64,000 nt of DNA from Brachyspira hampsonii 30446 (lineage in GTDB: Bacteria; Spirochaetota; Brachyspiria; Brachyspirales; Brachyspiraceae): contig NZ_JH994111.1 of NCBI RefSeq assembly GCF_000316195.1, forward strand, positions 1,505,403 through 1,569,402, read 5' to 3'. Numbering within the stretch: position 1 is the stretch's first letter; each line of letters opens with the position of its first letter. This document shows, in pieces, positions 1 to 64,000 of this stretch. The translations under genes were made by a program, and so were the position numbers. The notes under the pieces are model-generated. The model was given only the letters and a program-made list of their open reading frames with translations. It ran no database searches and had not been told where the DNA came from.

Positions 1-650
1 CTATGTGCTTCAAATGCCTCGCAAACTATACTTATATTATCATTAAGTATTTCTTCTATAGTTTCGCATTTATTAATAGATATAGACATTTGATACAAAG
101 CACCAACCTCATAAGCTCTGGACTGTGCTCTGTCATATACCATTTTATTGACTAAAGCTAAAGATACAAGATTGGCAAATAATGACATTACAACGGTATC
201 TTTCTCTATAAACTTACCATTCTTTTTATTGATTAAAAATAAAGAACCTATATTTTTCTTTCTTACTTTAAGAGGTACAAATAATATATTTTTAAGATCT
301 TCTCCCAATACTTCTTTCATAGGTATAAAAGCAGAATCTTCCTGAGGATCATTAGAATATAATGAACATGATGTGGTATATGCCCTAACAGACAAAGGTT
401 TCTCACTATCTATTATATTTCCAAAAAATTTGCTTCCAAGAGGTCCTATGGACATTTCATAATGCAAATTATATAATTCCTGATCTACTAAATATAATAG
501 TATAGAATCTGTATACATTATAGTTTTGATTTCAGATATAATAGTAATTAAAGTTTCATCATGATCATTACTTGAATTCATTCTTTTAATAATTCCGGAA
601 AATACTTCCAACTGTTTTTCCGGATCGTCAACTATATCATATATATCCAC
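1..650 (-). CDS. GAF-domain signalling protein, 3' end outside window
   Basis: N-terminal 216 residues of a protein whose remainder lies left of the window. It starts at a GTG preceded by GAGGT with 5-base spacing. Residues about 20-170 look like a GAF domain: alternating helices and strands, a segment resembling LFVPLKVRKKNIGSLFLINK, and then a helix. A second GAF-like segment seems to begin near residue 180 (YQMSISINKCETIEEI). No signal peptide or membrane segment is seen, so it is probably cytoplasmic. GAF domains bind small ligands and usually sit in front of histidine kinase, PP2C/SpoIIE or GGDEF outputs; the output here is not visible, so the function is unassigned. It diverges from the dihydrouridine synthase gene. 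Confidence 0.7.
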   Translation of the reverse strand, partial: MDIYDIVDDPEKQLEVFSGIIKRMNSSNDHDETLITIISEIKTIMYTDSILLYLVDQELYNLHYEMSIGPLGSKFFGNIIDSEKPLSVRAYTTSCSLYSNDPQEDSAFIPMKEVLGEDLKNILFVPLKVRKKNIGSLFLINKKNGKFIEKDTVVMSLFANLVSLALVNKMVYDRAQSRAYEVGALYQMSISINKCETIEEILNDNISIVCEAFEAH

Positions 651-805
651 GAATTACCTCTAATATATTAGTTAGTACACACAATTTTATTATATCATAG
701 AGTATTTTATAGTCAACATATATTTAATCTTTTTATACTCTTGAAGTTTTTCAGTTAATTGTTTATATTATATCAAAATTTTAATGCTTTTAATTCAAGG
801 AAAAC

Positions 806-1777
806 ATGAAAAAAAATATATTAATAGAAGGTGTGAATATACCATCAAGATTCTTCCTAGCCCCTATGGCAGGATATACAGACTATGTATTTAGAAGATT
901 ATCAAGAAGATTCGGAGCAGGACTTTTAATAACAGAGCTAGTAAGTGCGGCTGCCTTAGCAAGACAGGTAAAAAAGACATACAGATATATGGAGCATAAA
1001 GAAGATGAATACCCTATATCGCTTCAGTTATTTGGAGCAAATGAAGATGATTATAAAAGAGCTATAGAAATAACAGATTTGAAAGGCTTTTCTTTTATAG
1101 ATATAAATATGGGCTGCCCTACAAAAAAAGTAGTAAAAAATAATGGCGGAGCAGGACTTTTAGAAGATACTGATAAGATGATTTCAATATTAAATGCTGT
1201 AAAAAGCGTATCTCCTCTGCCTGTAAGCGTAAAAATAAGATTGGGGCTAAAAAGAGGTGAAGGCGGAGAAATAGAAAGAGCCTTAGCTATGAAAGAAAAC
1301 GGAGCTTGCTTTCTAGCACTGCATGGAAGATATGCAAGCGATATGTACAGAGGAAGTGCTGATTGGGAGGCTATAGCAAAAGTTAAAGAGGCATTAGGTA
1401 AAGATTATATCTTAATAGGAAATGGAGATATAAAAAATAAAGAAGATGCCATAAAAGCATTCAATATCTCTAAAGTTGATGGAATAATGGTAGGACGCGG
1501 TGCTATTGGAAATCCTTGGATATTTGCAGAACTCAATACTATATTTGAAGATAATAATGAATACAAAACAAAAGAAGAAGATAAATTAAAAAATATAATA
1601 AAAGAGCATATAAACGGCTGCTGCGAACTCTATGGAGAAGTAAGCGGAATACATTTTATGCGTAAGTTTGTCATGAAATATCTAACAGGATACAAAATGG
1701 AAAACAAAATAGAACTTATGAAATGCGAAAGCAAAGAAGAGCTATTTAAAATATTAGATAAAATTATAATAGAATAA
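806..1777 (+). CDS. dusB: tRNA-dihydrouridine synthase (DusB-like)
   Basis: Flavoenzyme that reduces uridine to dihydrouridine in tRNA D-loops with FMN and NADPH; cytosolic. The 323-residue length is usual for the family. Visible marks are the N-terminal APMAGYTD segment, the FIDINMGCPTKKV motif with the catalytic cysteine (C104) that protonates the uracil ring, the ALHGRYASDMYRGSADW segment and the phosphate-binding GIMVGRGAIGNPW segment. AAGG lies just upstream of the ATG. The gene stands alone and ends in a shared terminator facing the ABC operon. The Dus family is clear; assignment to DusB rather than another Dus subgroup is by general resemblance. Confidence 0.92.
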   Translation: MKKNILIEGVNIPSRFFLAPMAGYTDYVFRRLSRRFGAGLLITELVSAAALARQVKKTYRYMEHKEDEYPISLQLFGANEDDYKRAIEITDLKGFSFIDINMGCPTKKVVKNNGGAGLLEDTDKMISILNAVKSVSPLPVSVKIRLGLKRGEGGEIERALAMKENGACFLALHGRYASDMYRGSADWEAIAKVKEALGKDYILIGNGDIKNKEDAIKAFNISKVDGIMVGRGAIGNPWIFAELNTIFEDNNEYKTKEEDKLKNIIKEHINGCCELYGEVSGIHFMRKFVMKYLTGYKMENKIELMKCESKEELFKILDKIIIE

Positions 1778-1793
1778 TATTATAATAAATAAA

Positions 1794-1830
1794 AAAATAA
1801 GTTCCTGTTATAGCAGCAAGAACTTATTTT
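1794..1830. terminator. Bidirectional rho-independent terminator
   Basis: Perfect 11-base arms (AAAATAAGTTC / GAACTTATTTT) around a 15-base loop, with A/T runs on both sides. It lies between the convergent dus gene and the msmK-type ATPase gene and can serve both. Confidence 0.85.
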
Positions 1831-1846
1831 TATATTATTTATTTTG

Positions 1847-2962
1847 TTACTGTTCTATTAAAATATTTTTCTGCGTATCTTTATCAAATATATGAAGTTT
1901 ATTTAAATCAAAATTCATAAATGCACGCTGATCTCTTTCATAATCATCACTTGTATTGATTCTTATTGTAACTTGCAAATCTCCGAAATTCATATACAAA
2001 TAACTTTCAGAACCTATCATCTCAATAACATCAATAATAGCTTGTATTAAATTTTGAGAATTGCTTTCTGATTTATCTTTGTATAAAGTGATATTTTCAG
2101 GTCTTATTCCAAGTACAACTTCTTTTCCATTATAAGAATCATCTATCTTGGAAATTCTTTCATTATTCAATTCAATTTCATATCTGTCAAAAGCAGCATA
2201 CCATTTTCCATCTTTCTTAGAAAGTTTTGCATTTATAAAATTCATTTGAGGTGCCCCAATGAATCCGGCAACAAATAAATTTTTAGGGCTGTTATAAAGA
2301 GTCTTAGCATCATCAACCTGCATAATATCTCCGTCTTTCATAACAACAATTCTAGTACCCATAGTCATAGCTTCTACCTGGTCATGCGTAACATACACAA
2401 ATGTAGTCTGAAGCTGTTTATGAAGTTTAATCAATTCTGTACGCATCTGAACTCTTAATTTAGCATCAAGGTTGGATAAAGGCTCATCTAATAAAAATAC
2501 AGACGGATTTCTCACCATAGCTCTTCCCAAAGCAACTCTTTGACGCTGACCGCCGGATAATGCTTTAGGTTTCCTGTCAAGTAAATGTGCTATATCAAGA
2601 ACTTTAGCTGCCCATTCAACTCTTTTTTTAATTTCATCTTTAGGTGTTTTTCTAAGTTCTAAACCAAAAGCCATATTTTTAAATACAGACATATGCGGAT
2701 ATAAAGCATAATTCTGAAATACCATTGCTATATCCCTGTCTTTTGGTGCTACATCATTAACTAATCTATCCCCTATATACAATTTACCATCTGTTATCTC
2801 CTCAAGACCTGCTATCATACGAAGCGTTGTGGACTTTCCGCATCCGGATGGTCCGACAAGAATCACAAATTCTTTATCAGCTATATCCAAACTAAAATCT
2901 TTAACAACTTCTACATTATTATCATATACTTTTCTTATATGTTCAAATTTGATACTAGACAT
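1847..2962 (-). CDS. Sugar ABC transporter ATP-binding protein (MsmK/UgpC/MalK family)
   Basis: ATPase that powers carbohydrate import through the two permeases upstream. Walker A GPSGCGKST (37-45), Q-loop VFQNYALYPH (Q83), signature LSGGQ (135-139), Walker B VFLLDEP (D159, E160) and switch histidine H193 in VTHDQVEAMT are all present. The C-terminal third has the TOBE/OB segment (VLGIRPENI) typical of MalK-like ATPases, which often serve several sugar permeases. The length of 371 residues is normal. It is last in the operon, after the DUF5107 gene, with GGAAG upstream of the ATG. The exact substrate is unknown. Confidence 0.93.
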   Translation of the reverse strand: MSSIKFEHIRKVYDNNVEVVKDFSLDIADKEFVILVGPSGCGKSTTLRMIAGLEEITDGKLYIGDRLVNDVAPKDRDIAMVFQNYALYPHMSVFKNMAFGLELRKTPKDEIKKRVEWAAKVLDIAHLLDRKPKALSGGQRQRVALGRAMVRNPSVFLLDEPLSNLDAKLRVQMRTELIKLHKQLQTTFVYVTHDQVEAMTMGTRIVVMKDGDIMQVDDAKTLYNSPKNLFVAGFIGAPQMNFINAKLSKKDGKWYAAFDRYEIELNNERISKIDDSYNGKEVVLGIRPENITLYKDKSESNSQNLIQAIIDVIEMIGSESYLYMNFGDLQVTIRINTSDDYERDQRAFMNFDLNKLHIFDKDTQKNILIEQ

Positions 2963-3005
2963 AATTTCACTTCCTTTTTATTTGTTATTAAACTATAGAA
3001 TTATT

Positions 3006-5030
3006 TTAAATTTTAACCATTCTAAAATCTAAATTCTCAGGTGCTTCAGTATCCTTTCTTACTTTTTTAATAAGCTCATTATTAAATTCGATACCCTCTC
3101 TCTCCGATTTTAATTTTGCAATATATTCAAAATAAACATCCAATATATAATTTTCACCTTCTCTTATTGTTATCTGCTCCATACTAAATATCTTTTCAAG
3201 TTTTTCATACTGTTCTAAAGCAAGATAAGAACGTGCCGCATATACAGCAGTTTTCTCACAATATCCGTATTTTTCATATAATTGAATTATTTTGTTATAT
3301 TTTTTCAATAAATCTAATAAATAAAAATATTCAACTATAAAAGCCTCATCTGCTTCTTTATTTCCAAATATATTAATGGATTTCTCCATATAATATAATG
3401 ATTTTTCGTAATCTTTTTTATCTTTATAATATACAGATATGTTTCTATATGCTATAGCAGTAGGTTTTATATCTATAGACTTCAACCATAATTCTAAAGC
3501 TTTATCCTCCATAAAGTTTTCATAATAAATAATACCTAAATGAATAAGTACAGCAGCATTCTTATTCTCACATGATTCCAATAAATCTTTAAAATCCAAC
3601 ATATATGAAATAGGAGTATCTTCACTATCTAATTCATCTAAATATCCATTTTCCAAAAGATTAAGCCATAGCATACAATCTTCTTTTATTGAATCTTTAG
3701 GAAATTTTAAAGATTTAGGAGATTTATTTAAATTATACTTTTCTCTCCTCATATCTTCTAATGCTCCCCAACCTTTTCCATAAGCTAATATATTACTTAT
3801 TGGCAAATCAGATTCTTCTGAATATTTTTTAATAAGATTATTCAAATGATTTTCATTCATATTTCTATTAACTATAGATTCAACTTTTTCTCTAGCTTTA
3901 GAATAATCTTCAGCAAATATGATATCATAATCATCTTTTAAATAATCAAAACTAAATGCCTGAACAAATTCTATTGTGCTATCAGCATCCATATCAAAGC
4001 CATTAACCTGAGTAGGCATTATCCCTGCCTGAAGCTCAATATATTCCCCTTCACTTCCTCTTGATAAAAATCTCTCCCATTTTCTTCCGCCTCTAAGATT
4101 ACCCCAGCAGAACATTTTTCTATATCTTAATTTATTAGTAGATCTTTCAAAAAATACAAATCCGTCATTATAAACAGCAGCCTCCCAAGGACTTATAGTT
4201 TTTTTATCAGTTTGAAAAAAATATTCACTTGAATATTCAAAGTTTAAAGGATAACTGCCGTCTTTTACAAAAGGAGTTGTAGGAAGTTTAGAAGCCCCAA
4301 ATTTTTTAATAGAATTTTCTGTAGAGCCAACACTATCAGGATAAATATAGACTATATCATCTGTTGAAGAAAATACTCTGATATTCTTTTCTTCTTTTAC
4401 CGCTATATTAGTCCACCAATACATAGGTTTTTTATAATTATCATCATTAATTATTTTAACATAAACATATAAATTTTTATCACAATCAACAAGTCTGAAA
4501 TCCATTTGATAATATATTCTTTTAGTTCTTTCAAATTCATAAACTCTAAGAAATTCTTTATCATCTTTATCCTTAACTACTGCAAAAAATAAAGGCTCGC
4601 AAGTTTGTAAAGAATGCCCAAATTGAGAAACATTCCATTCTATTCCTCCGGAAAACCATGCATTCCTAGTAGCTAAATTTGCAGTCTGAAAAACAGGATT
4701 TTTAAATAGAATATCTTTTCCTGTTTCTTTATCCTCCATAGAATATAATCTTGCACCATATCCGCATAAAAATACGGCTTTAATTTTATCATTTTCTATT
4801 ACAACAGTATCTAATTTTATATTAGTTTTATTTCTATCGTATCTATCCTGAAGTTTATAAGGAAGCAATCTAAGCCCTATTTCATAACCAATATTTTCCA
4901 TACTCTCTTCGGTTAAAGTTCCATCGCTAATAATATGCTTATCTTTTTGTCTATCTCTGAATATAGGAAGCGGATTCTCTCCTTTTAATAAACTGCCCTC
5001 AATATCTAAATAAGAAGAATATATTTGCAT
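3006..5030 (-). CDS. DUF5107 domain protein with TPR repeats
   Basis: A 674-residue protein without signal peptide, hence probably cytoplasmic. Residues about 40-370 match what I know of DUF5107: a mutarotase-like beta-rich domain with hallmark segments ATRNAWFSGGIEWN, CEPLFFAVVKDKDDKEFLRV and MFCWGNLRGGRKWERFLS. The rest is helical with TPR-like units (for example AVLIHLGIIYYENFMEDKAL and AYRNISVYYKDKKDYEKSLY). DUF5107 proteins have the galactose-mutarotase/glycoside-hydrolase-associated fold, so a carbohydrate role is plausible, but no reaction is established to my knowledge. It lies between a permease gene and the ATPase gene of a sugar ABC operon, which ties it to the imported sugar. Confidence 0.8.
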   Translation of the reverse strand: MQIYSSYLDIEGSLLKGENPLPIFRDRQKDKHIISDGTLTEESMENIGYEIGLRLLPYKLQDRYDRNKTNIKLDTVVIENDKIKAVFLCGYGARLYSMEDKETGKDILFKNPVFQTANLATRNAWFSGGIEWNVSQFGHSLQTCEPLFFAVVKDKDDKEFLRVYEFERTKRIYYQMDFRLVDCDKNLYVYVKIINDDNYKKPMYWWTNIAVKEEKNIRVFSSTDDIVYIYPDSVGSTENSIKKFGASKLPTTPFVKDGSYPLNFEYSSEYFFQTDKKTISPWEAAVYNDGFVFFERSTNKLRYRKMFCWGNLRGGRKWERFLSRGSEGEYIELQAGIMPTQVNGFDMDADSTIEFVQAFSFDYLKDDYDIIFAEDYSKAREKVESIVNRNMNENHLNNLIKKYSEESDLPISNILAYGKGWGALEDMRREKYNLNKSPKSLKFPKDSIKEDCMLWLNLLENGYLDELDSEDTPISYMLDFKDLLESCENKNAAVLIHLGIIYYENFMEDKALELWLKSIDIKPTAIAYRNISVYYKDKKDYEKSLYYMEKSINIFGNKEADEAFIVEYFYLLDLLKKYNKIIQLYEKYGYCEKTAVYAARSYLALEQYEKLEKIFSMEQITIREGENYILDVYFEYIAKLKSEREGIEFNNELIKKVRKDTEAPENLDFRMVKI

Positions 5031-5051
5031 TAAAATATCCTTTTATATATA

Positions 5052-5888
5052 TTAACCTTTTATTGCTCCGCCTGTAACATTAGCTATGATTTTTTCAGAA
5101 AGTATTATATATAATATAAATGTAGGTAAAAATACTATAACAACGGCAGCAAACATACCAGCCCAATCCCCTGTATACCTCATAGACTGAATCATAGAGA
5201 ATAAACCAACAGCAAGAGGTCTCATATTACTGCTATTAGCAAATATTAATGCCATAAAATACTCATTCCAAACGGTAATAAAATTAAATATTGTAACTGT
5301 TATTATTCCGGGCTGAGCTAAAGGAAGCATTATTATCCAAAAAGTTTTCATAGGACTGCATCCGTCTATAGCAGCAGCTTCTTCAAATGTGAAAGATAAA
5401 CTCTTAAAAAATGTTATAAGAAAGAATACTGTAAATGGTATATTAATTCCTATATACAGAAATATCAATACCAATCTTGAGTTAGTCATTTTAAGAGATG
5501 TAACTATACCAAAAAGAGGCATAATAATCATAATAGCAGGTATTCCTAAAGCTGTTACAAATATTTTTTGTATAGTACTGTTAAATCTAAATGGAAATCT
5601 AGCTAATATATAAGCGGCAGGTGCTGATACAACTATTATACCGACACATGAAATTATAGTATAAATAAGAGAATTCAAAAAATATTTGGCTACATTATGA
5701 GTAACTAAGGCTTTAACATAATTTTCCGGGTGAAGTCCGTCTTTAAATAAAGTATTTTGGAATATATTAGGAGTAGTAGAAAAAGAAGCTAATATTATCC
5801 AGCCTATAACTAAAAATGTAAAAGCACACCAAAGAGATACTAATAAATATCCGGGCAGCAATCTAATTTGTTTATGTTTATCTTTCAT
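5052..5888 (-). CDS. Sugar ABC transporter permease (MalG/CUT1 family)
   Basis: Inner-membrane permease of 278 residues with about six hydrophobic segments. The cytoplasmic coupling EAA loop is clear (EEAAAIDGCSPMKTFWIIML, followed by PLAQPG). The N-terminus begins with a membrane segment after a short basic stretch, and the C-terminus ends VTGGAIKG, as is typical of MalG-like subunits. It follows the MalF-like gene by 18 bases and pairs with it. AAGGAT precedes the start. Substrate is not readable from the sequence. Confidence 0.92.
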   Translation of the reverse strand: MKDKHKQIRLLPGYLLVSLWCAFTFLVIGWIILASFSTTPNIFQNTLFKDGLHPENYVKALVTHNVAKYFLNSLIYTIISCVGIIVVSAPAAYILARFPFRFNSTIQKIFVTALGIPAIMIIMPLFGIVTSLKMTNSRLVLIFLYIGINIPFTVFFLITFFKSLSFTFEEAAAIDGCSPMKTFWIIMLPLAQPGIITVTIFNFITVWNEYFMALIFANSSNMRPLAVGLFSMIQSMRYTGDWAGMFAAVVIVFLPTFILYIILSEKIIANVTGGAIKG

Positions 5889-5906
5889 AAAATAAATCCT
5901 TCAAAA

Positions 5907-6821
5907 TTAAAACTCTAATTTCTTATCTTTAAATACTATATTGGTAACAGCAAAAGATATAACAATAATTAAAGTAAGTACAACTCCTACAGCAGCACCA
6001 TTTCCTACATTTCTATCTATAATTACATTATTATTTGCCCCAAACACCTCTTGATACATATAAACCATAGGAGTAACAGTACCAGGCTCAGGAATTAAAG
6101 GCGAGAATAATTGAGACCATACAAAGAAACCAACTGCATTAATAGTCCATAAAACAACATTAGTTCTGATAACATCAGAAAGAAGAGGCAAAGTTATTTG
6201 GAAAAATTGCTGAAATGCATTTGCTCCGTCTATAGTAGCAGCCTCATAAAAATCTGAAGGAATTCTTTCTATACCAGCCATAAATATAAGCATAAAGTAA
6301 CCAACCATACCAAAAGAATAAGCTATAACCAAAGCCATAAAAACATTATCTGGGGAAGTCCATTGAAATTCAGCCAATTTTTCTATATGTAAAAAGCTGA
6401 ATATATTTCTTAAAAGTCCGTATCTTGAATTATAAACATAGTGTATCCACATAGTGGCCATAGCAACTGCAGATACAACATTAGGCAAATATATAATAGA
6501 CCTATAAAATGATTTAAATTTTACTCCTGAAGTAAGAATTACAGCAAAAAGAATTGCAAAGAAAAATATAATAATACCGCCTATAAGCCATATAAAAAAT
6601 ACATTTTTTAAAGACTGCATAAATACTTGACTATTCAATAGGTTGCCGTAATTTCCTAAACCAACAAACTCCCATTCTGAAATTTTTGCAGATATAGAAT
6701 CCATCTTAAAAAAACTCATTATAACAGTTTTTATAGTAGGATAAAAAAAGATTAACAGATAAAGTAAAACTGCTGGAGCTAAAAACAGTATTATCATTGG
6801 TAATCTACTTTTTTTTAACAT
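5907..6821 (-). CDS. Sugar ABC transporter permease (MalF/CUT1 family)
   Basis: Partner permease of 304 residues with about six membrane segments. The first is an N-terminal helix (IILFLAPAVLLYLLIFFYPT), typical of the UgpA/LacF group. The EAA loop is FYEAATIDGANAFQQFFQIT followed by LPLL. AGGAG lies before the ATG. It is separated from the binding-protein gene by a hairpin-bearing gap of 88 bases, so it may be expressed at a lower level than the binding protein. Confidence 0.92.
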   Translation of the reverse strand: MLKKSRLPMIILFLAPAVLLYLLIFFYPTIKTVIMSFFKMDSISAKISEWEFVGLGNYGNLLNSQVFMQSLKNVFFIWLIGGIIIFFFAILFAVILTSGVKFKSFYRSIIYLPNVVSAVAMATMWIHYVYNSRYGLLRNIFSFLHIEKLAEFQWTSPDNVFMALVIAYSFGMVGYFMLIFMAGIERIPSDFYEAATIDGANAFQQFFQITLPLLSDVIRTNVVLWTINAVGFFVWSQLFSPLIPEPGTVTPMVYMYQEVFGANNNVIIDRNVGNGAAVGVVLTLIIVISFAVTNIVFKDKKLEF

Positions 6822-6848
6822 ACTACACTCCTAAAAACTTTAAACATT

Positions 6849-6889
6849 ATGATGCACTTCTAAACAGAAAATATTTAGAAGCACATCAT
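6849..6889 (-). promoter_or_regulatory. Intra-operon hairpin between binding protein and permease genes
   Basis: Inverted repeat with 16-base arms (6849-6864 and 6874-6889), with two mismatched positions, around a 9-base loop. No long T-run follows it on the minus strand, so a strong terminator is unlikely. In other bacterial sugar ABC operons a hairpin at this place protects the binding-protein mRNA or attenuates read-through, giving excess binding protein. Here that role is inferred from position. Confidence 0.6.
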
Positions 6890-6909
6890 ATATAATACAA
6901 ATTGAAATA

Positions 6910-8160
6910 TTATTTTTTTACCTCTTCTATAAATTGTTCAGCGGTATTTTTACCTGTAAGAACGCCTGTAAATGCTGCTGTTATAACCGGAGTTTTATCA
7001 GGATTAAATTCTATACCGCCAGCCCAAGGGTAGCAAGAACCTAATTTAGCGAATACTTCTTTAGCATCTGTTAATTGTTTAGGCCAATCTGTAGTATTAG
7101 CCATAGGAACACCGTAAGTTTTCTCTGCTAATTGTTTATCCCATTCTCCTGTAGTAAGATGAACTATTAATTGGAATACTTCTTCAGGATATTGAGTATT
7201 CTTATTAACTTGGAAAGATTGTCCGCCGTAATTCAAATCATAAAGACCGGATACGCCATTAGGAACTGTAGGATAAGCGAACTGTCCCCAAGGGAAATCA
7301 GGACCTGTTGTAGGCATAATTTCATTTACTAACCAAGTACCATTCAAGTACATAGATACTTCTCCGTTTGCTATTTCCTGCTGACCTTGAGGATATTTAT
7401 TACCAGCCACATTAGGAGATATATAACCTAATTTATACATTTCTTCCCAATCTTTAGCAGCTTGTAAAACTGCCGGATCATCCCATAATCCTTCCTGTAC
7501 TAATTTTTTTACCCAATCAGATCCTTTATATCTTGCAATTTGATAACCAATTATTACATCAACATAAGCATCATCTACAGTTATAGGTATAAATCCTGCT
7601 GCTTTTAATTTACCGCAAGCATCTTTAAACTCTGCCCAAGTCTCAGGAACTTTTGTAATGCCTGCTTTAGCAAAATGATCTTTATTATACATAATTAAAA
7701 AAGTAAACGGCTGATATGGTACAGCATAAAGTTTGCCGTCATCTGTAAAAGTTCTTCCTAAATCTAAAAGTGATTTTATTACAACATCTTGATATGCTTT
7801 TCCATCTGTTGTGTCATAAGTTTTTGTAATATAATCATCTAAAGGCAATGCATATTTACCCCAAGTTCTTATAGTTCTTTCTAAATCTTCATCCCATATA
7901 TCTATTGTTTGATTATTATCCAATGCTGGCTGTAAAGTTTTTCTAATTTCTCTTCCATTCCAGTTAACTTCAACAGTAATATCCGGATATTTTTTCATAA
8001 AATCTTCTATAGCAGCTTTGATAACTTGTCCTTGAGGCTCTACCTCATTCCACATTGACCAATATACTATTTTTTTCTTATTTGGATCATCTGCTTTACC
8101 GCAGGCAAATAAGATAAACAATAAAAATACACCAAAACCTAATAAAAATAACTTCTTCAT
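6910..8160 (-). CDS. Extracellular sugar-binding lipoprotein of ABC importer (CUT1)
   Basis: A 416-residue binding protein with a lipoprotein signal: basic MKK, a hydrophobic core and a lipobox ending in C20 (ILFAC). The mature part has the usual start of family-1 solute-binding proteins (KIVYWSMWNEVEPQGQ), with later segments such as AVPYQPFTFLIMYNKDHFAK, VPETWAEF and EVSMYLNGTWLVNE. It captures the sugar outside the cytoplasmic membrane and delivers it to the two permeases encoded next. It is first in the operon, downstream of a near-consensus promoter. No substrate prediction is made. Confidence 0.93.
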   Translation of the reverse strand: MKKLFLLGFGVFLLFILFACGKADDPNKKKIVYWSMWNEVEPQGQVIKAAIEDFMKKYPDITVEVNWNGREIRKTLQPALDNNQTIDIWDEDLERTIRTWGKYALPLDDYITKTYDTTDGKAYQDVVIKSLLDLGRTFTDDGKLYAVPYQPFTFLIMYNKDHFAKAGITKVPETWAEFKDACGKLKAAGFIPITVDDAYVDVIIGYQIARYKGSDWVKKLVQEGLWDDPAVLQAAKDWEEMYKLGYISPNVAGNKYPQGQQEIANGEVSMYLNGTWLVNEIMPTTGPDFPWGQFAYPTVPNGVSGLYDLNYGGQSFQVNKNTQYPEEVFQLIVHLTTGEWDKQLAEKTYGVPMANTTDWPKQLTDAKEVFAKLGSCYPWAGGIEFNPDKTPVITAAFTGVLTGKNTAEQFIEEVKK

Positions 8161-8209
8161 TTTAGTCTCCTTAAATATATTAAAAACATAAAATGTTATA
8201 TAATTTAGT

Positions 8210-8237
8210 AGTATAGTTAATATTTACCCATTGTCAA
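8210..8237 (-). promoter_or_regulatory. Sigma-70-type promoter of the sugar ABC operon
   Basis: On the minus strand, TTGACA (8232-8237), 16 bases, then TATACT (8210-8215), about 50 bases before the binding-protein ATG. It is a strong match to consensus. The divergent plus-strand operon has its own TTGACA at 8288-8293 in the same 195-base intergenic region, with a poorer -10 (AACTAT, 8312-8317), so both operons could be co-regulated from here. Confidence 0.75.
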
Positions 8238-8355
8238 GTTTTTGTATTCTTATATTTTTATATTAACTAATTTTTATAATTATAGCATTGACAATAACAT
8301 AATAAAGTTTAAACTATTATTATATATATATAAATATTAATTACGGAGGATTTAT

Positions 8356-9213
8356 ATGTTAAAAAAAGGTATAAATGTTTGGGCTTTCCCTGGAGGAACT
8401 TCTTATAAAGATATGTTCACGATTGCAAAAGATGCAGGTTTTGAAGGAATTGAATTAAGCCTTTGTGAAGAAGGACCTTTAGGTTTGAAAAGCTCAGAAA
8501 AAGATATATTAGAAATAAAAAAAATGGCTAATGATATGGGGCTTCAAATACATAGTTTTGCTTCTGATTTAGCTTGGGGAAATCCTCTTACTTCTGAAAA
8601 TGAAAAAATTAGAGAAAATGGAGTAAATAATATAAAAAGACAAATAGAAGTAGCTTCTATACTTGGGGCTGATAGTATTCTTTTAGTGCCAGGTTATGTA
8701 GGAGTTGATTTTATACCAGACAGTGAAGTTATTTATTATGAAGATGCTTATAAAAGAGCCAAAGAATGCATTTCTAAAACTGTAGAAACTGCTGAAAAAT
8801 TTAAAGTTGCTATAGGTATAGAAAATGTTTGGAATAAATTCTTAATTTCTGCTATGGAAATGAAAAACTTTATAGATGAATTCAAAAGCGATTATGTAGG
8901 TTCATATTTTGATGTAGGCAATGTAATTTATATGGGGTATCCTGAACAATGGATAAAAGTTCTTGGAAAAAGAATTAAAAAAGTACATTTCAAAGATTAT
9001 AGAAGAGCGGTAGGTACTTTAGACGGATTTGTTGATTTACTTGCTGGAGATGTTAACTACCCTGATGTTGTTGCTGCTTTAAATGAAGTCGGATATGATA
9101 GTTTCTGTACTGCTGAAATGATTCCACCTTATAAATATTATCCGTATCAGATAATATACAATACTTCTGCTTCTATGGATGCTATTCTTGGAAGAAAGAA
9201 ATTTCCTTGCTGA
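8356..9213 (+). CDS. Sugar phosphate isomerase/epimerase (xylose isomerase-like TIM barrel)
   Basis: A 285-residue TIM-barrel protein of the AP-endonuclease-2/xylose-isomerase-like superfamily. The expected metal-ligand motifs are in order: GIENVWNKF (Glu), SYFDVGNV (Asp), KKVHFKDY (His) and CTAEMIPP (Glu). This is the arrangement seen in hexulose-phosphate 3-epimerases, tagatose 3-epimerases and inosose-type enzymes. CGGAGGA precedes the ATG. It is the first gene of a three-gene operon with two dehydrogenases and diverges from the sugar importer, so it probably acts on the imported sugar or its keto product. The exact substrate is unknown. Confidence 0.85.
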   Translation: MLKKGINVWAFPGGTSYKDMFTIAKDAGFEGIELSLCEEGPLGLKSSEKDILEIKKMANDMGLQIHSFASDLAWGNPLTSENEKIRENGVNNIKRQIEVASILGADSILLVPGYVGVDFIPDSEVIYYEDAYKRAKECISKTVETAEKFKVAIGIENVWNKFLISAMEMKNFIDEFKSDYVGSYFDVGNVIYMGYPEQWIKVLGKRIKKVHFKDYRRAVGTLDGFVDLLAGDVNYPDVVAALNEVGYDSFCTAEMIPPYKYYPYQIIYNTSASMDAILGRKKFPC

Positions 9214-9244
9214 TTGTTTTGATTATAAGAATTAGGAGAAGTTT

Positions 9245-10234
9245 ATGGTAGCTATAATTGGCGGAGGATTTATAAGTAATATACATGCTCAATGTTATAA
9301 AAATCTAGGTGTAAATATAGAGGCTATTGCTGATATAAGCGAAGAAGTAAGAAATAATTTTGCCTCTAAATTTAATTGTAAAGCTTATGAATCTGCTGAA
9401 AAAATGCTTGAAGAAATATCTGAAAAAATAGAAATAGTAGATATATGTGCACCAACTTTTTTACATGAAGAAATGATTGAACTTGCATATAAATATAATA
9501 AACATATTATATGCGAAAAACCTCTATCCATTCATTTAGATAAAGTTGATGAAATAATATCTAAATTTAAAAATTCTGATAAATATTTGATGACAGCACA
9601 GGTAATAAGATTTTGGCCTGAATATGTCAAAATCAAGGAATGGATAGATAATGGAACATTAGGAAATATAAAATTAGTATCTGCCAAAAGATTAGCTCAG
9701 CATCCGAAAAGTAAATGGTTTTATGATCCTTCTAAAAGCGGAGGAGGAGTATTTGAGCTTCATATACATGATACAGATTTTTTATGCTATTTATTTGGAG
9801 ATGTAAAAGAAGTATATGCTAACGGATCTCAAGATGAAAATAAATCTTGGGATTTTATAAACAGTTCTATAAAATTTAAGAATGGAGTGAGTGCCGTTTC
9901 ACAAGGAGCTTTCGGAATTACTGAAAATTATCCATTCACTGCTAATTTTAAAGTAATAGGAGATAAGGGAACTGCTGAATTCAATCTTTCTGCTGGAGTT
10001 AATCTCGACAGCGGAAGTACAAACAGTTTAACACTCTATAGAAATGGACATGAACCTATTGTTGAAAATGTAGGAAATAGAGATGCTTATGAAATAGAAT
10101 TAGAATATTTTATTAACTGCGTAAAAAATAAAACTTATCCTGATATTGTTAATCTTGATTCTATTAGAAAATCCATAGAAACGACTATAAATCTAATAAG
10201 ATCTTTAGAAACGGGAAATGTTATAAAATATTGA
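9245..10234 (+). CDS. Gfo/Idh/MocA-family oxidoreductase, copy 1
   Basis: NAD(P)-dependent sugar or inositol dehydrogenase-type protein of 329 residues. The N-terminal Rossmann domain has GGGFISNIHAQCYKNLGV and the family CEKPLS motif near residue 97. The C-terminal alpha/beta domain carries GGGVFELHIHDTDFLCYLFG with the putative catalytic histidine. GGAG precedes the ATG. It follows the isomerase by 31 bases. Close resemblance to the next gene shows a tandem duplication with divergence. The pair plus the TIM-barrel protein suggests oxidation and rearrangement of an unusual sugar or cyclitol. Confidence 0.88.
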   Translation: MVAIIGGGFISNIHAQCYKNLGVNIEAIADISEEVRNNFASKFNCKAYESAEKMLEEISEKIEIVDICAPTFLHEEMIELAYKYNKHIICEKPLSIHLDKVDEIISKFKNSDKYLMTAQVIRFWPEYVKIKEWIDNGTLGNIKLVSAKRLAQHPKSKWFYDPSKSGGGVFELHIHDTDFLCYLFGDVKEVYANGSQDENKSWDFINSSIKFKNGVSAVSQGAFGITENYPFTANFKVIGDKGTAEFNLSAGVNLDSGSTNSLTLYRNGHEPIVENVGNRDAYEIELEYFINCVKNKTYPDIVNLDSIRKSIETTINLIRSLETGNVIKY

Positions 10235-10257
10235 TAATTTATTTTAAGGAGTAAAAA

Positions 10258-11259
10258 ATGGTAAAAGTGGCAATAGTAGGCGGCGGTTTTATGGGTACAA
10301 CCCATGCCAAAGGATATAAAAATATTGGTGTAGAAATTGTTGCTATTGCGGATATAGATAAAAAAGCAAAAGAAGACTTTATGAAAACTTATAATTGTAA
10401 AGGATTCGATACTGCTCAAAGCATGATGGAAGCTATACATTCTGAAATAGATTTCCTAGATGTATGCATACCAACTTATCAGCATGAAGAAATGGTTTTA
10501 CTTGCGGCAAAATATAATAAGCATGTACTAAGTGAAAAACCATTTGCTTTAACTTTAGAAGCTATAGACAATATGCTTGATGCTGTTCAAAAATCAAATA
10601 GTATATTTATGATAGGACAAGTACTGCATTTCTGGCCTGAATATGCTAAAATTAAAGAATGGGTTGATCAAGGCATATTCGGAGAAATTAAATTAGCTAC
10701 TGCAGTAAGACTTGGACAGCACCCTGTAAGCGAATGGTATGGAGATCCTAAAAAAAGCGGAGGCGGTATATATGACTTGCATGTTCATGATATAGATTTT
10801 TTATGTTATTTATTTGGAGATGTTGAAGAAGTATACGCTACAGGAAAAAAAGCTAGAAAAGATTCTTGGAATTTTGTTGACAGTACATTGAGATTCAAAA
10901 ATGGGGTAAATGCAACTGCTCAGGCGGCTTTTGGTATTACTGATAACTATCCTTTCTCTATGAATTTAAGAATAGTCGGTGAAAAAGCTACAGCTGAATT
11001 TTCATTCTCAGCTGGATTTAATTTAGAAGATATAGCTTCTGCTAGAAATTCTTTAATCTTATATAGAAACGGAGAACAACCGCATCAGGAACCTCCAAGC
11101 ACAAGAGATCCTTATGAAATAGAAGTAGAATATTTTGCTAATTGCGTTAAAGAAGGCAAGCAGCCTGAAATTGTAAAACCTAAAGAAGTAAAAAAATCTA
11201 TACAAGCTATTTTAGCTTTGATTAAATCATTAGAAACAGGTCAGGTAGTTAAAATATAA
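10258..11259 (+). CDS. Gfo/Idh/MocA-family oxidoreductase, copy 2
   Basis: Paralogue of the preceding gene, 333 residues, with the same landmarks: GGGFMGTTHAKGYKNIGV (nucleotide-binding loop), SEKPFALT and GGGIYDLHVHDIDFLCYLFG. The two proteins align without large gaps, including the ends (SLETGNVIKY versus SLETGQVVKI). AAGGAG lies before the ATG, and the gap to copy 1 is 23 bases. Two dehydrogenases may act on different carbons, as in some inositol or 3-keto-sugar pathways, or may form a heteromer; neither is shown by the sequence. It ends in a terminator at 11280. Confidence 0.88.
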   Translation: MVKVAIVGGGFMGTTHAKGYKNIGVEIVAIADIDKKAKEDFMKTYNCKGFDTAQSMMEAIHSEIDFLDVCIPTYQHEEMVLLAAKYNKHVLSEKPFALTLEAIDNMLDAVQKSNSIFMIGQVLHFWPEYAKIKEWVDQGIFGEIKLATAVRLGQHPVSEWYGDPKKSGGGIYDLHVHDIDFLCYLFGDVEEVYATGKKARKDSWNFVDSTLRFKNGVNATAQAAFGITDNYPFSMNLRIVGEKATAEFSFSAGFNLEDIASARNSLILYRNGEQPHQEPPSTRDPYEIEVEYFANCVKEGKQPEIVKPKEVKKSIQAILALIKSLETGQVVKI

Positions 11260-11277
11260 TATTATCTGATTTTATAA

Positions 11278-11314
11278 ATAAAGAGGGGCTTTATAACAAA
11301 GTCCCTCTTTTATT
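11278..11314. terminator. Bidirectional rho-independent terminator
   Basis: The hairpin AAAGAGGGGCTTT ... AAAGTCCCTCTTT has one G-T pair, a five-base loop and a following T-rich stretch. It sits between the convergent dehydrogenase and tetra-EIIB genes. Confidence 0.85.
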
Positions 11315-11319
11315 TTTTA

Positions 11320-12318
11320 TTAAATTACAAATTTTTTAAATTCATTTGCAAGTTCATTAGCATTTGTACCGACAACTATATGAATCTCACTATCATTTAT
11401 CTTTTCAACAGCCGGATAATATTTCTTTATACTTTCAATATCAACTTTATTAATATCTTTTATTTCTAGTCTTAATCTAGTAGCACAATTACTTACTTTA
11501 GTTATATTTTCTATTCCACCTACTAATGGAAGAAGCAATGCTGTTTTTACACTTTGACTTTCTAATAACTTTTCTAAATCATCAGCAAGCTCACTTACGG
11601 AAGTTCCAACTATTATATGCAATTCTGTATCACTTATCTTTTGCACCGCAGGATAATATTTCTTTATACTTTCAGCATCAGCTTTATTAACATCTTTTAA
11701 AGTAAGCCTTAATCTAGTAGCACAATTATTAACTTTTACTATATTTTCTACCCCTCCAAGTAAAGGAATAAGATTTAAAGCATCATTAGCATAAGTTATA
11801 TTTTTATTATTAGTTTCATAAGAAGCAATCAGCTTTTCTAAATCATCAGCAAGCTCGCTTACAGAAGTTCCAACTATTATATGCACTTCTTTATCGCTTA
11901 TCTTCTGTACGGCTGGATAATATTTTTTTATCTCTTCTGCATTTACTTTATCAGCATCTTTAACCTCGAGTCTCAATCTAGTAGCACAATTATTAACCTT
12001 TACTATATTTTCTCTGCCTCCAAGTAAAGGAAGAAGAGTCATAGCCATATTAGAAGGATCATCATCGAAATCTAATATTCGCTCTAAAGATTCAGCAAGT
12101 TTGCTTGCATTTGTACCAACTATTATATGCACTTCTTTATCGCTTATCTTTTGTACGGCTGGATAATATTTTTTTATCTCTTCAGTATTTACCTTATCAG
12201 CATCTTTCACCTCAAGTCTTAATCTAGTGGCACAGTTATTTACTTTTACTATATTTGCTCTTCCGCCTAGTAAATTCATAGGAAGTATAAACTTTATATC
12301 TTTTTTATTTGACTGCAT
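11320..12318 (-). CDS. Stand-alone protein of four tandem PTS EIIB domains (glucose/GlcNAc type)
   Basis: A 332-residue protein made almost entirely of four repeats of about 80-90 residues. Each repeat reads L(L/V)GG..NI.KV.NCATRLRL, then IKKYYPAV.KI and HI(I/V)VGT, the signature of the glucose-family EIIB domain. The phosphorylatable cysteine is kept in all four (C29, C111, C199, C278). Repeats 1 and 2 are nearly identical over 60 residues; repeats 3 and 4 are more diverged. There is no membrane segment, EIIC, EIIA or HPr part. The last repeat ends at the stop codon, and GAGG precedes the ATG. It lies downstream of an EIICB gene that has its own EIIB and its own terminator. It could receive phosphoryl groups from EIIA and act as a donor, buffer or regulator; this is inference. 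Normal EIIB proteins carry one domain. Confidence 0.9.
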   Translation of the reverse strand: MQSNKKDIKFILPMNLLGGRANIVKVNNCATRLRLEVKDADKVNTEEIKKYYPAVQKISDKEVHIIVGTNASKLAESLERILDFDDDPSNMAMTLLPLLGGRENIVKVNNCATRLRLEVKDADKVNAEEIKKYYPAVQKISDKEVHIIVGTSVSELADDLEKLIASYETNNKNITYANDALNLIPLLGGVENIVKVNNCATRLRLTLKDVNKADAESIKKYYPAVQKISDTELHIIVGTSVSELADDLEKLLESQSVKTALLLPLVGGIENITKVSNCATRLRLEIKDINKVDIESIKKYYPAVEKINDSEIHIVVGTNANELANEFKKFVI

Positions 12319-12378
12319 TATTAAACCTCTATATTATGATATATAATACTAACATAATATTTATTTTATTTCTAGTAA

Positions 12379-12413
12379 TAAAAAAGGCCTGCAATAATAA
12401 ATAATGCAAGCCT
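12379..12413 (-). terminator. Rho-independent terminator of the EIICB gene
   Basis: Arms at 12385-12393 and 12405-12413 (AGGCCTGCA / TGCAAGCCT, one mismatch) are followed on the minus strand by a run of six T. It ends the EIICB transcript and so makes the tetra-EIIB gene at least partly a separate unit. Confidence 0.75.
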
Positions 12414-12434
12414 AATTACAATCAATAAATTAAA

Positions 12435-13895
12435 TTATTTATTAACTAATTTTTTAAACTCATCTGCTAAGAATTGAACATCGGTACCTACTATCACCTG
12501 TACAGAAGTTTTTCCCGGTTTTAATACTCCAGGGAAAGATTTCTTAATTTCAGCATCTTTTATTATACTATTATCTTTTACTTCTAATCTCAATCTAGTA
12601 GCACAGTTATCAACATTAACTATATTCTCAACACCGCCTAATAAAGGAAGCAAAAGAATAGCCTTATCGGCATAAGATTTATTAGAAACACTTGAAACAG
12701 CACTTTCATTGGAATCATCATCCTCTCTGCCAGGAGTTTTTAAATCAAATTTTCTAATAGCAAAATCGAATATAACAAAATATAATACAAAGAATACTAA
12801 ACCTTGTACCACCAACATATACCAATTAACAGCTAATGGATTTCTAGTAGAAAGAACTAAATCGATAAAACCAGCAGAAAATCCGAAACCAGCCATCCAT
12901 TTCATACTAGCAGCAATAATTAATGATATACAAGTTAATGCTGCATGTACTAAATATAAAGCAGGAGCAACAAACATAAATGAGAATTCTATAGGTTCTG
13001 TAACGCCTGTAAAGAAGCTTGCAAAAGCAGCAGCCAACATTATAGATCTGATATTAGCTCTATTCTCAGGCTTAGCATTTTTAATGAATGCCAAACAAGC
13101 ACCTACTAATCCGAACATCATAATAGGGAAAAATCCTGCCTGATACATACCTGTTTGTCCGATAATAGCTTTTCCTGCATCTATAGAAGCCTGACCGCCT
13201 AAGAAATTAGGTATATCATTGATACCGGCAACATCAAACCAGAATACTGAGTTAAGAGCATGGTGCAAACCAACAGGTATTAATAATCTATTGAAGAAAC
13301 CATAAATACCTGCACCTATAGGACCAAGACCTATTATAGCTTCTCCAAATCCTACTAAAGCTCCGTAAACAACAGGCCAAATAAGCATTAAAATAAAAGA
13401 AACAACCATCATAACTACAGAAGTTACTATAGGTACAAATCTTCTTCCGCTGAAGAATGCCAAAAATTTAGGAAGTTCTACATTCCAGAATTTATTATAT
13501 AAAGCACCCGCAATAACTCCGCAAAGTATACCTATAAATTGGTTATTAATTTTAGCAAAACCAGGAGCTACATCAGCAACATCTTTACTTTGAATCATAG
13601 CTACTGTTGCAGGAGCTAAAAGAGTTGTAACAACGAGGAAAGCAACCAAACCAGCTAGAGCAGCAGCACCATTTCTATCATTAGACATACCGAACGCAAC
13701 ACCAATAGCAAAAAGTATAGGCATATTGTCTATAATAGATCCACCTGCTTTAATAAAAAATGCCGCAACAGGACTTTGAGCACCCCATCCATTTGGGTCA
13801 ATCCAATAACCTATTCCTAAAAGAATAGCTGCAGCTGGTAATACAGCAACCGGAACCATTAGAGACTTACCTATTCTTTGTAGATAATTAAACAT
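12435..13895 (-). CDS. nagE: PTS EIICB permease, N-acetylglucosamine/glucose type (NagE-like)
   Basis: Sugar-phosphorylating membrane permease of 486 residues. The EIIC domain (about 1-390) begins MFNYLQRIGKSLMVPVAVLP and has about ten membrane segments. GAGIYGFFNRLLIPVGLHHA, followed by LN, matches the NagE pattern better than PtsG. GVTEPIEFSFMFVAP is the conserved sugar-site Glu loop. A short acidic linker (DDDSNESAVSS) leads to the EIIB domain with phosphocysteine C431 in DNCATRLRL. No EIIA domain is fused; the divergent crr-like gene probably supplies it. GGAGG lies before the ATG. GlcNAc specificity is inferred from sequence resemblance only. Confidence 0.88.
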   Translation of the reverse strand: MFNYLQRIGKSLMVPVAVLPAAAILLGIGYWIDPNGWGAQSPVAAFFIKAGGSIIDNMPILFAIGVAFGMSNDRNGAAALAGLVAFLVVTTLLAPATVAMIQSKDVADVAPGFAKINNQFIGILCGVIAGALYNKFWNVELPKFLAFFSGRRFVPIVTSVVMMVVSFILMLIWPVVYGALVGFGEAIIGLGPIGAGIYGFFNRLLIPVGLHHALNSVFWFDVAGINDIPNFLGGQASIDAGKAIIGQTGMYQAGFFPIMMFGLVGACLAFIKNAKPENRANIRSIMLAAAFASFFTGVTEPIEFSFMFVAPALYLVHAALTCISLIIAASMKWMAGFGFSAGFIDLVLSTRNPLAVNWYMLVVQGLVFFVLYFVIFDFAIRKFDLKTPGREDDDSNESAVSSVSNKSYADKAILLLPLLGGVENIVNVDNCATRLRLEVKDNSIIKDAEIKKSFPGVLKPGKTSVQVIVGTDVQFLADEFKKLVNK

Positions 13896-13939
13896 ATATC
13901 CTCCATAAAAATTAAAAAATTTTTTTACATATATTACAT

Positions 13940-13968
13940 AGTATAATAATTATTTATAAAATTATCAA
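13940..13968 (-). promoter_or_regulatory. Promoter of the EIICB gene
   Basis: On the minus strand, TTGATA (13963-13968), 17 bases, then TATACT (13940-13945). The ATG is 45 bases further. The edge of a repeat element begins about 20 bases upstream of the -35. Confidence 0.7.
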
Positions 13969-13988
13969 GTACAATACAGTTTATTCAT

Positions 13989-14302
13989 TAGACTTGTTTC
14001 AAAACACTTGAGAAGATTATATATGAAAATTATTTAATTTTAAAACTATAAATATAATGTTTTACATGTTGCATAAATCATTATTTTAGTATATAAATAT
14101 GCAGTCTTTCGCTGCTGGGTACTATAGATGTGCCACATATACTGACATATGCTATGAGTACGTTTCGAGATTCTGGTTGTTCCTGCACAATACCACAGGC
14201 ACCTCCTATGGCAGCAAAATAAGTGAGTGTTACTAAGTACGAGACTGTCTGTTTCGCATGGATAGTACGCACAATTATAATACCAAAAACATTGCAATAT
14301 TT
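13989..14302 (-). repeat. MITE-like intergenic repeat, copy A (enlarged)
   Basis: Read on the minus strand, this segment aligns with the element at 31057-31265. It shares the core AAAGACTGCATATTTATATA, the block CAACATGTAAAACATTATAT and the end GTTTTGAAACAAGTCTA (13989-14005). The other end is diverged (about 14285-14302). It holds about 90 extra bases (roughly 14112-14210) of visibly higher GC than the surroundings, absent from the other copies. A second conserved block (near 14212-14245) matches the element at 39937 (CGTACTT then CACTTATTTT). It fills most of the 485-base gap between the divergent EIICB and EIIA genes. No real gene is evident in it. Confidence 0.75.
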
Positions 14303-14305
14303 TTT

Positions 14306-14330
14306 ATTATAAAGTTATTTACTTTATAAT
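14306..14330 (+). promoter_or_regulatory. Perfect dyad upstream of EIIA gene (candidate operator)
   Basis: ATTATAAAGT, five bases, ACTTTATAAT: perfect 10-base arms, ending 50 bases before the EIIA ATG. TAGAAT at 14340-14345 could be a -10 just downstream, so the dyad would cover the -35 region. No T-run follows it, so it is not a terminator. The binding protein is unknown. Confidence 0.5.
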
Positions 14331-14365
14331 CATTTGTGTTAGAATTATGGAGTAAAGTTATTTAG

Positions 14366-14845
<480 letters not shown>

Positions 14846-14874
14846 AAACAATAAATAATATATATTTAATTATT

Positions 14875-14904
14875 AAAAGAGGGGTAATAAAAAGCTCCTC
14901 TTTT
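14875..14904. terminator. Bidirectional rho-independent terminator
   Basis: AAAAGAGG ... CCTCTTTT arms (14875-14882, 14897-14904) with T/A runs on both sides, between the convergent EIIA and response-regulator genes. The response-regulator stop codon directly abuts the right arm. Confidence 0.8.
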
Positions 14905-16254
14905 TTATTCTTTATTATCTTTTACATCTTCTTTTAATTTTCTATAGAGAGTAGCTCTTTCAATTCCAAGTATTTTCGCAACTTGAGCCTTATTGAAATT
15001 ATTATTGCTAAGTAAATGATTAATATACATTCTTTCAAGTTCATCTAATGTAACATCATTTTCAACCACAAAATTACTGCTGCTATTTTTCAAAGCCCAA
15101 TCTGGTATATTGCTCTCATCAATTTTTCCGTCTTTACACATAACAACCATAGTTTCTATTGTGTTTCTAAGTTCTCTTACATTTCCTTCCCATTGTAATG
15201 AAGATAATATTTTATAAACTTTTTTATCAACTGATTTTATTTCTATAGAATGAACCTTTGAGAACTCTTTTATAAAATTATCTATCAAAAGCGGTATATC
15301 TTCCCTTCTCTCTCTAAGAGGAGGCATTTCTATTTTTATAACATTAAGTCTGTAATATAAATCCTCTCTAAACTTACCCTCTTTTATCTCCTCTGATAAT
15401 TTTTTATTCGTAGCAGCAATTACTCTGATATCAACTTCAATAGGAGTATTAGAACCTACCCTTTCTATAACTCTTTCCTCTAATACCCTCAATAATTTAA
15501 CTTGTACAATCTGATTAATCTCACCTATTTCATCTAAAAATATAGTACCTTTATTAGCAGCTTCAAATCTTCCGATTTTTCTATCAATAGCCCCTGTAAA
15601 AGAACCCTTTTCATGCCCAAATAATTCGCTTTCCAAAACCCCCTCTGAAAGTGCCGCACAGTTTACGGTTATATAAGGCTGTTTAGCTCTGTCTGATATT
15701 TTATGAATTGCATTAGCAACTAATTCCTTACCTGTTCCGCTCTCGCCTTCTATCAATACAGTAGCTTTAGTTCTTGCTACCTGTTTTATTGCCTCATAAA
15801 CTTTTAATATCTTAGGACTATGCCCTATCATACCGTAAAAACTTTCATGATAATCCAATCTGCTTTCAAGAGTTTCATTAGTTTTCTTGATATTTTTACT
15901 TTCTAAAGCCCTAGCTATGATAAGAAGCATTTTATCAAGATTAAAAGGCTTTGTCATAAAATCATAAGCACCAAGCCTCATCATCTCAACTGCCGTTTCA
16001 ACATTTCCATGCCCCGTTAATACTATAACAGGTATATGCTTATCAAAATCTAAAATATCTTTTAAAAATTCTTCTCCTGTTTTTTCAGGCATTTTTAAAT
16101 CAGTTATAACTAAATCTATACCGCCCTTATAAACAATTTCTATACCTTTCTCACCGTTTTCAGCCGTTACAACTTCATAGCCTTCAAATTCTAATGATTT
16201 TTTAATACCATCTCTTATATTTTTCTCATCATCTATTACTAATATCTTAGGCAT
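14905..16254 (-). CDS. Sigma-54-dependent response regulator (NtrC family)
   Basis: 449 residues in three domains. The receiver (1-120) has phosphoacceptor D52 in VITDLKMPEK. The AAA+ domain (about 140-370) has Walker A GESGTGKE (170-177), the sigma-54-contacting loop GSFTGA (217-222, a Ser for Ala change from GAFTGA, which occurs in the family) and Walker B GTIFLDE. A Fis-type helix-turn-helix is at the C-terminus (FNKAQVAKILGIERATLYRK). It activates transcription with RpoN after phosphorylation by the kinase encoded 3 bases upstream. Target genes are not evident; I did not find a convincing -24/-12 site in the window. Confidence 0.93.
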   Translation of the reverse strand: MPKILVIDDEKNIRDGIKKSLEFEGYEVVTAENGEKGIEIVYKGGIDLVITDLKMPEKTGEEFLKDILDFDKHIPVIVLTGHGNVETAVEMMRLGAYDFMTKPFNLDKMLLIIARALESKNIKKTNETLESRLDYHESFYGMIGHSPKILKVYEAIKQVARTKATVLIEGESGTGKELVANAIHKISDRAKQPYITVNCAALSEGVLESELFGHEKGSFTGAIDRKIGRFEAANKGTIFLDEIGEINQIVQVKLLRVLEERVIERVGSNTPIEVDIRVIAATNKKLSEEIKEGKFREDLYYRLNVIKIEMPPLRERREDIPLLIDNFIKEFSKVHSIEIKSVDKKVYKILSSLQWEGNVRELRNTIETMVVMCKDGKIDESNIPDWALKNSSSNFVVENDVTLDELERMYINHLLSNNNFNKAQVAKILGIERATLYRKLKEDVKDNKE

Positions 16255-16257
16255 AAT

Positions 16258-17439
16258 TTATAAATCCGTTTTTAAAAATTTTTGATTTTCCTGCTGTAAA
16301 GGCAGCTTTATAATGAACTCGCTTCCCTTTCCATATTCACTTTCTATAGTTACATTTCCATTATGAGCTTCTATTATGCGAACTACATTTGTAAGTCCGA
16401 GTCCTGTACCATGTCTTTTAGTAGTGAAATAAGGCTCGAATATTTTTCCAAGATTCTCTTCTTTTATTCCAATACCTGTGTCTTTTATACTTATAACCGC
16501 ATAATTATCAATAGTCTTTAGCTTTATAAAAATCTCTTTCTTTTTATCATCAGAATTATCGCTCATAGCATCTATTGCATTTTGTATTATGTTAATTAAA
16601 GACTGCTTTATATACTTCTCATCTAATTTTAATATCAAGTTATCCTTATCAAATTTTATATCAATACTAACATTATTTTTTTCTATTTCATACTTCAAAA
16701 ATGCAACTGTAGATAAAATAACCTCATTAATATTCACATCCTCAATATTAAGCTCCAATTTTCGTACAGAAAATAGAAATGAATTAATAGTCTCTTCAAG
16801 TCTGCCTATCTCTTCTTTTATAATATCAGAATACTCTTTGAAATCCTTATAGCATTGGCATTCATTATCCATATTCTTTTTTATTATCTTATCTATAAGC
16901 TGTACATATATAGAAATAGAACCAAGAGGATTTTTTATTTCATGGGCAACTCCTGCTGCAAGTGTTGTAAGAGAAGCTAATTGTTCTGCTCTTTTAAGTT
17001 TCTGCGTACTCTCATAAGTTTTAGTTATATCCGATGCTTTTATAAGAGTACCTATAATTCTTCCGCTGTCTCCTATAGGAAGTATATCAATTTGAAGTAT
17101 TCTTTCATTATCATTGTCTTTTAATAATTTAGTTTCGCTGTCCTTATTATTAATAAGCTCAAATATAGTTTTTAATATATCATTAGAATTAATATATTTT
17201 GAAAGAAGTTTACCTTCAGCATTTCTAGGTATTGAAAACAAAAAGCATGCTTTTTTATTAATTCCCTGTATAATAAATCTATTATCTATTGCTATTATCC
17301 CCTCTTCAAGATTCTCGATAATAATATTCTGGGAATACAAAAGAGTAGATAATCTTTGAATAACATTCTTTTTTTCATTATCAGAAACTTTATCGAAATT
17401 CTGCAAAATTTTATCAACAAATTGATTAGTTCTATTCAT
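16258..17439 (-). CDS. PAS-containing sensor histidine kinase (NtrB-like)
   Basis: A 393-residue soluble kinase. It has an N-terminal helical region, a PAS-like domain (about 35-135), HisKA with phosphoacceptor H166 in AAGVAHEIKNPLGS, and a HATPase domain with N-box (INIIQNAIDAM), G1 (KDTGIGIKEENLGKIFEPYF) and G2 (HGTGLGLTNV). No membrane segment or signal peptide is seen, so it senses a cytoplasmic cue through PAS. It is the first gene of the kinase-regulator pair; the regulator follows after 3 bases. The stimulus is unknown. Confidence 0.92.
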   Translation of the reverse strand: MNRTNQFVDKILQNFDKVSDNEKKNVIQRLSTLLYSQNIIIENLEEGIIAIDNRFIIQGINKKACFLFSIPRNAEGKLLSKYINSNDILKTIFELINNKDSETKLLKDNDNERILQIDILPIGDSGRIIGTLIKASDITKTYESTQKLKRAEQLASLTTLAAGVAHEIKNPLGSISIYVQLIDKIIKKNMDNECQCYKDFKEYSDIIKEEIGRLEETINSFLFSVRKLELNIEDVNINEVILSTVAFLKYEIEKNNVSIDIKFDKDNLILKLDEKYIKQSLINIIQNAIDAMSDNSDDKKKEIFIKLKTIDNYAVISIKDTGIGIKEENLGKIFEPYFTTKRHGTGLGLTNVVRIIEAHNGNVTIESEYGKGSEFIIKLPLQQENQKFLKTDL

Positions 17440-17489
17440 TTTATAGAGTATATTAAAAATAAAAAAAACTTCAATACTATAAATAAAAA

Positions 17490-18854
17490 TTATGAAGCAA
17501 ATGACAGTTCTCTAATCAAAGCACTAGGTGCATATATAGATGAATGATGATAATCCGTATCATTGGCAAGCATCTCTACATTGCTCAAAAGCTCTAATAT
17601 ATTGCCTGAAACAATGAAAGGACTTGCTGTATAAGATAATTTACCATTTTCTATTTTTATGCCTTCTGCCTGCAAAGAAAAATCTCCGCTTATAGCATTA
17701 ACTCCTGCATGAGTTCCTGTTAAAGAATTAACTAATACTCCATTTTGTATTTGGGCAATAAGATCTTCCTGACTATTATTGCTATTCTCCAAAATAAAAT
17801 TATGACATGATATTCCTATTGAAGTTTTAAATCCTCTTGAAGCATGCGAAGTTGTTTTTACTCCGTCTTTCTTAGCGGTATAATTATTGTATAAATAACT
17901 ATTTAAAACCCCGTTAGTTATGATATTTAAATCCTTAGTTTTAGAGCCTTCCCCATCAAAATTTGTATTTGCCAAACCTCTCTCATACAAAGGAATATCT
18001 TTAATATTTATAATATCGCTTGCTATTTTTTTATCCAATTTACCTTCAAGTAAAGAAAGTTTCTTCTGTATTGCTTCAGATGAAAATAATCCTAAATAAG
18101 AACCTATAATTGTTATCATAGCTTTACTTGTAAATACAGTTTTATATTTTCCGCTTTCTATAGTTCTTGCACTAAGTTTATTTACTACATTATCAACTAT
18201 ATTTTTTGCGAAAGTATCAGCATCAAATAAAGCATCTTTTGAATAATAAACATCAAAAAAAGTTTTAGTAGCATTAGAATCTTTTGCTATTACTTCGCCG
18301 TAGTATGCTATACTATTTTTTTTCTCTGCTTTGCATATACCATTGCTATTTATTATACACTTTATAAAATCATATCTCTCTAAACCAGCAGAAGGTACAT
18401 TAACTATTCTTTTATCAAGCGAATATAATTTATCCTCTATAGACAAAGATATTTTTTTTAATTCATCATTGGACAAATTAACAATATCATTATTCATCAT
18501 ATCATAGTATTTCTCTTCATCTTTTTCTATTAAAACATTATATTCAGGCTCTGATGCCGCATAAGAAAGAGATGTTTTAGCATTATTAACTAGATTTTCT
18601 ATATTGCTGCTGTTTATATCTGAATCAATCTTCTCAGTAAAACTTATTCCAACCTTTCCATTTTTTATAAGCCTTAAACCTATACCTCCTGTTTCAGCAA
18701 AAGTATATTTATCTAAATCCCTTTCTCTAACCCCGAAACTTTCTTCTCCGTTTTGAGATATATACACTTCTATTTCATCTATATCTTTAGCTTTAGATTT
18801 GATGCTATTATAAATTTCTTTGCCTCTGTTTACAAAACTGTTTAAATCCGCCAT
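17490..18854 (-). CDS. pmbA: TldE/PmbA-family metalloprotease subunit
   Basis: Non-catalytic-type partner of TldD in the TldD/TldE protease, which removes leader peptides or degrades unfolded peptides in the cytosol. I start it at 18854 (MADLNSFVNRGKEIY, 454 residues), preceded by GGAGG inside the end of tldD; a longer reading to 18941 would read through tldD. Visible features are the N-terminal VYISQNGEESFGVRERDLDK segment, the central GLERYDF region and the C-terminal GTHAGVNAISGDFSLQAEG segment typical of PmbA. The HEXXXH motif found in TldD is absent, as expected. It begins 2 bases after the tldD stop. Confidence 0.9.
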   Translation of the reverse strand: MADLNSFVNRGKEIYNSIKSKAKDIDEIEVYISQNGEESFGVRERDLDKYTFAETGGIGLRLIKNGKVGISFTEKIDSDINSSNIENLVNNAKTSLSYAASEPEYNVLIEKDEEKYYDMMNNDIVNLSNDELKKISLSIEDKLYSLDKRIVNVPSAGLERYDFIKCIINSNGICKAEKKNSIAYYGEVIAKDSNATKTFFDVYYSKDALFDADTFAKNIVDNVVNKLSARTIESGKYKTVFTSKAMITIIGSYLGLFSSEAIQKKLSLLEGKLDKKIASDIINIKDIPLYERGLANTNFDGEGSKTKDLNIITNGVLNSYLYNNYTAKKDGVKTTSHASRGFKTSIGISCHNFILENSNNSQEDLIAQIQNGVLVNSLTGTHAGVNAISGDFSLQAEGIKIENGKLSYTASPFIVSGNILELLSNVEMLANDTDYHHSSIYAPSALIRELSFAS

Positions 18855-18856
18855 TA

Positions 18857-20245
18857 TTATCTGCCTCCAACTGTTAATTCTTTTACTCTTATAGCAGGCT
18901 GTCCAACTGTAGTAGGCACGCTTCCAGAAATACTTCCGCAAATGCCGTCAGCCAATTCTAAATTTGAAGATACTGCCTCAATATTCATAAGTGTTTCATC
19001 ACCGCGTCCTATTAATGTAGCACCTCTTACAGGTTCTGTAATTTTACCATTTTCTATTAAATAACCTTCGGAAACAGCAAAATTATAATCTGTAGTAGCT
19101 GGATCTACAGAACCGCCTCCCATTTTCTTAGCATATAAACCATACTCTATACCAGAAATTAATTCTTCAAAACTAGAGTTTCCTTTATCTATAAATGTAT
19201 TTCTCATTCTTGAAGTTGGAGGATATTTATAATTCTCTCTTCTGGCACTTCCTGTAACTTTTTGATTCATCTTAATAGAGCCTAGTTCATCAACTAAATA
19301 ACTTTTTAAAATTCCATTTTCTATTAACACAGTTCTCTGTGCTTCATTTCCCTCATCATCAATATTATAACTTCCCCAAGCATTTTTTATAGTACCGTCA
19401 TCAATAGCAGTAACAACATCTGAAGCTATTTTTTCTCCAAGCCTATTACAAAATACGCTTGCATTATCAGCAACAGCTGTAGCCTCTAATGCATGTCCGC
19501 AAGCCTCATGGAATATTACACCTCCGAATGCATTGTCTATTACAACAGGATATTTGCCTGATTTTGGATATTTTGAATTAAGCATTTTTATAGCAGAATT
19601 TGATATTTCTACTGCCATATCTTCTAAATTAATATCCTTTATAACTTGAAATCCGTCTAATGCACCTTTTGTTCTGCGGGCTGTCTGAGTGTTTGCTCCG
19701 TCAGAAGCCATAGACATCATAGTGAGCCTTACATAAGTTTGAGAATCCTCTTTAAATATCCCATTACTTGCACATACTAAAATATTTCTCTGCTTCTCCA
19801 TATATGTTAAATTAACCTGTTTTATTTTATCTGATACTTCTCTTGCCTTTTTATCCAAATATGAAAGCGTTTCTATTTTCTCATCAAAATTAATATCAAA
19901 AGGATTTATATGCAATGGGTGATTATCTTTTTCTTTTGACTGAATAAAGTCTTTAACTATATACTTCTTATCATTTACAATAGAAGAAGCAGATTTTGCC
20001 AAATTAATTAAACTGTCATTACTTGTATCATTGGAATACAAATATATTGTTTTTTTATTGACTATAACTCTTAAACCTACTCCGTAATTATTTCCTAAAC
20101 TCATATCATCAACTTTAGAATCTAAATACGATAATGCATTAACTTTAGTATCTTCAAAAAATAAATCGGCATACTCCCCACCATTTTTTAAAGCCTCTTG
20201 TAAAACTGTATGCAAAAAATTTTCATCAAAATTAAAATACTTCAT
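18857..20245 (-). CDS. tldD: TldD-family metalloprotease
   Basis: A 462-residue zinc-protease subunit. The HEXXXH motif is present in GGVIFHEACGHALEA, the catalytic site of TldD in the TldD/E complex. Other family segments are the early NYGVGLRVIVNKKTIYLYS and the late GGGSVDPATTDYNFAVSEGY. In E. coli the complex matures microcin B17 and degrades CcdA; no toxin-antitoxin or peptide-precursor gene is apparent nearby, so the local substrate is unknown. Its ATG touches the stop codon of the upstream flavin-protein gene, so the three genes are one operon. Confidence 0.92.
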   Translation of the reverse strand: MKYFNFDENFLHTVLQEALKNGGEYADLFFEDTKVNALSYLDSKVDDMSLGNNYGVGLRVIVNKKTIYLYSNDTSNDSLINLAKSASSIVNDKKYIVKDFIQSKEKDNHPLHINPFDINFDEKIETLSYLDKKAREVSDKIKQVNLTYMEKQRNILVCASNGIFKEDSQTYVRLTMMSMASDGANTQTARRTKGALDGFQVIKDINLEDMAVEISNSAIKMLNSKYPKSGKYPVVIDNAFGGVIFHEACGHALEATAVADNASVFCNRLGEKIASDVVTAIDDGTIKNAWGSYNIDDEGNEAQRTVLIENGILKSYLVDELGSIKMNQKVTGSARRENYKYPPTSRMRNTFIDKGNSSFEELISGIEYGLYAKKMGGGSVDPATTDYNFAVSEGYLIENGKITEPVRGATLIGRGDETLMNIEAVSSNLELADGICGSISGSVPTTVGQPAIRVKELTVGGR

Positions 20246-20740
20246 TTATTCCTCCTCATTATTAACCAATTCTATGGCTTCTTTGCCCGTCATAAACTCT
20301 ATATTAAGTTTTATTATACAAAGGGCATTATATTCTCTATTTATAATATTATCTCTATTTGATTTTATATCATTAGGATAATATTTCAAAGCAAGTTTTT
20401 CAATAGCATCTCTCTTCTCTTTTTCATCTTCTGATATAAAAGCTCTCCCAAAAACAATAACACTTCTATAATATGTGGTATATTCTTTAGGTTTAACATC
20501 ATCTTTTTCTATGACGCAAAAAGAAACTTTATTATTATTTTTTATAGAATCTAATTTATGTCCTATTTTAGATGCATGAAAAAATATTTTATTATCATAA
20601 TAAACATAACTTAAAGGTACAGCATAGGGATAATCATCATCTCCAATTACCGCTAATACACCGCTGCTGCATTTATCTAATACTTCAATATTTTGATTAT
20701 ATGATAACTGCTGTTTTTTTCTTATCATTTCTCTAAACAT
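20246..20740 (-). CDS. Pyridoxamine 5'-phosphate oxidase-like FMN-binding split-barrel protein
   Basis: 164 residues with the split-barrel pattern of the NimA/HugZ-like branch of this superfamily: the opening MFREMIRKKQQL, the strand pair GVLAVIGDDDYPYAVPLSYV, the FMN-phosphate region IFFHASKIGHKLDSI, and then VSFCVIEKDD and YYRSVIVFGRAF. Such proteins bind flavin or heme and act in reductive or detoxifying reactions; the exact activity cannot be read. No signal peptide is seen. It is first in the operon with tldD and pmbA. Association with the TldD/E protease is notable but its meaning is unknown. Confidence 0.8.
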   Translation of the reverse strand: MFREMIRKKQQLSYNQNIEVLDKCSSGVLAVIGDDDYPYAVPLSYVYYDNKIFFHASKIGHKLDSIKNNNKVSFCVIEKDDVKPKEYTTYYRSVIVFGRAFISEDEKEKRDAIEKLALKYYPNDIKSNRDNIINREYNALCIIKLNIEFMTGKEAIELVNNEEE

Positions 20741-20776
20741 CTATACATTATATATTTTAATATAAAAATAATCAAA

Positions 20777-20805
20777 TTGACAAACATACTATTATCATAT
20801 AATAT
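20777..20805 (+). promoter_or_regulatory. Promoter of yjbQ
   Basis: TTGACA at 20777-20782 with TATAAT at 20798-20803 (15-base spacer) or TAATAT at 20800-20805 (17). It lies 23 bases before the ATG and just downstream of the divergent flavin-protein gene start. Confidence 0.6.
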
Positions 20806-20827
20806 AAAAAATAAAAAGGATATTATA

Positions 20828-21223
20828 ATGCATACTATTAATGTAAAAACTAAATCAAGATTCGATATAATTGATATCACAAGAGAAGTTCAAAAATGTA
20901 TAGATGATGAAAATATAGAAAACGGAATCGCTGTTATATTTGTACCGCATACAACTGCTGCTGTCGGAATAAATGAAAATGCTGATCCTGATGTTGTTTT
21001 TGACATGAAAAATGCCTTTAATAAATTAGTACCTCAGCATGATAATTATCAGCATGGAGAAGGAAACTCTCAAGCACATGTATTATCATCTTTAGTAGCT
21101 CCAAGTATCACTATGATAATAGAAAATAAAAAAATAGTATTAGGTACTTGGCAGGATATATACTTTTTTGAATTTGACGGAGCAAGAAACAGAAAAGTTT
21201 ATGTGCAGATTATATCAAAATAA
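20828..21223 (+). CDS. yjbQ: YjbQ/UPF0047 family protein (secondary thiamine-phosphate synthase type)
   Basis: A 131-residue protein starting at MHTINVKTKSRFDIIDIT, with AAAAGGA seven bases upstream. A TTG further up in the same frame is part of the -35 box and is rejected. Family hallmarks are GIAVIFVPHTTAAVGINENAD, the HGEGNSQAHVLSSL region with conserved His/Asn residues, and GTWQDIYFFEFDGARNRKV. YjbQ proteins form compact trimers and can substitute weakly for thiamine-phosphate synthase; their main role is not settled. Monocistronic as far as can be seen. Confidence 0.88.
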   Translation: MHTINVKTKSRFDIIDITREVQKCIDDENIENGIAVIFVPHTTAAVGINENADPDVVFDMKNAFNKLVPQHDNYQHGEGNSQAHVLSSLVAPSITMIIENKKIVLGTWQDIYFFEFDGARNRKVYVQIISK

Positions 21224-21503
21224 AAAATACATAATACTATAATTTTATTTGTCTCTAGTATTTTGGGCTTTACTAGTAAAGAATTTTCTTTTTATAAATT
21301 TAGTAATTGAACCAATTAACTCTATTATTATTCACATATTTACTCCATAAGTTTAAATATTTGTTTTATAGTATATAAATATAAAAGAAATTGTCAATAT
21401 ACCATATATATGTATTATTAAATAATTGATTTTAAAAATATTTTATATAAAAAAAATAAAAATGATGTATAATATACAGATAAATTATTATAAGGATAAT
21501 ATT

Positions 21504-22508
21504 ATGTTCAAGTCAAAAAAAGAAGATTTTGGAAAAAATTCTTATATCTACACATTAGAAAATAATAATGGTTTAAAAGTAAAATTGGCAGAAGTAGGAG
21601 CAACTATAACAGGAATATTCTTTAAAGATAAAGATGGAAAAGAAGTAGAAGTGGCATTTGGTTCGGACGATATAGAGTTTTATACTGATAAAGCTAAAAA
21701 TGGACATATGGGGGCTACTGTAGGAAGAGTTGCCGGAAGAACTATCGGAGCTAAATTTACAATAGATGATAAAGAATATAATATAACTCCAAATAAATCC
21801 CCAGATCATACACATGGAGGAATTAACGGACTTTCATATATAATCTACAAATCCATGCAGAAAAAAGAAAATGAAGTATTATTTTCTTATGTATCTAAAG
21901 ACGGCGAAGAGGGATATCCGGGAAATCTTAATTTAATAGTAAAATACAGCATTACAGATGAAAATGAAATAATAATAGACTACATTGCAACTACTGATAA
22001 AGCAACTCCTTTAAATATAATGAATCATTCATATTTTAATTTAAATGGAGGAGGAAATATTAAAGATCATGAAATATTTATAGATGCAAAATATTATCTT
22101 GCTGATGATAACGGAATAACTTCAGGAGAGATATTAAAAACGAAAAATACTCCTTATGATTTTACTTCATTAAAAAAAGTTGATGAAATAATAAAAGCAA
22201 AAGATGGATGTGATAATTGTTTTATTTTTGATGATAATAATATAAATAAACAAAGAGTAAAAATATTGTCAAGAAAAACAAATATAGCTTTAGAAGTATT
22301 TACTACTAAGCCTTCTGTATTATTCTATACAGCTAATTATTTGAATAACCTAAAAGTGAGAAATCAAATATTAAATAAACATGAAGCATTCTGTTTAGAA
22401 ACTCAATACTTATCATGTTCTTTAAACTTTAATCATTTTCCAAGTATTATACTTTATCCTGACAGAGAATATAATCATAGAACAATATATAAATTTAGTT
22501 TAATATAA
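21504..22508 (+). CDS. galM: Aldose 1-epimerase (galactose mutarotase)
   Basis: A 334-residue mutarotase that interconverts alpha and beta anomers of aldoses. The start at 21504 is chosen because AAGGAT precedes it; the frame is open 26 codons further up without a ribosome site. Conserved segments are TVGRVAGRTIGAKF, THGGINGLS, the catalytic-His segment MNHSYFNLNGGG and the catalytic-Glu segment EAFCLETQYL. A probable promoter is TTGTCA (21391-21396) with TATTAT (21413-21418). It stands alone and ends in a strong terminator. Upstream, 21224-21503 holds no other gene that I can see. Confidence 0.92.
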   Translation: MFKSKKEDFGKNSYIYTLENNNGLKVKLAEVGATITGIFFKDKDGKEVEVAFGSDDIEFYTDKAKNGHMGATVGRVAGRTIGAKFTIDDKEYNITPNKSPDHTHGGINGLSYIIYKSMQKKENEVLFSYVSKDGEEGYPGNLNLIVKYSITDENEIIIDYIATTDKATPLNIMNHSYFNLNGGGNIKDHEIFIDAKYYLADDNGITSGEILKTKNTPYDFTSLKKVDEIIKAKDGCDNCFIFDDNNINKQRVKILSRKTNIALEVFTTKPSVLFYTANYLNNLKVRNQILNKHEAFCLETQYLSCSLNFNHFPSIILYPDREYNHRTIYKFSLI

Positions 22509-22512
22509 TAAA

Positions 22513-22547
22513 AAATGAGGGCAATATTAAAAAATAAGCCCTCATTT
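22513..22547. terminator. Bidirectional rho-independent terminator
   Basis: AAATGAGGGC ... GCCCTCATTT (10-base perfect arms, 15-base loop) with flanking A and T runs, between the convergent galM and small outer-membrane-type genes. Confidence 0.85.
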
Positions 22548-22562
22548 ATTGTTTATAAAAAA

Positions 22563-23240
22563 TTATCTATTTAAGAAATAAAGTCCTAATTGAAAACCTA
22601 TATCAAATGAAGCTAAAGAATCCTGATTAATTGTAAAGTCTTTGAATATACCATTTTTATCTATATCAATCGGAAAATCATAATTAACATATACTCCAAA
22701 TGACATCATAAATTTTCTGCTGAATCTTACAAGAAAATCTGCAGAAGCCATTATATAAGGTATATATGAAGCTGTAAAAGCATCCTGTATATCTCCAAAA
22801 TCTAATGAATATCTATCTCTGCTGAATTCGTATCCCTCTTTAGAATATTGTAAATGTAATGGTATTTTAATTCCGCCGCCTACACCTATAGAAAAGAATC
22901 CTATATTAAATCTAGGAAATAATCCTATAGATAAACTGCTGAAATTATAATTCTCTAATACTCTTTTTCCATTTACAGTATATTTAATTTCATATCTGTC
23001 CTTATTGTATGCTATATCAAAGAGTAAAGCTGCTGATAATAAATCATCATATCCCCAAAATATTCCAGGCTGAAAAGAAAAAGAATTATCAAAATCCCTA
23101 AAATTTGATGTAAATACTTTGCTTCTATCGGTAGTGGCACTGCTTCCTCCAATACGGCCTATAAACCCGGCTACAAAATCAGCAGGATAAAGAGCATTAA
23201 AAGATAATAATAAAACTAATAATACAAAAATTCTTTTCAT
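22563..23240 (-). CDS. Small secreted beta-barrel-type protein (paralogue 1)
   Basis: 225 residues with a signal peptide (MKRIFVLLVLLLSFNALYPA) and then a beta-rich mature part with alternating aromatic residues that ends in an aromatic/basic tail (FDIGFQLGLYFLNR). This pattern suggests an outer-membrane or periplasmic-facing beta-barrel of about 8 strands. It resembles the gene 8 bases upstream throughout (for example FRDFDNSFSF versus FRDFDTGFSF, and DSLASFDIGFQ versus DSISAFDIGIQ) and more weakly the protein at 51649-52371. No family name is recognised. The mature protein contains no obvious enzyme motif. Confidence 0.75.
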   Translation of the reverse strand: MKRIFVLLVLLLSFNALYPADFVAGFIGRIGGSSATTDRSKVFTSNFRDFDNSFSFQPGIFWGYDDLLSAALLFDIAYNKDRYEIKYTVNGKRVLENYNFSSLSIGLFPRFNIGFFSIGVGGGIKIPLHLQYSKEGYEFSRDRYSLDFGDIQDAFTASYIPYIMASADFLVRFSRKFMMSFGVYVNYDFPIDIDKNGIFKDFTINQDSLASFDIGFQLGLYFLNR

Positions 23241-23248
23241 AATAACTC

Positions 23249-23932
23249 CTAATAATATCTGTCAAAATTAATATTAAGATAATATCCAAATTGAATTCCT
23301 ATATCAAAAGCACTTATAGAATCTTTATTAACAAATACATCACTCATATAATTATTATGCTGGAAGTATAGCGGAAAATCATAATTGGCATATACTCCAA
23401 TAAGTAAATAATTAAATATACTAAAATCAATAGAAAATCTTAGATATGGTATAACGGCACTTTCAAATATATCATTTAAATCTCCAAAAGAAAATCTATA
23501 CCTTCCTCCAATATTATATCCGTTCACTCTATATGTAGCAGCTCCCGGAATTTTAGCACCTCCGCCTGCTCCTATTGATAAAAATGCAAAATTGAATCTT
23601 GCATATCCTCCTACTAAAAAGCTATCAAACTGATAATTTTCTGTTACCCTCTTTCCATCTATAGTATATCTGAAATCATAAGAATCATGATAATATCCTA
23701 AATCAAGAAGTACAGAAAAAGACATAGAATCACCTATAGGCTGATTAATACCTATTGAAAATGAAAAACCTGTATCAAAATCTCTGAAACCAGATGGAAA
23801 TATCTTTGATGCATTTGTATTAGCTCCGCTTAAACCAAACTGACTTATAAATCCAACTGATAAATTCACGGCTTTTAAGTTAAAAGATATAACAAGAATT
23901 AAAATAATTGTTAAAAATACTCTATTTTTCAA
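23249..23932 (-). CDS. Small secreted beta-barrel-type protein (paralogue 2)
   Basis: Paralogue of the preceding gene and first in the pair. I start it at a TTG at 23930-23932, because GGAG lies five bases before it and the protein then begins with a proper signal peptide (KNRVFLTIILILVISFNLKA). An ATG nine codons upstream lacks a ribosome site. The mature part is about 205 residues, beta-rich, and ends DIGIQFGYYLNINFDRYY. Conserved with paralogue 1 are KIFPSGFRDFD, YTIDGKRVTENYQF, GAGGGAKIPG and DIGIQ. Function unknown; an outer-membrane location is inferred from composition. Confidence 0.72.
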   Translation of the reverse strand: MKNRVFLTIILILVISFNLKAVNLSVGFISQFGLSGANTNASKIFPSGFRDFDTGFSFSIGINQPIGDSMSFSVLLDLGYYHDSYDFRYTIDGKRVTENYQFDSFLVGGYARFNFAFLSIGAGGGAKIPGAATYRVNGYNIGGRYRFSFGDLNDIFESAVIPYLRFSIDFSIFNYLLIGVYANYDFPLYFQHNNYMSDVFVNKDSISAFDIGIQFGYYLNINFDRYY

Positions 23933-23979
23933 TTTATCTCCTATTGTACTATAATACACATATATAGTATAGCAAAATA

Positions 23980-25149
23980 TTATATAAAGTCAATAAACAT
24001 AAACATAATAAAAAAGATTATATATATATAATTGTATAAAAATATGAATTTTATGTACTTTTTCATAATTGAAAAAAATATATTATATAAACAATTTATA
24101 ATAAATACTATATTTAAGATAATAAAATAATTATATAAAATTTTACCTAAAGAAATATATAATAAAAATAATAAAAATATAATTCCAAATACATTTGAAA
24201 CTATATATATATAATATTCTAGTTTGTTATGTTCTCTGTCTATTCTGAACAAAAAAATATTAAATATAAAAAATATCATAAATAAAAAATATAATAATAA
24301 CAACAATTTAAAATAATTATTATTAATTAAATCGTATTTAAAAGTTAATACTATTATTACAACGGATAATAAAGACATAAAAGGTGTAATAACTCTTGAA
24401 ACACTTATAGATAATTTAGTATTAGTCATCTTATTATACAGAATATACGAAAAATAAATTACACAAGAATTTAATACTGCAAAAATAGATAAAATCATTT
24501 TTAAATTTTTCATATCATTTCTTATTAAAAATCTAAAAATTCTTTTAGCATCTATTCTATCATTAAAATATAATACTGCCGCTATAGAAAATATCATTAA
24601 TAAAATTATAAATAGTATTAATAAACTCCATATTATAATCTCAGTAATCATAGTATAAAAATCATATAAAGCATAAAACTTTTTTATATCGTATCTGATA
24701 AATGACAAACCAGAAATAAAAAGCATAATTAAATTTGCTGATATAATATTTATTATTAGATTAATAAATGAGTATAAATTTTTAAAAGGAGTAATTAATA
24801 TTTCATAAGGAAGTCTATATAAATAAAAAGCAGTTAAAAAAATAAGAATAAAAGATATTAATATAGCTCTAACACTAATAGGATTAAGCACAAAAAGAAA
24901 TAAAAATATAAAAAATGATAGAGGAATTAAAAAAGAAAATAATATTCTTATATTGTAAATAAAACTTTCTGCTGCAATAGTTTCTAATGTTTCTAAATTG
25001 GTATTAGAATTTAGTTGAGGAATATTAATATTTAATATATAAGTAACATATATTGCCGAAATAAGCAGTATAAAAACAACACCTATAACGATATTAAAAT
25101 TCCTAATTATATTTTTATAAGCAGCAGTATTTATATTATCATTATTCAC
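23980..25149 (-). CDS. Multi-spanning membrane protein of unknown function
   Basis: 389 residues, overwhelmingly hydrophobic (Ile, Leu, Phe, Tyr, Asn), with about ten predicted membrane segments and short polar loops. No motif is recognised. It begins with GTG, and the stop of the upstream lipoprotein gene overlaps the first base (TAGTG), so translation is probably coupled. A pairing of secreted lipoprotein and membrane protein suggests that they act together at the envelope. Its base composition is extremely AT-rich, as often seen for hydrophobic genes in this genome. Confidence 0.7.
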   Translation of the reverse strand: MNNDNINTAAYKNIIRNFNIVIGVVFILLISAIYVTYILNINIPQLNSNTNLETLETIAAESFIYNIRILFSFLIPLSFFIFLFLFVLNPISVRAILISFILIFLTAFYLYRLPYEILITPFKNLYSFINLIINIISANLIMLFISGLSFIRYDIKKFYALYDFYTMITEIIIWSLLILFIILLMIFSIAAVLYFNDRIDAKRIFRFLIRNDMKNLKMILSIFAVLNSCVIYFSYILYNKMTNTKLSISVSRVITPFMSLLSVVIIVLTFKYDLINNNYFKLLLLLYFLFMIFFIFNIFLFRIDREHNKLEYYIYIVSNVFGIIFLLFLLYISLGKILYNYFIILNIVFIINCLYNIFFSIMKKYIKFIFLYNYIYIIFFIMFMFIDFI

Positions 25150-27104
25150 TATTGTTTATCTATACCCAAGATTTTCATCATTTCACTTTCTATCTCTAAT
25201 ACATCTCCATACTTATCCTGAATGGATTTCATATCTGAGCGTCTTTTTTCTAAAAGCTCATCTTGTTTATCTTTATCCAATCTCTGAGCATCTTTATAAT
25301 ATTCATAGTTTATAAGTTTATCTGCTACTCTTAAAGTTTTATCTGATACTATAGCTCTATCAGAATCACTTTCTGCTTTATACATATCAAAACCTGCATC
25401 TGTTTTCAAAACTCCGTCAGGAACACCATTAATAATATTCCCTTTCCAAAGCAATTTAGGTTCATACTTATATGTTTTGTATGTAAACTCATATACATTT
25501 ACAACACCATTCTCTGCAAATATATCCTGTGCAGTATTTGCTAATGGATCTATAAGAAGTATTTTATTTTTACCATCTTCTAAATACATTCTTTGAATAT
25601 TATTAAGTCCCTGCTTACTGCTTCCATTTATAGATTTTCCAATAGTGCTTTCTAAATTCAATTCTAAATCATCTTTTAAAAGCAAAGTATATGAAGCTAT
25701 ACCGCTCCTTTCACCTGAATGTTTATAAGTTCCTCTAACCATTATTTCATCTTTTCCATCATTGTTTATATCGCATAAGAAAAACTCAGGATTGTATATT
25801 GGAAAAGAAAGTATATCATCTAAATATTCAATATATTTATTTTTATCAAATTTTCCTTCTAATATAAATTGTGAATTTGAAGCTATATTTTTTAAATCAG
25901 CTGTATTAATGGCAGATATTTTTGCACTCTCTAATTTTGAATCGTCTCCAAGATGGAAGTTAAATATTTCTCCTATTTCATAATCAGCATATTTAATATT
26001 ATCAATAAACATAGGATTTAAATAATATATACCTTTAAGTTTATTTCCTTTTATTGAATAAATAAATGTATTTTTATTAAACTCTAAAAAATATAAATCT
26101 GCAAAATCTTCATATTTCCTGTCCAAAGAAGGATTATATATATAATAAAAATTTTCATAATACACAGGCGAAATCATTTTATCTCTGCTTAAAGTTTTTC
26201 CTGTATAAGTTCTAATATACTTGTCTATTATATTAGTATTTACTATATCTTTTGCCAATGTAAAATATGATATATTAGAAGTATTATTATATATTACAGA
26301 AGCTAAATTATAATTATTTTCATTATAAATATCCAAATACCCAGTATCTTTTGATATATCACTTAAAAAACCATTTTCATAGGCATCGGCAATCAATTTT
26401 TCTGCTCCTAAATCAGAAGGTACTTCTATTATGTAATTTATTAATTTCATTTTATTTGAATATATATTATTTACATTATTGCCTTCTCCTACAATACCAA
26501 TCATCATATCTATATTTGTGGCACCCAATTTCTTCCACTCTTTTAAATAATTTTGAATATCATGAAAGTTATATAGAGAATCTGTAGTAAAATGAGATAA
26601 GAACAAAGCTAAATAAATATCAGCATCTTTATTTTTGATACTCAAAAGAAGTTCTCTAGCCTTTTTCAAAGCCAAATTTTGTTCAACATAATTATATTCA
26701 GATGCATAAGAAAAAACTGAGTTATCATCATCTACACTATCACTATAACGGTTATGGTATGTATTTGATATATAATCTATAGCGTATTTTTTTATATCAT
26801 TATCCCCTACAAGTTTTCTATTAAGAAAATCTTTATTTCTATTTATAATGTTGCTGTAATTCGGATCCTGATAGTAACTAATCAAAGCATTACTAAAAGC
26901 TTCTCTATCAACCCTGATTGATTTATAAACATATTTCATATCAAAAGATGAATTCTGTTTTTGACTTTCTATTACTTTTACATCATTAGTATTTACATCG
27001 TTAGTATTTAAATTATTAGAAGAGCTTTCTGAAGTTTTCTGACAGCTAAAAAAAATTAATGTAAAAAACAATATATAAATATAAAATACCTTTTTGAACA
27101 TCAT
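25149..27104 (-). CDS. Lipoprotein of unknown function
   Basis: About 651 residues with a lipoprotein signal: MMFKKVFYIYILFFTLIFFSC, lipobox Cys about 21 residues in. The start is uncertain among the two adjacent ATGs at 27104 and 27101 and one five codons further up; GGGGG precedes the adjacent pair. An Asn/Ser-rich linker follows the lipidated Cys. A segment near residue 440 (FLCDINNDGKDEIMVRG) resembles FG-GAP/VCBS calcium-binding repeats (DxNxDGxxE). The rest is mixed alpha/beta and the C-terminus is charged and helical. No enzyme family is recognised. It is translationally coupled to the downstream membrane protein. The 286 bases upstream (27105-27390) carry no gene. Confidence 0.7.
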   Translation of the reverse strand: MMFKKVFYIYILFFTLIFFSCQKTSESSSNNLNTNDVNTNDVKVIESQKQNSSFDMKYVYKSIRVDREAFSNALISYYQDPNYSNIINRNKDFLNRKLVGDNDIKKYAIDYISNTYHNRYSDSVDDDNSVFSYASEYNYVEQNLALKKARELLLSIKNKDADIYLALFLSHFTTDSLYNFHDIQNYLKEWKKLGATNIDMMIGIVGEGNNVNNIYSNKMKLINYIIEVPSDLGAEKLIADAYENGFLSDISKDTGYLDIYNENNYNLASVIYNNTSNISYFTLAKDIVNTNIIDKYIRTYTGKTLSRDKMISPVYYENFYYIYNPSLDRKYEDFADLYFLEFNKNTFIYSIKGNKLKGIYYLNPMFIDNIKYADYEIGEIFNFHLGDDSKLESAKISAINTADLKNIASNSQFILEGKFDKNKYIEYLDDILSFPIYNPEFFLCDINNDGKDEIMVRGTYKHSGERSGIASYTLLLKDDLELNLESTIGKSINGSSKQGLNNIQRMYLEDGKNKILLIDPLANTAQDIFAENGVVNVYEFTYKTYKYEPKLLWKGNIINGVPDGVLKTDAGFDMYKAESDSDRAIVSDKTLRVADKLINYEYYKDAQRLDKDKQDELLEKRRSDMKSIQDKYGDVLEIESEMMKILGIDKQ

Positions 27105-27390
27105 ACCCCCACAATCCATTCCTACATAATATCTTTTATTATATACAAAATATCTTTTTTTACAAGTATTATAATTTTACGCTTCTTTTTATACAAAGAA
27201 AATAAAAAAATTGTAATTGACTTTTTATTTTATATTTATACAATTCATGTGTTAAAATAAATAATAATTATATAAATTAATATTATAAAATATACAAATA
27301 AGTTTAATTAAGAATAAAATTGTCAGAATTATAAAAATTAAGTAAAAATATATCATCTGACAATTAAAAATAAATAAGAGAGAGGAATCT

Positions 27391-28161
27391 ATGATTAGTA
27401 TAATATCAGATATGGACGGAGTTATATACAGAGGCAATAATTTAATAGAAGGTGCAGAAGATTTTATAAGAATGCTATTATATAAAAATGTACCATTTCT
27501 ATTTTTAACAAATAATGCTGAACAAACTCCAAGAGATTTAAAAAGAAAATTAGAGTCATTAGGTGTAAATGGATTAGATGAAAAGCATTTTTTCACCGCA
27601 GCACAGGCAACAGCAATATTTCTTCAAAGACAGCTTGCCAATGGTACTGCTTATGTTATAGGTACAGGAGGACTAGTAAGCGAACTTTATAATGTGGGCT
27701 ACAGTATAAATGATGTTAATCCTGATTATGTAGTAGTCGGCAAAACTAATGCTTTCAATTTTGATATGCTTCAAAAGGCTGTGCATCTTATTAATAAAGG
27801 AGCTAAGTTTATAGGATGCAATCCAGATATAGTAGATCCAGCCCCAAACGGGGAATTAATACCAGCTGTAGGACCTATACTATCTGCAATAGAAACCGCT
27901 ACAGGAAAAAAACCTTATATTGTTGGAAAACCTAATCCTATTATGATGTCCATTGCTAAGAATCAAATAAATGCCCATAGTGAAAATACACTTATGGTAG
28001 GGGACAGAATGGATACAGATATACTTGGAGGACTTGGTGCAGGTATGAAAACTGCTCTTGTGCTTTCAGGGGTTACTAATAGAGATATGATAGAAGAGTT
28101 TCCATACAGACCAAATTATATATTTAATTCTGTGGCAGATATAGATGTAGATAAATTTTAA
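27391..28161 (+). CDS. HAD-superfamily sugar/nucleotide phosphatase, NagD-like (HAD-IIA)
   Basis: A 256-residue cytosolic phosphatase. Motif I is DMDGVIYRG (D7, D9), motif II is FLTNNAEQTPRDL, the cap region is IIA type and motif IV is LMVGDRMDTDILGG; VGKPNPIMM supplies the motif III lysine. This is the layout of NagD and 4-nitrophenylphosphatases. AGAGAGG precedes the ATG. The natural substrate of NagD-like proteins is unsettled (UMP or sugar phosphates in E. coli). It stands alone, with a weak hairpin after it. Confidence 0.9.
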   Translation: MISIISDMDGVIYRGNNLIEGAEDFIRMLLYKNVPFLFLTNNAEQTPRDLKRKLESLGVNGLDEKHFFTAAQATAIFLQRQLANGTAYVIGTGGLVSELYNVGYSINDVNPDYVVVGKTNAFNFDMLQKAVHLINKGAKFIGCNPDIVDPAPNGELIPAVGPILSAIETATGKKPYIVGKPNPIMMSIAKNQINAHSENTLMVGDRMDTDILGGLGAGMKTALVLSGVTNRDMIEEFPYRPNYIFNSVADIDVDKF

Positions 28162-28205
28162 TTTACAAATAATATTTTAGATATATAATAATAGTAGATA
28201 TTAAG

Positions 28206-28234
28206 GCTGTTTAATTTTATTAGGCAGCTTTATT
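28206..28234 (+). terminator. Possible weak terminator after the HAD gene
   Basis: GCTG-TT-TAAT ... ATTA-GG-CAGC (28206-28228) forms an interrupted stem followed by a T-rich stretch. Confidence 0.4.
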
Positions 28235-28288
28235 TATATATTAAAAAACTTATATAAAAAATTTATTTATATAAAATAGGAATTATAT

Positions 28289-29416
28289 ATGTCTAATTTA
28301 CTATTTATTATAATGTCTCTTTTATGGCTTTCATTGTATGTTTATATTCCCTATCAAGTTACTTTTTTATCATCTCTAAATATAACATCTTCTATGATAG
28401 GTATTATTATAGGCGTTTACGGTGCCGCTCAGATGTTCTTAAAATTTCCTTTCGGGCTTCTTAATGATTATATAGGAAAATGCCGTTCACTCATAATATT
28501 AGCTGGACTTTTAACTTCATTTGGAGGACTAATAAGATTATTAAATACAAATCAGTACGGCTTTTTGATAGGAGGAACATTATGCGGAATCTCAGCATCT
28601 ATATGGACAGTATTTATGGTTTTGTATGCTTCGTATTTTAACAAAAATGAAGAATACAAGGCTACTAGTAAGGCATTAGTTGCAAGTGTGCTTGGTATGT
28701 TTATTGCTTTTTTAACTGCAGCTATTTTTTATGATAAACTTGGAATGAAGTTTCTTCTTCTTGTAAGTACCGTGTCTGGAGCATTAGTATCATTATTAGG
28801 ATTATTTTTAAAAGACAATGAACATAATAAAAAAATGTCTTTTAATGATTTATTTTCAGTGATAAAAAATAAAAGATTAATAGTATTTTCTCTGCTTGCC
28901 GTTGTAATGCAGGGAGTACAAATGTCTGCTGTAATTTCTTTTACTTTGAATAGAATAAAAGAATTAGGAGGATCATCTCAAAATGTAGGGGCAGCATCAA
29001 TAATAAGTATGTTCTTTGCTATAGTAGGAGCTTTTGTACCAAGCAAAATAAAAAATGAAAATAATATAAAAAAATATATACCTATATCGTTTATAATTAT
29101 GGCTTTATACTGCATTATAGTTATATCTGTTAATAATGTATTTATTGTAATGGCTTCTCAGGTATTAGGAGGCTTTTCTTCTGGAATATTAGCATCGCTT
29201 CTAACAAGCGAATCTGTAAAAGATATAGATATAGATAAAAAATCATCTGCAATGGGATTTTTTCAATCAACTTATTCATTTGGTATTTTTATATTCCCTA
29301 TAATAACAGGAAAACTAATAGATATATACTCTATAAATATCGCCTATATTGTACTTACTGTAATATCTATTTTATCATCAATAATAGCCGCTGCTTACTA
29401 TAATAAAAATAAATAA
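28289..29416 (+). CDS. MFS transporter
   Basis: A 375-residue protein with 12 apparent membrane helices. The motif-A-like loop is GLLNDYIGKCRSLII between helices 2 and 3, and the second-half counterpart (VPSKIKNENNIKK) is weaker. The first half (YGAAQMFLKFPFG) resembles drug/metabolite-efflux MFS members. No substrate can be assigned. AGGAAT lies upstream of the ATG. It is followed after 103 bases by a second exporter-type gene, but no shared operon is evident. Confidence 0.88.
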   Translation: MSNLLFIIMSLLWLSLYVYIPYQVTFLSSLNITSSMIGIIIGVYGAAQMFLKFPFGLLNDYIGKCRSLIILAGLLTSFGGLIRLLNTNQYGFLIGGTLCGISASIWTVFMVLYASYFNKNEEYKATSKALVASVLGMFIAFLTAAIFYDKLGMKFLLLVSTVSGALVSLLGLFLKDNEHNKKMSFNDLFSVIKNKRLIVFSLLAVVMQGVQMSAVISFTLNRIKELGGSSQNVGAASIISMFFAIVGAFVPSKIKNENNIKKYIPISFIIMALYCIIVISVNNVFIVMASQVLGGFSSGILASLLTSESVKDIDIDKKSSAMGFFQSTYSFGIFIFPIITGKLIDIYSINIAYIVLTVISILSSIIAAAYYNKNK

Positions 29417-29519
29417 AATATCAAAAAATCATTGCAAAAAAATTGTTTTATAATAATATATTATGCTTGTTAATAATTTTTTTCAATCTAACTAATAACT
29501 AATAAAAAGCGGAAAAACT

Positions 29520-30434
29520 ATGTCTAATAATAAAATAAATAATAATTCAGGCTATATACTAGCAATACTAGCAGTTATTATATGGAGCGGTAATTTTGTA
29601 GCTGCCAGATTTCTTGTACATTTCACCCCAATAGAAATTTCTTTTTACAGATGGTTAGTAACTTTTATAGTATTAACTCCATTCTGTATAAAAAAATTGA
29701 TAAAAAGTATAAAATATATAAAAGGAAGATGGATTAAAGTTATAATAATATCAATACTTGGAATAACGATATTTAATACATTTGTTTATTTAGCGGCACA
29801 TACAAGTAATGCTGCTAATATGTCTTTGCTTGCTACATTATCTCCTATTGTAATGGCAATAATAAGCAGAATAGTATGGAAAACTAAATTGACTTTAAAT
29901 CAGAAATTAGGACTTCTTATAGTTATAGTTGGTGTTGTGATACTAATAACAAAAGGAAGTATAGAAGTGCTTATGAATTTAAAATTTGCTATTGGGGATT
30001 TATACATGCTGTTTGCTGTTATACTATTTGCAGTTTACACATTAACATTAAAAATAAGACCTAAAGAAGTTTCGCAATCAACATTTTTTTATCTTATGGT
30101 AATAATAGGACTTATACCGCTTGCAATAGGAATGCTCTTTACATATACTTCAAATAATATGCATGCTCTTGATATGGAATCTGCCCTAATACTTATATAT
30201 GTAGGAGTTTTTCCATCAGCTTTGGGATTTATACTATGGAATATGGCTGTTGCTAAAATAGGGGCTATAAAAGGAGGAATAATATACGATTCAATACCTT
30301 TCTTCTCATCTTTGGAAGCAGTGATACTTTTGCATGAAAATATATTAATGTCTCAAATAATAGGCGGAATATTAATACTAACTGGGATAATATATAGTTC
30401 TATAGGAGATAAAATAAAAAAAGGAGGCGATTAA
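29520..30434 (+). CDS. EamA/DMT-family transporter (RhaT-like)
   Basis: A 304-residue protein with ten membrane helices in two EamA repeats. Typical segments are AIIWSGNFVAARF-like in helix 1 (IWSGNFVAARFLV), ISFYRWL, FVYLAAHTSNAANMSLLATL, and in repeat 2 FILWNMAVAKIGAIKGGIIY. DMT members export amino acids, purines or other metabolites; which is not readable. CGGAA precedes the start. The next gene is convergent with only a 36-base gap and no clear terminator. Confidence 0.9.
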   Translation: MSNNKINNNSGYILAILAVIIWSGNFVAARFLVHFTPIEISFYRWLVTFIVLTPFCIKKLIKSIKYIKGRWIKVIIISILGITIFNTFVYLAAHTSNAANMSLLATLSPIVMAIISRIVWKTKLTLNQKLGLLIVIVGVVILITKGSIEVLMNLKFAIGDLYMLFAVILFAVYTLTLKIRPKEVSQSTFFYLMVIIGLIPLAIGMLFTYTSNNMHALDMESALILIYVGVFPSALGFILWNMAVAKIGAIKGGIIYDSIPFFSSLEAVILLHENILMSQIIGGILILTGIIYSSIGDKIKKGGD

Positions 30435-30470
30435 CCTCCAATAAAAAATAGTTTATGTTATGAGTTATAT

Positions 30471-30980
30471 TTAATTGAGTTTTCTTAATTCATTTCTATT
30501 TAAAGGCTTAAATCTTGATTTTTCAGCATCAGGCACCCTAGTCCATTTCATAGATTTACCTAATATTCCAGCCTTATCTATAGAACCTCTTAAAATAAGT
30601 TTTCCTTCTTTATCTATAGACATTTTTCCATTATATGTTTTTCCATCATAAGGATTATATATTTTACCGTCATTCCATTCATTCTTATTAAAAGATAATC
30701 CCATTATATATACAAGTCCTTTTAATGGAAGTTTTCTTAATTCAGGATTTGGATTTTTTTCATCTAAACTTTCCTTGCCATTATAAGGCTCTTTATATGC
30801 AAAAGAATATCCGTAATATTTACCATTCTCCTCATATATCTCAACAACAGGAATTCTGCCTAAAGAATCTTTTTCAGCATACCATAATCCCACTACATCA
30901 TTCGCCTTAACATTCTGAGCATTCAATGATAATACTAAAAAAGTAAATGCTGCTACAATAAATAAAATTTTTTTCTTCAT
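30471..30980 (-). CDS. DUF2147 secreted protein, copy 1
   Basis: 169 residues: a signal peptide (MKKKILFIVAAFTFLVLSLNAQ) followed by one DUF2147 domain. The domain shows the usual ordered marks VVGLWYAEKDSLGRIPVVEI, NGKYYGYSFAY, KGLVYIMGL, WNDGKIYNPYDGKTYNGK, LRGSI and MKWTRV. DUF2147 is a small beta-rich domain in periplasmic or secreted proteins with no established activity. A paralogue lies at 32432-32932, with an outer-membrane-type gene and a repeat element between them. Confidence 0.88.
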   Translation of the reverse strand: MKKKILFIVAAFTFLVLSLNAQNVKANDVVGLWYAEKDSLGRIPVVEIYEENGKYYGYSFAYKEPYNGKESLDEKNPNPELRKLPLKGLVYIMGLSFNKNEWNDGKIYNPYDGKTYNGKMSIDKEGKLILRGSIDKAGILGKSMKWTRVPDAEKSRFKPLNRNELRKLN

Positions 30981-31056
30981 AATTTACCCTAATTTATTAA
31001 ATAATATTATTAGATTATAAAACATAAGTTTTAATTTTTAGTAAAATATTTATAAT

Positions 31057-31265
31057 TAGACTTGTTTCAAAACTAATCTTATTTATTAATTGTGGGGACT
31101 AGCCCCCACGCCCCCACTTCTTTTGTTGGCACAAAGAAGCAAAAAGACTGCATATTTATATACTATAATAATAAGTTATACAACATATAAAACATTATTT
31201 TTATAATTAATAAATTACTAAAATTCATATATATAATCTTGTCAAGTAGTTTTGAAACAAGTCTA
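31057..31265 (+). mobile_element. MITE-like element, copy B (intact ends)
   Basis: A 209-base non-coding element with perfect 19-base terminal inverted repeats: TAGACTTGTTTCAAAACTA (31057-31075) and its complement (31247-31265). The outermost TA may be a TA target duplication, as made by IS630/Tc1-mariner-type transposases; no transposase is present. Inside are a GC-rich hairpin (GTGGGG 31092-31097 with CCCCAC 31104-31109) and the block CACTTCTTTTGTTGGCACAA. Diverged copies are at 13989-14302, 32258-32412 and 39937-40156. It ends eight bases before the stop codon of the next gene. Confidence 0.8.
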
Positions 31266-31273
31266 TTATTATT

Positions 31274-32167
31274 TTAATAAAATTTCCATTCTATCCCAGC
31301 ATCAAGCTGTATAGCAAATTTATATTGAACATGCTTCTCAATAAGCCAAGTACCAATTTTAGTGCTGACAAATGGAGAAAGACTAGGAACACTATTTAAT
31401 GCTTTCTTATACGAATAAGCGGCAAATAAACCAACCCTATATAAATCCTTACTGGAAAGCATTTGCTCTATTGTTGTATTAATAGCAAAAGACATACCCC
31501 ATTCTTTCATACTGTATCCCAATTTTATATCATGATTAAAATACATATCTTCTGCTTTTACCACTATAGATTCTCTAGCCAAATAAATATAATCATCTTT
31601 ATCAATTCCAAAAGCTCTTATATAATTTATATAAGGAGTATATATTAAAGCTATTAATCCCTCCCCTGCTGGTCCTCCTATTGTAATGGTAGGTGCCATC
31701 TGAAAATATATAGTATTGCCTCCCACATATTGAGGCTTTTTAGTCATAGGATTAAGTCCTGTAAATGGAGGAAGGGCATGATTAAACTCCTTTGTACTTC
31801 CATCAACTAATACAGGTTTTCCAGCATCAGCAAGTCCTGCTTCATAAGTAAACTTGAATAATACTTTTAATGCTATTAGAGGCTGAAATTCAACATAAGC
31901 TGAAGTTCTTGAAAAACTGCTTAATTCCTGTTCTATCCCTGCAAGAATATATGAATCATTAAAAAAGAAATTATTCATCTCTCTAAATAAAGCCTTTTTA
32001 TAAAATAATTGCCCTTGATATAAAGCCCCGAAATGATTCCATCTTCCTAAAAAGTGATTTGAAAAGTACCAGCCTTCATCTGAATATCTTTTAGAATCTG
32101 CATTCTCTTGTGCTGATAATGGTATGCTCATAATTATAGCGTATAGTATTATAAATATTTTTTTCAT
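31274..32167 (-). CDS. Outer-membrane-type protein of unknown function
   Basis: 297 residues with a signal peptide (MKKIFIILYAIIMSIPLSAQ) and a beta-rich mature part. Alternating strands and a C-terminal aromatic residue (LDAGIEWKFY) fit a beta-barrel. Segments such as YFQMAPTITIGGPAGEGL and LGYSMKEWGMSFAIN are typical of barrel strands. The family is not recognised. It lies between two DUF2147 genes, in its own transcription direction with both. The transposon-like element B abuts its 3' end and may affect mRNA 3' structure. Confidence 0.72.
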   Translation of the reverse strand: MKKIFIILYAIIMSIPLSAQENADSKRYSDEGWYFSNHFLGRWNHFGALYQGQLFYKKALFREMNNFFFNDSYILAGIEQELSSFSRTSAYVEFQPLIALKVLFKFTYEAGLADAGKPVLVDGSTKEFNHALPPFTGLNPMTKKPQYVGGNTIYFQMAPTITIGGPAGEGLIALIYTPYINYIRAFGIDKDDYIYLARESIVVKAEDMYFNHDIKLGYSMKEWGMSFAINTTIEQMLSSKDLYRVGLFAAYSYKKALNSVPSLSPFVSTKIGTWLIEKHVQYKFAIQLDAGIEWKFY

Positions 32168-32257
32168 AACTTTCCTTAAATATTATTAAATAAAATTTTA
32201 TTATTATTGTATAGTAATTAATTATTATATAATAATTACAATCTGCATCGATTATAC

Positions 32258-32412
32258 TAAACATGCTTATAAATATATAAAAAGATTATATATACAAATA
32301 ATTTAATTCTGCGATTATAAAGATAATGCTTTATATTTTGTTTATTATTTTTAATTATAAAATAAGTGGGGGTTTGCTAAAAAGCAAATCCCCAGCAATA
32401 AACATAAAAATA
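32258..32412 (-). repeat. MITE-like intergenic repeat, copy D (degenerate, deleted)
   Basis: Orientation as copy A. The block 32279-32345 (AAGATTATATATA, then ATTATAAAGATAATG and TTTATATTTTGT) aligns closely with copies A and B. The end at about 32258 keeps 14 of 24 positions of copy A's end. The GC-rich core is shortened to a hairpin GGGGGTTTGC (32368-32377) / GCAAATCCCC (32384-32393), followed by a tail like that of copy B (TCCCCAGCAATAAA). The core CTGCATATTTATATA is lost. It lies between the outer-membrane-type gene and DUF2147 copy 2. I see nothing else in 32168-32431. Confidence 0.55.
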
Positions 32413-32431
32413 TAATTAGTGTAAGTATTTA

Positions 32432-32932
32432 TCAATTTAGTTTTCTAAGTTCGCTTTTGTTAAGCGGTTTATATTTAGCTGCATCGCTGCTTGGTAATTT
32501 TTGCCATACTATATTTTTTCCAAAAATTCCTGCTCCGTCAACACTAGCCCTTATTTTTATTTCTGTACCATTATCTGATAAAGTTACTTTAGCATTATAA
32601 GTTTTACCGTCATCTGGATTGTATATTTTTCCATTTTTCCACTCACCTTTAACAAACTCTAAATCATATAAATAAACAAGTCCCTTTAAAGGTAAGTTTC
32701 TTAATTCTTTTTTAGGATTATTAACATCATTAACTGTATCATTTGAATTTTTATAAGCAAATGAATAAGCATAATATTTATTATTTTCTTTATATATTTC
32801 AACTATAGAAACTCTATTTTGAGAATCTGCCTGACTGTACCATAAACCTGTTATATCATCAGCATTCTGAGCAAAAACTAATATATTAAATAAAAATGTA
32901 AAAATTAATATTGTAATTATTTTATTTTTCAT
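32432..32932 (-). CDS. DUF2147 secreted protein, copy 2
   Basis: 166 residues, paralogous to the protein at 30471-30980. It has a signal peptide (MKNKIITILIFTFLFNILVFAQ) and the same ordered marks: ITGLWYSQADSQNRVSIVEI, YYAYSFAYKN, LRNLPLKGLVYLYDL, WKNGKIYNPDDGKTYNAKV and FGKNIVWQKLP. Both proteins end with the same LNKSELRKLN / LNRNELRKLN tail. AGGAG precedes the ATG. Activity unknown; exported by Sec. Confidence 0.88.
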   Translation of the reverse strand: MKNKIITILIFTFLFNILVFAQNADDITGLWYSQADSQNRVSIVEIYKENNKYYAYSFAYKNSNDTVNDVNNPKKELRNLPLKGLVYLYDLEFVKGEWKNGKIYNPDDGKTYNAKVTLSDNGTEIKIRASVDGAGIFGKNIVWQKLPSSDAAKYKPLNKSELRKLN

Positions 32933-33015
32933 TATATTCTCCTTTTTCTTTTTTGATATAAGCGATAAACAAATATTTCATTGTCTATCGCTTCATACAA
33001 AACCATTACTTTTAT

Positions 33016-34644
33016 TTATTTAAACAAATTAATTAAAGCAGGGATCCATTGATAAGCCGTACCTATAGCAGTACCTACAGCCGCACATAATAAGAATCTA
33101 AGCACTATATAAGGTTTTAATGGGAATAATATATTTCTTGCTGCAAAATATCCGCTTAATAAAGCACCTGTAAATCCTCCGCCCGGGAAGTTCCAAGCAC
33201 TAGCAAAATGTAAGTTTTTAACTGTAGGAGATACTCTTACACATCGGCTTTTCTTCAAATAGGCATCTTGTACAAATCCGTAAGCAGTACCATCTGGTGT
33301 TTTAATATATCTCTTAATTGTTTTAGGAGTAGCTACTTCATAATACTCTATATTATCTCTAAATCCTGGATAATTCTGTTCTGCTCTGTCTATTAGTTTT
33401 TCTGCCATTTCTTTTTTTCTAGCTTTATATTCTTCATCGCTTAAATCTTTCCATTCATCTAAAAATGAAGGTCCTGTAAGTACGCCGAAAGAACGATTAT
33501 CTCCTTCCTCTACAAGTCCGCTGTCAATAGCAGAATAATCTACAAATACAAAGTTTCTGTCTTCTACTGGTATGCCTCTTTGACCTTTTGCTTCTTCTTT
33601 GAAGTCTGTATTTAATTTTTTCTCCGTACTTATAAAAGTAGAGTATGCATTATTAGGATAAAGCTCTGAGAATTTTTTCTTAAATATTATGTAAACTGTA
33701 TAAAGTGATACTGAGTTTTTAAGTTTCTTTATTCTCTTATCTTCATAGCCTTTAGGAAGTAATTCATCATAAACTATTTGAGGAGCTGCATTTGCTATTA
33801 TATAATCAGCATTAACTGTAACCTCTTGTTTTGCTCTTTTATCAAAATAAGTTACTCCCTCTGCAATATTTCCTTTTACATTTATTTTTTTAACTTCTGA
33901 AGAAACTTTTATCTCTCCTCCGTTTTCTTTTATTATATCAGCCAAGGCATTTGATAAGTTCTGACTTCCGCCTTTAACAAAATAAGCAGAATTATAATAA
34001 GCACCCTGAGCACAAGCATGATAATACCAAGTAAACTCATAAGGATTTTGATGATAGTAAGTAATATTTATATTCAATATTCTTTTTAACTTATCACTTT
34101 TTATTATAGAATCCAAAACCTCTCCTGTATTTTTCTGCTTGAACAACTGATATAAAATCATAGGAAGTGTTGTAACGGGAAAGAAAAAGTAATCCCAAAA
34201 CTTCAAGTCATAAGGTACTCTTCTTATCATATACATCATTCTTGAAAGTCCTGAAAAATATTTTCTTATACCAGCTTTCTCCTCTGGAAACTCTTTCTCT
34301 AAAGTATTTATAACATTCTCATAACCTTCTGGTATAATCAAATCTGTAGATTCTGTTTTTATTCTCCAAGTTTGAGGAAGTTTTACCAGATTGATTCTAT
34401 CATAAAGTCCTAATTTGCTGAATATTACATGTTTCATTTCTCTGCTTTTTTTAGCCATATCCATTTCATGAAGACCTACTTCAAACTTTACATTTTTTCT
34501 TTTATATACTGTAGCACATCCGCCCACTATATTATGGCTTTCTAATACAAGAACTTTTTTTCCTTGTTTTGCTAAATAAGCTCCGGAAGTTAATCCTCCT
34601 AAACCAGAACCTATTATCACTATATCGTATTTATTGTTAGTCAT
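33016..34644 (-). CDS. Phytoene desaturase-type FAD oxidoreductase (CrtI/retinol-saturase-like)
   Basis: A flavoprotein of 542 residues from the chosen ATG at 34644 (AAAGGAG nine bases upstream; another ATG two codons up is closer to the site than usual). The FAD-binding GxGxxG is YDIVIIGSGLGGLTSGAYLA, followed by KVLVLESHNIVGGCATVYKR and the C-terminal NLHFASAWNFPGGGFTGAL. It ends in a hydrophobic helix (IVLRFLLCAAVGTAIGTAYQ), suggesting membrane attachment. Proteins of this branch saturate or desaturate isoprenoid or polyene chains; no carotenoid genes are seen nearby, so a lipid or quinone-type substrate is as likely. Confidence 0.82.
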   Translation of the reverse strand: MTNNKYDIVIIGSGLGGLTSGAYLAKQGKKVLVLESHNIVGGCATVYKRKNVKFEVGLHEMDMAKKSREMKHVIFSKLGLYDRINLVKLPQTWRIKTESTDLIIPEGYENVINTLEKEFPEEKAGIRKYFSGLSRMMYMIRRVPYDLKFWDYFFFPVTTLPMILYQLFKQKNTGEVLDSIIKSDKLKRILNINITYYHQNPYEFTWYYHACAQGAYYNSAYFVKGGSQNLSNALADIIKENGGEIKVSSEVKKINVKGNIAEGVTYFDKRAKQEVTVNADYIIANAAPQIVYDELLPKGYEDKRIKKLKNSVSLYTVYIIFKKKFSELYPNNAYSTFISTEKKLNTDFKEEAKGQRGIPVEDRNFVFVDYSAIDSGLVEEGDNRSFGVLTGPSFLDEWKDLSDEEYKARKKEMAEKLIDRAEQNYPGFRDNIEYYEVATPKTIKRYIKTPDGTAYGFVQDAYLKKSRCVRVSPTVKNLHFASAWNFPGGGFTGALLSGYFAARNILFPLKPYIVLRFLLCAAVGTAIGTAYQWIPALINLFK

Positions 34645-34952
34645 ATTCATAATCTCCTTTTGATAAATTTCTTTATCTGTCATAAGCATTTTTATTACTT
34701 TTTGCTTATATGTTAATAATAATATAAAAAATAAAAAATACAAGCAATTTTTATAAAAAATGCGTATATATAGTTCATTTTTTTTAAAAAATTTACATCT
34801 TTTTTAAAAAATAGTAGTAAATGTAATTTAATTTTTACATTATAATTACATTCGGATAATAAACAGATTAATAATATTACACTTTAATAATTGATATTTT
34901 ATTCAAATGATTTATTATATTTGAAATTAAATATTTTAATAAAGGAATTTCT

Positions 34953-36020
34953 ATGAATGATATTTTAAATTTAATGAAAGATTTAACTAATGCATTCGGA
35001 CCTTCTGGTTTTGAAGATGATGTTATAGAAATTATAAGAAAAAACACAGCATTTATAGACAGTGAAAGAGATTCTATAAATAATCTTTATTTGGGATTAA
35101 ACAAAATAGATAAAAATAAACCTATAGTAGGTTTGGACTGTCATATAGATGAATTAGGATTTATGGCAGAACATATTAATGATAATGGTACTATATCTTT
35201 TATACCATTGGGAGGCTGGCATATACCTAATATAGTTTCAAATTCTGTTGTGATAAAATCATCTAGCGGAGAATATGTTAAAGGTGTAATAGGTTCAAAA
35301 CCTCCCCATTTTATGACTGAAGAAGATAAAAGAAAACTTCCTTCATTGCATGATATGTATATTGATGTGGGCACTAGAAGTAAAAAGGAAACTGAGGAAA
35401 TATTCGGTATACAAATAGGAGATCCGATAGTACCTGATGTTGATTTCAGATATGATGATAGAACAAAAAGTATATGTGCTAAGGCAATAGATAACAGAGT
35501 TGGTGCTTTATGCGTAATAGAAACTTTAAGAGCTTTAAAAGATGAAAAACTAGATGTTAATTTGGTTGGAATGATGACTGCTCAAGAAGAGGTAGGTGCA
35601 AGAGGTGCTGCTGTAGCTTCTAATAAAGTAAAGCCTGATTTGGTTATAGTATTTGAGGGCTCACCTGCTGATGACACATTTTATTATGGAGATAGAGCCC
35701 ATGGTGCTATAGGAAGAGGCTCTCAGCTTAGAGTAATTGACGGCGGTATGATTACTAATCCTAGACTTAATAAATACACAATAGAAATAGCTAAAAAAAA
35801 TAATATAGCTCATCAAGTGATTGTACGAGAAAAAGGTTCTACAAATGGAGCTGTTTATCATAAAACTAATTTGGGAAGTCCTAGTGTAGTATTAGGAGTG
35901 GCAACAAGATACGCTCATAGTCATTACTGTTATGCTTCTTATGACGATATAATAGCTTCTATAAATATAGCTAAAGAATTAATAAAAACTCTAAACAAAG
36001 AAAAGATAAAAGAATTTTAA
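34953..36020 (+). CDS. M42-family metallo-aminopeptidase
   Basis: A 355-residue cytosolic dinuclear-metal peptidase of the glutamyl/deblocking aminopeptidase family. Ligand and catalytic residues are in place: H64 (GLDCHIDELGFM), bridging D180 (AKAIDNRVGAL), general base and ligand E212-E213 (TAQEEVGARGA), the VFEGSPAD acid region (E235, D240) and final histidines H322/H324 (YAHSHYC). Such enzymes trim N-terminal residues from peptides in large tetrahedral assemblies. AAAGGAA precedes the ATG. Monocistronic, with its own terminator. Confidence 0.92.
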   Translation: MNDILNLMKDLTNAFGPSGFEDDVIEIIRKNTAFIDSERDSINNLYLGLNKIDKNKPIVGLDCHIDELGFMAEHINDNGTISFIPLGGWHIPNIVSNSVVIKSSSGEYVKGVIGSKPPHFMTEEDKRKLPSLHDMYIDVGTRSKKETEEIFGIQIGDPIVPDVDFRYDDRTKSICAKAIDNRVGALCVIETLRALKDEKLDVNLVGMMTAQEEVGARGAAVASNKVKPDLVIVFEGSPADDTFYYGDRAHGAIGRGSQLRVIDGGMITNPRLNKYTIEIAKKNNIAHQVIVREKGSTNGAVYHKTNLGSPSVVLGVATRYAHSHYCYASYDDIIASINIAKELIKTLNKEKIKEF

Positions 36021-36041
36021 TAAAATATAATTAAATAGTAA

Positions 36042-36079
36042 AATGGTATTATGCTGTAAAAAACATAGTACCATTTTTT
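36042..36079 (+). terminator. Rho-independent terminator after M42 peptidase
   Basis: AATGGTATTATG (36042-36053) pairs with CATAGTACCATT (36064-36075), with one G-T pair, followed by a T-run. Confidence 0.85.
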
Positions 36080-36084
36080 ATATT

Positions 36085-36513
36085 TTATTTTCTTACTATA
36101 TCTTTAAACTTTGAAATATCGAACATTCTTGTAGTTTTGCTTTTTTCTAAAGAGGCACGAACTATTAGCATATCAGCATCAAGCAAATTATCATAAACAT
36201 AATCTGGTTTTAAAACTATTGAACTTAATCTGTCTTCACTAGCTTTGCAATCTAAATTGTCAGGCAAATCATTATCAAATCTAAAAAATGTTTTATGATG
36301 AGCAAATACAAAATCTTTACTGTTCCAATCTATTATTATTTCTTTATTATTATTTTCTTTATTAACTTTTACAATTAAGTATGTATCCTCACTCCAAGAT
36401 GATAATTTGTATGCTAATAATTTATAAATATAGTAATTATCATTTTCTAAAACTTCCCAATCATTTTTCTTTATCTGATATACATTAGGATCCATTATAT
36501 CTTTATCGTCCAT
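36085..36513 (-). CDS. Hypothetical cytosolic protein
   Basis: 142 residues from the ATG at 36513 (GGAGG eight bases upstream; six extra codons in frame further up are rejected because they include the ribosome site). It is acidic and Asp/Lys-rich, with predicted mixed alpha/beta structure (WEVLENDNYYIYKLLAYKL, TYLIVKVNKENNNKEIIIDW, DFVFAHHKTFFRFDND). No signal peptide, membrane helix or known motif is seen. It lies between convergent M42 and the sialidase-like gene, in the same direction as the latter, 65 bases away. Function unknown. Confidence 0.65.
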   Translation of the reverse strand: MDDKDIMDPNVYQIKKNDWEVLENDNYYIYKLLAYKLSSWSEDTYLIVKVNKENNNKEIIIDWNSKDFVFAHHKTFFRFDNDLPDNLDCKASEDRLSSIVLKPDYVYDNLLDADMLIVRASLEKSKTTRMFDISKFKDIVRK

Positions 36514-36578
36514 ATAAAACCTCCAATACACTATTAATATTTATTATCATATAGTTATATTTACTTTATACTATATTT

Positions 36579-37703
36579 TTAATTAAAAGTAAACCTTTTC
36601 ATATATATTTTTCTTACTTTATTTTTGTCTTTATATCCGTAATAAACACATGATATAATACCGTTATCTTCTACACACCAAGGATATCCGCAGTCTGTGC
36701 TTTTCATAGAAGAATCTATTATTATCTCTTCATTTAAGGCTTTATAATTGATTTTTTCTATATCAAATATATCATCAAGATTATCAAGTAAAATGGCTCT
36801 TATACCATAAGGTTTTAATCTGTATCCATAAGTAAGAAGAAGTTGACCATTACTTAAAAATATAGGATTTAAAGGATAGCCTTTTATATTAGTAAATATT
36901 GGGCTTGAAAAAGTTTTACCTTTATCTTTTGAATAGCTTATAGAAGTAAGGGCGTATTCATTATTAACATGAGTTCTTATAAAAGCTATGACATTATTTT
37001 TATAATTTAAAAGAGAGGGTTCAACATATTCTATTTTTGATTTTTTTCCATCTATCTTTTTATAATCTGTTTCAGCTAAAAAACTCTTAACTTTCCAATT
37101 AATTAAATCTTTACTAGAAATAATATAACATTGATATTTTGAATTATTTTTATTTATATTTTTTTTATAGGCATATATTGGAGCAAGTATTTCATTATTA
37201 TTTAACTTACAAATACTCCCTCTAATTGCAAAGTTTTTCATTATAGTATTATCATTATTTATTTTTATAATACGGGGACTTGAAAAAGTTTTTCCATTAT
37301 CATAGCTTATACATACACCTATTCCAGAAAGCAATGCTATAGTACCATCATATTCTATAAAAGTATAATCTTTAAATAAATCTTTTTCATTGATTGGGTG
37401 AAATGTATATCTAAAGTAGTATGCCATTATAGTTTTATCATCTATTCTAAAAAGCTGTGCATCTTGTTTTGCTGCTTCATCATCTTGGGCAAACTCAAAT
37501 ACTTTCTCTACCCTATTTTTATTGATGACAGCAAGCATTGATCTACTTAATGAATGAAGATGAGAATAATGTTTTTTTATTTTTGGTGCTAGTCTGAAGC
37601 TTACTAAATATTTATTATTATCAAGTTTAATAATACTAGGAAAAGCAGGGTATAGATTTTTATCTTCAAAAATTATAGTTTCATCTAAAATATTTATTTT
37701 CAT
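36579..37703 (-). CDS. Sialidase/BNR-repeat-type glycosidase-like protein
   Basis: A 374-residue protein with the six-bladed sialidase propeller pattern. Asp-box-like motifs appear in SYDNGKTFSSP and SYSKDKGKTFSSP, and an early FRLAP resembles the arginine-containing FRIP motif of sialidases. Other strand segments fit the fold (ILAPIYAYKK, VIAFIRTHVNNEYALTSISY). It lacks a signal peptide, so it is cytosolic, or the fold is used for another sugar or polysaccharide. GAGG precedes the ATG. True sialidase activity is not certain: the arginine triad cannot be fully assigned by eye. Confidence 0.7.
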   Translation of the reverse strand: MKINILDETIIFEDKNLYPAFPSIIKLDNNKYLVSFRLAPKIKKHYSHLHSLSRSMLAVINKNRVEKVFEFAQDDEAAKQDAQLFRIDDKTIMAYYFRYTFHPINEKDLFKDYTFIEYDGTIALLSGIGVCISYDNGKTFSSPRIIKINNDNTIMKNFAIRGSICKLNNNEILAPIYAYKKNINKNNSKYQCYIISSKDLINWKVKSFLAETDYKKIDGKKSKIEYVEPSLLNYKNNVIAFIRTHVNNEYALTSISYSKDKGKTFSSPIFTNIKGYPLNPIFLSNGQLLLTYGYRLKPYGIRAILLDNLDDIFDIEKINYKALNEEIIIDSSMKSTDCGYPWCVEDNGIISCVYYGYKDKNKVRKIYMKRFTFN

Positions 37704-37897
37704 AATATAGCCTCAAATTTATATACAATAATTTTCGGTATAAAAAAGCCTGCATATACAAAAATATAATAAGCAATATGTTTTGATAATATTATATGCT
37801 AAAACATATAACAAAAATTTTTATTATAAAAAAAATTTACACTTTAAATTAAATTATCAATATGTTAAAATAACTAAATAATAAAGGTAAATATAAA

Positions 37898-39172
37898 ATG
37901 AGTAAAATTAATAGAAATAAATACAGAAATATAAAAAGACAAAACATAAAAAGAAGAAAAAAATATCATAAAAAAAATAATAATAATAATTCACAAACAA
38001 TAAAAAATAATAAATTAAAAGAATTTCAAGAAAATATTTCAAATAAAGCCAAAGAATATATAAATAATGAAAATATAAAAAAAATTAAAGATGCCGCAGG
38101 AAAAGGATTTGAAAAAGCTAAAGATTTTACATCCGACAATATAGATAAATTTCAAAAATATATTGATGAAAAAGACATAAAAGGAAAAGTAAAAAATATT
38201 ACAAATGCCGGTATTGATAAAATAAAAGAGCATTCAAAAAAGAAATATATAACTAGATTTTTAAAATTTATTCATAGATATTATATACTCACTTTTTTAA
38301 TTATTTTTATAATATCAATTTTAGTATTTAGAAATATATACATCACTCATAATGAAAAAATAGAAAACTCTCTTAATTATTCTATTACAAATTTTGCACC
38401 ATCATTAAATAATATTATAATAGCAAAAGAAGATTATTACACAAATATTATAATAAGTAAAATATCAAGCAATAAAAATATCACAAATAATATAATACTA
38501 AAAAGTACATCTTTAGACAATTTGGAAACATCATTAAAAAATATTTTGGATAATTATAATATAAGACTTCAAACTTCAATAAATGAAACTGTAAAATCTT
38601 CTAATAATCTTATCAATTTCTGGTTTGCCTTTTTAACTGTTATAATAATAGTATTTACATTGATAACATTAGTAATAAATAATAATATATTAAAAAAATC
38701 AAAAAGAAAAATAAAAGTATTTAATAATAACTATAATAAAAAAGTAAAAGAAATAAAAATGCATATTAAAAACTTTGAAAAATTAAAAAAAGAAAATGAT
38801 AAAACTATAGAAATAAATAAACTTTATAATTTAGCAAATACTTTGTTTGATTTAAAAGACTATAATAATTCAATTTACTATTATGATAAGGTTCTGGAAT
38901 TAGATAATAATTTTATTTACAGCATTTATAATAAGGCAGTATCATACTATTATATCAATGATTATAATAAATGTACGGATAATTTTATATATTTATATAA
39001 TAAAGAAAGTTCAATAAAAGACTTGGCATTAAAGAATATTATAGAACTTGCAAATAAAAATGTAGAAAAAGCCATTCAGTTTTGCCTAAGTGAAAATATA
39101 GATTATAAATCATTGCAGCAAAATGAAGAAAAAATATCTATATTCGACAGAATAAGAAATATTTTATCTTAA
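37898..39172 (+). CDS. Membrane-anchored protein with extracytoplasmic domain and C-terminal TPR
   Basis: 424 residues. 1-45 is very basic (Arg/Lys/Asn) and 45-115 is an amphipathic Lys-rich helical stretch (AKEYINNENIKKIKDAAGKG). Membrane helices are at about 129-147 and 240-260. They enclose about 90 residues that should be outside the membrane. A coiled-coil and a TPR-like pair (LYNLANTLFDLKDYNNSIYY and the next unit, about 306-370) follow in the cytoplasm. The topology resembles chemoreceptor-like sensors but with a TPR output; no known family is recognised. The very AT-rich upstream region 37704-37897 may carry a decayed repeat remnant. Confidence 0.65.
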   Translation: MSKINRNKYRNIKRQNIKRRKKYHKKNNNNNSQTIKNNKLKEFQENISNKAKEYINNENIKKIKDAAGKGFEKAKDFTSDNIDKFQKYIDEKDIKGKVKNITNAGIDKIKEHSKKKYITRFLKFIHRYYILTFLIIFIISILVFRNIYITHNEKIENSLNYSITNFAPSLNNIIIAKEDYYTNIIISKISSNKNITNNIILKSTSLDNLETSLKNILDNYNIRLQTSINETVKSSNNLINFWFAFLTVIIIVFTLITLVINNNILKKSKRKIKVFNNNYNKKVKEIKMHIKNFEKLKKENDKTIEINKLYNLANTLFDLKDYNNSIYYYDKVLELDNNFIYSIYNKAVSYYYINDYNKCTDNFIYLYNKESSIKDLALKNIIELANKNVEKAIQFCLSENIDYKSLQQNEEKISIFDRIRNILS

Positions 39173-39194
39173 TAATTTTATAATAAGTTAATAA

Positions 39195-39872
39195 TTATTT
39201 AAAAATATCATTAGTGGCATCATACCAGAATACAAAGTCCAAATACTCCATAGGTATTTTTTCGCTTTTTGAATATTCAACTAAATTTGATTCGCAGCTA
39301 AGATAATTATTTTTTGTAAGACTTGTTTTTGGCGTCATACCTTCAGGCAGAATGCTCAGCTTATCCATTACACGCATTATATGTCTGTCAAGTATGGCGA
39401 TTTTTTGTCCGAAACCTATATTTCTAAGAAAATGACTAGCCTCTTTAAGTCCGTAGCCTTTAACTTCTTTGGCAAGTTCATTTCTTAATTCTACCATAGT
39501 ATCATTTTTAAAAGCTTCATTTATTCTATCTTTTAATACAAACTTCTCATTAGGAAAATAAATCTTTCTGGCAAGCACTATATTTTCAGCCTTCATATTA
39601 TGAAATCTAACATGCTTAATAAGTATATTGGCTACTTTTTCAGCACTTCCATTAAAAAGCAAATTATTATTATACAAATCAATTATAGCAGCTGCCCCGC
39701 TTCTAGCCTTCGTCTGAGGAGTGCATATACAAAATGCAAGTTCAGCAAAAAGTCTTTTATCATTATCTCTTTTAAAAACTCTTTCAAAATATTCAAGTCT
39801 TCTTTTCATTCTCTCATGAAGAACTTTATCTTTATATATCCCCATCAAATGTTTAGCATATTCTTTATCCAT
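39195..39872 (-). CDS. 8-oxoguanine DNA glycosylase/AP lyase (Ogg2-type)
   Basis: A 225-residue helix-hairpin-helix glycosylase. ELAFCICTPQTKARSGAAAI is typical of the Ogg2/archaeal branch. The catalytic lysine K143 is in VKGYGLKEASHFLRNIG and the aspartate D162 in AILDRHIMRVM. It excises oxidised guanine and nicks the abasic site. There is no iron-sulphur cluster cysteine set, unlike Nth. It is convergent with the TPR membrane-protein gene and 504 bases from lexA, with repeat copy C between. Confidence 0.85.
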   Translation of the reverse strand: MDKEYAKHLMGIYKDKVLHERMKRRLEYFERVFKRDNDKRLFAELAFCICTPQTKARSGAAAIIDLYNNNLLFNGSAEKVANILIKHVRFHNMKAENIVLARKIYFPNEKFVLKDRINEAFKNDTMVELRNELAKEVKGYGLKEASHFLRNIGFGQKIAILDRHIMRVMDKLSILPEGMTPKTSLTKNNYLSCESNLVEYSKSEKIPMEYLDFVFWYDATNDIFK

Positions 39873-39936
39873 AATCAGCCTCTAAAACTAAAAATATTAT
39901 TATAATGATGATACTACTATATAAATTAAATTTCAA

Positions 39937-40156
39937 TATACCTGTTTAAAAAGTGATTTTATTTATAAATTGTACTGACTATAATACAAAGTACATAACC
40001 GTACTTCGTGAACACCCACTTATTTTTACGCCGTATGCAAGCCAAAGACAGAATATTTATATTCTAAAAAAACAACTTACACAACATGTAAAACATTATA
40101 TTTATAATTAAATAATTTTTATATTAATCTTATAAAGCAGTTTTGAAACAATACTA
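39937..40156 (+). repeat. MITE-like intergenic repeat, copy C
   Basis: A 220-base copy oriented like copy B. The left end 39937-39955 matches the 19-base terminal repeat at 14 positions, and the right end 40138-40156 matches at 16. The internal blocks CAACATGTAAAACATTATAT and TTTATAATTAA are kept. The middle (CGTACTT, then CACCCACTTATTTT) matches copy A. It occupies most of the otherwise empty 504-base gap 39873-40376, whose remainder is AT-rich sequence and the lexA promoter. Confidence 0.7.
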
Positions 40157-40313
40157 TTACTCTTTTTGCTTGCAGACATAGCAGAAATTATTTTAAACAA
40201 ATAAGAAATATACTCATTTTATACTATAAATAATCATTTTAAAGTTATTATATAATATTTATTTAAGAAAAAATAATTTTTTGCTAATTAATACTATTTT
40301 TTTATATTAAAAC

Positions 40314-40341
40314 TTGACATCATATTTTTGTATAGTATAAT
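40314..40341 (+). promoter_or_regulatory. lexA promoter
   Basis: TTGACA (40314-40319), 16 bases, TATAAT (40336-40341), 36 bases before the ATG. An imperfect dyad (TATTTTTGTA ... ATAAGAAATA, 40323-40349) surrounds the -10 and could be a self-operator, but no known LexA box is recognised. Confidence 0.75.
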
Positions 40342-40376
40342 AAGAAATACGGTATGTTAATATAAAGAGGTATAAT

Positions 40377-41003
40377 ATGACTGAATTGACAGATAAACAA
40401 AGAGATATTTTTAATTTTCTGCAAAAATTCACCAATGAAAACGGCTATCCTCCTACTGTTAAAGAAATCATGGTTCATTTCAATTTCGCTTCTCCTACTG
40501 CAGTAACAACTCATTTGACAGCATTGGAAAAAAAAGGATATGTAAAGAAAACAGGTAAAAGAGCAAGAGGCAGTGTTCCTATAGACACTTCGGAAAAAGG
40601 AAATCATAATATGATAAAAATTCCTCTTCTTGCTAATGAGGTTAAAGCTGGACTTTTGATGGATGTTGCAGATGAAACTATAGAAGAAACTTATTCTCTT
40701 CCTAAATCTATAGCACAAGATGAGAATAATTTTCTTATGAAAGTAATCGGTGATTCTATGATAAATGCCCACATAAAAGAAGGCGATATGGTATTAGTTC
40801 ACCCTTCAAATGAGGCTGATAACGGAGATATTGTTGTTGCTAAAATAGATGACAATGGAAACGAAGAAATAACTATTAAAAGATTTTTCAGAGAAAAAGA
40901 CTGTATTAAATTAGTATCTGAAAATAATAATTATCCTCCTATAGAGAGAGAAAGTATCACTATAGTAGGTAAAGTAATAGGACTAATAAGATTAAAAATA
41001 TGA
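40377..41003 (+). CDS. lexA: LexA repressor
   Basis: SOS-response repressor of 208 residues. The winged-helix N-terminus has LTDKQRDIFNFLQKFTNENG, and the recognition region is SPTAVTTHLTALEKKGYV. The self-cleavage site is A91-G92 in NEVKAGLL. Catalytic S127 (VIGDSMINAHI) and K168 (ITIKRFF) complete the serine-lysine dyad, so RecA-stimulated autocleavage should work. GAGG lies before the ATG. A strong promoter is immediately upstream. Confidence 0.95.
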   Translation: MTELTDKQRDIFNFLQKFTNENGYPPTVKEIMVHFNFASPTAVTTHLTALEKKGYVKKTGKRARGSVPIDTSEKGNHNMIKIPLLANEVKAGLLMDVADETIEETYSLPKSIAQDENNFLMKVIGDSMINAHIKEGDMVLVHPSNEADNGDIVVAKIDDNGNEEITIKRFFREKDCIKLVSENNNYPPIERESITIVGKVIGLIRLKI

Positions 41004-41012
41004 TTGATAATG

Positions 41013-41044
41013 ATAAAAAAAGGGGGCTTATTAAAAGCTCCCTT
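41013..41044 (-). terminator. Terminator of yajQ (also usable by lexA)
   Basis: AAGGGGGCTT (41020-41029) / AAGCTCCCTT (41035-41044), with one G-T pair. On the minus strand it is followed by seven T. On the plus strand the tail is only moderately T-rich. Confidence 0.75.
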
Positions 41045-41066
41045 AAATTTTGCATTTTTGTAAATA

Positions 41067-41564
41067 TTATCTGTAATTTGTAAACTGCAAAGGTATAGGA
41101 TAATCCTTTCCTTTAATCATCGTAATAACAGCCTGCAAATCATCTTTTTTAGCTCCTGAAACTCTGATCTGTTCATCTTGTATGCTTGCCTGAACTTTCA
41201 ATTTCATGTCTTTAATATCTTTAACTATCTGTTTAGCTAAATCTTTATCTATGCCATGAACTATTTCATTAACCTCTCTTATAGAATCTCCAGCAGCTTT
41301 TTCTTTTTTCTTTTCTCTTAAGCACTTTTGATTTAAGCCTCTTTTAATGAATTTCTGAAATAAAATATCTCTAACCTGATTAAGAACAAAATCTGCAGGT
41401 GCTAGTATAGTTATTGTTTTTTCACCTTTGTTCAGCTCAATTTGTATATTCTGTCCCTTGAAATCAAATCTATTATCTATTTCCTTAACAGCAACATTAA
41501 CACAGTCATCTATAACCTGCATATCAACCTCAGAAACTATATCAAAACTTGGATCTTTTGCCAT
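41067..41564 (-). CDS. yajQ: YajQ-family nucleotide (cyclic di-GMP)-binding protein
   Basis: 165 residues with the complete YajQ/UPF0234 pattern: the start [20 protein letters not shown], then [13 protein letters not shown], the lysine-rich middle and the end [20 protein letters not shown]. Two ferredoxin-like halves are expected. Members bind RNA, nucleotides or cyclic di-GMP and affect transcription in some bacteria. Cytosolic, monocistronic, ending in a strong terminator. Confidence 0.93.
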
Positions 41565-41650
41565 AATTTTAACTCCTTTAAAATATTATATTTATAATTC
41601 TGATACAGAATTATATTAAATTCAAGCAATAATTTTATATAAAAATAATA

Positions 41651-43147
41651 TTACTTTTCGGTATTTAATAATTTTTTATAAAGCTTAGTATATTCCAAAA
41701 CAGTTTTATGAAGAGAATAATCTTTACTCATAGCATTAAATATAAGCTTATCCCACACATTTTTTTTATTATAATATAAATCGAAAGCTAAGTCCATAGT
41801 ATCAACAAAACTTTTTACAGAATATTCATTGAAAGTAAAACCTGTAGCTTTATTAATACTTTTATTTCCGCTGTAATTGATAACAGTGTCTTTAAGTCCG
41901 CCTACCGCATGAACTATAGGAATGCTTCCATATTTCATGCTATATATTTGATTAAGCCCGCAAGGCTCAAAACGGCTGGGCATTAAATACATATCGCTTC
42001 CTGCTGTTAATCTATGTGCTAATGATTCATCAAAGCTGAATAATATTTTTATATTTTTAGCTCTGCCTGCTCTTTTAGTAAATTCATTCTCAAAATCTTT
42101 GAAATAATTATTCTTACTGAAAAGAAAAATAAAATTAGCATCATAAGTAGAAATTTCAAAAAATGAAGAATATATTAAATCAAGTCCCTTCTGCGGATCG
42201 AATCTTGATATCATAGTTACAAGAGGATAATTTTTATTTGAAAGCCCAAATTCTTTATATAGAGAATTTCTTATAAGTTTTTTCTTCTCTATAGACTTAA
42301 TATCATAATTATTTTTTATAAGTTTATCGGTTGAAGGATTCCAAGATTCATAATGTATTCCATTGAGTACCCCATATAATTTATGCGATATTCCTGAAAG
42401 AAGACTATTCATTCCGCATCCGAACTCTTCTTCCTGTATCTCCTTAGCATAAGAAGGACTCACTGTTGTAACTATATCTGAAAGTATGATTCCTGCTTTA
42501 ATAAAACTTACATTACCATAAAATTCTAATCTGCTATGTACAAAAAATTTCCAAGATACATTAAGAAGCGGATATATATCTGAAGAAAAATTGCCCTGAT
42601 AAGCTAAATTATGTATAGTAAACATTACTTTTAATTTATTCAAAGCCTTTTCATCATTATAAACTTCTTTTATATAAAGAGCTATCAAAGCAGTCTGCCA
42701 ATCATGAATATGAACTATATCTAATTTAAAATTCTCATCTCTATATAAATATATTATTAATTGAATAACCGCTTTTGAAAATAATATAAAACGGCTAGCA
42801 TTATCCGAATAATCAATGCCATTTTCAGAATATAATCCCTCTCTTTTAAAGAAATTATCCTGCTTTATAAAATAAACATTTACATTATCATTTTGAGGAT
42901 GCTTTATTCTAGCTATTTCTGTTTTTATTATTTCTTTTCCCTGCTCTATCTCAAATTCAAATATAATATCTTTTTTGCTTATTAATTTATAATTTTGTTT
43001 ATATAAAGGTATTACCAAAGATGTATTAATTTTTGAAGAACCTAACTTAATGGAAGATAATTCCAAAGGCAGACTTCCGGCAATATCTCCCAAACCTCCT
43101 GTTTTAGAAAAAGGATATGCTTCGCTGGATACCATAAATATATTCAT
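41651..43147 (-). CDS. glgA: Glycogen synthase (ADP-glucose type, GlgA)
   Basis: A 498-residue GT5-family glycosyltransferase that extends alpha-1,4-glucan from ADP-glucose. The N-terminal KTGGLGD motif binds the nucleotide sugar (K15). VHIHDWQTALI and KVMFTIHNLAYQG follow, and the C-terminal domain has VTMISRFDPQKGLDLI, MYLMPSRFEPCGLNQIYSM and the donor-site Glu. Length fits the family (about 480). No other glycogen genes adjoin it. It diverges from murE across a 134-base gap. Confidence 0.95.
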   Translation of the reverse strand: MNIFMVSSEAYPFSKTGGLGDIAGSLPLELSSIKLGSSKINTSLVIPLYKQNYKLISKKDIIFEFEIEQGKEIIKTEIARIKHPQNDNVNVYFIKQDNFFKREGLYSENGIDYSDNASRFILFSKAVIQLIIYLYRDENFKLDIVHIHDWQTALIALYIKEVYNDEKALNKLKVMFTIHNLAYQGNFSSDIYPLLNVSWKFFVHSRLEFYGNVSFIKAGIILSDIVTTVSPSYAKEIQEEEFGCGMNSLLSGISHKLYGVLNGIHYESWNPSTDKLIKNNYDIKSIEKKKLIRNSLYKEFGLSNKNYPLVTMISRFDPQKGLDLIYSSFFEISTYDANFIFLFSKNNYFKDFENEFTKRAGRAKNIKILFSFDESLAHRLTAGSDMYLMPSRFEPCGLNQIYSMKYGSIPIVHAVGGLKDTVINYSGNKSINKATGFTFNEYSVKSFVDTMDLAFDLYYNKKNVWDKLIFNAMSKDYSLHKTVLEYTKLYKKLLNTEK

Positions 43148-43281
43148 AAATTATTTCCATAAATATTTTTAATATAGTTATATATCTTTTATACTTAAAA
43201 ATCAAGTAATATATAATTTTTTACCATAAATTTATAATATTGTTATTATTTAAAGGTACAAAATAAAATCAGGAAAATAAT

Positions 43282-44808
43282 ATGAAATATTTTAAAGAAT
43301 TAATAAAAAATTATAAAGTATCAAAAGCAAGTCAATTAACAAAGGAATGCTTAAATACAGAAATAAAAGCAATAGAATACGATTCAAGATTAATAAAGAA
43401 AAATTATTTATTTGTTGCTATAAAGGGTTTGAAAGATGACGGACATAAATATATAGAAAGTGCAATAAATAATAAAGCATCAATTATAATATATGATAAT
43501 ACTGCAGATAAAAAATTTATAAAAAAATTACAGGATAATTATAAAGATGTACACTTTGTTGCTGTAAAAAATCCGAGAGAATGCCTTGCCTATATTTCAG
43601 CAAAATTTTTTGATGAGCCTACAAAAAAAATAAACACAATAGGAATAACAGGAACAAATGGAAAAACTACTACAACATATTTGTTAAAATCTGTACTTGA
43701 AGCAAACAAAAACAAAACAACTTTAATAGGCACTATCAAAAACATGATAGGAAAAACAGAAATAAAAACTAATCTTACAACTCCTGAATCTATTGATTTA
43801 GAAAGTATATTTTACAAATCCTTAAAAAAAGGAATATCTCATATAGTTATGGAATCATCATCTCAGGCACTTGCTATGAACAGATGCGATTATTTGAATT
43901 ATGATACGGCAATTTTTACTAATATCACAGAGGATCATCTTGACTATCATGGAGATATGCAAAATTACCTTAAGGCAAAATTAAAATTATTTTCACTTCT
44001 AAAAGAAAGCAGCAAAAAGAAAAAGTTAGCGATAGTTAATATAGATACTGATAATTTTAAACAAATATCAAATTATATAAAAAAATTGAAAATAAATATG
44101 GTTACTTACGGAATTAATGAAAAAGCTGATTATTACGGAAAAGTTATTTCATTAACTTCTAAAAATACGGAATATGAATTTTATGCAAAAGGTAAATTTA
44201 TATCAAAAGTAAAATTATCAATGCTTGGAAGATTCAATATTTTAAATTCGCTTTCAATATTAGCTTATGCATGCGAGAATAAATTAGATATAGAAAAGTC
44301 AATAAAAGCTATGAGAAAAGTTCAGGTTGCAGGAAGATTTGAAATAGTAACCAAAGAAAAACATCCGTTTATAGTAGCTGTTGATTATTCACATACTCCT
44401 GACAGTTTAGAAAATATTTTAATAGAAGCTAGAAAACTAAATCCTAACAGAGTCATAGCCGTGTTTGGATGCGGAGGAGACAGAGATAGAAAAAAACGAC
44501 CTATAATGGCAGAAATAGCTGAAAAATATTCTAATATAGTAATACTTACAACTGATAATCAAAGGACAGAAGATATTAATCAGATAATGAATGATATTGA
44601 AAAAGGATTCAAAAACAAAAATTATAAAAAGATTATTGACCGAAAAGAAGCCATTTTTGAGGCGGTAAGAGAAGCTAAAGCAAATGATATAATTATAATA
44701 GCAGGAAAAGGACATGAAACTTATCAAATATTTCCAGATAAAACAATACATTTTGATGACAGAGAAGAAGCAAGAAATGCTTTAAAAGAGTATTATCCTA
44801 ATATTTAA
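43282..44808 (+). CDS. murE: MurE: UDP-MurNAc-L-Ala-D-Glu:diamino acid ligase
   Basis: A 508-residue Mur ligase that adds the third residue of the peptidoglycan stem peptide. The ATP loop GITGTNGKTTT spans 121-131; ITEDHLDYHGDMQNYLKAK and VAGRFEIV follow. VDYSHTPDSL and FGCGGDRDRKKRPIM belong to the C-terminal domain. The diamino-acid specificity motif, DNPR in DAP-adding enzymes, reads D425-N-Q-R428 here: the arginine is kept and proline is changed. DAP or ornithine remain possible third residues. GGAAAA precedes the ATG. Confidence 0.93.
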   Translation: MKYFKELIKNYKVSKASQLTKECLNTEIKAIEYDSRLIKKNYLFVAIKGLKDDGHKYIESAINNKASIIIYDNTADKKFIKKLQDNYKDVHFVAVKNPRECLAYISAKFFDEPTKKINTIGITGTNGKTTTTYLLKSVLEANKNKTTLIGTIKNMIGKTEIKTNLTTPESIDLESIFYKSLKKGISHIVMESSSQALAMNRCDYLNYDTAIFTNITEDHLDYHGDMQNYLKAKLKLFSLLKESSKKKKLAIVNIDTDNFKQISNYIKKLKINMVTYGINEKADYYGKVISLTSKNTEYEFYAKGKFISKVKLSMLGRFNILNSLSILAYACENKLDIEKSIKAMRKVQVAGRFEIVTKEKHPFIVAVDYSHTPDSLENILIEARKLNPNRVIAVFGCGGDRDRKKRPIMAEIAEKYSNIVILTTDNQRTEDINQIMNDIEKGFKNKNYKKIIDRKEAIFEAVREAKANDIIIIAGKGHETYQIFPDKTIHFDDREEARNALKEYYPNI

Positions 44809-44845
44809 AAAAATATGAGCAGACAATATTATATTGCCTGCTCAT
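44809..44845 (-). terminator. Terminator of the dnaB-mlaE transcript
   Basis: ATGAGCAGACAATAT (44815-44829) pairs with ATATTGCCTGCTCAT (44831-44845) with one mismatch. On the minus strand a run of seven T follows. It directly adjoins the end of murE. Confidence 0.75.
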
Positions 44846-44865
44846 TGATATATATGAATTATAAA

Positions 44866-45672
44866 TTACATTCCAAACATACCAAGTATTGAAACAAGTA
44901 TATAGTCAGTTATAAGTATTATCATAAAACTATAAACAACGCTTGTAGTAGTAGCCTTACCTACTCCCTCAGCACCGCCTGAAGTTCTAAATCCATAAAA
45001 GCAGGATATAATCATAACTTCAGCACCGAATATAGTAGACTTTATCAAACTACCTATAAAATCTCCAACACTTATTACAGAAATAGCCCTATCAAAATAA
45101 TGCATAGGATCACTATGTAATACGAATACTGTAACAACAGCACCGCCCAAAACACCTATAACATCTGCAGAAACTGTAAGCATAGGAAGCGATATAACAG
45201 CAGCCCAGAAACGAGGAACAGCAACATATTCTATAGGATTGGTATATAAAGTTTTTAAAGCATCTAACTGCTCGCTAACCTGCATAGTACCAATCTCAGC
45301 AGTAACAGAACTTCCAACCCTTCCTGCAAATATCAAAGCAAGAAGCATAGGAGATAACTCCTTAACCATAGCCTTACCAACCATAGAACCTACAAATTGA
45401 GATATACCTTTCAATACAGTATCAAGAACTACAGCTATCTGTAACGACATAACCATACCTGTACAAAGAACAGTAACCGCAGCAACAACAAAAGAATCAA
45501 CACCCATTCTTATTATCTGCTCTTTTAAAAGCTTAAAAGAAAATGTAGATCTGAATGTGTATCTAAAAACCTCTATAATAAGAAAGGCAAACTCTCCCAA
45601 AGTTGCTAAAAAATATGTTATCTTATTTTTAACACCCTTTCGTAATTCTATTTTCATATCAAATAATTCCAT
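44866..45672 (-). CDS. mlaE: MlaE-family lipid ABC transporter permease
   Basis: A 268-residue inner-membrane permease. VVLDTVLKGISQFVGSMVGK, LALIFAGRVGSSVTAEIGTM and EQLDALKTLYTNPIEYVAVP are the MlaE/YrbE hallmarks, with about five or six membrane segments. MlaE works with an MlaF-type ATPase and an MCE-domain protein in phospholipid traffic between membranes; those partners are not next to it in the visible direction. It lies 20 bases downstream of dnaB. Confidence 0.9.
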   Translation of the reverse strand: MELFDMKIELRKGVKNKITYFLATLGEFAFLIIEVFRYTFRSTFSFKLLKEQIIRMGVDSFVVAAVTVLCTGMVMSLQIAVVLDTVLKGISQFVGSMVGKAMVKELSPMLLALIFAGRVGSSVTAEIGTMQVSEQLDALKTLYTNPIEYVAVPRFWAAVISLPMLTVSADVIGVLGGAVVTVFVLHSDPMHYFDRAISVISVGDFIGSLIKSTIFGAEVMIISCFYGFRTSGGAEGVGKATTTSVVYSFMIILITDYILVSILGMFGM

Positions 45673-45692
45673 AATAAAATTACTCCTTATAA

Positions 45693-47093
45693 TTAAGACT
45701 CACTATTATTATAAATATTTTCAAATCTAGTTTGATCTGCTATAAAGTGAAGCGGTATACCGTCATGTATAGCACCATTTCTATGTTTTGCAAGTATTAC
45801 CTCAACCTGATTAGTTCTCTCATCTATTACTTCATCATCTTTTCCTTCTTTGTTAGGCTTTTGTCTATGCAGAAACATAACTATATCAGCATCCTGCTCT
45901 ATAGAACCAGATTCTCTCAAATCTGAAAGTCTAGGCTTATCCTGTCTTTGTTCAACTGCCCTAGATAATTGTGCTAAAGATATAACAGGTACATTGAGCT
46001 CTTTTGCTAATGCTTTAAGTCCTCTTGAAATATCAGCTATTTCCTGCTCTCTTGTACCATTTCTTCTAGTGTTTAAACCTGAATGAATTAACTGCAGATA
46101 ATCAACAACTATTAATTTTAAATCTATTTCCTTACCTGTTGTTTTACTCATCTCAGCAAATTTATATTTCATTTGCCTAGCCTTTCCCCTTATCTCCATA
46201 ATAGTTAATTGGCTTGAGTCATCTATAAGTAAATTAGCTTGAGATAAACTATTAAATGTTTGTCCGAGTTTAGTCCATTCCTGTTTTTCTAAATCTCCGG
46301 ATCTTATTCTTGATAAACTTATTCTAGCCTTACTTGCTATTAATCTCTCTACAAGCTGCATTCTGCTCATTTCAAGAGAAAAAAAACCAATACCAAAATT
46401 TGAAGTTTCAATATTTGTAATGACATGTTCTATTATATTTAAAGCAAAACTTGTTTTACCCACAGAAGGTCTTGCCGCTAATATTATCAAATCTGAAGGC
46501 TGAAAACCATGAGTAACCTTATCAAGCGATATAAAACCTGAAGGTACTCCGGTAACACTGCCTTTATGTTTTTTTCTGCTTTCTATAGAAGTTAAAGCTT
46601 CATAAAGTAAATCTCTTATATGAATAAAATCATTATCTAATCTTCTTTGAGTAACTTCAAATATTTTTTTCTCAGCAAAATCTGCTATCTCTTTAGTTTC
46701 TGCATCTTTTGCTTCATAAGCTGATTTTTGTATATCCTGAGAAACGGTTATAAGATCCCTTAATAATGATTTTTCCGCTATGATTTCAGCATAATATTTA
46801 GCATTCTGATGAAAAGGAGTTCCATCTATAATGCGAATTAAATATGCCTCATCATTTTGAATAATTTTTTCAAATAATCCATTTTCTTTAAGATATCTCA
46901 AAGTAGTTTCTGCATTAATGGCTATTCCTCTATTATGCATTTCTAAAATGCTTTCATAGAGCATACGATTTCTTTCACTGTAAAAATCAGTAGATTTTAT
47001 TTTGGATATAGCAACAGATACAGCCTGAGAATTTTGAAGCATTGCACCCAATAGAGACTCTTCAGCCTCTATTGAGCAGGGTGTATTATTCAT
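45693..47093 (-). CDS. dnaB: Replicative DNA helicase DnaB
   Basis: A 466-residue hexameric helicase. The N-terminal domain begins NTPCSIEAEESLLGAMLQN. The RecA-like domain has Walker A ARPSVGKT (207-214), the H1a region (FSLEMSRMQLVERLIA), Walker B LIVVDYLQLI and ISLAQLSRAVEQR with DLRESGSIEQDADIV. It unwinds DNA ahead of the replisome. The rplI-dnaB order is conserved in many bacteria. Gap to rplI is 38 bases. Confidence 0.96.
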   Translation of the reverse strand: MNNTPCSIEAEESLLGAMLQNSQAVSVAISKIKSTDFYSERNRMLYESILEMHNRGIAINAETTLRYLKENGLFEKIIQNDEAYLIRIIDGTPFHQNAKYYAEIIAEKSLLRDLITVSQDIQKSAYEAKDAETKEIADFAEKKIFEVTQRRLDNDFIHIRDLLYEALTSIESRKKHKGSVTGVPSGFISLDKVTHGFQPSDLIILAARPSVGKTSFALNIIEHVITNIETSNFGIGFFSLEMSRMQLVERLIASKARISLSRIRSGDLEKQEWTKLGQTFNSLSQANLLIDDSSQLTIMEIRGKARQMKYKFAEMSKTTGKEIDLKLIVVDYLQLIHSGLNTRRNGTREQEIADISRGLKALAKELNVPVISLAQLSRAVEQRQDKPRLSDLRESGSIEQDADIVMFLHRQKPNKEGKDDEVIDERTNQVEVILAKHRNGAIHDGIPLHFIADQTRFENIYNNSES

Positions 47094-47131
47094 TAGATAT
47101 TATGCCTATTAATTGGATATTGCTTATTTTA

Positions 47132-47635
47132 TTAAGCTTTTTCAACTGAAACCTCATTTTCTTCTTTAGATTCTTCTGAAGCAGTATTTTCATCTAAATT
47201 AATAACTTTGATCTTGATATTAGCATTAACGCTATGATATAATTTGATTTCAACATCAAATTCACCTAATTCTTTTATATGTTTTTCCATGTGAACATCG
47301 CGTTTATTTATATCAATTTCTTTTTCTTTCAAAGCATCAACTATAGTCTGCTGACTAACTGATCCATATAATTTACCATTTTCAGCAACTTTCATAGGTA
47401 TAACAACTGTAATATCTACAATTTTACCTTTTAAAATTTCTGCTTCCATTTTTCTTTTAGCTCTTTTCTTTTCTAAACTTTTCTGCATTTGAGCTAAAGT
47501 TTTTAAATTAGCAGCATTTTTTATAACTGCTATATTTCTTGGAATAAGGTAATTTCTTGCATAGCCGTCTTTCACTTTACATATATCACCTTCATAACCC
47601 AATGATATAAAATCTCTTTTTAAGATAACTTCCAT
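47132..47635 (-). CDS. rplI: 50S ribosomal protein L9
   Basis: 167 residues, with the invariant N-terminal domain (MEVILKRDFISLGYEGDICK, then VKDGYARNYLIPRNIA), the long connecting helix and the C-terminal domain. The usual L9 is about 150 residues; here an acidic tail of about 20 residues (NTASEESKEENEVSVEKA) is added. GGAGAAGG lies before the ATG. First gene of rplI-dnaB-mlaE. The usual rpsF-ssb-rpsR genes are not upstream. Confidence 0.96.
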   Translation of the reverse strand: MEVILKRDFISLGYEGDICKVKDGYARNYLIPRNIAVIKNAANLKTLAQMQKSLEKKRAKRKMEAEILKGKIVDITVVIPMKVAENGKLYGSVSQQTIVDALKEKEIDINKRDVHMEKHIKELGEFDVEIKLYHSVNANIKIKVINLDENTASEESKEENEVSVEKA

Positions 47636-47769
47636 TTGCCTTCTCCTTGATTTACTCTATTAAATAATATAATAAATTTCACTTTATAATTTACATATTA
47701 TAGCATATTTTACATATAATAGCAAGTTTAAAAACAATATATAAAAAATAAATACCATTATGTAGTATA

Positions 47770-47797
47770 TTGACAAAGCATAAAAAAATGTTATAAT
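47770..47797 (+). promoter_or_regulatory. Promoter of the flavodoxin-like gene
   Basis: TTGACA (47770-47775), 16 bases, TATAAT (47792-47797): both boxes match consensus. AAAGGAG and the ATG (47829) follow. Confidence 0.85.
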
Positions 47798-47828
47798 AAT
47801 TAGAGTATTCTAACAAAAGGAGTTAAAA

Positions 47829-48347
47829 ATGAAATATTCTATTGTTTATACAAGTAAAAGCGGAAATACTGAAAAATTAGCTTTAGCTATAAAAGAAGCA
47901 GCTGACGGAGAATGTCTTCAATGCGTAAAACCTGATGCTGCCGACCAGAATAAAATTAATGATTCTGATGTAGTATTTGTTGGTGCAGGAAGTTATAAAG
48001 GTACTTGCGATGAAGCTGCTGGAAAGTTTATGCAGACATTAAAAAATAAAAAAGTATTTTTATTTATGACTGTAGGTTACGGAAATAATCAGGAATATTA
48101 TGATAAAATGCTTAATCCAGCAAAAACTTTCTTAGATTCTTCTAATACATTAGTAGGTACTTATGCTTGTCAGGGTCAATGGATAGATGGTCAAAAGAAG
48201 AACTTAGAAAACATGCTTGAAAAAGCTGCAACTGATGACGAGAAAAAAGTTGTTCAATCTAAATTAGCTAATTATGACAATGCTATGGGACACCCTAATG
48301 CTGATGATCTAAACAAATTAAAAGAAGTAGTTAAAGCTGTAAAATAA
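47829..48347 (+). CDS. Flavodoxin-like protein
   Basis: A 172-residue electron-transfer or quinone-reductase-type flavoprotein. The FMN phosphate loop is YTSKSGNTEKLA (S/T-x-S-G-N-T), with later VVFVGAGSYKGTC and FLFMTVGYGNN loops that would hold the isoalloxazine ring. The last 50 residues add two helices (LENMLEKAATDDEKKVVQSK and DDLNKLKEVVKAVK), so it is not a minimal flavodoxin. A consensus promoter and strong terminator suggest high expression. Redox partner unknown. Confidence 0.85.
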   Translation: MKYSIVYTSKSGNTEKLALAIKEAADGECLQCVKPDAADQNKINDSDVVFVGAGSYKGTCDEAAGKFMQTLKNKKVFLFMTVGYGNNQEYYDKMLNPAKTFLDSSNTLVGTYACQGQWIDGQKKNLENMLEKAATDDEKKVVQSKLANYDNAMGHPNADDLNKLKEVVKAVK

Positions 48348-48364
48348 TACAAACAAAATTACAC

Positions 48365-48404
48365 AAAAAAGCTCTCGATAAAATGTATTATTGAGAGCTT
48401 TTTT
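48365..48404. terminator. Bidirectional rho-independent terminator
   Basis: AAAAAAGCTCTC (48365-48376) and GAGAGCTTTTTT (48393-48404): perfect 12-base arms. Serves the flavodoxin-like and tatD genes. Confidence 0.9.
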
Positions 48405-48415
48405 ATATCATTAAA

Positions 48416-49228
48416 TCATATTCTATTTAAATCTATAGGCAATTCCAAAACTCTAACTGTATTTTCTAAAGCTTTTCTCATAATATCTTCGCTTTTCTCT
48501 CCGCTTACCTCAGATAATACATCCACTGTATATGGTATAAATGAAGGCTCATTTGCCCTACCCCTTACCTTTTGAGGAGTTAAATAAGGAGCATCAGTTT
48601 CTATTGTAAACATATCTTTAGGCACATATTTAAAAGCATCTCTTATAAAATCATTCTTCATATATGTAGATGAACCTGAAAAAGATAATACATATCCCAA
48701 ATCTAAAGCATTTTTTGCATCTTCTACATTTCCGCTGAAACAATGAAATATTCCTCTTTTAGGTAAATCGGCATCTCTAAGAATTTTAAAAGTATCTCTA
48801 AAAGCATTTCTGCTATGTATCAATATAGGCAAATCAACATTTTTTGCTGCTTGGCATAAAGCTTTGAAAAATTCTTTCTGCTCATTTTTATTATCTTCAT
48901 TATGATAATAATCAAGTCCTATTTCTCCTACAGCATATATTGATTTATCTTTTTTATCCAATGATTTTTTATTCAAATTTTTTATTTTTAATTCAAATGC
49001 TGCTAATGTATCTTCATCATTCTCATTTGCATAATCAGGATAATACCCCATACTGAAAAACACACCCTCAGCATCAGATAATATAAACATACGCTCGTCT
49101 ATATCATCAGGGTGAACCCCTATATCCACAAAATAAAATATACCTGCCTTATTAGCTCTATCTAAGACCTCTTCTAATTCTTTACTCTTTTTAGATATAT
49201 AAGTAAGATGGCAATGACTGTCTATCAT
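48416..49228 (-). CDS. tatD: TatD-family metal-dependent hydrolase
   Basis: A 270-residue TIM-barrel nuclease/hydrolase. Metal-site motifs are MIDSHCHL (two His), VGEIGLDYYH (Glu), LPILIHSRNAF (His), GIFHCFSG (His) and FTIETDAPYLTP (Asp), all in the right order. TatD proteins act as 3'-5' exonucleases in DNA repair and RNA turnover. An insertion rich in Asp/Asn/Lys near 85-120 is slightly longer than usual. It follows the HIT gene by 30 bases, so they probably share a transcript. Confidence 0.92.
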   Translation of the reverse strand: MIDSHCHLTYISKKSKELEEVLDRANKAGIFYFVDIGVHPDDIDERMFILSDAEGVFFSMGYYPDYANENDEDTLAAFELKIKNLNKKSLDKKDKSIYAVGEIGLDYYHNEDNKNEQKEFFKALCQAAKNVDLPILIHSRNAFRDTFKILRDADLPKRGIFHCFSGNVEDAKNALDLGYVLSFSGSSTYMKNDFIRDAFKYVPKDMFTIETDAPYLTPQKVRGRANEPSFIPYTVDVLSEVSGEKSEDIMRKALENTVRVLELPIDLNRI

Positions 49229-49258
49229 TATGTTAACTCCAATTTAATATATTTTTTA

Positions 49259-49609
49259 TTATTCTTCTAAATTATCTCCGGAAAGTATATGGAAATGAAC
49301 ATGAAATACTGTCTGACCTGCTCCGGCACCGCAATTATTCATTATTCTAAAAGATTCTAAACCTTGTTCATTCGCAACATCTTTTATTGTTTCAAGAACT
49401 TTATTCATTATAAATTCATCTGTTTCCAATATGTTCTTAACATGAGGCTTTGGAACTACAAGTAAATGAACTTTTGCCTTAGGATTCAAATCTTTAAATA
49501 CAACACAATATTCATTTTCTTTTATGAATTGTGAAGGAATTTCTCCTTTTATTATTTTACAAAATATACAATCTTTATCAAAATATTTATCTTCGCTGTA
49601 ATTATTCAT
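49259..49609 (-). CDS. HIT-family nucleotide hydrolase (HinT type)
   Basis: A 116-residue purine nucleoside phosphoramidase-like protein. Residues C14 and C17 (CIFCKIIKGEIPS) and the HIT triad HVHFHIL (H103, H105, H107) are in place. The rest (LNPKAKVHLLVVPKPHVKNI and AGAGQTVFHVHFHILSG) is typical. Cytosolic. It hydrolyses AMP-lysine or aminoacyl-AMP-type compounds. First of a two-gene unit with tatD. Confidence 0.93.
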   Translation of the reverse strand: MNNYSEDKYFDKDCIFCKIIKGEIPSQFIKENEYCVVFKDLNPKAKVHLLVVPKPHVKNILETDEFIMNKVLETIKDVANEQGLESFRIMNNCGAGAGQTVFHVHFHILSGDNLEE

Positions 49610-49783
49610 ATAAATTCTCCTAATAATTAAAACCTATTATAATATAATAAATCAAAATGAAAAATTAATCTATATATAATAAAAAAATAAATCATATTAT
49701 TAGTAATAATTATTAATAAGTATTGAAATTAATTTGCATAATATATATAATCCTTCTATAAAAATAAAAACAAAGGCATAAAA

Positions 49784-50590
49784 ATGATAGAAAATTATTC
49801 ACCTGTATCATTAGCATTATTCGGAGGCGGTATAACTTTTGCATTTACAGCATTAGGTTCAGCACTTGTATTTTTCTTTATGACAGAAATAAAACCAAAA
49901 ATATTAGCATCTATGTACGGATTTGCTGCCGGAGTTATGACAGCTGCTAGTTTCTGGTCATTGCTTGCACCTTCAATAGAATTATCAGAGAATACTAATT
50001 TACCTAATTGGCTAATACCAACAGCAGGATTTTTGTTAGGGGCATTTTTTATATGGATATTGGATAAAGTAATGCCTCATATGCATATAGTAAACGGCAA
50101 TGAAGCAACAGAAGGAACTAAAGTACAATTATCAAAAAGTATATTATTATTTTTAGCTATAACTTTGCACAATATACCTGAAGGTTTGGCAGTAGGAGTA
50201 ACATTCGGAGCTTTTTCTGTTGGGGGCAGCGGAGTAACATTCAATGCTGCATTAGCTTTAGCACTTGGTATAGGTTTACAGAATTTCCCTGAAGGTGCTG
50301 CAGTTTCTCTTCCGCTTAAAACAACAGGTGTATCTAAATCAAAATCTTTTTTACTTGGGGCAATATCTGGAATAGTAGAACCTATTGCAGCAGTTATAGG
50401 TGCATTAGCAGTTACAAAACTTACAATCATACTTCCAATAGCTTTAGCTTTTTCTGCCGGTGCTATGATGTATGTTGTCATAGAAGAACTTGTACCTGAA
50501 GCTGTTGCTGAAGAACATAATCATTTCGGAGTATTTGGCTTTATATTCGGATTTGCTATAATGATGGTTCTTGATGTAGCTTTAGGCTGA
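49784..50590 (+). CDS. ZIP-family metal transporter (GufA/ZupT-like)
   Basis: 268 residues, eight membrane helices. Helix 4 carries the metal site LHNIPEGLAVG (H129, N130, E133) and helix 5 carries GLQNFPEGAAVSLPL, with Gln in place of His. This is the GufA-type pattern. It imports zinc or other divalent metals. The large loop between helices 3 and 4 has HMHIVNGNE with a pair of histidines. No metal regulator is adjacent. Confidence 0.9.
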   Translation: MIENYSPVSLALFGGGITFAFTALGSALVFFFMTEIKPKILASMYGFAAGVMTAASFWSLLAPSIELSENTNLPNWLIPTAGFLLGAFFIWILDKVMPHMHIVNGNEATEGTKVQLSKSILLFLAITLHNIPEGLAVGVTFGAFSVGGSGVTFNAALALALGIGLQNFPEGAAVSLPLKTTGVSKSKSFLLGAISGIVEPIAAVIGALAVTKLTIILPIALAFSAGAMMYVVIEELVPEAVAEEHNHFGVFGFIFGFAIMMVLDVALG

Positions 50591-50661
50591 TAAATTTGAT
50601 ATTGCAAAGTTATTAAAAAAATATAATATATATTGTATTAATTTATAATTAAGGATAATCA

Positions 50662-51594
50662 ATGCAGTATATATTATATATTATACTTTCTATAATAATA
50701 TTATTACTATTAATACTAATAATAATTTCAAATCATTTTGTTAATAAACTTCTAATAAAAACAAATAAAAAACTATTTGAAAGAAAAGAAAGTACTAAAG
50801 AAGAAAGCGAAGAAAAAAAACGAATTAAAGAAAAAAGAAGAATATGGTTTGAAAGCTCTCAAAAAGATGTATACACTGTATCTGATGATAATTTAAAATT
50901 GCATGCTCATTTTATAAATAACAACAGTAATGTATATGTTATAATAGTTCACCCCTATGAAGGCAGAGGATCTTATATGAAATATTTTATAGAAAAATTT
51001 TATAATATGGGATTTAATATTCTTGCGATAGATTTAAGGACTCATGGAGAAAGCGAAGGGAAAATATATTCTTTAGGTTATTTAGAGAGATTAGATGTAT
51101 TAGCTTGGATAAAATATATAAATGATAATTATAATAATGCTCAGATAATTCTATATGGAATTTCTATGGGAGCAAATTCTGTTATGATGTGCTGTAATGA
51201 AGATGCTGCTAATAATGTAAAAGCAATAATAGAAGATGCAGGATTTACAAATGCTTATGAGCAATTAAAAAGAAGACTAGATATTGCTTATAATTTTTCT
51301 TTTCTTCCAATAGTAGAAGCAACATCATTAATGGCTAAAATAAGATTAGGTTTTTCATTTAAAGATATTGATATAAAAAAAAGAATAGCAGTATCAAAAA
51401 TACCAATTCTTTTTATACATGGTGATAAAGATGAGCTTGTAGATTATAATATGGTTAATAAACTTTATGATGCTTGTTCATCTCAAAAAGAAAAACTCAT
51501 TATAAAAGATGGAAATCATATATCTGCTGTTTTCAGCAATGAAGATTTATATTGGAGTACAATAAAAAACTTTATTAGTAAATATATTAGTTAA
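50662..51594 (+). CDS. Membrane-anchored alpha/beta hydrolase
   Basis: 310 residues. A single N-terminal hydrophobic segment (residues 3-23) is followed by a charged linker. The hydrolase domain has the nucleophile S168 in LYGISMGANS, the acid in FIHGDKDELVDY (D257) and H286 in KDGNHISAV. The oxyanion region is IIVHPYEGRGSYM. Similar proteins are esterases or peptidases of the YqkD/BEM46 type; the substrate is not known. It follows the ZIP gene by 71 bases. Confidence 0.85.
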   Translation: MQYILYIILSIIILLLLILIIISNHFVNKLLIKTNKKLFERKESTKEESEEKKRIKEKRRIWFESSQKDVYTVSDDNLKLHAHFINNNSNVYVIIVHPYEGRGSYMKYFIEKFYNMGFNILAIDLRTHGESEGKIYSLGYLERLDVLAWIKYINDNYNNAQIILYGISMGANSVMMCCNEDAANNVKAIIEDAGFTNAYEQLKRRLDIAYNFSFLPIVEATSLMAKIRLGFSFKDIDIKKRIAVSKIPILFIHGDKDELVDYNMVNKLYDACSSQKEKLIIKDGNHISAVFSNEDLYWSTIKNFISKYIS

Positions 51595-51627
51595 ATAAAA
51601 AAAGCAGGATAATAAAATACCCTGCTT
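51595..51627 (-). terminator. Terminator of paralogue 3 gene
   Basis: AAGCAGG (51602-51608) and CCTGCTT (51621-51627) around a 12-base loop. A T-run follows on the minus strand only. Confidence 0.65.
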
Positions 51628-51648
51628 AAAAACCATTGAGAATATATA

Positions 51649-52371
51649 TTAATTATCCACAAAGTAGAAACTGAATTGTCCGCCTATATCAACAGCACCA
51701 TAATCATTTTTATTAAATCTTGAATCATTGACTCTTCCAGGTCCGAAATCATAACCTGCATAAAGTCCTATTCCTAAAGCTGTTTCATCACTAAAGAAAA
51801 ATAAATAATCTAATGTCAATTTAAGATAAGGAATTACAGACATCTGATATTTATTTTTAATATCATTTAAAGTATAATAACTATTAGAAGTTTCAAATTG
51901 ATTATATGTCGTATTATAATTTTTTGTAGATTCTCCTCCGGCTAATGGTATTTTAACTCCAGCACCTATTCCTATAAAGAAGTTATATATATTAAACTTA
52001 GGAAGTATTCCTATATTAATGGTATCAAAATAATAAGTTGTTTTAACATTCTGATACTGAGTTCCTGCTGCTTTGCTTTCATTAAAAGCATAAACATCTC
52101 TATGATAAGCTATGTCTAATGCTATAGAAAATCCCATATAATTATCAAAACCATTATATATACCAGGAGTTATTCCTACACCCCATTCAAAAGCAGCATC
52201 GGAAGTCAATTTGCCATCACTGCTGTTAACTCCTAATTTATGCTCCTGATAACTTTGTGATATGGATGCACCTAATGGTATGTATAATCCTATACCGGCA
52301 TGAAAATCTGCAAAAACAGTGCTGAATTGCATTATAAAAATACTAATAATTGTAATAAGTATCTTTTTCAT
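51649..52371 (-). CDS. Small secreted beta-barrel-type protein (paralogue 3)
   Basis: 240 residues with a signal peptide (MKKILITIISIFIMQFSTVFA) and a beta-rich mature part. It resembles the tandem pair at 22563-23932 in layout: an early GIGLYIPLGA segment, LDIAYHRDVYAF (compare LDLGYYHDSYDF), GIGAGVKIPL (compare GAGGGAKIPG) and the end VDIGGQFSFYFVDN (compare FDIGIQFGYYL). So it is a third, more distant family member. Its promoter carries a dyad in the spacer. An outer-membrane location is inferred; the function is unknown. Confidence 0.75.
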   Translation of the reverse strand: MKKILITIISIFIMQFSTVFADFHAGIGLYIPLGASISQSYQEHKLGVNSSDGKLTSDAAFEWGVGITPGIYNGFDNYMGFSIALDIAYHRDVYAFNESKAAGTQYQNVKTTYYFDTINIGILPKFNIYNFFIGIGAGVKIPLAGGESTKNYNTTYNQFETSNSYYTLNDIKNKYQMSVIPYLKLTLDYLFFFSDETALGIGLYAGYDFGPGRVNDSRFNKNDYGAVDIGGQFSFYFVDN

Positions 52372-52403
52372 AAAAAACCCCTCTATTAATTGTTTATAAT
52401 TAT

Positions 52404-52432
52404 ATTATAACACATTGTAAACACAATGTCAA
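52404..52432 (-). promoter_or_regulatory. Consensus promoter with operator-like dyad in its spacer
   Basis: On the minus strand, TTGACA (52427-52432), 17 bases, TATAAT (52404-52409). The 18-base perfect dyad ACATTGT-GTTT-ACAATGT (52412-52429) fills the spacer and overlaps the -35. A repressor bound here would block RNA polymerase. Confidence 0.75.
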
Positions 52433-52486
52433 GAAAGAGTAAATATTTTTTACTAAAAAAGATAAATTTTATAAATAAAGTAAAAT

Positions 52487-55400
52487 TTATTTATCAACAT
52501 AATCTCTAGGTATACCCGGAAGTATATAATCAAATAAAGCATAATTAGCCATATATAAAGTATCTCTGTCATTTTGATTTATAGTATCAACAGGAACTCT
52601 ATATGTCTTTATATATCTGTACGAATCAATTATACCTTTGTCAAAATTATTATATAAATATTTCATCACAGTATAATAATCACCTGAAGAATTAGTAGTA
52701 TATGTAAATAAAAGTTTTGTATCATTTCTAGCTCTTAAATACATGTTTATATCATTATTTCTAGCCGGAGATAAGAAGATATCAGTATCATCATAAGGCT
52801 TATTTCTGTTTGTATCTATTCCTATGTAATGCATTAAAGGTATTTTTCCTTTAGCATCATTAAATGATTGTACTGCTAAACTTTCTAATGAAGTATAGAA
52901 GTTTGTTTCAGTATTAAGTTTGATAGAAGGCTTACCAACATCTACAATAGATAAAGGAGAATATTGGAACTCTCTTATTTTTATAACATCATTATTCTGG
53001 AATGCTTCCAAATATGCAAAAGGAACGGTAAATAAACTGCCGGCAGAACCTGTTATATATATTTTTTTCACCCTTTCAGCATCTTTAATTATATCCGATG
53101 AAAGCATGGCTCTTTGAATAGATTTTAATGAATTTCTTCTATCTCTTGCTTTAGATACATTTGTAAAGCTATTTAAATATGTATTAAGTTTATCTCTGTC
53201 TATTAAAACAGATTTTTTTACCTTACTGTCTCCAACAACATAACTATAAGCTGCATATTTATTATCCTCATAAGCATAGAATATAAACATAGTATTAGTA
53301 TTTTCATTTGAGAATATTTCATAAGCATCTTTTATATTATTATCAAAATTACTTTCAGGAACTCTTATTTTATTTAATAATCCGTATATATAAGCAGAAT
53401 TAGTTTTATATAATGAATAGAATCTGTCTGCAAACTCTGATACTGTATCAGTTTCAAATATATATTGATTTCCATAAATATAATTCATAGTAGTAAATAT
53501 ATCATTTTCATTAGTTGCATCCGTATTCATTATGGTATTTGCAACAGTCAATACTTCATTTGTATTTTGCATTCTATTTAGAAAATTAGTTACTGTATCA
53601 ATAGGAGTCTTAGCATATATTAAATCATAAAGAACAGCAACTTCTAAAATTTTATCTTTATTATCTCCATTAACTCTATTTGCGATATAATTCAAATATT
53701 TTACAGATTGTTCAGGATCATTTTTAGCCTTCAAAAATCTTGATAATGTTCTAGGAGTAAAATATTCATCTATTAAATCATAATTATTATTAGTGTATAA
53801 ATAAACAAAATGCAATGCCCTATTAGCTCCTTTCACAGCACCATCTTCTCCCATTCTTCTATAAATAGGAAGCATTGCTTTTATAAATCTGTAAGCATTA
53901 GAATCGCTTATATTAGTATATGAACTTGCAAAGAATTTATATCCTTCTTCAGAGAATAAATAAGACGTATTAGTATCCATCACTTTATATCTGTCTTCAA
54001 CAATTCTAGCATAATTAAACATCTTTTCATCATCGCTTTGAGAATAAGCAATAACATTTGACATCACACTAATAGTTGGAGAAGCACTTGAAGAATAAGA
54101 ATTATAAAGTCTTGTCTTAAATTCATAAGCTGCATTTGACAATGAAGATACACTGTAATCAGGCTTTCCATATACAGTAAACATATTATTATCATAGCCA
54201 TTCATACTAACTTCCAAAGAATTAGATGATAATTTTCTGAAATAATTAGTATAAAACATTATTCTGGAATCTCTTCCATTTTTTCCTACTACTAAAGCTA
54301 TATTATTTATATCTCTTAAAACCCTTCTATTGTTTGTAAAAGTCTCTTCATCAGAATAAACTATATATAGATTCTTTTTCATTATGTTAGATATATCAGA
54401 AGCACTAGCCCCTGTTATATCTGTAACTAATGGAACATAAGAATTAGTTGATATATCCTTTAACTCCATAAATCTGAAATTGCCTCTTCTTCTCCTATTT
54501 GTAGAAGCTGAAGAATTTGTAGATATATTGTTTGAATATGCCTTATTAGTTTCTTCAGAATTATAAGAAACATTCATATATAAATTATTAGTATTATTTA
54601 GTTTGATCTCATTTTGAATATTATTATCACTATAAAGATTATTAGCTGCATTAGTATTGCTTGCCATAGACATACTGCTGTTTATTTCTTTCTCAGCATT
54701 TCTAGTAGTTCTAAAGAATGCTATTAATTTACTGTCTATATAAGCAGTTTTATCAGGAAGCATATATTCTGTTGAATCATATAATTCCCTTACAAAAATA
54801 TTTTTATTGCTTATAACAATAGGTCTGAATCCTATATGAGTAACATAGTTTTTAGTTTTAGGCATATCATTAGTCTGCATATAGAAAGCAGTTCTTCCAT
54901 TTTCTCTAACAAATCTATATCCCAAATAAGTATCCCAAATAAGAGTTTCATCTTTACGCATAGATTTATCAATATCTTCAGGCTTAACATCGCATATTAC
55001 TATAGGCTCTATAGGAGTATTAGAAAACTTGTCTATTGCTTCTTGTTCATATTTTGAAATTTCTTTAAGCATTTCTGCTTCCATATCACTGTCATAAGGA
55101 GTACCTACAGCATCCAAATACATCTGATATGAATATAAAGCCTTTTCATAAAGTTTATAATATTCTTTTAGATAATAATTATTCTCTCCCAAAGTATAAA
55201 GTCTTTTATCCAAGAATTTTCTTCTCATATCAATAGCATCAAACATAGCAAGTATATTGATACTAGCATCAGGATAACTGTCTTTTAAAAACTCTATAAC
55301 TTTATATTTAGCCTGTCTTAATATAAAATTATTATCTTCTACAAATGTTATCATAAATACACTTTCTCTTAATCTCTTTAATATTCTAAATACATACTGC

Positions 55401-58400
55401 ACAGGATAATCCAAACTATCAGGATATCTGTTTCTGTATTTAGAACTGAAATCAATCAAAGTAGTAAGTATTGCAATTTCTTCAACAGCAAATGCAGAAG
55501 TCTGAGCCTTTGAGAATGCCGACATATATTCTCTTGCTGCTTCTTCTATATACCCTGCTAATTCATAAGCCTTAGCTAAATTATATCTTATAATAATTTC
55601 AGTTTTTAAATCCACTGGGAAATTAGAGTTAGATGATAAAATATATTTATATCTATCTATAGCATCTTTAAGCATAGATAATCTCTGTACATTTACATCA
55701 TGGTTTCTCATATCTGTAGGATCATCTGATTGTTTTTTTCTATAGTTAACACTATTATTCGCTGTAAGTTTAAATGCCATTATATAATTGAAAGCCGCTA
55801 TATGAGAATACAATAATAATCTGTCTTTTGTACTAACAACATTATTTGTAGATAATACCTGAAGTGTTTTAGTTGTATTAAATAACTCTATAAAAAACTC
55901 TCTTTTAATAGAAGTTAAATCATTTTCTGATAAATATCTTAAATATAAAGATGATAAACTCAAATAATTTTTAGCATCATTTTCAGCATTTTCATATTTA
56001 AGACTAGGATTATCAGCCAAAGTTTTTTCATCTAAAGTTTTCTGATATTCTTCTATAGATGTTTTAAAAGACATTATAGAATTGGATTGATCTCCCTGTC
56101 TGTAATAAAGATAGCCTTCATTATTGTAATATGTAGCAAGCATCAAAGGCTGAATAGATTTTTTAGGTTTATCCTGAATAATATAATTACGGTATGAAGA
56201 TAAAGCCTCTCTAGCCTCAGAATATCTTCCCATCTTCTCATACAATTCCTGATATATAGAATAAAGCATTTGCTGTTTATCTACATTCAAAGGCTCTCCC
56301 GGTATATATCCTCCAAATGAAGCAAGCCCCAAATTTACAACATTAATATTAGCACCGTACAAAGTTATACTAACATAATTAGGAGTATAAACTGAAGAAT
56401 CTAAACTATCTATCTTAGCTTTTACACTATCGCAATATAGTAAGGCATTATTATAATCTTCTAATTTTAAATAACATGCCGCAAGTAAAAGCTGATTAAG
56501 TTCATTTTTATTAACATCATCTTTTGTAAGTTCATCTCTTTCTAATAATGACTCTATAGCCTTATTATAATCTTCCTGCTCTATAGCAGCAACTGAAGTA
56601 TATCCGACTATTTTATATACACTTTCTTTATCGCCTAATTTTTCAAATAAAGCACGGGCCTTATCATATTCTCTGTAGGCTCCTTTTACATCATTATTCA
56701 TCCATAAAGAATAACCATAAAAGAAATGATACCAAGCCTTACTCTTATCAGTTCCTATTTGATTAAGTAAACTTTCTGCTTCTTTATATTCATTAACCGC
56801 ATCAGAATATCTTCCATTTATCAAATAAGAATTAGCAAGCATTATAGATATGACACTAGGTTTAGTTCTTACTTTACTTTTAGCCATTATTAATGAATCT
56901 ATAATTTCAGAATCCAAATTCTGATTTTGGAATGCAAGCATATTATAACCCATATATATCCCATTAGTAACGGTATTATCTTTATAAGCTGGTACTAACT
57001 CTATTACGCTTTTATATGTTTTTTCATCTTGAAGCACCTGCATTCTCAAAGCCTGAGCGAATGTAAGCATCTCAGATTTTTTTACATAATAATTTTCTTC
57101 ATCAGGATATAAGAATATTGCAAAATTAATATATGACACAGCCTTTTCAACTATGGTATCAAAAGCCTTATTCAAATACAAATAAAATCCGTCTTCTCTT
57201 TTTTTCTCGCTTACAACATAGCGTTCAGGACTATACTGTTTGGATACAGCTATACCATAATATCTGTTAGCTAAATAGTAATAAGCATTTGCAAGTTCGG
57301 CATGTGCCTCATGAGAAGAATATCTAGTTGATAAAATATTTCTCTCTCTTTCAAGTATAGTTTCTTCAAGTGATTCTATAGTACTGTAAGCTCTAAGTCC
57401 GCTCTCTATAACTCTTGAGGAAGCTGAAGTATCATTGGGATTATATTTTAAAGTTTCATTATAATTTTCATAAGCAGAGGCATATTTGCCTTCATTATAC
57501 GCTTTATCTGCTAAAGATTTGTAATAATCAGCTAATGTAGTTTTACAATACTGAGCCTCATAAGTAGAATCAAAATTCTTTCCGCCGGAATTTAATGCTT
57601 CTTTAAACAAAGCATAAGATTCATCATCTTGCTTAGCCATAAGCACCTTAGCATTTGCATAATATCCCAATGCAAGCATTATGTCATTTTTAGATTCAAT
57701 ATAAGGCTTAAACAAATTAGTAGCATCATCATAATTTCTTGAAACTATAAGTCCGTCTAAATATACGAGTCTTGCCGCAACAGCTAAAGGAGCATAAGGA
57801 TGAGCATTTTCTATTATAACATTATAAGAAATCTTTGAATCTCTTATGAAATCTTTAGCAATCTCTAATCTGTCTGAAAATAACAAATCTTTTCTTGAAT
57901 AAGGAATATTATAAATATCTTCATCTTCTGGGTATTTATATCCGTTATCTTCAACTGAATGAGCATATAATTTAGCTGCAAGCAAATATAAATCTTTATC
58001 AATATTCAAATTAAGAATTTCACTAAGAATTGTAAATGTATTTTCATTATTTTTATCAGTTTTATATTTTTCATTGGCTGATATATAGCCTGACCAAGCT
58101 ACTAAATTTGTCATTTCCAAATCGGTATTAGTAATAAAATATTCATTTGTATAAGATTCTATATCAAACCAATTATTATTAGTATCAAAACTTTCGTCTA
58201 TCTTTGATGTTAAAAATCCTGGAAATGTATCTGAATATTCAGAGGTTAATACTTTTTTGGTATTATTATATTCTTTAGTATTATTATTAGTATATGATGA
58301 TATCATTATATTAAAATATGCCTTAGCAACATTATTCTTATCTTCAGAAAAAGGAAAATATTCTGCAAATCTTTCTACAGCATCAACTTTTCTATTATAT

Positions 58401-59467
58401 GGAAGTTCAACAAAACTATTATACATAGCATCAGAATTATCATCTTTTATAAAATACTCTTTTGTAGACCCCATTGTTACTATACTAGTACCATCTTCAC
58501 TAACAACATAGGCTCCAACCAAAGCTGAAGGATAGGCCACATTAAAAGTAGTTAATTGTGTATCTTCTGATAAAACATAATATTGATGCGTTGTCAAGGA
58601 ATAAGACATCAAGCGTCTTTTATCATAATAGGTTAAATTTCCATCTCTGTCAGAATCTTTTTCTATTTCAAAAAATATAATAGTATCATCATTATAAAAT
58701 GTAGGATTAAATTTAAATGTCTCTGTATCGGTAAGTATAGTTAAATTAGTCTGATTATTAGTATTAGGAATTAAATCTAATATAGCCAATTGGGAATATC
58801 TATCTCCCACTTTAGAAGTTATAAAAGCTATTTTTGTATCATCAAAAGAAAATGCAGGAGAACTAGCTTCAATATCAGATAACTTCATTACATCTTTACC
58901 ATTAGGCTTTACAGTAAAGAGTTTTTTTACTCCTCCGTCCCTATCTGAAATAAATGCTATAGAATTACCTTTATGAGAAATCACAGGATCCGTATCATAA
59001 CCTTTATAATCTGTGAGCCTTATGATACTCTGCTCCAAATTTTCTAAATTATTTTTAGAAGTTCTTATTCCAAAATTATAAAGTTTATATAAATATATAT
59101 CACCGAAAGCATCATCTCTAGTTGAAGAGAATACTATATATCTTGATTTATCATCAGTGGAAACAGAGGTATCTATTCCTGGGCTTCTAGTTAATCTATA
59201 AGTTTCAAGAGTATATGAATTTACAGTAAAAATATCAGTATTTCCGGCATTTTCTCTTGAATAATAAATCCAAGTACCTTCTCTGTCAATTACAGCATCT
59301 AATGCCGGATTTACCTCTCCAGATGTTAAAGAATATCTTTTATATTCTTTTAAAAAAGGTCTGCTGTCAAATGCCGAATCAGTATTTTTCTGACTCGATG
59401 CACAAGCAAGTAAAATAAAAGAAAATAGAACTAATATTTTAAATTTCACATAACATTTTAATCTCAT
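52487..59467 (-). CDS. Giant lipoprotein: TolB-like propeller, TPR array, CHAT-like C-terminus
   Basis: A 2326-residue protein with a lipoprotein signal (KILVLFSFILLACAS). About 45-250 are PD40/TolB-like propeller repeats (for example SRYIVFSSTRDDAFGDIYLY, NSIAFISDRDGGVKKLFTV). About 560-1400 are helical TPR-type repeats (KAYNEGKYASAYENYNETLK). An Asn/Ser-rich linker (about 1590-1660) ends in RRRR. Residues 2133-2326 look like a CHAT (caspase-like) domain: KKIYITGSAGSLFTVPFAYL matches the CHAT lead-in and LMHYIGIDTN offers a candidate His (H2213). The place of the catalytic Cys reads LLFTYTTNSSG, without Cys. So it may be a pseudo-protease; this is inference. It is probably anchored at the envelope. 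It is flanked by a STAS protein gene and a beta-barrel-type gene. Confidence 0.8.
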   Translation of the reverse strand: MRLKCYVKFKILVLFSFILLACASSQKNTDSAFDSRPFLKEYKRYSLTSGEVNPALDAVIDREGTWIYYSRENAGNTDIFTVNSYTLETYRLTRSPGIDTSVSTDDKSRYIVFSSTRDDAFGDIYLYKLYNFGIRTSKNNLENLEQSIIRLTDYKGYDTDPVISHKGNSIAFISDRDGGVKKLFTVKPNGKDVMKLSDIEASSPAFSFDDTKIAFITSKVGDRYSQLAILDLIPNTNNQTNLTILTDTETFKFNPTFYNDDTIIFFEIEKDSDRDGNLTYYDKRRLMSYSLTTHQYYVLSEDTQLTTFNVAYPSALVGAYVVSEDGTSIVTMGSTKEYFIKDDNSDAMYNSFVELPYNRKVDAVERFAEYFPFSEDKNNVAKAYFNIMISSYTNNNTKEYNNTKKVLTSEYSDTFPGFLTSKIDESFDTNNNWFDIESYTNEYFITNTDLEMTNLVAWSGYISANEKYKTDKNNENTFTILSEILNLNIDKDLYLLAAKLYAHSVEDNGYKYPEDEDIYNIPYSRKDLLFSDRLEIAKDFIRDSKISYNVIIENAHPYAPLAVAARLVYLDGLIVSRNYDDATNLFKPYIESKNDIMLALGYYANAKVLMAKQDDESYALFKEALNSGGKNFDSTYEAQYCKTTLADYYKSLADKAYNEGKYASAYENYNETLKYNPNDTSASSRVIESGLRAYSTIESLEETILERERNILSTRYSSHEAHAELANAYYYLANRYYGIAVSKQYSPERYVVSEKKREDGFYLYLNKAFDTIVEKAVSYINFAIFLYPDEENYYVKKSEMLTFAQALRMQVLQDEKTYKSVIELVPAYKDNTVTNGIYMGYNMLAFQNQNLDSEIIDSLIMAKSKVRTKPSVISIMLANSYLINGRYSDAVNEYKEAESLLNQIGTDKSKAWYHFFYGYSLWMNNDVKGAYREYDKARALFEKLGDKESVYKIVGYTSVAAIEQEDYNKAIESLLERDELTKDDVNKNELNQLLLAACYLKLEDYNNALLYCDSVKAKIDSLDSSVYTPNYVSITLYGANINVVNLGLASFGGYIPGEPLNVDKQQMLYSIYQELYEKMGRYSEAREALSSYRNYIIQDKPKKSIQPLMLATYYNNEGYLYYRQGDQSNSIMSFKTSIEEYQKTLDEKTLADNPSLKYENAENDAKNYLSLSSLYLRYLSENDLTSIKREFFIELFNTTKTLQVLSTNNVVSTKDRLLLYSHIAAFNYIMAFKLTANNSVNYRKKQSDDPTDMRNHDVNVQRLSMLKDAIDRYKYILSSNSNFPVDLKTEIIIRYNLAKAYELAGYIEEAAREYMSAFSKAQTSAFAVEEIAILTTLIDFSSKYRNRYPDSLDYPVQYVFRILKRLRESVFMITFVEDNNFILRQAKYKVIEFLKDSYPDASINILAMFDAIDMRRKFLDKRLYTLGENNYYLKEYYKLYEKALYSYQMYLDAVGTPYDSDMEAEMLKEISKYEQEAIDKFSNTPIEPIVICDVKPEDIDKSMRKDETLIWDTYLGYRFVRENGRTAFYMQTNDMPKTKNYVTHIGFRPIVISNKNIFVRELYDSTEYMLPDKTAYIDSKLIAFFRTTRNAEKEINSSMSMASNTNAANNLYSDNNIQNEIKLNNTNNLYMNVSYNSEETNKAYSNNISTNSSASTNRRRRGNFRFMELKDISTNSYVPLVTDITGASASDISNIMKKNLYIVYSDEETFTNNRRVLRDINNIALVVGKNGRDSRIMFYTNYFRKLSSNSLEVSMNGYDNNMFTVYGKPDYSVSSLSNAAYEFKTRLYNSYSSSASPTISVMSNVIAYSQSDDEKMFNYARIVEDRYKVMDTNTSYLFSEEGYKFFASSYTNISDSNAYRFIKAMLPIYRRMGEDGAVKGANRALHFVYLYTNNNYDLIDEYFTPRTLSRFLKAKNDPEQSVKYLNYIANRVNGDNKDKILEVAVLYDLIYAKTPIDTVTNFLNRMQNTNEVLTVANTIMNTDATNENDIFTTMNYIYGNQYIFETDTVSEFADRFYSLYKTNSAYIYGLLNKIRVPESNFDNNIKDAYEIFSNENTNTMFIFYAYEDNKYAAYSYVVGDSKVKKSVLIDRDKLNTYLNSFTNVSKARDRRNSLKSIQRAMLSSDIIKDAERVKKIYITGSAGSLFTVPFAYLEAFQNNDVIKIREFQYSPLSIVDVGKPSIKLNTETNFYTSLESLAVQSFNDAKGKIPLMHYIGIDTNRNKPYDDTDIFLSPARNNDINMYLRARNDTKLLFTYTTNSSGDYYTVMKYLYNNFDKGIIDSYRYIKTYRVPVDTINQNDRDTLYMANYALFDYILPGIPRDYVDK

Positions 59468-59552
59468 ACTCTGCCAATATAATAATTTATTATAAAACTA
59501 ATAACATGTTAAATTATTATACAAAAAAAACAAATAAAATCAATATAAAATA

Positions 59553-59885
59553 TTAAAATGAAGCTACTGCATCATCTACATTTTCATATACTTCAAATAG
59601 ATCTTCTAACTCTACTGTTTTTAATATTTTTTTGATTATGTCTGGAACACAAGCTAATACCAATCTTCCATTTTTATCTTTAATTTTTCTCATTATAGAA
59701 ATAAATACTCTTATACCACTTGAACTTAAATATTCAATTCCTGATAGTTCTAATATCAAATTAATAGAACCTAACTCTACTAATTGCTCCAACTCAGCTT
59801 CAATAGATACAGATAAATTAACATCTAATTTACCAACTAAACTTACAACTTTAACTTTTCCTCTATCTTCTATATTTAAACTCAT
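59553..59885 (-). CDS. STAS-domain anti-sigma-factor antagonist
   Basis: A 110-residue single STAS domain, SpoIIAA/RsbV-like. LILELSGIEYLSSSGIRVFI holds the conserved phosphorylatable serine next to Gly (S56). VVSLVGKLDVNLS starts the domain. Such proteins bind a kinase/anti-sigma factor and are switched off by phosphorylation. No partner kinase or PP2C phosphatase is adjacent. AGGAG lies before the ATG. A probable promoter is TTGAAT (59940-59945 on the minus strand) with TATACT (59918-59923). Confidence 0.9.
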   Translation of the reverse strand: MSLNIEDRGKVKVVSLVGKLDVNLSVSIEAELEQLVELGSINLILELSGIEYLSSSGIRVFISIMRKIKDKNGRLVLACVPDIIKKILKTVELEDLFEVYENVDDAVASF

Positions 59886-60008
59886 ATAATTCTCCTTGAA
59901 TAATAATTGATTTTACAAGTATAACAAATAAAAAAAAATATTCAATATACTTACATATATAACAGGGTATTGATAGGATTGTAATATTTATTTAAAAAAA
60001 ATTGACTC

Positions 60009-60527
60009 TTATGATAAAATTCCTATCATAGCTTTTTTTTCCCAATTTATATCTGATGATTGAGGACAAGGAAAAGTATTCCATTTTACATTTTTTTTGG
60101 CAACCCAATTTTCTTTATTTTCAAAAACTCCATTGGATTTCATCCATTTATTGAGTTTTGTATAATAAGATGATTTATAGGCATAAGTATAATATAATTT
60201 GTTATTTTCAACTATATATCCTTCCATGAAAGTTACCTTTATAGATGGATATCCGGAAAAAACAAGCATAAATTTATTTAAATAATCCGTATTGCTGTAA
60301 ACTGCCATATTCTCATGTTTTGCCTGAATAAAATTTAGTGTATTCTTCTTATTTATAGTAAGCACACCATACTCATTAAAACTGTAATATCTGTCCGCTT
60401 CCTTTACTACTCTGTTTTTTACCAATTTAATCCAGGCATTATCATAAGAAATAATGGCTTTATTATTAATAAAAAATAAAACAGTCAATACCAATAATAT
60501 AACTAATATAATATAAATATATGACAT
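60009..60527 (-). CDS. Membrane-anchored small protein, relative of the next upstream gene
   Basis: 172 residues: an N-terminal membrane anchor (YIYIILVILLVLTVLFFI) followed by a hydrophilic domain. The C-terminal half (KLNKWMKSNGVFENKENWVA, then NTFPCPQSSDINW) matches the corresponding part of the 60536-61066 protein, so the two are paralogues with different secretion signals. The family is not recognised; the pattern W-(5-12)-P-x-P-(5)-NW near the end is shared. Eight bases separate it from the upstream stop codon, so it is the second gene of an operon. Confidence 0.7.
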   Translation of the reverse strand: MSYIYIILVILLVLTVLFFINNKAIISYDNAWIKLVKNRVVKEADRYYSFNEYGVLTINKKNTLNFIQAKHENMAVYSNTDYLNKFMLVFSGYPSIKVTFMEGYIVENNKLYYTYAYKSSYYTKLNKWMKSNGVFENKENWVAKKNVKWNTFPCPQSSDINWEKKAMIGILS

Positions 60528-60535
60528 TATATTTT

Positions 60536-61066
60536 TTAATATAACTCTCCTGCATACTCTCCGTCAGCCCAGTTAACATCTTCCGGCTGAGGTACAGGAT
60601 AAGAACTCCAATCTGCATCAGTATTTGCTACCCATCTCTCATTTGTAAAAGTAGAGTTAGCTTTTTTCCAAGAATCTAACTTACCTTGATAGCTTTTTAT
60701 ATATTTTGAATATCTCATTATTTTTCCGCCTTCTATAGAATAGCCTTCAACTAAATTTACACCCAAAGCTGGGGCATTATCATAAAACATTGATATAGGC
60801 ACCTGATGGGTATAATAAGCATGCTGATCTGATCTTGCCCCCATAAATTTATAAATTTTCACAAGGAAAAGAGGCGATCTTCCTGAAACTAATTCTAAAT
60901 CTCCGCCGGGTCTTCCTTCATATAAAGCCCCTTTCATATCTATAGTTTTTCTAAAAATAAAACTAGCCCAATTTTTAGAATAATCGCTTTCTTTTGTTAT
61001 GTTTTGTGCATTTAAAAAATTAAATGAAAAAACAAATAAAGATACAAACAAAATTATTTTCTTCAT
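60536..61066 (-). CDS. Secreted small protein with Trp/Pro-rich C-terminus
   Basis: 176 residues from the ATG at 61066 (TAGGAG nine bases upstream; 13 more codons upstream lack a site). The signal peptide is MKKIILFVSLFVFSFNFLNA. The mature domain has EGRPGGDLELVSGRSPLFLV and ends SSYPVPQPEDVNWADGEYAG. It is related to the downstream 60009-60527 protein. It has no known motif or enzyme signature. Soluble in the periplasm, or surface exposed; function unknown. Confidence 0.7.
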   Translation of the reverse strand: MKKIILFVSLFVFSFNFLNAQNITKESDYSKNWASFIFRKTIDMKGALYEGRPGGDLELVSGRSPLFLVKIYKFMGARSDQHAYYTHQVPISMFYDNAPALGVNLVEGYSIEGGKIMRYSKYIKSYQGKLDSWKKANSTFTNERWVANTDADWSSYPVPQPEDVNWADGEYAGELY

Positions 61067-61179
61067 ATTTTTTCTCCTACTATATAAATCAAATAAAAAA
61101 TACAAATGTAAAAAATGTTTTTCATATATTATCGGAAATATGTAATTAAGAATAAAAAAAATTGAGTATAAAAATAATT

Positions 61180-61767
61180 TTATTCAGAAAAAACTCTTTG
61201 CATAATGATATCGGATATATAAGAAGCCAATTCTTCTACAGATATGAAACAATCATTAAGTATCCAATCTGTAAGAACTGATATGAATGCACCAGAATAA
61301 AAACTAACCATAACCCTTATAACATTCTCTTTATTAGGGCGAATAGTCTTAAAATCTTTTATACCTTCTATTACATAAGAAGCCAAATATTCTCTTAATA
61401 TGTTTGCAACACTTCCGTCTTTATTATTCTGAAATATTATTTTCAAATATTTCCTATTCAAATAAAAATACTGAAGTATTTTTTCCATTATATCTACATG
61501 AGAATCTTTTAATTTATTTTCTATCTTATATCTTTTCAAATCTTCTAAAAATTTTGCCTCATATTCATCTAATTTAGATTTTAATAACTCATATTTATCA
61601 TTATAATAAGTATAAAAAGTGCTTCTATGCATATTAGCTTTAGCACAAATATCAATTACCCTTATATCCTCAAATGGTTTTTCTTCTAATAAAATACCAA
61701 GAGAATCTTCAAGCAATTTTTTTGTTTTTTTTACTCTGGCATTATTTTTATTTGAACTGCTTTTCAT
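61180..61767 (-). CDS. TetR/AcrR-family transcriptional regulator
   Basis: 195 residues. The N-terminal helix-turn-helix (about 12-60) reads KKTKKLLEDSLGILLEEKPF and then IDICAKANMHRSTFYTYYND, the TetR recognition helix. The rest is an all-helical ligand/dimer domain. It faces the RND exporter gene across 298 bases, the classic layout of a local efflux repressor. A dyad (61804-61821) close to its start may be the operator, giving autoregulation. No other regulator is adjacent. Confidence 0.9.
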   Translation of the reverse strand: MKSSSNKNNARVKKTKKLLEDSLGILLEEKPFEDIRVIDICAKANMHRSTFYTYYNDKYELLKSKLDEYEAKFLEDLKRYKIENKLKDSHVDIMEKILQYFYLNRKYLKIIFQNNKDGSVANILREYLASYVIEGIKDFKTIRPNKENVIRVMVSFYSGAFISVLTDWILNDCFISVEELASYISDIIMQRVFSE

Positions 61768-61803
61768 ATAAAATGTCCTAGATTTTGGTAAATAAAAAAT
61801 ATT

Positions 61804-61821
61804 AATAGACCTTCGTCTATT
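61804..61821. promoter_or_regulatory. Candidate TetR operator between regulator and RND gene
   Basis: AATAGAC-CTTC-GTCTATT: perfect 7-base arms and a 4-base spacer, 37 bases upstream of the TetR-family ATG in the divergent intergenic region. The remaining stretch up to 62065 is AT-rich; a looser GTCTATAAAAATAG / CTATTTAAGAC pair lies near 61925-61952. TetR-family repressors bind such dyads. This is a positional inference. Confidence 0.55.
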
Positions 61822-62065
61822 ATATTATAATATAATAAAATGTAAACTATTTATATTTATAATTACAAATATTTTAATAAAAAATGTAAATTAATTTTAT
61901 AATAAACAACAATATTATATTTATGTCTATAAAAATAGTCCTATTTAAGACTAAATCTAAAATATCTTTATAATTAATTTTATTTATTAGTAATTTTTTC
62001 TATAAAAGTATAAATTCATAATAAAATTTTATATACTATAGAGTATAATATATAACAGGAATCAT

Positions 62066-64000
62066 ATGATAATGAAAAATCTAATATACTTTTTTGCTAA
62101 TAATAGAATGCTTGTAAATATCATAATATTCATTTCTATTATGATAGGTCTATATTCATACTATAACATAGACAAAGAATCTTTCCCATCAACTGATTTA
62201 GAATTAATGATTTTACAAGTTGTATACCCAGGAGCCTCTCCTTTAGATGTAGAACAAAATGCTGTTATACAAATAGAAGATCAATTAAGAACTATATCAG
62301 GAATAGATGAGTATACTTCAATAATAACTGAAAATGCAGCTATTATATTCGTGCAGTTAGATATGGAAATAGATACAAGCAAGGCTAAAGATGATATATT
62401 CAGAAAAATGCAAAGTGTTCCAGACATGGCAGAAGAAGTTGAAACTATAGAAATAACTGATATAAATCCAAAACTTACATCTATTTACAAAATAGGAGTG
62501 CATTTTAAAAAAGGATTTGAAGGAGATGAAAAAGTTTTATACGATTTCAGTAAGGAATTAGAAAGACAATTAAAATATGTTGACGGTGTTGCTGATATAA
62601 CAGTTCAGGGAAGAACGGATCCTGAAGTAAAAATACTTGCTGATCCTAAAAAACTGCAGGAATATTACATTTCTCTTACAGATATAGTAAACTCACTTTC
62701 TGCAAGAAATATAAGAGCTACAAGTGGAGATTTAAAAAAGCCTATTTATATGGATTTAGAAGAAAATGAGGAAGAGAAAACAGTAGTAACAATGGGACAA
62801 TTTGAAAATCCTTCAGAAGCTACTAATGTTGTTGTAAGATCTACTTTTAATGGTCAGAGAGTAAGAATACAGGATTTGGCAAAAGTAAACAGCGGTTTTG
62901 TAGAAAAATCTATATATGTAAGAATAAACAGCGTAGAAGGATATTCGCTAAGCATACAAAAAAAAGAGAATGCTGACATAGTAAAAACTACAGAAAATAT
63001 AAATGCTTTTCTAAAAAATAATCAGCATTTAATACCTGAAAATGTAGAAGTTACAACTATGGGCGAAACTTCAAGAATGGTATTAGCTCTTACAAATGTA
63101 TCAACTAGCAATTTAATATTCGGTTTCATTATAATATTAATAGTTCTTTTAATATTCTTAGATTTCAAAAGTGCATTATTTACAAGCATAGGTATGATAG
63201 TTGTAATATTTATCACTTTCTCATACATACATTTTTCTGATTTAACTTTCAATATAATATCACTAGCGGGAATAATTACTGTTATAGGTATGGTTGTTGA
63301 TAATAGTATAGTGGTATGCGAAAACATATACGATTTTCAAAAGGCTGGTAAGACAGGACTAGAAGGAACAGTTGAAGCGGTAAAAGATGTAGTAAGCCCT
63401 ATAATGGTTGCTACTATGACTACTGTTGTAGCTTTTATGCCTATGCTTCTTACTAAAGATGTTGTAGGTAAACTAATAGCACCTTTTCCTAAAGTGGTTA
63501 TGGTGGCATTAATTGCTAGTTTATTTCAGGCTATATTTTTGCTTCCTAATAATCTGCAAGATAAAACTAAGAAAAACTTTAAACTTTTTAAAAATATTAA
63601 AAATCCTCTGGACTTTGATAAAGAAAAATTATTCAATGCTATGAAAAATCCTTTTAATAAAGCATTAAAAATTTTATTAAAATTCAGATATTTAGTAGTT
63701 TTATTTTTTATAGTTCTTTTAATATTTTCATTCTTTTTGGCCAAAGATAGTTTGCAGAAATTTATACTTATATACGATACAAGTTCAGATAGTATAATGA
63801 TAAATATTGACTCTGGAATAGGGAACTCTATAAAGAATACAATGAAGTATGTTGAGCAAATAGAAAATGTTATATATAAATCTGTTGATGCTGAAAACTT
63901 AATAGCAGTTAATAGCATTGTTGGAAAACAGGTTAATCAAAATATCGTTGATATTTCAGAAGAATCGGCAAATTTGGCTGGAATTACAGTTTATCTTATA
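62066..64000 (+). CDS. RND-family efflux transporter permease, 3' end outside window
   Basis: The first 645 residues are inside the window and the frame is open to the last base. It starts MIMKNLIYFFANNRMLVNII with AGGA five bases upstream. TM1 is followed by a periplasmic porter region (VVYPGASPLDVEQNAVIQIE, then EVKILADPKKLQEYYISL). TM2-TM4 contain IVLLIFLDFKSALFTSIGM and GMVVDNSIVVCENIYDFQKA. D412 corresponds to AcrB D407, and N413 stands where AcrB has D408, as in some other RND proteins. A second cluster of membrane helices follows. It exports drugs, detergents or lipids; its adaptor and outer-membrane partner are not in view. Confidence 0.9.
   Translation, partial: MIMKNLIYFFANNRMLVNIIIFISIMIGLYSYYNIDKESFPSTDLELMILQVVYPGASPLDVEQNAVIQIEDQLRTISGIDEYTSIITENAAIIFVQLDMEIDTSKAKDDIFRKMQSVPDMAEEVETIEITDINPKLTSIYKIGVHFKKGFEGDEKVLYDFSKELERQLKYVDGVADITVQGRTDPEVKILADPKKLQEYYISLTDIVNSLSARNIRATSGDLKKPIYMDLEENEEEKTVVTMGQFENPSEATNVVVRSTFNGQRVRIQDLAKVNSGFVEKSIYVRINSVEGYSLSIQKKENADIVKTTENINAFLKNNQHLIPENVEVTTMGETSRMVLALTNVSTSNLIFGFIIILIVLLIFLDFKSALFTSIGMIVVIFITFSYIHFSDLTFNIISLAGIITVIGMVVDNSIVVCENIYDFQKAGKTGLEGTVEAVKDVVSPIMVATMTTVVAFMPMLLTKDVVGKLIAPFPKVVMVALIASLFQAIFLLPNNLQDKTKKNFKLFKNIKNPLDFDKEKLFNAMKNPFNKALKILLKFRYLVVLFFIVLLIFSFFLAKDSLQKFILIYDTSSDSIMINIDSGIGNSIKNTMKYVEQIENVIYKSVDAENLIAVNSIVGKQVNQNIVDISEESANLAGITVYLI

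Follow-up and report, generated by a model that had tools for sequence, protein, structure and literature searches.

Domain architecture of the EIIB array

What might a bacterium do with a protein that strings together four EIIB domains of the PTS and carries no EIIC domain? The question is posed by an open reading frame (11320..12318, minus strand) in the window, that is, the entire stretch of 64,000 nucleotides of Brachyspira hampsonii DNA analyzed here. The frame begins with an ATG codon, contains no internal stop codon, and encodes a protein of 332 amino acids that matches the Pfam PTS_EIIB profile (PF00367) in four stretches (187 bits in total versus a cut-off of 27; E = 2.6e-56) and scores above the curated cut-off of TIGR00826 (131 versus 45.75); the Pfam profile search returned no PTS_EIIC match in it. 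According to our alignment, the four Glc-family domains, all encoded on the minus strand, comprise residues 11-83 (12070..12288; C29 and H64), 93-165 (11824..12042; C111 and H146), 181-253 (11560..11778; C199 and H234), and 260-332 (11323..11541; C278 and H313), with each of the four cysteines residing in an NCATRLRL motif. At the DNA level, the gene holds four direct repeats with spacings of 237, 264, and 246 nt. Reading frame, profile matches and alignment thus bear out the original prediction of four EIIB domains with intact cysteines and without an EIIC. The concern that the array could be an assembly artefact or a frameshifted version of a single EIIB gene is excluded by the orthologues present in many independent assemblies.

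An AlphaFold model of the protein predicts four separate EIIB folds (mean pLDDT 78.9; pTM 0.47), with a low-confidence linker (residues 167-173) between domains 1-2 and domains 3-4; at a pTM of 0.47, the model speaks for the folds of the individual domains and not for their relative placement. The best Foldseek match of this model was the E. coli IIB(Glc) domain in its complex with IIA (1o2f, chain B; target-normalised TM 0.89), and the Mlc/EIIB complex 3bp8 was returned as well. The predicted fold is consequently that of EIIB(Glc) of PtsG (1iba, 3bp3, 3bp8, 1o2f; target-normalised TM 0.85-0.89 for 3bp3, 3bp8, and 1o2f), with which the array also shares the residues corresponding to Cys421, Arg424, and Arg426. 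However, the E. coli protein possesses a single EIIB domain at the C-terminus of EIIC, and it carries Gln456 where the array carries His.

A histidine replaces a near-invariant glutamine in every domain

The Cys, Ala, Thr, and both Arg residues of the CATRxR motif are invariant in all 74 array domains that we aligned. Since the Cys, the Thr, and the two Arg residues are retained in each domain, selection appears to maintain every site and not just one. The position located 35 residues after the Cys, aligned to Gln456 of E. coli PtsG, is a His in 74/74 array domains, whereas a Gln is found in the NagE EIIB of all 26 Brachyspira species and in the seven EIIBs of the window's genome outside the array (NagE and six others). 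Among 40 EIIBs of other spirochaete genomes, 39 likewise have a Gln here and one has a Glu. This position lies outside the 34-position Pfam model and does not define the family, even though the Gln is nearly invariant. The exchange of Gln for His in every array domain is a new observation that the original prediction had overlooked. In a phylogenetic tree, a single branch separates the array domains from the NagE EIIBs (support 99/97, from few alignment columns and with long branches). One further locus (L159, G237) encodes an EIIB within an open frame of 1177 amino acids, and a second frame there displays an EIIB-like motif with a Glu at the Gln position. A search of the open-access literature, with most subscription journals outside its scope, yielded no Gln456 mutant data.

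Relationship to known EIIB proteins

A close relative is the EIIB of the adjacent NagE protein (TIGR01998), which belongs to the same domain family, is about 50% identical, and shares the NCATRLRL phosphorylation loop; in contrast to it, the array consists of four domains, lacks EIIC, and has a His for the Gln in each of them. The array reaches only 196.9 bits on TIGR01998 (cut-off 553.2), matches this model at its EIIB end only, and is hence not a NagE transporter. EIIBs without EIIC are known, judging by the model names, as lone PTS sugar transporter subunits IIB (NF007255) and as triosephosphate isomerase-EIIB fusions (NF011497), but these models (161 and 357 positions, respectively) match one EIIB stretch at a time, and the array stays far below their cut-offs. 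Within 393 Spirochaetota genomes, we found no EIIC-less tandem EIIB array outside Brachyspira at E<=1e-12, and a single EIIC-EIIB-EIIB protein. The latter, a NagE from a different spirochaete family (G316), possesses tandem EIIBs, the first with a His like the array domains; it differs from the array in being fused to EIIC and in having two EIIBs, the second with a Gln. Its gene (L121, 1966-4023) is followed by that for an EIIA-HPr-EI fusion of 852 amino acids. In plasmid and phage collections, we detected no array, and the best places there spanned approximately 270-290 bases, a single EIIB being matched by all four query domains. From these Spirochaetota, plasmid, and phage searches, the array is provisionally confined to Brachyspira. 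We found no description of a tandem-EIIB array in the open-access literature (most subscription journals lay outside this search), and we regard the protein as a new architecture within a known domain family, with a variant active site.

Distribution and history of the array in Brachyspira

Our genome set comprised 26 Brachyspira species, that of the window having a size of 3.04 Mb in four contigs. Array genes occur in 18 of these species, and 16 of them harbor an intact four-domain reading frame; besides the window's own, the 15 other four-domain arrays are 66-95% identical to it and are encoded by stop-free frames of 329-348 amino acids. In G007, the array is truncated by contig ends, and that of G017 contains three domains. 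G008 and G014 possess an additional two-domain and three-domain paralogue, respectively, so that the number of domains varies between species (3, 4, 4+2, and 4+3). The first domain of the three-domain paralogue (L038, 375-1106) is one residue short in the strand that follows the His (VHI-VGT). No array was found in the remaining eight species (G001, G003, G010, G011, G012, G013, G016, and G019), some of whose assemblies are fragmented, and two changes are needed to explain its presence and absence on the NagE tree. With dN/dS values of 0.12-0.31 among orthologues, the sequence comparison indicates that the array is under purifying selection.

Across species, the domains group mainly by their position in the array (7 label changes on the tree versus a mean of 35.9 after shuffling), with some module replacement, chiefly of domain 2. 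The four positions hence appear to be largely orthologous. Repeats 1 and 2 had been described as almost identical; this is true for a core of some 54 residues, in which they differ at two positions, but not for the whole 73-residue domain, over which identity is 78% (amino acids) and 81% (nucleotides). The identity between the two repeats is patchy, in a pattern that differs among G000, G004, and G005, and we read it as the probable signature of gene conversion. A recent expansion by duplication, as originally proposed, does not agree with a four-domain array that is common to 16 species, with domains that group by position, and with repeats 1 and 2 that match in lineage-specific patches.

A conserved leader precedes the array gene

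Just upstream of the start codon lies a leader of about 30 nt, AAATAAAATAAATATTATGTTAGTATTATA (12342..12371, minus strand), that the original prediction had also overlooked. A similar block precedes 19 of the 19 arrays examined, including those relocated to the ftsK region and both paralogues in two species; in the window and in the whole genome, the element is single-copy when up to three mismatches are allowed. The interval between nagE and the array contains a hairpin with a subsequent T-run (12380..12413, minus strand) that resembles an intrinsic terminator. Such a structure was present in the nagE-array intergenic regions of all 14 species examined, the stem sequence not being the same. 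A leader that is conserved even at relocated arrays, together with a terminator after nagE, points to independent transcription of the array, and the leader is probably its own promoter or operator. No Rfam matches were found in the window.

Genes in the vicinity of the array

As originally noted, the array is clustered with an EIICB and a lone EIIA. The EIICB (12435..13895, minus strand; PF02378 and PF00367) is a GlcNAc-specific protein of the NagE type, as judged by its TIGR01998 score (639.8 versus a cut-off of 553.2), and its own EIIB has the usual Gln (SVQVIVG). The divergently oriented stand-alone EIIA of the Glc family (14381..14845, plus strand; PF00358) is the likely phosphoryl donor. 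The usual gene order is HK, NtrC, the divergent EIIA, NagE, and the array, followed by DusB, by a UgpC ATPase, or by an inserted IolE-Gfo/Idh-ABC cassette and then the ATPase. The array adjoins nagE in most species, and every nagE-linked array whose surroundings were completely covered had the divergent EIIA in its immediate neighborhood. The nagE gene of G006 (L103, about 7347-8838) carries a single in-frame stop that separates frames of 135 and 361 amino acids within one uninterrupted tblastn alignment; either a genuine nonsense mutation or an error of sequencing may account for it. The array downstream of this nagE has nevertheless an intact frame, which, should the stop be genuine, would agree with a function that does not depend strictly on NagE.

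In the window, the UgpC/MalK-type ABC ATPase (1847..2962, minus strand; PRK11650 UgpC score above the cut-off) and the array are about 8 kb apart. The cassette between them (3006-11259) encodes an IolE-like isomerase, two Gfo/Idh oxidoreductases, and a sugar ABC importer with a DUF5107/TPR protein; it occupies this place in four examined species (G000, G004, G017, and, up to the contig end, G024). In the array-free G011, the isomerase and oxidoreductase genes of the cassette follow nagE, and the ABC genes reside with the ATPase on another contig. In four other species (G009, G021, G002, and G020), the ATPase gene is the next same-strand gene after the array at a distance of 64-97 bp. In the B. 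alvinipulli group (L107, L109, and L110), array and ATPase are found together between ftsK and an open reading frame of 628-630 amino acids, and nagE lies beside dusB at the old site in the two genomes read there. We considered the ATPase as an obligate partner of the array and rejected this idea: no orthologue was found at E<=1e-80 in three array-bearing species (G005, G006, and G025), and at least four array-free species possess one.

A proposed model for the function of the array

How, then, might the array operate? Our best guess, held tentatively, is that it serves as a phosphoryl buffer or EIIA sink. On this view, an EIIB like that of NagE would have given rise to four linked domains in one soluble protein, and the NCATRLRL cysteine of each domain would receive a phosphoryl group from PEP via EI, HPr, and the lone EIIA. 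The charging of these multiple sites by EIIA would be reversible, so that the protein would act as a phosphoryl store and not as a committed donor to sugar, and it could thereby buffer, or report on, the extent to which the EIIA/NagE branch is phosphorylated. Candidate partners are encoded in the genome, which has four matches to the HPr family (PF00381), one of them a stand-alone frame of 95 amino acids, and two to EIIA (PF00358), namely the lone EIIA discussed here and one fused in an EIICBA frame of 753 amino acids. PTS phosphotransfer in E. coli is known to equilibrate rapidly and reversibly (PMC4996493). The invariant cysteines and arginines argue that each domain is phosphorylated and that the number of sites matters; a variable number of domains is likewise expected if this number, and not a fixed geometry, is important. 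In E. coli, the two EIIB arginines act mainly in donor activity to glucose, and EIIB remains able to receive phosphate from EIIA when Arg is changed to Lys (PMC9631020, citing Lanz and Erni 1998). The retention of the arginines is in keeping with a domain whose task includes both acceptance and return of phosphate. Against the proposed buffer or sink counts the situation in the B. alvinipulli group, where the array can be unlinked from nagE and EIIA.

We consider it less probable, and on balance unlikely, that the domains in one phosphorylation state bind to a regulator or transporter and thereby inhibit it, by analogy with the capture of the ROK repressor Mlc by dephospho-EIICB(Glc) in E. coli (PMC3901232) or with the action of EIIA(Glc) on MalK. 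The UgpC-type ATPase would be one candidate target, being the neighbor of the array at 64-97 bp in four species and having moved with it, but without nagE, to a new site in the B. alvinipulli group. However, this link is not obligate, about 8 kb separate the two genes in the window, and array and ATPase do not co-occur in the way expected for a MalK/UgpC inhibitor of the inducer-exclusion type. A ROK protein would be the other candidate; the genome encodes one of 397 amino acids with an N-terminal extension of HTH-repressor length, and the Foldseek match to the Mlc/EIIB complex is in line with it, but the 3.8 kb examined there showed no PTS gene next to that of the ROK protein.

Somewhat less likely still is a soluble donor that hands phosphate to sugar on the IIC of NagE or of another EIIC, thereby raising flux or sharing EIIB. 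The retained arginines keep this alternative alive, as they could equally be compatible with donation to sugar through NagE: both are present in 74/74 domains and, in E. coli, are required for passing phosphate to glucose (PMC9631020); moreover, nagE is adjacent in most species. Yet the His in every domain and the missing EIIC argue against simple sugar phosphorylation, NagE has its own normal EIIB, and in B. subtilis, growth on glucose suffers severely when the domains of PtsG are separated (PMC6148471). The original prediction had suggested a donor to EIICs that lack EIIB, a suggestion weakened by the inventory of the genome: of seven PTS_EIIC proteins found, six carry EIIB in the same open reading frame, the remaining one, a fructose-type EIIABC, has a IIB-like domain of its own, and no EIIB-less Glc-family EIIC was found. 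The lone EIIB elsewhere in the genome (92 amino acids) is of the Gln type.

A two-step relay, in which the His-type EIIB would take up phosphate from EIIA and hand it on to the Gln-type EIIB of NagE, is improbable. Its model would be the G316 NagE, with EIIC, EIIB(His), and EIIB(Gln) in one chain of 685 amino acids, but the tree is compatible with either kinship of this His domain with the array or convergence, EIIA phosphorylates Gln-type EIIBs directly in known systems, and eight Brachyspira species have NagE without the array. That the array is a non-functional leftover or a neutral repeat expansion, as its lack in 8 of 26 species and its variable domain number might suggest, is very hard to reconcile with purifying selection, invariant active-site residues, the conserved leader, and relocation with the reading frame intact.

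PTS phosphorelays are usually described with one phosphosite per step. The array might represent an undescribed class of PTS component, for which we see a sizable but less than even chance: a free-standing, multi-site phosphocysteine protein whose His-for-Gln sites would store phosphoryl groups or sense phosphorylated EIIA and which would not engage in sugar transport. If this is true, Brachyspira, a genus that includes pig pathogens, would offer a natural test system for buffers or multivalent sensors in phosphorelays and for the role of the near-invariant Gln of EIIB.
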